A stretch of 33,435 nt of DNA from Phycisphaerae bacterium. Lineage in GTDB: Bacteria; Planctomycetota; Phycisphaerae; Sedimentisphaerales; Anaerobacaceae. The notes under the pieces were generated by a model, which made no database searches, was not told where the DNA came from, and saw only the letters and a list, made by a program, of their open reading frames with translations. Positions 1 through 33,435 of this stretch are shown one piece after another. Within the stretch, counting starts at the first letter, position 1. The number at the start of each line of letters is the position of its first letter. Position numbers and translations under genes: made by a program. The DNA lies in the NCBI GenBank assembly GCA_017993835.1, contig JAGOLX010000061.1, forward strand, positions 1-33,435, written 5' to 3'.

Positions 1-1399
1 CGGGCTTGAGACCGACGAAGGCGTCCTCGGGACCGCAGTAGAACCTGGCGCCGATCCCCGCGCCGCGGGCGGCGCCCTGGGAGCCGTCGGTGCTGTACAG
101 CTCGACCGTCGCGCCGGTGATCGTCGCGAAGGCCTCCGCGAACAGCGGACTGAGGAACATGTTGGCGTTGCCCGCCTTGACGGTCTGGAGTTTCGTGCCC
201 ATGTCCTTCATGATCTGCAGGCCGAGGTTCAGCGCGAAGACGATCCCCTCCTGGGCGGCCCGCAGGAGGTGGGCCTTCTTGTGGATATTGAAATTCCAGT
301 TGTGGACGGAAGCGCCGATGTTGCGGTTCTCGAGCGTCCGCTCGGCGCCGTTGCCGTAGGGCAGGATCACCAGGCCGTCGGAGCCGACCGGCGCCTGGGC
401 GGCCAGCTCGTTCATCTGCGGATAGTCCATCCACTCGCCGCCGACGTGGTGCTTGAGCCAGCTATTGAGGATGCCGGTTCCGTTGACGCAGAGCAGGACG
501 CCGTAGCGGGGCCTCTTCGCGGTGTGATTGACGTGGACGAAGACGTTCACGCGGGACTTCGGGTCGCAATTGCGCTTGTCGGTGACGCCGTAGACGACGC
601 CGGAGGTGCCTGCGGTCACGGCGATCTCGCCGGGCGCCAGAACGCCCAGCGACAAGGCGTTGTTGGGCTGATCGCCCGCGCGGTAGCCGATCTTCGTGCC
701 GGCCTTGAGGCCGAGCTCCTGTGCCGCGGAAGCGGTCAGCTCGCCCTGGATGGAGAACGTCGGAACCGTCTCGGCGATCAGGTCAGTCGAGATGCCATAG
801 TTGGCCAGGACGAAATCGGCGAGTCCGTCCTTCTCGAAGTCCCACATGATCCCCTCGGACAAGCCGGAGGGCGTCGTCTGAATCTCGCCTGTCATTTTCA
901 TCGCGATGAAGTCGCCGGGCAGCATGATCTTGTCGATCTTCGCATAGAGCTTCGGCTCATTCTGCTTGACCCAGGCGAGCTTCGAGGCGGTGAAGTTGCC
1001 GGGCAGGTTGAGCAGTCGCTTGAGGCATTTTTTCGGCCCGATGGCCTTGGCGGCCTGCTGACCGATTTGCACGGCCCGACTGTCGCACCAGATGATCGAC
1101 GGGCGCAAGACCTGCTTGTTCTTATCGACCGCGACCAGGCCGTGCATCTGGTAGGAAATGCCGATGGCCTTGACGTCCCACGGATCGAACTGAGCCTTGT
1201 CGCGAATCCTGGCGGTGGCGAGCTTGACGTGTTCCCACCAGGTGTCGGGGTGCTGCTCGGCCCACCCGGGCTTCTTGGCGATCATTTCGAGCTCGCGGTC
1301 GGGCGAAGTCGCTGTCCCCAACACCCGGCCCGTCTGGGCCTCCAGCAGTGTCGCCTTGACCGACGAACTCCCGACGTCATATCCCATCAGCAGCGCCAT
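1..1399 (-). CDS. xylB: Xylulokinase (FGGY carbohydrate kinase), 3' end outside window
   Basis: This gene encodes a cytoplasmic sugar kinase that would phosphorylate D-xylulose to xylulose 5-phosphate for the pentose phosphate pathway. The 466 residues present begin MALLMGYDVGSSSVKATL, the first phosphate-binding motif of the FGGY/actin-like ATPase fold. A YQMHG motif at about residues 83-87 matches the xylulose-binding QMHG of XylB, and AGDQ at 241-244 carries the expected catalytic Asp243. C-terminal landmarks such as GNGAERTLENRN and AGNANMFLSPLFAEAFA are also present. Family members are about 490-510 residues, so only a short tail is missing. The ATG at 1399 is chosen because AAGGGG lies about 7 bases upstream; an in-frame ATG at 1387 is less likely. 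It is the last visible gene of the carbohydrate cluster, 219 bases after the sulfatase, with a palindromic repeat between them. Another FGGY substrate cannot be excluded. Confidence 0.9.
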   Translation of the reverse strand, partial: MALLMGYDVGSSSVKATLLEAQTGRVLGTATSPDRELEMIAKKPGWAEQHPDTWWEHVKLATARIRDKAQFDPWDVKAIGISYQMHGLVAVDKNKQVLRPSIIWCDSRAVQIGQQAAKAIGPKKCLKRLLNLPGNFTASKLAWVKQNEPKLYAKIDKIMLPGDFIAMKMTGEIQTTPSGLSEGIMWDFEKDGLADFVLANYGISTDLIAETVPTFSIQGELTASAAQELGLKAGTKIGYRAGDQPNNALSLGVLAPGEIAVTAGTSGVVYGVTDKRNCDPKSRVNVFVHVNHTAKRPRYGVLLCVNGTGILNSWLKHHVGGEWMDYPQMNELAAQAPVGSDGLVILPYGNGAERTLENRNIGASVHNWNFNIHKKAHLLRAAQEGIVFALNLGLQIMKDMGTKLQTVKAGNANMFLSPLFAEAFATITGATVELYSTDGSQGAARGAGIGARFYCGPEDAFVGLKP

Positions 1400-1448
1400 C
1401 TGTGCACCCCTTCACGTTCACGAGTTCGATTGTGGACCGTACCAGCCT

Positions 1449-1558
1449 GTCATGCTGAACGAAGTGAAACACCCGGCCTGCGAATGAGAAATCCCTGCCG
1501 TTTGCAGGAGTGCTCTCTCGTTCATTGGCCAGATCCTTCGCCTGAGGCTCAGGATGAC
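1449..1558. repeat. MITE-like palindromic interspersed repeat between sulfatase and xylulokinase genes
   Basis: The ends form an imperfect inverted repeat: GTCATGCTGAACGAAG starts at 1449, and the reverse complement of 1532-1558 starts GTCATCCTGAGC and continues into a CGAAGGATC end. A small hairpin, CCTGC-CGTTT-GCAGG, lies in the middle. The sequence resembles short GTCATCCTGAG...CGAAGGATC elements scattered in many environmental bacterial genomes (recalled, not searched). It lies wholly in the 219-base gap and has no coding signal of its own. It could act as an mRNA processing or attenuation site between two genes of one operon. Confidence 0.6.
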
Positions 1559-1618
1559 GAAGCACAAGATTCATCGTGAGTACCAGCGCCGCGAGGTTCT
1601 GTCAAGCTTCGCCGCGGG

Positions 1619-3073
1619 TTACTCGTAGTCCCACTTGAGAATCCACGGGTCTTTCGTTTGTTTCTGAAATACCCTGAGCTTCGCTTTCATCGCATCGAGC
1701 CGATCCCTGTACCGGGGCTCGGCCGCGAGGTTCCGCACCTCGTGCGGATCGGCTTCCAGGTCGTACAGCTCGAATCTTGGCCGATGGAGGTATGCATCGA
1801 CGGGGCGCTTCCCGTAGAGCTCGCTGCCGCTGCGAGTCGTTCTCTGCCAGGTCGCGGATTCCCACAGGTCGCTTGCGAAGGGGTAGTCCAGGCCGTGAGC
1901 GAGATTCCAAATCAGCTTGAATCGACGCTCGCGGACCACGCGCATCGGGTAGTACATCGTGATCTCGTGGAACGTGTGCGAGGCATAGGTTGTGTCCCAA
2001 GCCTCGACGTGCCTGTCTTCGAGCACCGGCCGGAACGATCGGCCGTGAAACTCGTAGTCGGCCGGCGTAGCGCCCGCGAAGTCCAGGATCGTGGGGGTCA
2101 GATCCGCCCAATTTACCAAGGCGTCGCACGTGATGCCTCTGTTCCGCTGCCAGGGTGTACGGACGATGCACGGGAGATTGATGCCCGGCTCGTAGACCGT
2201 CGTCTTCGCGCCGGGGAAGGCGATCCCGTTGTCGGAGATGTAGATCAGGACGGTATTTTCGTACTGGCCGGCGCTCTTGAGATGCTCGACGAGCCGGCCG
2301 ATCCCCTGGTCGATCCGCGAGACGGCCTGACAATACTGTGCCAGTTCCGCCCGGCACTCAGGCGTATCGGGCAGGAAGTCTGGAACGACGACGTCCTGGG
2401 GATCGTACCTGATCTCTGTGACGCCGGGGTAGCCCTGCTCGCGATTGCCGAACCGGTCCGGCTGATAGGGCAGTTCCGTCGCCTTGCCTCCGCCACGGTG
2501 CGGATCGCTCGTGCAGAAGTACAGGAAGAAAGGTCTTTCGTCTTGAGCAGCCAGGACCGGCCGGCAGTGGTCCGCCATCTGCACGGCGTTGCGATCGTTG
2601 CCCTGGAGCACCGTGTCGAACTGGTACACGTGGTCCGGAGCGACGTGGTACTTGCCGATTCTCGCTGTGCGGTACTGCGCCTGCGTCAACAGCACAGGCA
2701 GACTCCGCACGGTATCGAAACTGCTGAAATGGTGGTATGCGTGCTGGTGACCGTATTGGCCGTTGTGGTGATTGTAGAGTCCGCTGAGAATCACGGACCG
2801 GCTCGCGCTGCAACTGGCGGTGGTGCAGAAGGCGTTCGTGAATCGCACGCCCTCGCCGGCCAGCTTGTCCAGGTTCGGCGTCTGGATGACGGGATGCCCA
2901 TAGCAGCCCAGGTCGCCCCGGCCGTGGTCGTCGGTGACGATCAGAACAATGTTCGGGCGACCTTTCTGGTTTCCCAGACTCCTCTTCGTCACGACAGAGA
3001 CTGTGGCGAAGGCCGACACTCCTGCCGCGCAAGTCCCTACGAAAGCCCTTCGGGTCATGGATGGATGTGTCAT
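1619..3073 (-). CDS. Tat-exported sulfatase, N-sulfoglucosamine sulfohydrolase-like (S1 family)
   Basis: This gene encodes a 484-residue type I sulfatase of the alkaline phosphatase superfamily, predicted to be exported. The N-terminus MTHPSMTRRAFVG has a twin-arginine motif followed by a hydrophobic stretch to about residue 28. The metal-binding TDD lies at 47-49. The sulfatase signature CSASR starts at Cys88, the residue converted to formylglycine by a maturase; position 3 is Ala where Pro is usual, which the consensus allows. Many blocks match human heparan N-sulfatase (SGSH) as recalled: HHFSSFDTVRSLP, FFLYFCTSDPHR, SDNGIAFPGAK, DLTPTILDFAG and a C-terminal TKDPW. An N- or O-sulfated glucosamine glycan is therefore the likely substrate. 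The ATG at 3073 has GGAG 5 bases upstream. The gene starts 31 bases after the hydrolase stop, as in an operon. Confidence 0.9.
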   Translation of the reverse strand: MTHPSMTRRAFVGTCAAGVSAFATVSVVTKRSLGNQKGRPNIVLIVTDDHGRGDLGCYGHPVIQTPNLDKLAGEGVRFTNAFCTTASCSASRSVILSGLYNHHNGQYGHQHAYHHFSSFDTVRSLPVLLTQAQYRTARIGKYHVAPDHVYQFDTVLQGNDRNAVQMADHCRPVLAAQDERPFFLYFCTSDPHRGGGKATELPYQPDRFGNREQGYPGVTEIRYDPQDVVVPDFLPDTPECRAELAQYCQAVSRIDQGIGRLVEHLKSAGQYENTVLIYISDNGIAFPGAKTTVYEPGINLPCIVRTPWQRNRGITCDALVNWADLTPTILDFAGATPADYEFHGRSFRPVLEDRHVEAWDTTYASHTFHEITMYYPMRVVRERRFKLIWNLAHGLDYPFASDLWESATWQRTTRSGSELYGKRPVDAYLHRPRFELYDLEADPHEVRNLAAEPRYRDRLDAMKAKLRVFQKQTKDPWILKWDYE

Positions 3074-3104
3074 ATCGAGGCTCCAATTCTGTCCATCACT
3101 TCGC

Positions 3105-4373
3105 CTAGCTCTGGCGGTGAGCCGTCGGCGTGTAGAGTCGGCTCACGCCGGGTTGCTTCCATCTTGCCAGGACACTTCGTCCGGGGATCGTCATACCCTC
3201 GTTCCGACCGGCTTCCGTCGAGTAGTTCGCGATCAACTCCACCCTGTCGTCGAAGGTGGTTCGCTGCAGGAGTCGGTCTTTGCTCAACCAGGCGAAGTCC
3301 GTCATGCGCGCGAACCCGAGCTCTCGATGGAGCGGCGAGAAGAACTCGTAGTGTTTCTTCATGACCGCGCCGTGCTTGTCGAATTCGTCGAGGTGCATGT
3401 GGTACATGGGCACAGCCATGTAGAGCACTTCGGTCAGCGCGACGGTCTCGACTTCCTCCCATCCATCGGTGCACAGTCGCAATCGATCGAATCCGGCCTC
3501 GTGGAATCGTTCCAGCATGTCGAGGGAAACGCCATCGCCCCAGAGATAAACGTGGGCGGCGCCCAGGAGCCGCTCGACCTTGGGGATCTGCTCCCTCTTG
3601 TCTCGCATGGACACGAACTGACCGTGCTCGACCAGCCAGCGCCGGAACCGCTGTGCCGGCAAGACGGGTGAACGATTCTCACCCAGCGAAATGACGAATC
3701 CGTACTCCTTCGGCTCCTGGAAGCGGGTGAACTCGTGCGTGAAGGTAGCGCGCACCTCGCCTGCTTTGCGGACAAAACGAATGGTGTTGTTGTAGGGACA
3801 AGTGGCGATGTAGGTCAGGAGGAACTGGCCGCAATCGAGCCCCCAGAACGGCATGCTGAGACTCGCCAGGGTGTCCCATTCGCCCCGCGAGACCAGGTAG
3901 TCGATCCAACGCGCTTCGTCGAGAGGGATGTAGGCTCCCTCGGCGCAGGGCCAGATGAGGGCCTTGACCTGTCCCCCCAATCGCACGGTGGGCCAGGTAA
4001 ACGCGCCCTCGCCATTCGACTGAATCCGCATGTGCAGATCATTCGCGTCCAGGCGGACTGCGATGGCGATATGCTCGTCTCGCAGACTCCAACTCGCCCA
4101 GTCACTGCTTCTCGCCAGTTGGCTGACCGGCCCCAGATCGCTCTGGCCAGCGGACAGTTCCACGGGCTCTCGCCCTGTCTCGGCGCCGACGATCCGAAGA
4201 GTCTGCGGCCAGATCGTCACCCGCCACGCGGTGTTCGTGAGTTCGATACGATCCGGCGGACCGGCCGCCATCGTAACCGCGACTGCACAGAGGGCCAGTG
4301 ACGTCGCGGCGAGACCCGCCGACGGTTGTATCAAGCTTCCAGCGTTCCTTCGGAATGAGAAAGGCAGTCCCAC
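3105..4373 (-). CDS. Secreted glycoside hydrolase-like protein, possibly internally shortened
   Basis: This 422-residue protein is probably exported: after VGLPFSFRRNAG a hydrophobic segment ends near AVTMAAG. The GTG at 4373 is preferred because AGGGAGG lies about 7 bases upstream. The longer reading from ATG 4463 would translate the hairpin at 4424-4457. The N-terminal part is beta-rich (TWPTVRLGGQVKALIWPCAEGAYIPL), followed by a motif typical of (beta/alpha)8 glycosidases: HVYLWGDG, then DMLERFHEAGFDRLRLCTDGWEE. The C-terminal part (FARMTDFAWLSKDRLLQRTTFDD, then ELIANYS) resembles the end of GH101-like/DUF5696-type enzymes as I remember them. The two halves are joined abruptly near residue 300, where a long catalytic section would be expected. 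No clear pair of catalytic acids is visible. It is either a naturally short family or a deletion product. The gene lies between two polysaccharide-degrading genes. Confidence 0.6.
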   Translation of the reverse strand: MGLPFSFRRNAGSLIQPSAGLAATSLALCAVAVTMAAGPPDRIELTNTAWRVTIWPQTLRIVGAETGREPVELSAGQSDLGPVSQLARSSDWASWSLRDEHIAIAVRLDANDLHMRIQSNGEGAFTWPTVRLGGQVKALIWPCAEGAYIPLDEARWIDYLVSRGEWDTLASLSMPFWGLDCGQFLLTYIATCPYNNTIRFVRKAGEVRATFTHEFTRFQEPKEYGFVISLGENRSPVLPAQRFRRWLVEHGQFVSMRDKREQIPKVERLLGAAHVYLWGDGVSLDMLERFHEAGFDRLRLCTDGWEEVETVALTEVLYMAVPMYHMHLDEFDKHGAVMKKHYEFFSPLHRELGFARMTDFAWLSKDRLLQRTTFDDRVELIANYSTEAGRNEGMTIPGRSVLARWKQPGVSRLYTPTAHRQS

Positions 4374-4423
4374 GGTCGTTCCCTCCCTTTCGCGTGTCCG
4401 TCGTCGGTCCTCCGGCTGGAAAG

Positions 4424-4457
4424 CCGCGGGACAAGGCGAGTGGGCCTTGTCCCGCGG
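4424..4457 (-). terminator. Perfect 14-bp hairpin after the GH2 fusion gene
   Basis: CCGCGGGACAAGGC at 4424-4437 pairs perfectly with GCCTTGTCCCGCGG at 4444-4457 around a 6-base loop. The hairpin begins 13 bases after the stop of the 4471-8808 gene. It lacks a clear T-run on the minus strand (CTTTCC follows), so it may be an attenuator or an mRNA 3'-end stabiliser rather than a strong terminator. It leaves room for the downstream gene to start at GTG 4373. Confidence 0.65.
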
Positions 4458-4470
4458 AATCATGACGAGG

Positions 4471-8808
<4,338 letters not shown>

Positions 8809-8906
8809 GACAAGACCTCCCATGACACAGTACCTCCGACTTCCGGCAGTACGTTGCCCGGACGGGTCTGTAGTGACGCCGTAAGGCGTTCTCTTCACAT
8901 CGAAGA

Positions 8907-8934
8907 TTGATATGCCCTCACGGGCACACTACAA
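8907..8934 (-). promoter_or_regulatory. Weak candidate sigma-70-type promoter for the carbohydrate cluster
   Basis: On the minus strand TTGTAG (8934-8929) and TATCAA (8912-8907) are separated by 16 bases. The spacer contains the small palindrome TGCCC-GTGA-GGGCA, which could be an operator. The match is imperfect and is offered only as the best candidate in the 269-base gap between phoU and the GH2 fusion gene. Confidence 0.3.
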
Positions 8935-9004
8935 GCGGCGCAGAACCTGCCCTGCCTGCCGACCGGGCGCCGGCGGATCGGAACTAAGGTACCCACAGGA
9001 GGCT

Positions 9005-9024
9005 CCGTTTTCAATCGGAAACGG
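9005..9024 (-). terminator. Hairpin downstream of phoU
   Basis: CCGTTTTC and GGAAACGG pair, with one T-G wobble, around the loop AATC, 54 bases after the phoU stop. There is no T-run on the minus strand, so the hairpin may be factor-assisted. It separates the pst operon from the carbohydrate cluster. Confidence 0.45.
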
Positions 9025-9077
9025 GGCGTCTGGGGAGAATGTCTGATCTGTGTGCTGTGTTGGGACAGCCGACGGGC

Positions 9078-9743
9078 TCAGTACCGCGAGACGTTCATCT
9101 CGCCGGGGGTGCCTGTGACCAGGTAGACGACGCTCTCGGCAATGTTCGTCGCGCGATCGGCGATCCGCTCGACGTTGTGGGCGGCCCAGATCAGGTACGT
9201 GGCTCGCGTGATGACCGAGGGGTTCTCCACCATGCGATTGATGAGGTCGTGATAGGCCTGGTCGTTCAGGCGGTCTACCTCGTCGTCCTCCAGGCAGATC
9301 TGCTGGGCCTTGTCGGCGTCGCGATTGACGAAGGCTTCCAGACTCCGTCGCAACATGCTGACGGCCTTCTCCGCCATGGGCGGCAGGAAGACCAGCGGTC
9401 GGACGAGCTGCTGGTCGCCGTGAAGCAGGACGATCTTGCCGATGCCCTCCGCGTAGTCGCCGATTCGCTCCAGGTCGCGGACGATGCTCAGCGTCGCGAT
9501 GATCTCGCGGAGGTCCGAGGCCACCGGCTGCTGCAACGCGATCAGATCGACGCACTTCTCTTCGAGCGACCATCGCAACTGGTTGACCTTGGCGTCGTTG
9601 TCGACGACCTTCTTGGCCGCCTTGGCGTCCAGACTCCCCAGCGCCTCGACGGAGCGGTTGATCGCCTCAATCACCATCTCGCCCATGTGCAGGACATCGC
9701 GTTCGAGTTCTTTGATGCGATTATGAAACCCTTCTCTGGCCAT
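9078..9743 (-). CDS. phoU: Phosphate transport regulator PhoU
   Basis: This gene encodes a 221-residue cytoplasmic all-helical regulator. In the known systems PhoU couples the Pst transporter to the PhoR histidine kinase and keeps the Pho regulon off when phosphate is plentiful. The sequence starts MAREGFHNRIKELERDVLHMG and holds two PhoU helical-bundle repeats. Each has the metal-binding acidic pattern: DNDAKVNQLRWSLEEKC in the first and EDDEVDRLNDQAYHDL in the second. LERIGDYAE and VERIADRATNIAE are the typical third-helix signatures of the two halves. Length is normal for the family. The ATG at 9743 has GGGAG 6 bases upstream. It is the last gene of the pst operon, 124 bases after pstB, and that gap is filled by a palindromic repeat. 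Confidence 0.95.
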   Translation of the reverse strand: MAREGFHNRIKELERDVLHMGEMVIEAINRSVEALGSLDAKAAKKVVDNDAKVNQLRWSLEEKCVDLIALQQPVASDLREIIATLSIVRDLERIGDYAEGIGKIVLLHGDQQLVRPLVFLPPMAEKAVSMLRRSLEAFVNRDADKAQQICLEDDEVDRLNDQAYHDLINRMVENPSVITRATYLIWAAHNVERIADRATNIAESVVYLVTGTPGEMNVSRY

Positions 9744-9867
9744 GAAAAACTCCCAGATTTGCGATTTATGATCTGTGATTTACGATTTGGGTCTTGAGGC
9801 CGCTTCGCGGCAGGACTGTCCCAGCGGAGCGCCAGCAAATCGTAATTCGTAATTCGTAAATCATACA
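9744..9867. repeat. Palindromic intergenic repeat between pstB and phoU
   Basis: TTACGATTTG (9780-9789) and CAAATCGTAA (9836-9845) form a perfect 10-bp inverted repeat. The flanks are rich in GATTTRYGAT-like words (GATTTGCGATTTATGAT; AATTCGTAATTCGTAAATC). Inside lies a hairpin, GCCGC-TTC-GCGGC, near 9800-9812. It has the same general build as the AAATC/GATTT-rich repeats at 10646-10731 and 13213-13370 and has no coding signal. Confidence 0.6.
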
Positions 9868-10632
9868 TTACCCAAAGGCCCCTCGAATATAGTCTTCGGT
9901 CAGTTTCTCCTTCGGGTTCGTGAAAACCTGGTGGGTCTCGCCGAATTCGACGAGTCGGCCCAGGTACATCAGGGCCGTATAATCCGAGCAACGGGCCGCC
10001 TGCTGCATGTTGTGCGTCACGATCACCAGCGCGTACTCCTCGCGGAGCACGCGGAGCAGCTCCTCGACCCGCAGCGTCGCGCCGGGGTCCAGGGTCGAGC
10101 AGGGCTCGTCCAGCAGGATGATCTCCGGCTTGAGCATCAGAACCCGGGCGATGCACAGTCGCTGCTGCTGTTCGAGCGTAAGCGACTGGGCGTTCTGGCT
10201 GAGCTTGTCCTTCAGGTCGTCCCAGAGTCCGACGTGCTCGAGACTCTCCTGGATGGTCCGCAGGATATCGGCCTTCTTCCTCATCAGGTTGTGGATTCGC
10301 AGGCCGAACTTGAGGTTGTTGTAGATCGACAGCGAGAAGACGTTCGGTCGCTGGAAGACCATGCCCACCTTGCGCCGCAGGGCGATCAGGTCGGTGTCCC
10401 GGTCGAGAATGTTCTGCCCGTCGATCAGGATCTGCCCCTGCATGGAAGAGTGCTCGATGAGGTCGTTCATTCGGTTGAAGCAGCGGAGCAGCGTGGACTT
10501 GCCGCATCCGGAAGGACCGATAATCGCCGTGACGTTCCGAGCGGGAATCCCGATGTTCACGTCCGTCAGCGCGCGGAACGGCCCGTAGTAGAGATTCAGG
10601 TCAACCGTTTTGATCTTTGCCTCAAGATCCAT
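9868..10632 (-). CDS. pstB: Phosphate ABC transporter ATPase PstB, copy with altered signature motif
   Basis: This 254-residue protein is the cytoplasmic ATPase of the PstSCAB importer. It has Walker [10 protein letters not shown] (39-47), the Q-loop VFQRPN (Gln94), Walker B IILLDEP (Asp175, Glu176) and the switch histidine in VTHN (His207). The ABC signature, normally LSGGQ, reads LTLEQ at 151-155, just before the conserved QQRLCIAR. The C-terminus [24 protein letters not shown] is typical of PstB. The neighbouring pstB at 10742-11497 keeps LSGGQ but has lost the Q-loop and switch residues. The two together therefore predict a heterodimer with one complete ATP site. The ATG at 10632 has no visible Shine-Dalgarno sequence; the repeat just upstream occupies that space. 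Some PstB-like proteins elsewhere may share the LEQQQ variant, so this copy may belong to a known subfamily. Confidence 0.94.
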
Positions 10633-10645
10633 AGTGTAGGTTTCT

Positions 10646-10731
10646 GATTGTTGATGGTTGATTCTTGATTTGAAGAGGGCAGAGCCGCGCCTCTTGCCAG
10701 ATCAACAATCAAACATCACACATCAACAATC
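10646..10731. repeat. Palindromic intergenic repeat between the two pstB genes
   Basis: GATTGTTGAT at 10646-10655 is inverted as ATCAACAATC at 10701-10710 and again at 10722-10731. The middle can form AGAGGGC/GCCTCT around a GC-rich loop. It fills most of the 109-base gap between the two pstB genes and displaces any ribosome-binding site of the downstream pstB. No coding signal was seen. Confidence 0.6.
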
Positions 10732-10741
10732 ATTCTCCATT

Positions 10742-11497
10742 CTATCCAAATCTGCCGGTAATATAGTCGTCCGTTCGCTTGTCCCTGGGTTTCGTGAAGA
10801 GCTCGTCGGTTGGGCCGAGCTCCACCAGTTCGCCCATCAGGAAGAAGGCGCACCGCTCGCTGACGCGGGATGCCTGCTTGGTGTTGTTCGTCACGAGGAT
10901 CTGCGTGTAGTCGAGCTTCAACTGCTGCATGGCGTCCTCGACCTTGGCGGTGGAGATGGGGTCCAGGCCGGAACAGGGCTCGTCGTAGAGAATGACCTCG
11001 GGTCCGACCGCCAGGGTCCGGGCGATGCAGAGTCGCTGCTGTTGGCCGCCGGACAGACGCACTGCCGGCTGGTCCAGGCGGTCCTTGACCTCGTCCCAGA
11101 GATACGCCTTCTTCAGGGCTTCCTCCACGATCCACTCGACCTGCTCGCGACTCGTGATGCCGTGGACCTTGGGCCCGTAGGCGACGTTCTCGAAGATCGT
11201 CACCGGCAGCACCTGCGGCAGGGCGAAGATGATCCCGATCTTCTTGCGGAGGATGTTGTCGCGGATTTCCTTGATGTCCCGGCCGGCCAGGCGGATCTCG
11301 CCCGTCTGGGAGTAGCTCCGCACGAGGTAGTTCAGGCGGTTCAGTGCCCGCAGGAAGGTCGTCTTGCCGCTATTGGACGGCCCGATCACGCCGAGGATCT
11401 CGTTCTTGCGGACCTCGATGGTGATCCTCTTGAGGACCTGCAGCGTCCCGAAGTACGCGTTCAGATCGGTGGTTTGGATGGCCGGTTCGCTCACCAT
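10742..11497 (-). CDS. pstB: Phosphate ABC transporter ATPase PstB, copy with altered Q-loop and H-loop
   Basis: This 251-residue ATPase is paralogous to the pstB at 9868-10632 and lies directly upstream of it in the same operon. Walker A is GPSNSGKTT (39-47), the signature LSGGQ is intact (148-152) and Walker B is VILYDEP (Asp172, Glu173). The Q-loop position reads IFALPQ, with Ala92 in place of the usual Gln. The switch histidine is replaced by Asn204 in LVTNNTKQ. The C-terminus ELGPTDELFTKPRDKRTDDYITGRFG is a normal PstB ending. The copy is probably less active alone but supplies the good signature motif to the partner's ATP site. The ATG at 11497 overlaps the pstA stop by 7 bases, with AGAGG very close upstream; the GTG codon just after it is an alternative start. 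Translation is likely coupled to pstA. Confidence 0.93.
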   Translation of the reverse strand: MVSEPAIQTTDLNAYFGTLQVLKRITIEVRKNEILGVIGPSNSGKTTFLRALNRLNYLVRSYSQTGEIRLAGRDIKEIRDNILRKKIGIIFALPQVLPVTIFENVAYGPKVHGITSREQVEWIVEEALKKAYLWDEVKDRLDQPAVRLSGGQQQRLCIARTLAVGPEVILYDEPCSGLDPISTAKVEDAMQQLKLDYTQILVTNNTKQASRVSERCAFFLMGELVELGPTDELFTKPRDKRTDDYITGRFG

Positions 11498-12339
11498 AAC
11501 CTCTTTTTCCGGTAGTGGGCGCGGAGGAAAATGCTCACGAGGTTCATCAGGAACACCAGGGCCACCAGCACGAGCGCCGTCGCGAAGCTGATCGATAGCG
11601 GGATGTTGGGCACCTGGGTCGAGATCACGTACAGATGATAGGGCAGCGCCATCACCTGGTCGAAGACCGAGTGGGGCAGCCTGGGCAGGTAGAAGGCCGC
11701 GACGGTGAAGAGGATCGGAGCGGTCTCGCCCGCCGCCCGACTCAGGCTCAGGACCGTCCCGGTGAGGATGCCCGGGATCGCATAGGGCAGGACGCAGTAT
11801 CGCACGGTCTGCCACTTCGTGGCGCCCAGCGACAGGCTGATCTCGCGATAGGTGTTGGGCACCGATTCCAGGGCCTCCTTCGACGCCGTGATGATGACCG
11901 GCAGGCTCATGATCGCCAACGTCAACGAGCCGGCCAGGATCGAGGTCCCCAGGTGCAGTATCATGACGAACATTGTGAAGCCGAACAGGCCGTAGACGAT
12001 CGATGGGATGCCCGAAAGGTTCACCACCGACAGTTTGATCATCCGCGTGAACAGGTTGTCGTGGGCGTACTCGACCAGGTAGACCGCCGAGAGCACCCCG
12101 AGCGGCAACGAGAAGAGCATCGTGCCGAGGACGAGCAGAATGGTGCCGACGATGGCGGGGAAGATCCCGCCGGCCTTCATCCCCTGGCGCGGAGCGGCGG
12201 TCAGGAACTCCCACGTAATGGTCCCGGCCCCGTTGACGACGATGTAGACGATCACCAGCAGGATCGGCACGACGATGGCCAGGGTCAGCAGGCCCAGGAT
12301 GGAGAACGCAACACGCTGGCGGATCATGGCGGTGTTCAT
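11491..12339 (-). CDS. pstA: Phosphate ABC transporter permease PstA
   Basis: This 282-residue inner-membrane permease pairs with PstC to form the phosphate channel. It starts MNTAMIRQRVAFSILGLLTLAIVVPILLVIVYIVV, a first membrane segment. Several more hydrophobic segments follow, as does the ABC-permease coupling (EAA) motif TYREISLSLGATKWQTVRYCVLPYAIPGI, which contacts the ATPase Q-loop region. SRAAGETAPILF is the conserved PstA segment that follows. Length is normal. The ATG at 12339 overlaps the pstC stop as ATGA, which indicates coupled translation; a longer in-frame reading to 12648 is only pstC sequence in another frame. Its partner ATPases are the two PstB proteins downstream. Confidence 0.95.
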   Translation of the reverse strand: MNTAMIRQRVAFSILGLLTLAIVVPILLVIVYIVVNGAGTITWEFLTAAPRQGMKAGGIFPAIVGTILLVLGTMLFSLPLGVLSAVYLVEYAHDNLFTRMIKLSVVNLSGIPSIVYGLFGFTMFVMILHLGTSILAGSLTLAIMSLPVIITASKEALESVPNTYREISLSLGATKWQTVRYCVLPYAIPGILTGTVLSLSRAAGETAPILFTVAAFYLPRLPHSVFDQVMALPYHLYVISTQVPNIPLSISFATALVLVALVFLMNLVSIFLRAHYRKKRLW

Positions 12340-13328
12340 TTCCGGGCCCTTCTCAAGAACAGGTCCGCGATGAAGTTGATCGTGAACGTGATGGCGAACA
12401 GGACGAGCCCGACCGCGAACAAGGCGAAGTAGTGCTCCGACCCGCCGACGGTTTCGCCCATCTCGCCCGCGATGGTGGCGGTCAGGGTCCGCAGGGGCTG
12501 GAGGATCGACTTGGGCATGACCGGCGCGTTGCCTGTGACCATGAGCACGACCATGGTCTCGCCGACGACCCTGCCGATTCCCAGCATGGTCGCGGCGACG
12601 ATGCCCGACGAGGCGGAGGGCAGGATCACCCGCCAGAGGGTCTGCCATCGGGTCGCACCCAGGCCATAGGCGGCCTCGCGATAGGATTTTGGCACGCCCA
12701 CCAAGGCGTCTTCAGAGATGCTGATAATGGTCGGCAGCGCCATGAAGGCGAGCAGGAGGCTGCCCGTCAGGCCGCACATCCCGGTAGAAAGGCCGAACCT
12801 GCTCCGCAGGAACGGACCGAGCCAGATGATCCCCAGGAAGCCCAGCACCACGCTCGGAATCGCCGCCAGGATCTCGACGAGCGATTTGAGCACGTGCTTG
12901 AGCGGCTTCGGGGCCACCTCCGCGATGAACATCGCTGCGCCCACCCCCAGCGGGACGCAGATCACAATCGCCCAGAAGGTAACGAAGAGCGATCCGATGA
13001 GCAGAGGCAGCACGCCGAACTTGGCGGGGTCCGAGATCGGCAGCCATTCGCTCCCGAACAGGACCTCCTTCACGGAATACTGACGAAACAGCGACAGCGA
13101 GTCCCGCAGGAGGAATAGGAAGATCAGGAAGACGAAGGCGACGACCACCAGGCCGCTGAGCTTGATGCACCACTCGATGAGGTGCTCGCCGATCCGGTGC
13201 CGGTCGGTACCGCCGGAATCTCGAAATCCGAATCCCGAAATCCGAAACAAATTCAAAACGCGAAATCCAAATGACGAAAACGCTGTCGCCCACCGGATGG
13301 TCCGTTTTGAATTCTGGGGTTTGGTCAT
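12336..13328 (-). CDS. pstC: Phosphate ABC transporter permease PstC with repeat-derived N-terminus
   Basis: This 330-residue inner-membrane permease partners PstA. The family part begins near RHRIGEHLIEWCIKLSG and a first membrane segment (LVVVAFVFLIFLFLL). It continues through the periplasmic loop SLFRQYSVKEVLFGSEWLP, further membrane segments, the EAA motif SYREAAYGLGATRWQTLWRVILP and GRVVGETMVVLMVTG. The first 38 or so residues (MTKPQNSKRTIRWATAF and on) are not PstC-like: they translate the palindromic repeat at 13213-13370. No ATG, GTG or TTG lies between that repeat and the first membrane segment, so the start codon must come from the repeat. ATG 13328 overlaps the pstS stop as ATGA and has no Shine-Dalgarno sequence, suggesting coupled translation; TTG codons inside the repeat are alternatives. 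Confidence 0.92.
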   Translation of the reverse strand: MTKPQNSKRTIRWATAFSSFGFRVLNLFRISGFGFRDSGGTDRHRIGEHLIEWCIKLSGLVVVAFVFLIFLFLLRDSLSLFRQYSVKEVLFGSEWLPISDPAKFGVLPLLIGSLFVTFWAIVICVPLGVGAAMFIAEVAPKPLKHVLKSLVEILAAIPSVVLGFLGIIWLGPFLRSRFGLSTGMCGLTGSLLLAFMALPTIISISEDALVGVPKSYREAAYGLGATRWQTLWRVILPSASSGIVAATMLGIGRVVGETMVVLMVTGNAPVMPKSILQPLRTLTATIAGEMGETVGGSEHYFALFAVGLVLFAITFTINFIADLFLRRARK

Positions 13329-13370
13329 TTGGACTTGTTTCGGATTTCGAGTTTCGAGTTTTGGATTTCC
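13213..13370. repeat. Palindromic repeat spanning the pstS end and pstC start
   Basis: A perfect 15-bp inverted repeat, CGAAATCCGAAACAA at 13236-13250 and its complement at 13335-13349, sits in a longer imperfect palindrome rich in GAAATCCGAA words. The same 15-mer recurs at 30040-30054. The element encodes the last 14 or so residues of PstS and the first 38 or so of PstC, and it carries the ATGA that joins the two reading frames. Elements of this kind between genes are, as I recall, common in planctomycete and related genomes. Confidence 0.75.
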
Positions 13371-14317
13371 CCGCCTCGGGGCTGTACCGGCACAAATCCC
13401 GTCGCCATGAATCTCGTCTGGCCCATTGGGCCCAGGGCGAAATCGACGAACAGCTTCGTGACGCCTGCCGGCTCGCCGTCCGTGTACAGGTACAGCGGCC
13501 GGGAGAGCGGATACGTCTTGTTCACTACGTTCTGGACCGTGGGCGGGAAGAACTCGTCGCTCGAAATCGAACCAAGAGATTTCGTCGAAGAATCTAGGCC
13601 CGATCTGCCTTTTTCCAATCCGGGCGACGAGACACGGGACACGAGCACCGCCTTCGTCCGGTCGGAGAGATACCCCATGCCCAGATAGCCGATGGCGCCT
13701 TCGTTGTTGGCCACCTCCTCGACAATGGCCTGCGAGGAGGTGAGCAGGAGCGTCTCTTTCGAGAACTCCTCGGCGCTGCCCTTCTTGTTGAGCTGGACGA
13801 CCGCCTCTTTGAAGTACATGTGCGTTCCCGAGCTGACCTCGCGGGAGAGCGTCACGATAGGCAGGTCCTTGCCGCCGAGCTGGCTCCAGTTCGCGACCTT
13901 GCCTGTGAAGATGTCATGCAGGTCCTCGATGGTCAGGCGGTCGATCGGATTGTGGTGGTTCACGATGACCGCGACGCCGTCGTAGGCGACGACGATCTCC
14001 TTCGGATGAACGCCTCGCTTCTCGGCCATCTCGATCTCCTTGCCCTTCATCTCGCGTGACGCGGTGGCGATCTCGGTGGTCTTGTTGATGAGCGACGCGA
14101 TGCCGACGCCGGAGCCGCCCCCGGTGACGGCGACGAACACGTGCGGATACTCTTTCATGAACTCCTCCGCGGTCTCCTGCATCGCGTTGACGATCGTGTC
14201 GGACCCCTTTGTTTGGAGGAATCCCTGGGGCTCGTTCGGATCGACGGCCTCCCCGCAGCCGGTCAGAACGGTCGCACAAAGCACCGAGAGCACGATAGTC
14301 GTCGTTCTCAACCCCAT
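13325..14317 (-). CDS. pstS: Phosphate-binding lipoprotein PstS with in-frame repeat insertion
   Basis: This 330-residue lipoprotein captures phosphate outside the membrane for PstCAB. From ATG 14317 it begins MGLRTTTIVLSVLCATVLTGCGE, with lipobox LTGC. Ligand-binding signatures are TKGSDTIVNAMQ, VTGGGSGVGIASLI, AYDGVAVIVNHHNP and SREVSSGTHMYF, and LSRPLYLYT lies toward the end. Between VLVSRV and TVQNVV about 25 residues (PGLEKGRSGL and on) are foreign to the family; they translate the repeat at 13553-13631. The natural end is near ATGFVPV, and the last 14 residues come from a second repeat. The upstream ATG 14377 would give a long unusual leader, although GGTGGAG precedes it. This is the first gene of the operon, about 110 bases after the predicted promoter. 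Related PstS paralogues have the same core. Confidence 0.93.
   Translation of the reverse strand: MGLRTTTIVLSVLCATVLTGCGEAVDPNEPQGFLQTKGSDTIVNAMQETAEEFMKEYPHVFVAVTGGGSGVGIASLINKTTEIATASREMKGKEIEMAEKRGVHPKEIVVAYDGVAVIVNHHNPIDRLTIEDLHDIFTGKVANWSQLGGKDLPIVTLSREVSSGTHMYFKEAVVQLNKKGSAEEFSKETLLLTSSQAIVEEVANNEGAIGYLGMGYLSDRTKAVLVSRVSSPGLEKGRSGLDSSTKSLGSISSDEFFPPTVQNVVNKTYPLSRPLYLYTDGEPAGVTKLFVDFALGPMGQTRFMATGFVPVQPRGGEIQNSKLEIRNKSK
13553..13631. repeat. In-frame palindromic repeat inside pstS
   Basis: CTCGTCGC (13553-13560) and GCGACGAG (13624-13631) are perfect inverted ends. Inside, CGAAATC and GATTTCG pair near 13562-13583. Bases 13562-13621 match 18569-18628 in the Tat-protein gene at 54 of 60 positions by my count, in the same orientation and the same reading frame. 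The insertion keeps pstS open and adds about 25 residues. Confidence 0.8.
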
Positions 14318-14427
14318 ACGCCGCCGATTGTACTGATCCGTCGTAGCCAGTGCAAACCCATCCGAGAAAACGCCCATTCTCCACCCGTCCGAAGACGTCG
14401 CCGCACCGCAACTGTTCCGAGCAGATA

Positions 14428-14433
14428 TTTCTA
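14428..14433 (-). promoter_or_regulatory. Candidate -10 element of the pst operon
   Basis: TAGAAA on the minus strand lies 9 bases downstream of the last CTAACA repeat. Activator-dependent Pho promoters place the -10 element about 10 bases after the Pho box and often lack a -35 element, as here. The predicted leader before pstS is about 105 bases. Confidence 0.5.
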
Positions 14434-14442
14434 CCGTGCAAT

Positions 14443-14481
14443 TGTTAGCGTTGTGTTAGCGATGTGTTAGAACTCGATTAG
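14443..14481 (-). promoter_or_regulatory. Pho-box-like operator of four direct repeats upstream of pstS
   Basis: On the minus strand four hexamers start exactly 11 bases apart: CTAATC (14481-14476), CTAACA (14470-14465), CTAACA (14459-14454) and CTAACA (14448-14443), each followed by 5 other bases. PhoP/PhoB-type response regulators bind direct repeats at this spacing; the Bacillus PhoP consensus is TT(A/C/T)A(C/T)A. The position before pstS fits phosphate-starvation control of the operon. Confidence 0.75.
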
Positions 14482-14533
14482 CCAGTCGCTAATGGCGGTG
14501 TTTGAGAATGTCCCGGCCGCTCGGACGCCCGGT

Positions 14534-16576
14534 TCAAGGTTCGAACGGCAGTAGACGCTGCACATGGATGAAGTTCCAGATCACCTCGCCTTGGGTGAAC
14601 GGATACAGGCCATGATTCGGCATCGGCATTGGATTGGCGATGGGCTCTCCCCCGCGAATTGTCTCAAAGCCGTCGAAGTCACTGTGGATGCCGGTCTCGA
14701 TCATCACCTGCAAGGTGATCGACGGGCTCATTGCCAAGAACATGAAGCTGTGGATCAAAGCCGAGTAGAATTCACTCGGAATGATCGTCACAGTATAGGG
14801 TGCTCGCCAGCACTTCTGATCCCCATCCAAGAACGTGCTCCAATGCTGGTGCTCGATCGTGACGGGTTTGGCGTCTGGGGCCGGGACCGGCTGATTCACC
14901 TGGAACGTGTAGCCGTCATACGTGCCGTCGAAGTAGAACCAGTTGATGTTGTCCTGTTCGGAAGGGTCGTCCTGGACAACGCGAATATCGTGGAAGTGGG
15001 GGCATCCCGCGTACATGGGCACCGGGTCTCGCTCGACATAGCGCACCCAAGGAAATGATAAACGGGTCCGGACCTCGCCCATGAGGATGTGCGTCTCGGC
15101 GTGCGTGGCCATGCGCACATCATGGCTTTCCATCCATAGTCTGCTGCCGGAATGCAGAACGTACTCATTGCCCGTCAGGGGGAGGTACCCACTGATGGGA
15201 TAGATATAGTGAATCGTGCCACGCCATACATCGCAACTGGCCAGAAGATATTGGATTTTCTTGATCAATCCCTGCTCCAAGGCCGGATCCCCGTTGAGCA
15301 GGATAACCTGCTCAGCGGCATGCATCATCTCTCGCACCCTGCCACAGTCTCCTTCGCTGAGTAGTCGGGCGGCGATTTCGTTGACGATTTCGACGGTGAG
15401 GTTCAGGAGAGAGTCATACAGGTCGTTGTGCCCGAGCCGACCTGCCAGTCCGGCTACGAAGAGCAGGTGCATTTTGCTTGTCTCGTTGCGATTGAGGGCT
15501 GCCTCTTCCCGTGCGATTTGAGCCATCTGTTCCAGAATGCTGCGAACTGCCGGATCTGCGCTTGGGTCGGACGGCTTGCCGGTAGCTGCATCGTCTTCGA
15601 GCTTACGGAGCCGATCCTCCAATGCCTTGTACAGCGATTTGTATGGCCCGTCGGGCGTCTCACCACCCGACACCCCCAGAACCTGAGACCGCGGTCCCGC
15701 AGTGTGCGACGCGAAAGAATCAGACACCGATCTATAGGGCGGATCACCAGGGATGAACAGACCGTACAACGGCCAGAGCCTTGGCAGCGTACACGTGATC
15801 TCACTGTTTCCAGCCACCTTGCAGGCGCCCTCGATGACCATCCACTGTCCGGAATTCCGATCGAACCACGCCAGCTTCGGCAATTCCGGCGTCTCCATAC
15901 CCTGAACACCGACCGTGAATGTACGATCTTCGGCCGATGGGACGGCCTGCCCGCTGGCATCGAATGCCTGCAGCCCAAAGGCGCGGACCAGGTATAGGTC
16001 CTCTGTCGGTCGCAGCGGCGCGGACAGTGGCCCGACGTCCAACACGTTGACATCGGCCAGACCCACATAGGCCGGCGTCTCGGACAGATCTTCGGCCGCA
16101 ACGATCACGGTCAGAACGATGCCCTCATTGGCGTCGGCTACGAGTTCCACCGACTCGCCGGGCTCGACCTTTCCCAAGGCTTGAAAGGGCGTCATCCAAG
16201 CCAGGAACAGGGCAACCTCTTGGTAGCTCATGTCGAGCCTGGCGTAACCCGTCGTGTAGCCCCAGGCATCGAGTTGAATCCAGCCGGCGGGGCTCGGCAC
16301 GGCGCTGCCGCTGTACACACCATTCAGATCGGTCAGATCGTCCTCGCCCACCAGCACGCAACTCAGCGGCTGACCCTCGCTATTCAAAACAAGGCCCATC
16401 ACTTCCGGTAGAGCAAGATCATCTTCCCCTGCAAACCCGACCGTCGGGGTATCCCTAAGCCACTGTTGAGCTACACGGAGGAGATCCACGTTAGCCGGAG
16501 GATTCGCTCCGACGGTTGTTCCGCAGATCGCCAGCACGCCCCACATCGCTATGCGCATACTCTGTGCCCGGCTCAT
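14534..16576 (-). CDS. Secreted protein of unknown function with carboxypeptidase-regulatory-like domain
   Basis: I do not recognise this 680-residue protein. From ATG 16576 it starts MSRAQSMRIAMWGVLAICG, a signal peptide ending near TTVGA. Residues about 45-125 (VMGLVLNSEGQPLSCVLV, DAWGYTTGYARL) look like a carboxypeptidase-regulatory or Ig-like beta-sandwich with a self-contained hydrophobic pattern. A second beta-rich part follows (TFTVGVQGMETPELPKLAWFD). About residues 290-450 are helical and charged. The C-terminal third has several His and Trp residues (ESHDVRMATHAETHILMG, GCPHFHDIRV, TIEHQHWSTF), which might bind metal. AAAGG lies 10 bases before the start. The frame extends to 16765, but upstream residues do not form a signal peptide. 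It sits alone between the Tat-protein gene and the pst operon. A surface or periplasmic role is inferred from the signal peptide only. Confidence 0.75.
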   Translation of the reverse strand: MSRAQSMRIAMWGVLAICGTTVGANPPANVDLLRVAQQWLRDTPTVGFAGEDDLALPEVMGLVLNSEGQPLSCVLVGEDDLTDLNGVYSGSAVPSPAGWIQLDAWGYTTGYARLDMSYQEVALFLAWMTPFQALGKVEPGESVELVADANEGIVLTVIVAAEDLSETPAYVGLADVNVLDVGPLSAPLRPTEDLYLVRAFGLQAFDASGQAVPSAEDRTFTVGVQGMETPELPKLAWFDRNSGQWMVIEGACKVAGNSEITCTLPRLWPLYGLFIPGDPPYRSVSDSFASHTAGPRSQVLGVSGGETPDGPYKSLYKALEDRLRKLEDDAATGKPSDPSADPAVRSILEQMAQIAREEAALNRNETSKMHLLFVAGLAGRLGHNDLYDSLLNLTVEIVNEIAARLLSEGDCGRVREMMHAAEQVILLNGDPALEQGLIKKIQYLLASCDVWRGTIHYIYPISGYLPLTGNEYVLHSGSRLWMESHDVRMATHAETHILMGEVRTRLSFPWVRYVERDPVPMYAGCPHFHDIRVVQDDPSEQDNINWFYFDGTYDGYTFQVNQPVPAPDAKPVTIEHQHWSTFLDGDQKCWRAPYTVTIIPSEFYSALIHSFMFLAMSPSITLQVMIETGIHSDFDGFETIRGGEPIANPMPMPNHGLYPFTQGEVIWNFIHVQRLLPFEP

Positions 16577-16816
16577 AACCGTCTGCCTTTCTCTGATCTG
16601 TTCCGGTTGCAGAAACCGATGCCCTCGTCCATACCTGCCCCCTCGTTCGCCTCCGCAGGGTATACCATTGACGATCGCGCAAGATCTTCCAGTCGACTGG
16701 TATGGCTCGAAACTCGTCAAGGACACGAGAAGATATCCAATTCCAGGATACCCGGAACGCCGCAAAGATGCAATAGATTCGCCGGCTGCCGCCTCCCCCG
16801 AAGGCGACCGCGCCTG

Positions 16817-18640
16817 TCACAATTCTTCCCAGCGGATTCCGAGCTTTCTCGCCGCGTAGGCGAGGGGTTTGAGGTGGTCGCCGTAGGCCATCATCCAGTG
16901 CGAGTCGCGGACCTCGCTGATGAGCTTGCGCCAGTCGCCTTGGATCTCGACGTCCTGCTGGGACCGGCAGATCTCGTAGGCGGGATTACCGTGGACGATG
17001 CCGGTGAAGCCGAGCCAACGGCCGGTGCTGTACTCGGGATCGATGAACGTCACCTGTTGGCCGACGGGGATCTCGACCTTGGGGGCGGCGCCGTATTCCG
17101 ATTCGTAGTGCGTCATGATCCGGGTCGGCTCGTAGCGACTGCCGTCGAACCGACGCGGTGAGCTGCAATGGGCACACGTCACGATCCCGTTGTGCGGGAA
17201 GGTCGAGTTGTGCATGAAGACGGGCAGGCCCGAGACATAGTGCAGCAGGATACCGGCGGGAATGATGACGAAATCGGATTCGCAGAAGGCGATCAGACCC
17301 TCGTCGCCGAGCAGGCCGAGCGTCAGGCACGGCGTTGTCTGCGAGATCGGCATGATCGTGCTCATGCAGTTGCGGATCGTGAAGGCCGACGCGTCGTGTT
17401 CGCGCAGGAGGTCCTTGAAGACGCCGTAGAGCATGAAGGCGTTGACGAAGAACTGGTTCGTGGTGGCCAGGGTCGTACCGGGCAAGGCAAGGTAGGCTTC
17501 GGCCCACCGCTTGGCGGCGGCCATTCGCTCGCGGTCGGCCAGAGCGGCCTGAATGCGAGGAGTCACCGCTTCGTAGGACACGTCGATGATCTCGAAGCGG
17601 TACTTCTCGCGGGCCACGTCCGGCGCCTCAGGCGAGTACTTGCCCCAGGGACCGCCCAGCGCGACGATGCGAGTGCCCACGAAGTTCTTCAGGCCGTACA
17701 AGCCCCGCAGCCGCCAGAGCAGTTCGTTCACGTCGTCGACCACCACGTCCTCGACGTGGACGGGGCCGTGATCGAGGCAGGCCGGATCGGAGCGAGAAGG
17801 TGAGAAGTTGAGAAGGTCGGAAGGTCGGACAGTCTTGCTTTCTTCCACGCTTACCTTCTCACCTTCCAACCTTCTTACCTTCTGCTCTTCCCGGCCCGAT
17901 TCGGCTTTTTCCGATCCTCGTCCAGGCTCGGGCCGGCCGGTTTGGAGGTAGCGGGTGCTCAGGGCCTCGAACCAGTAGTAGGCCGGGCCGGAGCTGCGCC
18001 GAGTGAAGATGATCGTGTCGCGATCCTTCTTCGGAGCGAAGCAGGCCTTGAGCAGTTCGCCCGAGCCTGATGCGGCGTAGACGATGACCGCGTCGTACTC
18101 GTTCTCGTGGACCTTCGCAGCCTCCGCAGGCGACTTGACCACCACGACAGGCAGAGCCTTCACCGGGAAGGGCGCCCGCGCGCACAGGGTCGCCAGTTCG
18201 TTGGAGATATTCTTGGCCTCGGTCCTCGCGGCCTCGTCGCTCTGGACACTGCCCCAGGATTTCCATGAAGTGGCGCGTTGGGGCTCCGCGACACGGTACA
18301 TCAGGATGGGCTGGACTACGAGGGTCCGGCCTGTGCAGAGCATGGGCCGCTTCGGGTCCCAGCCTTCCGGATCGATGGCTGCGGAGGAGGATGCGTTCAG
18401 GCCAAATACGCCGGCGGCGAGACCCGCGCCGGTCAGGCCGAGGAATTCTCTTCGGCCGACTGGAAAAAGGCAGGTCGGGCCTACTTTGAGAGGGAAGAAC
18501 CTCCTCTTCGATTTTTCCCTCTCAAACCCTGGTTGCGTGCCGAGAGTCTCGTCGTGTCCATTCTTCACCGAAATCGAACCAGGAGATTTCGGTGAGGAAT
18601 ATAGGCCCGACCTGCCTTTTTCCAATCCGTCGTTGGGCAT
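16817..18640 (-). CDS. Tat-signal protein with sugar-isomerase-like (L-fucose/arabinose isomerase type) fold, carrying two in-frame repeats
   Basis: This 607-residue protein has a Tat motif GRREFLGLTGAGLAAGVFG, but at residue 62 or so rather than near the start. The preceding 58 residues translate a palindromic element (18461-18628). The following region (PVVVVKSPAEAAKVHENEYDAVIVYAASGSGE) and the C-terminal half (NCMSTIMPISQTTPCLTLGLLGDEGLIAFCESD, then GLPVFMHNSTFPHNG) resemble the L-fucose/L-arabinose isomerase fold. Substrate and activity are unknown. Residues about 240-285 (GRGSEKAESGREEQK and on) are a second repeat-derived, charged insertion. ATG 18640 has AGGAG 7 bases upstream and a good promoter at 18670-18698, so translation through the element is likely. 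No start codon lies between the element and the twin arginines. Orientation matches the next gene, 240 bases away. Confidence 0.75.
   Translation of the reverse strand: MPNDGLEKGRSGLYSSPKSPGSISVKNGHDETLGTQPGFEREKSKRRFFPLKVGPTCLFPVGRREFLGLTGAGLAAGVFGLNASSSAAIDPEGWDPKRPMLCTGRTLVVQPILMYRVAEPQRATSWKSWGSVQSDEAARTEAKNISNELATLCARAPFPVKALPVVVVKSPAEAAKVHENEYDAVIVYAASGSGELLKACFAPKKDRDTIIFTRRSSGPAYYWFEALSTRYLQTGRPEPGRGSEKAESGREEQKVRRLEGEKVSVEESKTVRPSDLLNFSPSRSDPACLDHGPVHVEDVVVDDVNELLWRLRGLYGLKNFVGTRIVALGGPWGKYSPEAPDVAREKYRFEIIDVSYEAVTPRIQAALADRERMAAAKRWAEAYLALPGTTLATTNQFFVNAFMLYGVFKDLLREHDASAFTIRNCMSTIMPISQTTPCLTLGLLGDEGLIAFCESDFVIIPAGILLHYVSGLPVFMHNSTFPHNGIVTCAHCSSPRRFDGSRYEPTRIMTHYESEYGAAPKVEIPVGQQVTFIDPEYSTGRWLGFTGIVHGNPAYEICRSQQDVEIQGDWRKLISEVRDSHWMMAYGDHLKPLAYAARKLGIRWEEL
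17793..17920. repeat. In-frame repeat in the middle of the Tat-protein gene
   Basis: GAAGGTGAGAAG-type words near 17799-17825 are inverted as CTTACCTTCTCACCTTCC-type words near 17850-17880. The right end, 17893-17917, matches the 25-base end of the pstS-type repeat (13597-13621, 18604-18628) at about 20 of 25 positions, including GGCCCGA and CTTTTTCC. The element is read as a charged Glu/Lys/Arg-rich insertion. Confidence 0.6.
18461..18628. repeat. Palindromic element with 23-bp perfect inverted ends inside the Tat-protein N-terminus
   Basis: Bases 18461-18483 and 18602-18624 are perfect inverted repeats of 23 bp (each holding GGAAAAAGGCAGGTCGGG or its complement). Two further inner palindromes are present: TTTGAGAGGGAA against TTCCCTCTCAAA, and ACCGAAATC against GATTTCGGT. 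The right-hand 60 bases are the copy shared with pstS. The structure is that of a non-autonomous, MITE-like element; no transposase lies in the window. Confidence 0.8.
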
Positions 18641-18669
18641 AGTCTTCTCCTGCAAGAACAGACAGGAGG

Positions 18670-18698
18670 ATTATACCCTCGTCGCGGGCGGAACACAA
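18670..18698 (-). promoter_or_regulatory. Sigma-70-type promoter of the Tat-protein gene
   Basis: The minus strand has TTGTGT (18698-18693), a 17-base spacer and a perfect TATAAT (18675-18670). Transcription would start near 18663, 23 bases before ATG 18640 and just ahead of its AGGAG ribosome-binding site. Confidence 0.65.
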
Positions 18699-18762
18699 AC
18701 CCCGCAGAGCAGGTCTCGTGAAGCGTCAGCCAGATTGCTACCGGCCCTCGGCAAACGACCCC

Positions 18763-20961
18763 TCACGCTTCGCGCACGATGCTCTCCAGGATCTTCTGTC
18801 CCTGCTCGTCGGCGCCGACGGACGCCATCGCCGGCTCCCGCTCATGGCGCAAAGACTCGCAGGTTGAGAGCAAATCGTCCACGGCCAGGTCTGCGATGGC
18901 GACGCCAAGTTGCTTGGCGGCCGATTCGATCCACGTGACCATCGCGATCACGACGGTGGGATCGAATTCGTAACCGGCGGAGTCCTTCAGCATGGCGAGC
19001 GTCTCCCCGATCGGACGCGAAGTGTGGTAAGCCCGGTTCGAGGTCAGAGCGTCGAAGGTGTCCGCGACCGCGATGATGCGGGCGCCCAGCGGAATGGCGG
19101 TCCGGGCCAGTCCATCGGGATAGCCCTGCCCGTTCCATTTCTCGTGATGGTGGCGGACGATGGAGGTCTCGGTTTCCAGGAAGCTCATTCTTTCGAGGAT
19201 GCGCACCGCGACCAGCGGATGCTGCTCGACGAGCCAGCGTTCGTGGCCGGTGAGGTGATCGGGTTTGAACAGGACCGCGTCGGGCACGCCGATCTTGCCG
19301 ATGTCGTGGATCATCGCGGATCGCTGGATCAGGTCCACGTACTTGGGTCCCAGTTCCATCGTGCGTGCGATCTCGACGGAGTAGGCCGTGACGTTCTCGG
19401 AATGCTTGCGGGCATAGGCGTCCTTGGCTTCGAGGGCCTGGACGAGGCTCCAGATGCTTTCCATGAACACCTTTTCCGCCTTCTCCGACAGGCCCATGAT
19501 TCGTCGTTGGAGCCTCTTGACCCGCTCGATCTCGATGTCGCTGGCGTTGAGCAGGCGGGCCATTTCCTCGTTCCAGAGCTTGACGCAGTTGCGTCCGGCG
19601 TTCTTGGCCTCGTAGAGGGCGACGTCGGCCCGGCGCATCACATCGTCGGGAGATTCATCTGCCTCCAGGATGCACTCGGCGATCCCGCAACTGATGGACA
19701 GACCCATTCCCTGGTCGAAACGGATCTCGCGCACGCGGGCCCGCACGCGCTCCAGCAGGACGGTGGCCTCCGCGGCCTTTGTCTCGGGCAGCAGCAGGAC
19801 GAACTCGTCTCCGCCGTAGCGGGTCAGGACGTCGGGTCCTCTCTTCTCCCGCTTGACGCATTCGGCCAGCTTGCGGATCGCGTCATCGCCTGTGACGTGT
19901 CCCAGGGCGTCGTTGATCATCTTGAAGTGATCCAGATCGAGGATCGCCACGGAGAACGACCGCTTGTATCGCTTGGCCCGGTCGCATTCTTCGAGCAGCT
20001 TCTCTTCCAGGAGTTTCCTGGAACCGACCCCGGTCAGTGCGTCGGTCAGGGAGGTGAGTCTCGCCTGCTGATATCGGGTGGCGTTGGTCAGGTGGGCGAC
20101 GAGGATCTCGCGAGTCAGCCCGGCCTTATACTGGGTCAGTTCCTCATTCGAGAGGCTCGACTCGGGCAGGCCGCACATGCACAGGTAACCGGAAAGACGC
20201 TTCTCCTTGCCGGTGGCAGCCTCGGGCAAGCCCACGATGTCCAAAGGCAGGACCATGCGCGGGGCCTTGCCCCCGCACTTGCTGCACTCGAGGGGGATTT
20301 CCGCATGGCAGTAGGTGGGCGAGGATTCGCGAGTCTCAACGTCCTGCGGTCCCATGAGGTGCCCGCCCACGCAGGGGCAGCGGTTGGAACTGATCAATTC
20401 GGGCTCCCGGCTGCGATCGCCCGCCGGATACAGGCACAAAACCGAATTGCGGGCCTCGAAGAGCTTCGGCGCCTCCGCGGCAACGATCTCCGCGGCCTCG
20501 TTCAAGTCGATGCTCTTGAGACATTTCGAGAGCATAGCCACCTCTTCGGCGGCTGTCCGGTCTTCGACGAGCTGTTGGGAGATGATGTCCCGGGCCGAGA
20601 GGATGCCGACGACCTTGCCGCTGTTGATCAGGGGCAAGTGGCGGATCCGATTGTCCATCATGATTCGCCTGGCCTCGCTGGTGGTGATCCCCGGGGAGCA
20701 CGAGACGACCTGGGCGGTCATGATCTGACTGACGAGGATCTGGGCTCCGGAGTCGGCTCGCACGGCCACGTGGCGGGCGATGTCCCGCTCGGTGACCAGT
20801 CCGACGAAGTGGCCCTGATCGTCGTTGACGATCAGGCAGCCCACGTTGTGAGAGAGCATCTTGGCCGCGGCGTCCTTGACGCTGTCGCTGCAGCAAATCG
20901 TGATGATCCTGGCCTGGTTGGGCGAGGCATCCGACAAGATGGGGCGCGCTGGCTCAGACAT
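18763..20961 (-). CDS. CBS - Cys-rich GAF-like - GGDEF - HD-GYP cyclic-di-GMP protein
   Basis: This 732-residue cytoplasmic protein combines c-di-GMP synthesis and breakdown modules. Residues about 18-135 are two CBS domains (GLVTERDIARHVAVRAD; HLPLINSGKVVGILSARDI), which usually sense adenine nucleotides. Residues about 150-300 look GAF-like and carry CPC (195-197), Cys218, CSKC (226-229) and CMC (261-263), suggesting bound zinc or an iron-sulfur centre. The GGDEF domain (about 305-465) has an intact GGDEF at 383-387 and an inhibitory RGPD I-site at 374-377, five residues before it, so it should be an active, product-inhibited diguanylate cyclase. The HD-GYP domain (about 500-685) has HDIGKIG at 552 and HHEKWNGQGYP at 604-614, the phosphodiesterase residues. 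No membrane segment is visible. AAGGGG lies about 9 bases before ATG 20961. It diverges from the sigma factor gene. Confidence 0.93.
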   Translation of the reverse strand: MSEPARPILSDASPNQARIITICCSDSVKDAAAKMLSHNVGCLIVNDDQGHFVGLVTERDIARHVAVRADSGAQILVSQIMTAQVVSCSPGITTSEARRIMMDNRIRHLPLINSGKVVGILSARDIISQQLVEDRTAAEEVAMLSKCLKSIDLNEAAEIVAAEAPKLFEARNSVLCLYPAGDRSREPELISSNRCPCVGGHLMGPQDVETRESSPTYCHAEIPLECSKCGGKAPRMVLPLDIVGLPEAATGKEKRLSGYLCMCGLPESSLSNEELTQYKAGLTREILVAHLTNATRYQQARLTSLTDALTGVGSRKLLEEKLLEECDRAKRYKRSFSVAILDLDHFKMINDALGHVTGDDAIRKLAECVKREKRGPDVLTRYGGDEFVLLLPETKAAEATVLLERVRARVREIRFDQGMGLSISCGIAECILEADESPDDVMRRADVALYEAKNAGRNCVKLWNEEMARLLNASDIEIERVKRLQRRIMGLSEKAEKVFMESIWSLVQALEAKDAYARKHSENVTAYSVEIARTMELGPKYVDLIQRSAMIHDIGKIGVPDAVLFKPDHLTGHERWLVEQHPLVAVRILERMSFLETETSIVRHHHEKWNGQGYPDGLARTAIPLGARIIAVADTFDALTSNRAYHTSRPIGETLAMLKDSAGYEFDPTVVIAMVTWIESAAKQLGVAIADLAVDDLLSTCESLRHEREPAMASVGADEQGQKILESIVREA

Positions 20962-21302
20962 CGGTCAATCCCCTTCTCTGTGTTTTCTGCTGTCCATGGT
21001 TTGCGGTCCTTCAGGGTATGTGTATCGACGCGCCAACCCCCCGGCTTTAGGTGGGAGTTCAACGCGAGGATATGGTATAATCTGGGGACCGGGCGAGCCA
21101 AGATGGCGGCGGGTGCGTAGTATGGGAACAGATGCCACGGGTTCCTGGCGGTTTCTGCAAAGCCAGTGAAGGCCGACGGTTATGACCATTCGAGTGCGGT
21201 CGCGACGTTTGTAGCGTCTGTGCGGTCGGGCCGGTGAAAAATCGCACGAGGTGACGGAAAAACGCGTTACGAAATGCCTCGGATGCGGCACCTATTTGCA
21301 CA
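20962..21302. other. Divergent 341-base intergenic region between the c-di-GMP gene and the sigma factor gene
   Basis: This gap contains an extended -10 promoter facing the sigma gene (21073-21081), leaving a leader of about 215 bases. The leader has short G/C-rich imperfect dyads (for example GCGACGTTTGTAGCGTC near 21209) but no recognised riboswitch. A GTG-initiated frame beginning at 21251 includes a CLGCG motif but runs out of frame into the sigma gene, and I do not call it. No clear promoter for the minus-strand gene was found. Confidence 0.5.
21073..21081 (+). promoter_or_regulatory. Extended -10 promoter upstream of the sigma factor gene
   Basis: TGGTATAAT is a perfect TGnTATAAT extended -10 element. 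No good -35 element lies 17 bases upstream (GGGAGT), which extended -10 promoters tolerate. Transcription would begin near 21088, about 215 bases before the sigma ATG. Confidence 0.55.
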
Positions 21303-23195
21303 ATGATGACCATGGATCCAACAACCCAGTCCGCTGTGGACAGACAAGTGAACGAGATCGAGCTGATAGAACAGGCTCAACGGGGAGATCGGCAGAGCCT
21401 CAACAACCTCGCTCAGGTCGCCAGGGAGCGGCTCAGGACCTATGTCTATCGCCTTACTCAGAAGGACGATCTGACGCAGGAAATTGTTCAGGAGAGCCTT
21501 TTAGAGATGTGCAAGATACTTGGCAAGCTGCAGAAGACCGACCGGTTTTGGCCGTGGCTGTACGGAATCGCGACCAATAAGCTGCACCGGCACTATCGGA
21601 CGGAGAAGGCTATGAGACACGCAGCGGCTTCGGAGGAGCGACGTCGGGGCACCGTGCAAGAACGTGAGGAAGGATTCGAAGGGCTCGTCGGCGACGAGCT
21701 CAAGAACATCGTCGCCGGCGCCATGCAGAAGCTGCGGACTCGCCATAAGGCGGTCCTCGTCATGCGTTGTTATGACGGCATGGCCTACAGCGAAATCGCC
21801 GAATCGATGGGTTGCAGCGAGTTCAGCACACGGATGCTCTTCGTCCGAGCCAAGAAGGCGCTCCAGAAGGAACTGCTCAGCCATGGATTCAGCAGGGGAT
21901 CGCTCCTGGCGGCCTTGATCGTGTTCGGCAAGATGACCGCGCCGAGCAAAGTGGCGGCGGCCCAGCTCACCGTCCCGGCGGCGGCCCTGAAGGCGGGTCT
22001 GGCGGCCAGTGTCGCGGGTCTGGCCAGCAGCACCACGGGGATCGTGACCGTCGCGGCGGTCGGCGCGCTGACCGTCGGGACAGTTGTGACGACCTCCGGA
22101 CCTGCCAGGCAGGTTGGCTTGGGCGGCAATCCGCTGGCATCGGGCGGCCGGATCGTCAGCCCCTATGCGACCGCCGCGAGTGCCCACGAGCAGTACTGGT
22201 ACTACTTCCCGGAGGGCCCGGAAGGCTCGCTGATCCTGCGAGCCCAGTCCCGCAACGGTGCGTCCACCGTGCTCCAGAACGGGGAAGCCAACTATACCTA
22301 CCAGGGCAACACGGTTGCCCTCAATAACTACTGCATGCTGCTCGATGATCTGAGTGTGTTCAAGCTTCCGACCGACAGCCCGGAGATGCGAGGCTTTCTC
22401 GCGCAGGTGGAGGGAATCCGCAACGACATCCAGCCGGTGTCCGCCAAGAAAGGGCGTGGCCTGCTGGCGGTGGTCGAGCGGAAGACCGACAACGCGGCTG
22501 TCGATGCGCCGTGGACGATCTCCAGCTCCAACGTCCTCGACACCGACTACTTCCAGAGCGACTGGCCGACGGATGCACGGATCGTGGACAATCGCGACGC
22601 GATGCACCGGCGCGGCTGGACCTACTTCCGTATTCAAGGCACGGTCGGCGGACAGAAGGTTGCCGGCGCGGGGAGGATGCCGTTCGTTTACGCGGCGAGC
22701 AAAGAGCATCGTCCCTGGCTGCGTCTGACCGTCGGCGATCTCGTCGTCGTCGATAGCGGCTCCGCAGCCACGCTGGCGAATGCTCAGGGCGAGTCCTCGG
22801 CCAAGTACCGCCAGGGGAGCTTCTTCCGCGGTTTGTCGCGTCCCTGGATGGGTCTGCACACGGTCGATACGGTCCGTCGAGATGCGGCTGCCCAGCGGGC
22901 CCGGTTCGAGACCCGACTGACGGCCGAGGGTCGCCAGGCACAGGTCATTGTGACTTCGGACAAGACAGAGCTTGCGTATACCATCGACATCGAGGCGGAC
23001 CTCGTCCGCCGGATCGATTTCACCGTGGCGGACGTCCCCGCCGGTTCGCTCGAATTCGAGTACCTTTCCGACGTGAACGTCAGCCGCAGCGAGTTTGCCG
23101 TCCCGTTGTCCCGACCGCCGCAAGCGACATTCCAGGAGGGTGAAGGCATCCTCTGGCTCGTCGCACTGGCGAACGGGACTCTGGGAGGCCAATAA
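21303..23195 (+). CDS. ECF-type sigma factor with membrane segment and large C-terminal extracytoplasmic domain
   Basis: This gene encodes a 630-residue fusion. Residues about 15-190 are a sigma-70 family ECF factor: region 2 (LRTYVYRLTQKDDLTQEIVQESLLEM, then RFWPWLYGIATNKLHRHYR) and region 4 (KLRTRHKAVLVMRCYDGMAYSEIAESMGCSE, then RMLFVRAKKALQKEL). Residues about 200-265 hold one or two Ala/Gly/Val-rich hydrophobic stretches that could span the membrane. Residues about 270-630 are a domain I do not recognise (QYWYYFPEGPEGSLILRAQ; GWTYFRIQGTVGGQKVAGAGRMPFVYAA), likely outside the membrane. C-terminally extended ECF factors are known in planctomycetes. No separate anti-sigma gene is adjacent, so the fused part may control sigma activity. 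Three ATGs (21303, 21306, 21312) are possible starts and none has a clear ribosome-binding site. The coding strand is convincing throughout. Confidence 0.88.
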   Translation: MMTMDPTTQSAVDRQVNEIELIEQAQRGDRQSLNNLAQVARERLRTYVYRLTQKDDLTQEIVQESLLEMCKILGKLQKTDRFWPWLYGIATNKLHRHYRTEKAMRHAAASEERRRGTVQEREEGFEGLVGDELKNIVAGAMQKLRTRHKAVLVMRCYDGMAYSEIAESMGCSEFSTRMLFVRAKKALQKELLSHGFSRGSLLAALIVFGKMTAPSKVAAAQLTVPAAALKAGLAASVAGLASSTTGIVTVAAVGALTVGTVVTTSGPARQVGLGGNPLASGGRIVSPYATAASAHEQYWYYFPEGPEGSLILRAQSRNGASTVLQNGEANYTYQGNTVALNNYCMLLDDLSVFKLPTDSPEMRGFLAQVEGIRNDIQPVSAKKGRGLLAVVERKTDNAAVDAPWTISSSNVLDTDYFQSDWPTDARIVDNRDAMHRRGWTYFRIQGTVGGQKVAGAGRMPFVYAASKEHRPWLRLTVGDLVVVDSGSAATLANAQGESSAKYRQGSFFRGLSRPWMGLHTVDTVRRDAAAQRARFETRLTAEGRQAQVIVTSDKTELAYTIDIEADLVRRIDFTVADVPAGSLEFEYLSDVNVSRSEFAVPLSRPPQATFQEGEGILWLVALANGTLGGQ

Positions 23196-23518
23196 CCGAG
23201 CCGACCATCCGGCCAGGTGAGCAGAGGGTGGTTGTGAGTACGGATGAAGTATGCCCGCACAGGGGGGTGTGGCGGGAGGGTCAGGGTGGTCTGTGCAGCA
23301 AACATAACGAATGAGAACGCTTCGCCGAGGATTGGCTGTGTTCGTGGGATCGCGAACACGTCCGTGAGGTTGTCGTATCTTCGTCCGACCGAACCGGAGG
23401 AATGGGCCGACAGGGAGGAGGCCGTCGCAGAGTTTTCGGACGCTCTGCCCGCAAACGACAGGGAGGTCGTCATACGTCCGATAGGAAGGTCGGTTGAGAC
23501 GGAGATACCAAGAAAGAA

Positions 23519-23598
23519 GGCCCCGGGGCTGTCATGCTATCCTCGGGTCGGCCCACACGAAGCGTCGCGTGGGCGGTCCCGAGCCCCGGGGCCTTTAT
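23519..23598 (+). terminator. Large GC-rich hairpin, probable (bidirectional) terminator
   Basis: GGCCCCGGGGCT (23519-23530) pairs with AGCCCCGGGGCC (23582-23593), followed by TTTAT and preceded by an A-rich stretch. Inner CTCGGG/CCCGAG and CCCAC/GTGGG can pair as an extension or an alternative. Each outer arm is itself a CCCCGGGG palindrome. It lies 324 bases after the sigma stop, so an unnoticed transcript may end here. Confidence 0.6.
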
Positions 23599-23601
23599 CG
23601 G

Positions 23602-23712
23602 ATCGCGGGAACTTTGCCCTGCGATTCTGCTCTAACAAGCTTATTGGCAACTGAATAGTTGCTGGTTGCTTGGCGGCGGGTTTTTGGGTGGGCTCGTCCC
23701 ACCTAAGAACCC
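23602..23712 (+). ncRNA. Candidate structured leader RNA upstream of the beta-helix gene
   Basis: Three local hairpins follow one another. ATCGCGGG (23602-23609) pairs with CCC-T-GCGAT (23617-23625) with one bulge. GCAACT-GAAT-AGTTGC is perfect (23647-23662). GGGTT plus GGTGGG (23678-23692) pairs with CCCACC plus AACCC (23698-23712). This is a prediction by eye only; the elements could also be a mix of terminators and repeats. Confidence 0.35.
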
Positions 23713-23730
23713 AGTTTGACAGCGGTGTTC

Positions 23731-26310
23731 ATGAGTGATGTGACGACAATCAGATTGGTGCGAGTTGTTCTGCTGGCCCTGGTGCTGGCGTCGCCGGCCG
23801 GGGCGGATTGGCCGTTTAGTTATTCGGATGACTTTTCCTCGGACAAGGTGGAGTCCGGCGCCTATCTACATTCCCCGTTCTGGACCCTCGACACGACCCC
23901 GTTGGCGGAACCCTATTTGCAGTACTACGAACCGGGTGCCGACCGGGAGTTGCTGTTCATGGAGTGCAGGGACCAGCCGGCCCGGCTGGCCTATTGTCTG
24001 CCCCCGGCGACCTCGTCCACCCATGGGATCGTCACAGGCACCTTCACCGTGGATGTCTCTTTCCCCTGCAGTGCGACCGTGTCTCAGTATCCGACCGGGG
24101 GGGAACTGTCCTGCTCGACCTCGCCCGACGGGGTGACCTGGTCCGGCCCGATGTACTTGTGGGCCGGACGCAACACCATCCCCATCTCCTCGAATATGGG
24201 CAGGTGTTACGTCCTGCTCAGCGGCGGCCGGGCTACGATCGACAACATCCAGGTCTCCCTGTCGCAGTCCTCCGCGACGATCCGTGTCCCCCAGAACTAC
24301 AGCACGATTCAGCAGGCCATCAATGCCGCCCACTCGGGCGACGTCATCGAGGTGGCCGCAGGGACCTACTCGGGAGCGGGGAACTGGGACATCGATTTCC
24401 AGGGCAAGCGAATCACTGTCCGCAGTGCCGGCGGGGCCGCGTCCACGGTCATCGACTGCGGCTCTCCCACGTCCACGGGACGACGCGGATTCTACTTCCA
24501 CCAGGGCGAGACCGCAGATTCCATCCTCTCCGGCTTTACCATTCGAGGCGGGCGGGTCTACGGCGCGGACATCCCCGCCAATCCCCTCCAATGGACGCAG
24601 AGCGCCTCGCACCCCATCGGCGGCGGCATCTACTGCGAGTTCAGCAGTCCGACCATCGCCGGCTGCGTTATCGAGAACTGCGGCGCCGAACTCGGGGGCG
24701 GCATCGGCTGCGTCGGCGGCGACCCGACGATCATCAACTGCACGATCCAGGACTGTCTGGCCGGCGGGCTCGGCTCGGCCACCACGGGCGGCCGGGGCGC
24801 CGGAATCGCCCTCGTCGGCGAATCGAACGCCACGATCACCAATTCCGTGATCCGGGGCAACACCAACGCCTACTCCAGCAGTTGGGGCGCTGGTCTTTAT
24901 GTCCTGCACAGCTCTGCGGTCGTCTCCGGATGCACCTTCTCCGACAACCTCGCGCCCGGCTCGCTGCGAGGCGGCGGCGCCTACTGCGGCGGCCAAGGCT
25001 GCGATGTCATGTTCCGCAACTGCGTCTTTTCCGCCAACCAGGCGGATGCAGGCGCCGGAATCCTCGTCGAAGGCACCACCACGGCGCAGCCCTCGACGAC
25101 CACATCGAGCTGGCAATGTGCTGTCGCTGTTGTCAACTGCACGATTGCCCGGAACGAGCTGACCTATGCCTTGGGCAGTTCCGCCGCGGGCGGCGTCAAC
25201 TCCAGCGGCGCCAACATCACGATCTCCAACAGCATCATCTGGGGCAACGAGGGGACCGCCGTGACGATTGCCAATGCTTCGTCCACGTATCCGGTGACCT
25301 ATTCGGACGTCCAGGGCGGTTACTCCGGCACGGGCAACATCAACTCCGATCCGCTCTTTGCCTCCGCGTCGAGCTCGGACTATCACCTGAAATCGACCGG
25401 CGGACGCTACAATCCCGCTTCGGGCGCGTGGGTCAGCGACAGCACGTGCAGTCCCTGCCTCGACGCCGGCGATCCTTGGGATTCGGTCGAGTACGAGCCG
25501 CCGCTGAACGGCGAGCGGGTGAACATGGGTGTTTACGGCGGAACCGCCGAGGCCAGCAAGAGCCCCAAACGCACCGTCTACCACGTCAGCAAGAGCGGTC
25601 GCGACACGAACACCGGCGCGAGCCAGTCCAGCGCCTTCGCCACCATTGAGAGGGCGATCCAGGCCGCAGTCGATGGCGATGCCATCCTCGTCTGGCCGGG
25701 CCGGTACGAAGAGAGACTCTCGTTCGCAGGCAAGGCCATCACCATACAGAGTGCAGCGGACGCGGCCGTGATCGTGGCGCCCGATTACGCGTTTACGTTC
25801 TCCAAGGCGGAGGACGCCGGCAGCGTCTTGGCCAACTTCGTCATCACGGGCTGCGCGACCGCCGGCATCATCTGTGACGGCGCCTGCCCCACGCTGAGGA
25901 ACCTGACGATCGTGGACAATCAGTTCGGCATCGTCGCGTATCATGGCGCCAAGCCCAACATCGTCAATTGCATCGTGTGGGGCAATGAAGACGGACAACT
26001 GTTCGATTGCAGCGCGACCTACAGTTGCATCGAAGGCGTCACGGCGGGCAAGAAGACCGGGGTCATCAACAGCGATCCGCTGTTCGCGAATGCCGCCGGT
26101 GGAGACTACCATCTGCGTTCGCCGTACGGGCGCTATGTATCGAGCAGCGGCGCCTGGGCGACCGACGGCGCGATCAGTCCCTGCATCGACGCAGGCGATC
26201 CGTCCGACTCCTTCCGCAACGAGCGGGTGCCGAATGGCAATCGGATCAACATGGGCGCTTACGGCGGGACCCCCTGTGCAAGCCTCAGCAGCGGGCCCGT
26301 TTGTCCGTAG
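23731..26310 (+). CDS. Secreted right-handed beta-helix repeat protein
   Basis: This 859-residue exported protein starts MSDVTTIRLVRVVLLALVLASPAGA, a signal peptide. Residues about 27-185 form a beta-sandwich-like domain (YSDDFSSDKVESG, then GRATIDNIQVSLS) that may bind a ligand. Residues about 190-600 are a parallel beta-helix of the pectate-lyase/polymorphic outer-membrane type: NYSTIQQAINAAHSGDVIEVAAGTYSG, then many short N-C-T-I turns (GCVIENCGAELGGGIGC). A second, shorter helix runs from about 620 to the end. Both modules finish with the same sequence type: INSDPLFA, DYHLKS, CLDAGDP, then NMGVYGGT or NMGAYGGT. No catalytic acidic triad or anchor motif is obvious, so adhesion or glycan binding is as likely as lyase activity. 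A TTG at 23716 would add five residues; the ATG at 23731 is simpler. Confidence 0.88.
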   Translation: MSDVTTIRLVRVVLLALVLASPAGADWPFSYSDDFSSDKVESGAYLHSPFWTLDTTPLAEPYLQYYEPGADRELLFMECRDQPARLAYCLPPATSSTHGIVTGTFTVDVSFPCSATVSQYPTGGELSCSTSPDGVTWSGPMYLWAGRNTIPISSNMGRCYVLLSGGRATIDNIQVSLSQSSATIRVPQNYSTIQQAINAAHSGDVIEVAAGTYSGAGNWDIDFQGKRITVRSAGGAASTVIDCGSPTSTGRRGFYFHQGETADSILSGFTIRGGRVYGADIPANPLQWTQSASHPIGGGIYCEFSSPTIAGCVIENCGAELGGGIGCVGGDPTIINCTIQDCLAGGLGSATTGGRGAGIALVGESNATITNSVIRGNTNAYSSSWGAGLYVLHSSAVVSGCTFSDNLAPGSLRGGGAYCGGQGCDVMFRNCVFSANQADAGAGILVEGTTTAQPSTTTSSWQCAVAVVNCTIARNELTYALGSSAAGGVNSSGANITISNSIIWGNEGTAVTIANASSTYPVTYSDVQGGYSGTGNINSDPLFASASSSDYHLKSTGGRYNPASGAWVSDSTCSPCLDAGDPWDSVEYEPPLNGERVNMGVYGGTAEASKSPKRTVYHVSKSGRDTNTGASQSSAFATIERAIQAAVDGDAILVWPGRYEERLSFAGKAITIQSAADAAVIVAPDYAFTFSKAEDAGSVLANFVITGCATAGIICDGACPTLRNLTIVDNQFGIVAYHGAKPNIVNCIVWGNEDGQLFDCSATYSCIEGVTAGKKTGVINSDPLFANAAGGDYHLRSPYGRYVSSSGAWATDGAISPCIDAGDPSDSFRNERVPNGNRINMGAYGGTPCASLSSGPVCP

Positions 26311-26382
26311 ACCGGACCTTGCGACCCAGGGCATGGATCGCGAGGATCCCAGTAGACCCGGCCCTCGAGCCGGTGGGGGGAA

Positions 26383-26443
26383 GGGAGAGCAGACGTGCAG
26401 CGGCCCTGTCTCTCGCACCGATCCGGCTGCTCTCCCCCTTTTG
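26383..26443 (+). terminator. Terminator-like hairpin after the beta-helix gene
   Basis: GGGAGAGCAG (26383-26392) pairs perfectly with CTGCTCTCCC (26427-26436) and is followed by CCTTTTG. The loop of 34 bases is long for an intrinsic terminator and can form an inner stem. It lies 73 bases after the stop codon. Confidence 0.55.
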
Positions 26444-26596
26444 TGGATTTTCAACGGAATCCACCGCTCCGGATAGGTCATTGGCTCTTTGATACGCAAT
26501 CGCTGGTGGCGGCAGTGCCGTTACCCACCATTTGTGGTGTTTTGGGGGGCTTGACCGATATGTATGCACAATACCGGTCCGATGAACGTATTCTTG

Positions 26597-26625
26597 TTGC
26601 AATCGGATTGGCACAGTCATATAAT
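26597..26625 (+). promoter_or_regulatory. Strong sigma-70-type promoter of the prepilin-like gene
   Basis: TTGCAA (26597-26602) and a perfect TATAAT (26620-26625) are separated by 17 bases. Transcription would start near 26632, 70-135 bases before the possible start codons of the next gene. Confidence 0.72.
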
Positions 26626-26704
26626 AGTTGGTTAGCCGGTCAGGAGGCCCCTGAAACGTGCTGTTTGGCGTGGGGCTTCCGATTCGGCGAGCCAGAAAAG
26701 GCTT

Positions 26705-27664
26705 TTGGGATCGGAGGATTCAGCTATCCGCACGAGATGCCAAACCATCTCGATCGGGGCACGTGGGGTGAAGAGCTGCGGTTGTGCGGACCGACGCGAC
26801 GCGAGCTCGCAGGGGGCGTTTACACTCATCGAACTGCTCGTCGTTATCGCCATCATCACGCTGTTGCTCGCCATCCTCGTTCCGGGACTGAACATGGTCC
26901 GGCGTCAGGCGACCGGAATGCTGGGAATGAGGAACCAGCGGGAGATCGCTTCCGGCGTCACCCTCTTTGCCTCCGAAAACGACGACCGCTTTCCCGACTC
27001 CATCGCGACGATTGGATACGAAGGCGAGTGGAGTTGGTATGATCCGACCGCCATCACGGGCAAACGCAAGCGGACTCCCCAGGTCCATCGTGCCATGAGC
27101 GCCTACCTTCGCGACTACATCGCGGACGGCAAGACCATGTACTGTCCCGGCGCGCCGCGCCCCTACACGTATGCTCAGGCGTCGTGGGAGGCCGGCGACG
27201 AGTGGGACAACCCGGACACGCCGGTGACCTACGACCCGGTCGACGGTACCTTCTGCTTCTATTGGAACTATGTCGGGTATCTGGGCGAGCCGCGGATGCT
27301 GTTCCGAGGCCCCAGTGGTCCCGCCGCAGGCGGCAGGCAGAGCCAGTTGCTGGTCACCGACTACTTTGGCTACGGACCCTGGCAGACGCCCGGAGCTTTC
27401 GCGAGCTGCGAGAAGCTGCCCGGCGGCGATGTCGTCGAGGAAACCTGGCTGGCGGCCGCCCTGTGGACGGCCGAGGGCGATCCCAATGAAGCCATGCCGG
27501 ATGTGAAGCTGCGAGCCGCCTACGTCGACGGCCACGTCTCGACCTACACGCCCGAAGAAACGGTCCCGCTGCGGGTCTCCCTGACCTCCGAGGGTGTCCC
27601 TCCCTATCCCGACGGCACAGGCAGTCGCGGCATCTTCTACATCCCCGAAGACGCCGTCAACTGA
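26705..27664 (+). CDS. Type II secretion/type IV pilin-like protein with N-terminal methylation motif
   Basis: This gene encodes a pseudopilin-like surface protein of the kind abundant in planctomycetes. The prepilin signature is GAFTLIELLVVIAIITLLLAILVPGL, with the +5 Glu and one membrane helix; the residue before the cleavage point is Ala rather than the usual Gly. The body (about 260 residues) has NQREIASGVTLFASENDDRFPDS and, near the end, LRAAYVDGHVSTYTP, the DGHV motif found in the DUF1559-like/H-X9-DG pseudopilins. The start is uncertain: TTG 26705 gives a 38-residue leader and GTG 26768 a more normal 17-residue one; an ATG at 26737 is out of frame. The promoter at 26597-26625 serves it alone. 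Its role (pilus, secretion or surface layer) cannot be told from sequence. Confidence 0.85.
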   Translation: MGSEDSAIRTRCQTISIGARGVKSCGCADRRDASSQGAFTLIELLVVIAIITLLLAILVPGLNMVRRQATGMLGMRNQREIASGVTLFASENDDRFPDSIATIGYEGEWSWYDPTAITGKRKRTPQVHRAMSAYLRDYIADGKTMYCPGAPRPYTYAQASWEAGDEWDNPDTPVTYDPVDGTFCFYWNYVGYLGEPRMLFRGPSGPAAGGRQSQLLVTDYFGYGPWQTPGAFASCEKLPGGDVVEETWLAAALWTAEGDPNEAMPDVKLRAAYVDGHVSTYTPEETVPLRVSLTSEGVPPYPDGTGSRGIFYIPEDAVN

Positions 27665-27891
27665 CGAGATATGTCGGCCCTCATAGGGCAATCCACGTCA
27701 TTTCCGCAACACTCGGCTCTCGCTCCCTGCCTGCGAAAAACGTTGGCGGCCGAAGTCCGTCGAGCCTACAATGGGTCCCCAAAGACTCTTGCGCCGGGCG
27801 GGTCATCCTGAACACGGCGCAGGGAAATGGAAGATCGGCCTCGCGAGGACAGATGGGTCGGCGCAGTGTGGATTTGGATTACGGAGCCTTG

Positions 27892-28950
27892 ATGGTGCGA
27901 ACAATCAGACCGGTCGTCGTCGCGGTGGGTGTTGGGATCTGCCTGCTCTTGGCGGTTTCCGGCTGCCAGAGAGAAGGGGCGACCGCGCCGGCGGTGAATG
28001 TCGAACCGTCGGAGGCGAGGGAAGCCTCGCCCGAGCCGAATGACGCGGGATTGCCGGTCCATCTTGTGCTGATGCGCGAGCCGGGAGACGTTGTTACGTA
28101 CAAGGTGACCACCGAGGTCCAGAAAAGCGTCGAATGGATAGGGCCGCAGGAGAGCCGCCCGGCCGGATACGCCGACGGCCGCTCGGGCAACCACGTCGAG
28201 ATCACGTTCGAACAGAGGGTGAAGGAGGTCCGCGCCAACGGCAACGCGGTGCTGGAGATCACGATCCAGGCTCTCAAGTACGTCGGGCAGATCCAGAGCA
28301 ACGTCGTCTTCGAATTCGACAGCAGCGATTCCCAGGACCAGGACAACGGTCTGGCGGCACTGGTCGGGGCTCGTTACAGCGTGGAGATGTCCCCGCGAGG
28401 GGAGGTGATTGCGCTGCTCGACATGGAATCGATCCGACAGGCGGTGAAGACGGGCCCGCCGGCCCAGGACGTGGCGGCCAGACTGTTCTCCGAGGAGGTG
28501 GTCCGGGACCGGCATGAGGTCCCGCCGCTGATGGCTCTGAAGGATGGCACGGCTCGTCCGGGACAGAGCTGGAGCAACCTGAAGTCCTTTGCGTTCGGCG
28601 CGATGGGCGTCAAGAGCTTCGAGCGGGTCTACACGCTCCAGCCGTTCAAAGAGGGCGACGGCCGGGTCGCTCGCGTGGCGATGAAGGCGATCCCCTCGGC
28701 CGCGATGGCCGAGGAACTGCACAAGCGCCGTGCGGCCAGTCTGCCTCCGGGGCTGTTTGACAATGCGGAGGATTACCAGGGCCGTCTCGATCTCGACCTC
28801 GACCGCGGGAGGATTCGCGAGTACGGCGAAGAAATGTGGACCGAGTGGGTCGTCGTCGATCCCGGCGCGGCGCAGGGCGTCGCCCAGCCGGCGGCCTTGA
28901 AGATGGGCGCCCGACAACTCCACCGGCTGGAACGGGTCGCATCGCCATGA
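27892..28950 (+). CDS. Lipoprotein of unknown function, first of a tandem pair
   Basis: This 352-residue protein starts MVRTIRPVVVAVGVGICLLLAVSGCQRE, a lipoprotein signal with lipobox AVSGC. GGAG lies about 5 bases before ATG 27892; an in-frame start at 27853 would give an unnatural leader. The mature part begins with an acidic linker (about residues 35-55). It then has beta strands: HLVLMREPGDVVTYKVTTEVQ, GNAVLEITIQALKYVG, and RYSVEMSPRGEVIALLDMESI. I know no function, although DUF6263-like lipoproteins have this pattern. The stop overlaps the next gene as ATGA. The two proteins share strand order and short motifs (GD or GR, then TYKV or RYRF; SPRGEV against DSRGRI), suggesting an old duplication. 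Confidence 0.8.
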   Translation: MVRTIRPVVVAVGVGICLLLAVSGCQREGATAPAVNVEPSEAREASPEPNDAGLPVHLVLMREPGDVVTYKVTTEVQKSVEWIGPQESRPAGYADGRSGNHVEITFEQRVKEVRANGNAVLEITIQALKYVGQIQSNVVFEFDSSDSQDQDNGLAALVGARYSVEMSPRGEVIALLDMESIRQAVKTGPPAQDVAARLFSEEVVRDRHEVPPLMALKDGTARPGQSWSNLKSFAFGAMGVKSFERVYTLQPFKEGDGRVARVAMKAIPSAAMAEELHKRRAASLPPGLFDNAEDYQGRLDLDLDRGRIREYGEEMWTEWVVVDPGAAQGVAQPAALKMGARQLHRLERVASP

Positions 28951-30077
28951 GTTCTGGGGATCGGAAGGATCGCTCGATTGAAAGGGAATGTGTGAAGACA
29001 GAATGGATGCTCCTGGCGGCAGCGGTGGCGGTGCTGCTTGTGGGGTGCAAGACGACCCCCAGGACGGCCGGCGAGGCTGCCGGGGTAGAAACCCAGGTCT
29101 CGGACAAGGGCCGGGTGTTCCTGACGATCGACTTCGAGCTGGGACGGACGCTGCGGTATCGGTTCAGTTCCCGACGGGAGATCACGCTGGACTGGGACCC
29201 CAACGCGGCCGAGACGGCCAGCCGCGTGCAGAAGCATACCGAGCAAATGGAGATGGTCGTCGCATACACGCCGGTCGAGGTGGACCCCTATGGGGTCAGC
29301 ACGATCCGTGCGACGGTCGAGTTGGTCCAGGCTGTCCGAAGCGGCGGGCCCACCCAGCGGGCCACCGGGACCGACGCGGTCGTGAGTGCACAGGGCCAGA
29401 GCTATACGATCAAGGTCGATTCTCGCGGGCGGATCGTCGATGCCAACGAGCTGCGGGCCCTGATTGCCCGGATGGGGGCCGAAGCGTTCCAAGGCGACGC
29501 CTCGCGAGGCCGGACGAAGAACCCGGATATGATCGGGGACTTCATCGCCGGCACGTGGTTCCTCTGGGACGCGATGGCGACGATTCCCCTGCCGGCCGAG
29601 GGATTGATCATCGGGCAGAAGTGGCCCTCGCAGCTTCCGGCGTCCACGCCGATGGTGATGCGCCAGGCGAGGGACGTGACGTATCGGTTCAACGGATTTC
29701 GATCCGGGCCTCGCGGCTCGGTGGGGGTGATCGAGAGCACATACAAGCCTGCGGACGCGGCGCCTGCGGATTGGCCGGTGCCGTATTCCGGGCGGTTCCG
29801 GATGAGCGGGACGTTCGGCTTCCTCGGTCCGTACGAGGTCCTGGGCCTGGAAGGGACCGGCGAGGACTTGTTCAATATCAAGACGGGCCGGCTCGAGCGA
29901 CGGTCGCACCGATACACGATGCAATTCAATGCCTCGCTGCCGCCCATGGGAATCCAGGCCCATCCGCACCTGACGATCGAGCAGACCCTGACGGTGGAAT
30001 TGCTGGACCCGGAGACGGGAAATTCGAATATCGAAACTCGAAATCCGAAACAAATCCAGAACCCAAAACAGAAATGA
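28947..30077 (+). CDS. Lipoprotein of unknown function, second of a tandem pair, with repeat-derived tail
   Basis: This 376-residue lipoprotein overlaps the preceding stop as ATGA. A GTG at 28992 with AAAGGGA just before it gives a cleaner signal, VKTEWMLLAAAVAVLLVGCKTT, and is a serious alternative start; both give the same mature lipoprotein at VGC. The body has the strand pattern of its neighbour: VFLTIDFELGRTLRYRFSSRREITLDW, then QSYTIKVDSRGRIVDANELRALIARMG. DAMATIPLPAEGLIIGQKWPSQLP and MSGTFGFLGPYEVLGLEGTGED follow. After LTVELLDPETG the last 18 or so residues (NSNIETRNPKQIQ and on) are translated from the palindromic repeat at 30018-30135, which also supplies the stop codon. Function unknown. 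The same operon may continue into the HIT gene. Confidence 0.78.
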   Translation: MSSGDRKDRSIERECVKTEWMLLAAAVAVLLVGCKTTPRTAGEAAGVETQVSDKGRVFLTIDFELGRTLRYRFSSRREITLDWDPNAAETASRVQKHTEQMEMVVAYTPVEVDPYGVSTIRATVELVQAVRSGGPTQRATGTDAVVSAQGQSYTIKVDSRGRIVDANELRALIARMGAEAFQGDASRGRTKNPDMIGDFIAGTWFLWDAMATIPLPAEGLIIGQKWPSQLPASTPMVMRQARDVTYRFNGFRSGPRGSVGVIESTYKPADAAPADWPVPYSGRFRMSGTFGFLGPYEVLGLEGTGEDLFNIKTGRLERRSHRYTMQFNASLPPMGIQAHPHLTIEQTLTVELLDPETGNSNIETRNPKQIQNPKQK

Positions 30078-30135
30078 CCGAAACGCTCGCGCGGAGCACT
30101 GTTTCGGATCTCGATGTTCGGATTTCAAGCTTGTC
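30018..30135. repeat. Palindromic repeat at the end of the second lipoprotein gene
   Basis: It carries the 15-mer CGAAATCCGAAACAA (30040-30054), identical to both arms of the repeat at the pstS/pstC junction, and an imperfect inverted partner (GTTTCGGATCTCGATGTTCGG) near 30101-30121. The stop TGA sits in AAATGACC, the same context as the pstS stop. Confidence 0.7.
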
Positions 30136-30159
30136 TTCAGAATGGGAGGTAGTGACATC

Positions 30160-30669
30160 TTGGAACGAAATCGTCTGTGGGCGCCGTGGCGGATTCCCTA
30201 CATCCGCGGCATCGGGAAGAGCGATGGGTGTTTCCTCTGCCACAACCTGGCGCATCCGGAGCAGGACGTGGAGAACCTGGTTCTGTGGCGGACCGAGCGG
30301 AGCCTCGTGGTCCTGAATCGGTTCCCCTACAACAACGGGCATCTGCTGATCGCGCCGGCCCGGCACATCGCGACGCTGGAGGAGACCTCGGAGGAGGAGA
30401 TGCTAGATCTGTTCAAGCTGATTCGGGAATCGCAGCGGGCGCTGTCGCTGACGGTCAAACCGCACGGCTTCAACGTCGGGATGAACTTCAGCCGCTGTGC
30501 GGGAGCGGGTCTGCCCGGCCACCTGCACATCCACGTCGTGCCTCGCTGGGACGGCGACACGAACTTCATGGGCGTGTGCAGCGACACGCGGGTGATCAGC
30601 CAGTCGCTGATCGATCTGCTGGAGGAACTCAAGCAGGCCAGCGCCGGGCACGGGCTGCCGGCGGTCTAG
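30160..30669 (+). CDS. HIT-family nucleotide hydrolase/phosphorylase
   Basis: This 169-residue cytoplasmic protein belongs to the histidine-triad superfamily that cleaves or transfers nucleotides (Ap4A phosphorylase-like branch). It has the catalytic triad HLHIHVVPRW, the zinc-type CFLC motif near residue 24, and VLNRFPYNNGHLLIAPARHIATLE. The N-terminus ERNRLWAPWRIPYI matches the family start MxxLWAPWR. The TTG at 30160 is preferred because GGGAGG lies about 10 bases upstream; the ATG at 30142 is in frame but lies before that site and has none of its own. The nucleotide substrate cannot be told from sequence. It follows the lipoprotein gene after a repeat and precedes the dNTPase gene. Confidence 0.9.
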   Translation: MERNRLWAPWRIPYIRGIGKSDGCFLCHNLAHPEQDVENLVLWRTERSLVVLNRFPYNNGHLLIAPARHIATLEETSEEEMLDLFKLIRESQRALSLTVKPHGFNVGMNFSRCAGAGLPGHLHIHVVPRWDGDTNFMGVCSDTRVISQSLIDLLEELKQASAGHGLPAV

Positions 30670-30683
30670 GGAAGACGATGGGA

Positions 30684-30709
30684 CCCATAGGACTCGTGGG
30701 ACCTATGGG
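30684..30709 (+). terminator. Hairpin after the HIT gene
   Basis: CCCATAGG (30684-30691) pairs perfectly with CCTATGGG (30702-30709), loop 10 bases, 15 bases after the HIT stop. No T-run follows. GGGACCCAT/GGGACCTAT words also make it a small direct repeat, so it may be an interspersed repeat rather than a terminator. Confidence 0.45.
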
Positions 30710-30737
30710 CTGATCTCGTCTGGCGGAGATGGTTTGT

Positions 30738-31838
30738 ATGTCCGATGGATTGTGTCCTTGTGCTGTGACCGAGGCGGCGAGCCGGGGGCGGGCATTCCCC
30801 GAGCCGGCTCATCCGTATCGCACGGACTTCGAACGAGACCGGGACCGCGTCATCCACAGTTCGGCCTTCCGTCGTCTCGATGGCAAGACGCAGGTCTTCA
30901 CTCCCGGCCTGGACGACTACTATCGGTCTCGACTGACGCACAGCATCGAGGTCGCGCAGATCGGTCGGACGCTCGCGAGGACACTGGGACTCAACGAAAC
31001 CCTCACCGAGGCGATCTGCCTGGCGCATGATTTGGGCCATTCGCCCTTCGGCCACGCCGGAGAGGCTGTGTTGAACTCGCTGCTGGCGGATCACGGCGGG
31101 TTCGAGCACAACGCCCAATCGCTGCGGATCGTCGATCTGTTGGAGCATCCATACCCGCAGTTCATGGGCCTGAACCTGATGTACGAGACTCGCCTGGGTT
31201 TGGCGATGCACAAGAGCCGGTACGACCAGTCGGAAGGGGGTGGATTTCCCGAGGCCAACTGCACGCTGGAAGGGCAGGCCGCGGACTTGGCCGACCGCAT
31301 CGCGTACAACTGCCACGATCTGGAGGATGGAATGCGGGCCCGCCTGCTCGATCCCGACTCGATGCAGGACATCGAGATCTTCGCGGGGGCCGAGCGCCGC
31401 ATCCGCGCCGACGAGATCGACGACCGGACGATCCGTCGGACCCGCACCGCTAAGGCGATCATCGACGCCCTCGTCGGCGACTGCATCGAGACCAGTCGGG
31501 CGAACATCGTTGCCGCGGGAATTCAGACCGCCGCCGACGCGTGTGCCAGGAAAGAGAACCTGATCTCGCTGTCGGCCGAGAGCGACCGCAAGCTCAAGGT
31601 GCTGGAGGATTTCCTGCTCCGCTGCTTTTATCATCACGAGTCGCTTGTCGAGACCTCCGAGAGGGTGCGAGTCTGGCTGGGCGAGTTGTTCGAGCGGTTG
31701 TGCCGCAGGCCCGAAGAGATGCCCGGCTACTTTCGAAGGTTCATCCCGCAGCACGGCCTGGAGCGTGCGGTTTGCGACTACATCGCCGGTATGACGGACC
31801 GCTATTGCCTCAAGGTGCTCGACGTTGTGCCTTCGTAG
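30738..31838 (+). CDS. dgt: dGTPase-like deoxynucleotide triphosphohydrolase (HD superfamily)
   Basis: This 366-residue cytoplasmic enzyme would split dGTP or other dNTPs into deoxynucleoside and tripolyphosphate. The N-terminal RTDFERDRDRVIHSSAFRRLDGKTQVF is the classical dGTPase block. The metal-binding HD residues are in THSIEVAQIGRTLAR and LAHDLGHSPFGHAGE, and the third ligand lies in LADRIAYNCHDLEDG. NCTLEGQAADLADRIAY is typical of the dGTPase type-2 (Dgt-like) subfamily. Length is normal for this shorter type. ATG 30738 is preferred: GGAG lies about 9 bases upstream, and the earlier ATG 30729 overlaps that site. dNTPases of this fold can also be antiviral, but this one looks like a housekeeping enzyme. 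It is followed by a triple palindrome. Confidence 0.93.
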   Translation: MSDGLCPCAVTEAASRGRAFPEPAHPYRTDFERDRDRVIHSSAFRRLDGKTQVFTPGLDDYYRSRLTHSIEVAQIGRTLARTLGLNETLTEAICLAHDLGHSPFGHAGEAVLNSLLADHGGFEHNAQSLRIVDLLEHPYPQFMGLNLMYETRLGLAMHKSRYDQSEGGGFPEANCTLEGQAADLADRIAYNCHDLEDGMRARLLDPDSMQDIEIFAGAERRIRADEIDDRTIRRTRTAKAIIDALVGDCIETSRANIVAAGIQTAADACARKENLISLSAESDRKLKVLEDFLLRCFYHHESLVETSERVRVWLGELFERLCRRPEEMPGYFRRFIPQHGLERAVCDYIAGMTDRYCLKVLDVVPS

Positions 31839-31840
31839 CG

Positions 31841-31910
31841 AGGGCATCTTGCCCTTGTTCTCTCGTGTCGAGGGCGTCTCGCCCTCGGATCGCGGGCTCC
31901 GATGCCCGCG
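31841..31910. repeat. Triple palindromic element after the dNTPase gene
   Basis: Three hairpins follow one another: AGGGCA/TGCCCT (31841-31855), CGAGGGCG-TCT-CGCCCTCG (31869-31887) and CGCGGGC/GCCCGCG (31891-31910). The first two are near-copies of one another, separated by TGTTCTCTCGTGT. The element probably ends the transcript and belongs to a family of dispersed GAGGGC...GCCCTC repeats. Confidence 0.65.
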
Positions 31911-31941
31911 ACACGCCGGAGTGATCTAATCGTCAATTGGT

Positions 31942-31971
31942 TTGATTTGGTTTGGCTCTGGATGGTACACT
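31942..31971 (+). promoter_or_regulatory. Candidate promoter for a leaderless ATPase transcript
   Basis: TTGATT (31942-31947), an 18-base spacer and TACACT (31966-31971), preceded by TG to make an extended -10 (TGGTACACT). Transcription would begin at or next to ATG 31978, so the message may be leaderless. No ribosome-binding site is visible before that ATG. Confidence 0.4.
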
Positions 31972-31977
31972 TGGATC

Positions 31978-33162
31978 ATGATCGAGCAGATTACCATCAG
32001 GAACTTCAAGAGCTTCAAGGACGTGACCCTCAAGCTGGGTCCCATGAATCTCTTCATCGGAGCCAACGCCAGCGGCAAATCCAATTTCTTCGATGCCCTC
32101 CGAGTTCTGCAGGGTATTGGTTATGGCTTCACGCTCCGGGAGATTCTGGATGGCAAACCAAAGAGCGCCACAAGCGAAGTCTGGGAGGGTATCCGTGGTG
32201 GCAGTGTCGGGATCGGTTTTGCTTCTGACGGCGAGGACAGACCCACATCGCTCGAAGTCGCCGGGAAAATCTCTGGCCGGAGCGAAGACCATTTTGAATT
32301 CCGGATAGCGTTCTTGGCCAAAGATGGGCGTTTTCGCGAGGAGCGATTGTTTGCCTCCGGAGATGTGATCTATGACTGTGTGCTCGGAAGGTCCGGGGAA
32401 TTCCTCGTATCATACGGTAACAAGTGTTCTGGCGGGATGTTCAGAATTGGCAATGAGCCTGCGGTGTTGACGGAAGTGGGGCCGGCGGATAGGTCTAGAA
32501 TGGCTGAGCAGGTGGCACATGGTCTAGCTGATATCCAGCGTATAGATCCTTCGCCGGTGCTCCTGCGTGAGTACTCAAAGGCATACGAAATCAAACGGAT
32601 GGGCGAGCATGGAGAGAACTTCGCTGCACTGGTTCGGATGATCTGTGCTGACCCCGTGACGAAGGATGCCTATCTGAGTTGGTTGCGGGAACTGCGACCT
32701 CGCGATGTAGATGACGTGGGTGTGTTGAAGGGAGCTATTGGCGAGCCGATGGTGATGATGAAGGAGCGTGGGCGCGAGTGGCCGGCACCGGCACTGTCGG
32801 ATGGAACGTTGCGATTTGCGGCTCTTGCCGCCGCGTTTTTCCAGCCGGATATGCCGGGCATTATCACGATGGAAGAGATCGAGAATGGCATTCATGCCAG
32901 TCGGCTGCGGTTGCTGGTGGAACTGCTTCGCAGTCGGGCTGCGGCGGGGAAGACCCAAGTCATGGCCACGACGCACTCTCCAGTTGTCCTTGCCTGGCTC
33001 AAACCGGAGGAATATGCGACCACCTTCTACTGCCATCGCGACGAGGAGACCGGCGAATCACGGATCACTCCCCTGAGCGAGATTCCCCGGTTCCATGAGA
33101 TCGTTGCCAAGCATCCTATCAGCGACCTGTTCGCCGAAGGCTGGATGGAGACTGCCCTGTGA
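31978..33162 (+). CDS. SMC/OLD-like AAA ATPase (AAA_21 type), probable defence-module ATPase
   Basis: This 394-residue cytoplasmic ATPase starts MIEQITIRNFKSFKDVTLKLG, the typical first strands of ABC/SMC-like AAA_21 proteins. Walker A is GANASGKSN. Toward the end are LSDGTLRFAALAAAF, a signature-like motif, Walker B-like IITMEEIENGIHASRL, and the switch region TTHSPVVLAW. Only a short arm separates the halves, so it is not a full SMC protein. By eye the gene is less GC-rich than its neighbours and its codon use is looser, which suggests horizontal transfer. The stop overlaps the next gene as GTGA, so the two are translated together; the partner has TOPRIM-like motifs. Such ATPase plus nuclease-like pairs are known in anti-phage systems (for example OLD/Gabija-like, PARIS, RloAB-like), but I cannot assign this pair to one. 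Confidence 0.85.
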   Translation: MIEQITIRNFKSFKDVTLKLGPMNLFIGANASGKSNFFDALRVLQGIGYGFTLREILDGKPKSATSEVWEGIRGGSVGIGFASDGEDRPTSLEVAGKISGRSEDHFEFRIAFLAKDGRFREERLFASGDVIYDCVLGRSGEFLVSYGNKCSGGMFRIGNEPAVLTEVGPADRSRMAEQVAHGLADIQRIDPSPVLLREYSKAYEIKRMGEHGENFAALVRMICADPVTKDAYLSWLRELRPRDVDDVGVLKGAIGEPMVMMKERGREWPAPALSDGTLRFAALAAAFFQPDMPGIITMEEIENGIHASRLRLLVELLRSRAAAGKTQVMATTHSPVVLAWLKPEEYATTFYCHRDEETGESRITPLSEIPRFHEIVAKHPISDLFAEGWMETAL

Positions 33163-33435
33163 GCCTGCAGGTGCTGGTTATCCCCGAAGACCAGACCTAC
33201 AACGGTTACATTCTCAAGCCTGTTGTAGAGCGGATGTTGGCCGAACTGGGCAAACCCAAGGCTCGCGTCACCGTTCTTCCAGAGCCCAAGCTAAACGGTT
33301 ATCCTCACGCGCTGAGTGCGATTCGCGGTGACCTGATAGATCGGTACAAGCACATTCGTCTGTGGCTGTTTCTGCCCGATGCTGATCGAGCAGGTGATTT
33401 GCGATGGCTTGAAGACGAACTCGGGGAACCAGAAG
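33159..33435 (+). CDS. TOPRIM-like protein, partner of the ATPase, cut by window end
   Basis: The first 92 residues of this gene are present, from GTG 33159, which overlaps the ATPase stop. The sequence reads SLQVLVIPEDQTYNGYILKPVVERML, then IRLWLFLPDADRAGDLRWLEDEL. An early Glu after a hydrophobic strand and a later DxD (DAD) after another hydrophobic strand are the arrangement of a TOPRIM-like nuclease fold, as in OLD, AriB and DUF4276-type partners. The interpretation rests on a third or so of the protein. A role as effector of the upstream ATPase is inferred from the overlap and from known two-gene modules. Confidence 0.6.
   Translation, partial: MSLQVLVIPEDQTYNGYILKPVVERMLAELGKPKARVTVLPEPKLNGYPHALSAIRGDLIDRYKHIRLWLFLPDADRAGDLRWLEDELGEPE

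Follow-up and report, generated by a model that had tools for sequence, protein, structure and literature searches.

How is an ECF sigma factor held in check when no anti-sigma gene accompanies it? Planctomycetes encode numerous ECF sigma factors, many of them with no anti-sigma gene nearby, and how these are regulated is for the most part unexplained. One such sigma factor is encoded in the stretch of DNA analysed here (33,435 nt from a Phycisphaerae bacterium, hereafter the window). It had been predicted from the sequence alone to combine sigma regions 2 and 4, hydrophobic segments serving as a membrane anchor and about 360 residues of an unrecognised outer domain, which could sense a surface signal and hold the sigma part at the membrane until cut. 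The features of the locus, together with those of a related fusion in the same genome, are collected in Table 1.

Table 1. Features of the fused sigma factor locus and of a related sigma fusion (positions refer to the window unless a locus is named)
Feature	Position	Strand	Remarks
Candidate promoter GTTAC-N16-GGCAC(C)TA, A-tract before it	21266-21294	+	begins 37 nt before the ATG
Fused ECF sigma factor gene	21303-23195	+	ATG start, 630 aa, ORF coordinates exact
Sigma region 2, residues 41-102	21423-21608	+	Pfam PF04542 (Sigma70_r2), 1.6e-7
Sigma region 4, residues 137-187	21711-21863	+	Pfam PF08281 (Sigma70_r4_2), 7.7e-9
Conserved linker after region 4, residues 195-243	21885-22031	+	motif G-K-x-S-L-L-x-A-L-x-x-F-G-K-M-T-A
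Probable membrane span, residues 244-264	22032-22094	+	Kyte-Doolittle 1.80
Low-confidence tether, residues 265-295	22095-22187	+	pLDDT <50 in 232-293
N-terminal beta-rich part of the outer domain, residues 296-434	22188-22604	+	no good structural match by itself
LolA/RseB-like core (predicted), residues 435-612	22605-23138	+	Foldseek, VIA-align, invariant residues
Strong hairpin between the sigma gene and its partner	23515-23600	+	fold of 23501-23610, -61.5 kcal/mol
Downstream partner, 864 aa right-handed beta-helix protein, signal-peptide-like N-terminus	23716-26310	+	Pfam Beta_helix 9.1e-23
Pseudopilin-like third gene	26705-27664	+	N_methyl motif
Sigma + beta-lactamase-like fusion	L195:1549-3360 (contig C31 of the same genome)	+	same sigma-linker clade
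Stand-alone beta-lactamase-like homologue	L195:373-1434	-	divergent neighbour of the sigma fusion

Sigma domains, probable membrane span and topology

Both sigma regions were confirmed, since the Sigma70_r2 and Sigma70_r4_2 matches exceed the curated Pfam cut-offs. In addition, the sigma70-ECF superfamily model TIGR02937 scored 61.5 bits on the window protein against a cut-off of 42.9, and the PDB entries closest to it in sequence belong to ECF sigma factors (e.g., sigma-H and sigma-E). No match to region 3 was found in the protein with Pfam, and by the defining features of the group, i.e., regions 2 and 4 without regions 1.1 or 3, the window protein is an ECF (group 4) sigma factor, encoded by an open reading frame with an in-frame GC3 of 0.79. 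The predicted lack of a nearby anti-sigma gene also held, as scans of flanking window ORFs and of the beta-helix partner described below gave no anti-sigma domain.

The hydrophobic segments originally described after region 4 come down to one probable span, which includes the most hydrophobic 19-mer of the protein (residues 245-263, Kyte-Doolittle 1.80); the rest corresponds to a conserved and less hydrophobic linker, common to paralogues with other C-termini. A shorter hydrophobic stretch lies at residues ~199-209. Among the 67 full-length family members, the most hydrophobic stretch always falls within region 236-272 (67/67); this stretch is uncharged in 61 members and reaches a Kyte-Doolittle value of at least 1.6 in 54, the span of the other 13 remaining below 1.6. 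It is only moderately hydrophobic and rich in Ala, Gly and Thr. Its flanks carry charges in a positive-inside manner (mean K+R versus D+E over the 67 members of 6.3 versus 1.4 on the N-terminal side and 2.3 versus 2.7 on the C-terminal side), which fits a sigma part inside and a C-terminal domain outside.

The anchored, extracytoplasmic arrangement that had been proposed finds strong comparative evidence, but AlphaFold2 gives no helix at the span: residues 232-293 were modelled as a low-confidence coil with pLDDT <50 (~30 at the span itself). Strong C-terminal membrane helices (Kyte-Doolittle 2.4-3.4) were identified in 13 relatives of the same sigma-linker clade and, in another relative, the swapped-in C-terminal domain has an exported-looking homologue next to it, which together argue that the C-terminus lies outside. 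We consider that these relatives decide the topology better than the AlphaFold2 model of the span. Comparison across the family thus strongly suggests a topology with the sigma part inside, one span, and the C-terminal domain outside.

Predicted fold of the outer domain and the family that carries it

The outer domain proper is C-terminal and covers ~335 residues, slightly less than the 360 first estimated. At the sequence level it deserved to be called unrecognised, as no Pfam family matched it significantly in any of 27 members, those of LolA, LolB and RseB giving nothing up to E = 1, and no PDB match was found by sequence. Cupin_6 and DUF identities were considered and rejected, given that they relied on weak, single and insignificant Pfam matches. 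At the structural level, the label no longer applies, because the predicted fold resembles LolA and RseB. Indeed, the structure prediction (from 67 sequences) reached a pLDDT of 89.2 and a pTM of 0.90, and Foldseek returned 39 PDB matches with E <1e-3, all but one of them (38/39) LolA or RseB (best E 7.3e-6, probability 1.00), with LolA as the top structural match. VIA-align gave Z-scores of 8.9 for LolA (130 residues, rmsd 3.8 A), 7.5 for MucB, 7.2 for RseB, 6.9 for LppX and 6.5 for LolB. Note that the match remains moderate (target-normalised TM of 0.33-0.50 on LolA and RseB, identity of ~7-15%, all Z below 9), so that common descent with LolA/RseB is not demonstrated.

The VIA alignments cover mostly model residues 145-322, i.e., ~435-612 of the window protein. 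This part coincides with the one kept by a short natural relative (L193, 437 aa), which matches profile positions 154-318 only and does not have the N-terminal part (296-434); the outer domain can thus be described as a LolA/RseB-like core with an N-terminal beta-rich addition. In the predicted model, the core resembles the LolA/RseB half-barrel with moderate similarity, and the invariant residues of the outer domain cluster in D-x-R-D and in R-P-W-x-G-L-H-x-x-D-x-x-R-R-D-A-A (513-529). The LolA/RseB fold is the acyl-binding half-barrel of sigma-E stress sensors. The sensory role originally assigned to the outer domain fits this RseB likeness; by analogy, the ligand might tentatively be sought among lipids, lipoproteins or amphiphilic envelope signals.

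The outer domain is present in 54 of 99 related genomes, and since most matches fall in open frames of ~550-670 aa, it is fused to a sigma factor as a rule; some of the clearly shorter frames are cut off by the edge of a contig or interrupted by a stop codon. Paralogues with the same outer domain, proposed initially as a check, do exist, with three copies in the window's genome and up to seven matches per genome in some relatives. A scan of named genomes gave 79 loci, essentially all in Planctomycetota, Phycisphaerae or Sedimentisphaerales bins, one being labelled WOR-3 (possibly a misplaced contig). In the class sample, the domain was found in 27 of 298 genomes, all from the window's order apart from two that belong to another family (f12), and in the phylum sample in 3 of 392, from the window's order only. 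The 67 full-length sequences align end to end and are 36-75% identical to the window protein; as the family loci come from related genomes, they are not independent. Judged from these alignments and scans, the full sigma-linker-span-outer-domain architecture is a conserved, lineage-specific family of Phycisphaerae/Sedimentisphaerales and one other family of the class.

The same sigma-linker clade also includes members with other C-termini. Some are sigma genes of 281-305 aa that have no outer domain at all and end in a strong membrane helix (L172-L183 and L185, the last with an open frame of 435 aa). A third type of ~440 aa (L184, L186-L189, L191, L192 and L194) carries another conserved C-terminal domain (HWIELGFDxPIxDGPGxDIxIxE...FELHxxRAR), of which Pfam detected nothing beyond the sigma part when four members were scanned. 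A 614 aa sigma factor of the clade, encoded in the same genome as the window, ends in a beta-lactamase-like domain (PF00144, 6.6e-23). The divergent neighbouring gene encodes a stand-alone homologue of this domain (42% identity, 314 aa aligned, E 1e-90), which has a hydrophobic, signal-peptide-like N-terminus. The catalytic serine motif looks lost in the fused domain. More distant ECF sigma factors of this genome are fused to multi-span membrane regions (413 and 491 aa; L126 and L133) or, in the case of L129 (426 aa), to a carboxypeptidase-regulatory-like domain.

The occurrence of unrelated outer domains within the clade suggests that the outer part is an exchangeable input. In a broader reading, to which we give even chances, the family would be modular, with one sigma-linker-anchor module and exchangeable outer sensors (LolA/RseB-like, beta-lactamase-like, other unnamed, or none), and the LolA/RseB-like copies would each govern a small operon with a gene for a secreted beta-helix protein and, in many cases, one for a pseudopilin, as a one-protein version of sigma-E/RseA/RseB multiplied within the genome.

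Gene neighbourhood and candidate promoter

The order sigma factor, beta-helix protein and pseudopilin is repeated in both paralogous clusters of the window's genome. On a larger scale, the next gene lies on the same strand in 66 of the 73 loci with enough downstream sequence and within 250 nt in 59, some of them overlapping. A signal-peptide-like start was found in 53 of these next genes, by a crude score that 44% of all ORFs in the loci also reach. Pfam searches on eight partners, the window's included, identified a right-handed beta-helix in seven, two of which are weak matches, and 20 of 43 loci have a pseudopilin motif downstream in the same orientation, versus 8 with one upstream on either strand. 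From this gene order, the sigma gene appears to be the first of an operon-like cluster that also encodes a secreted beta-helix protein and, in many loci, a pseudopilin. In the window, the beta-helix gene starts 520 nt past the sigma gene, behind a strong hairpin; this gap and the hairpin suggest that readthrough into the partner may be controlled there, the hairpin being possibly an attenuator, a terminator or a small repeat element.

Divergent to the sigma gene, a CBS-GGDEF-HD-GYP protein of the cyclic-di-GMP type is encoded at 18763-20961 (minus strand), and the same upstream neighbour is found in several close relatives. Further away on the minus strand, two long ORFs with no Pfam match (14534-16765 and 16817-18655; 743 and 612 aa) adjoin a phosphate-type ABC transporter set, and the run of genes at 1602-8898 encodes, besides a sulfatase and a GH129-like protein, a 1475 aa protein in which glycoside hydrolase family 2 is fused to a GtaA/DUF5127-type glutaminase-like module.

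Near the start codon, the candidate promoter GTTAC-N16-GGCAC is kept in same-genus orthologues, while the flanking upstream DNA has diverged. A generalised two-box motif was counted in 37 of 67 family upstream regions versus 3.4 in shuffles, a comparison that is descriptive since the pattern was generalised from the same sequences in which it was counted; 37 of its 38 occurrences lie 30-90 nt before the start. The boxes vary between family members, which could reflect differing sigma specificities. A second copy before the partner gene was found in only 2 of 65 loci, as expected for one transcript. The two-box motif suggests, with moderate confidence, that the sigma gene is autoregulated.

A genome-wide regulon based on the promoter motif was also considered and rejected, as the motif is not enriched (9 occurrences versus 16 in the control), which may mean that it is purely local or that a different element is involved. 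Only two other exact copies occur in the genome (G000). The one at C75:20520-20548 (L206:13521-13549) is followed after ~0.7 kb by an ORF that encodes 760 aa (L206:14218-16500), and the one at C111:59768-59796 (L207:3269-3297, minus strand) has no clear gene behind it.

Proposed mechanism, alternatives and known systems

Taking together the domain content, conservation, fold resemblance, operon-like order and promoter motif, all obtained by computation, we propose as reasonably probable a transmembrane, single-chain ECF sigma system with an RseB-like sensor in cis, released by proteolysis. The cytoplasmic sigma domain (regions 2 and 4) would be tethered by the linker and one span (~244-264), and the outer LolA/RseB-like half-barrel would probably bind a lipid, a lipoprotein or an amphiphilic envelope signal. 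Signal binding would then lead to a cut by a site-1 protease followed by an intramembrane site-2 protease, and the freed sigma part would transcribe its own operon from the GTTAC-N16-GGCAC-type promoter, yielding more sigma protein, the secreted beta-helix protein and the pseudopilin. One chain would in this way take on the parts of sigma-E, of RseA as the tether and of RseB as the sensor. Genes of the M50 (site-2-protease) type are present in the window's genome and also in 14 of 14 control genomes, such genes being near universal. In Pseudomonas, MucB has a fold in common with LolA and LolB, binds lipid signals and controls the proteolysis of the MucA anti-sigma factor (PMC7400510). Among fused, membrane-anchored ECF sigma factors, IutY is freed by proteolysis, and the same was proposed for SCO4117 and ECF48/52/53 (PMC8999054; PMC5826349). 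By analogy with these systems, we expect with moderate confidence that the sigma part is released through proteolysis.

Other readings of the same protein have to be weighed. That the C-terminal domain stays in the cytoplasm and acts on the sigma part through direct contacts within the chain, like the ECF41 or ECF56 proteins, with the hydrophobic stretch as a flexible or buried linker, seems quite improbable: the stretch is the most hydrophobic part of every member, relatives end in true membrane helices, the neighbouring homologue of a swapped-in domain starts like a signal peptide, and the matched folds (LolA, LolB, RseB, LppX and LprG) are mostly extracytoplasmic, even though the hydrophobicity of the span is moderate and AlphaFold2 returned a low-confidence coil instead of a helix. 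The same topology evidence would also serve for a domain that is outside and anchored but never cut, in which case the signal would alter how the tethered sigma is held or let it act at the membrane, for instance by monitoring the export of the beta-helix partner. The tight gene coupling to a secreted partner would suit such an arrangement, and no cleavage site was identified. However, IutY and, by inference, SCO4117 work via proteolytic removal of the extension (PMC8999054), and a permanent tether would be an obstacle for a sigma factor, which has to accompany RNA polymerase to the DNA; we regard this second reading as unlikely. Finally, the outer domain may be imagined as a tethered LolA-like carrier or chaperone for a lipoprotein or for the beta-helix partner, transcription control being secondary. 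LolA indeed tops the structural matches and the partner gene is adjacent, but LolA is a free shuttle, a sigma tether makes little sense for transport, and the unrelated outer domains of other clade members suggest an exchangeable input part, all of which make the carrier role highly improbable.

The preferred single-chain system released by proteolysis recalls sigma-E/RseA/RseB of E. coli and AlgU/MucA/MucB of P. aeruginosa, in which a membrane tether holds the ECF sigma factor, a LolA-fold outer sensor answers lipid signals and regulated proteolysis activates the system. In contrast to these three-protein systems, the window protein is one chain with no recognisable anti-sigma domain, and its outer domain has no sequence match to RseB; it would work like sigma-E/RseA/RseB while sharing no sequence families with them beyond the ECF sigma part. 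In the C-terminal core of the outer domain, a half-barrel like that of LolA, LolB, RseB/MucB, LppX and LprG is predicted, whereas the extra N-terminal beta region, the own invariant motif, the sigma fusion and the lack of recognisable sequence similarity distinguish the window protein from the LolA/LolB/RseB group.

Several fused ECF sigma factors are comparable in architecture. IutY (ECF243, Pseudomonas putida) has a fused C-terminal extension that is membrane-bound, as is probable here, and is removed by Prc and RseP, but it carries a fused anti-sigma factor for iron surface signalling with an outer-membrane receptor, and the window protein shows no such domain; a FecR-like domain, as in IutY/ECF243, gave no Pfam match up to E = 10 in the whole protein or up to E = 1 in 27 outer domains. 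SCO4117 (ECF52) and ECF48/ECF53 of Actinobacteria combine an ECF sigma factor, one or more spans and an extracytoplasmic domain in one protein, an arrangement that is probable for the window protein too, and there is evidence for positive autoregulation of SCO4117. In ECF48/52/53, however, the sigma part is separated from the span by a zinc-finger anti-sigma domain, and the outer parts are different (e.g., carbohydrate-binding). A fused zinc-finger anti-sigma domain (ZAS) was rejected here, as its motif is absent from residues 190-295 in 67 of 67 members and no Pfam zinc-finger match was found. ECF57 and related Planctomycete ECF sigma factors share the long C-terminal extension with our protein, but neither the WD40 repeats nor the proposed conserved cysteine pair of ECF57 occurs in it. 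Of such a pair (one cysteine each in regions 2 and 4), only C156 in region 4 is at least 90% conserved in the 67 sequences. A WD40-type extension was rejected as well, since there is no Pfam WD40 match and LolA/RseB half-barrels, not propellers, are predicted. By its domain and motif content, the window protein is not a member of ECF48/52/53, the IutY type or ECF57. In the literature searched, the scope of which did not extend to the main ECF classification papers, we found no account of a LolA/RseB-like domain joined to a sigma factor. Fused, anchored ECF sigma factors are already known, and their combination with a LolA/RseB-like outer domain appears to be new.

Altogether, the sensor of this sigma factor is apparently built in: its fold points to lipid or lipoprotein ligands, and the neighbouring genes point to an output made of a secreted beta-helix protein and pilin-like components. 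The formerly unnamed outer domain now has a predicted fold, a family and an operon-like context. If the proposed mechanism is true, a single chain with exchangeable sensors can do the work of an envelope-stress pathway of three proteins, and this family would provide a compact design for signalling from the cell surface to the genes.
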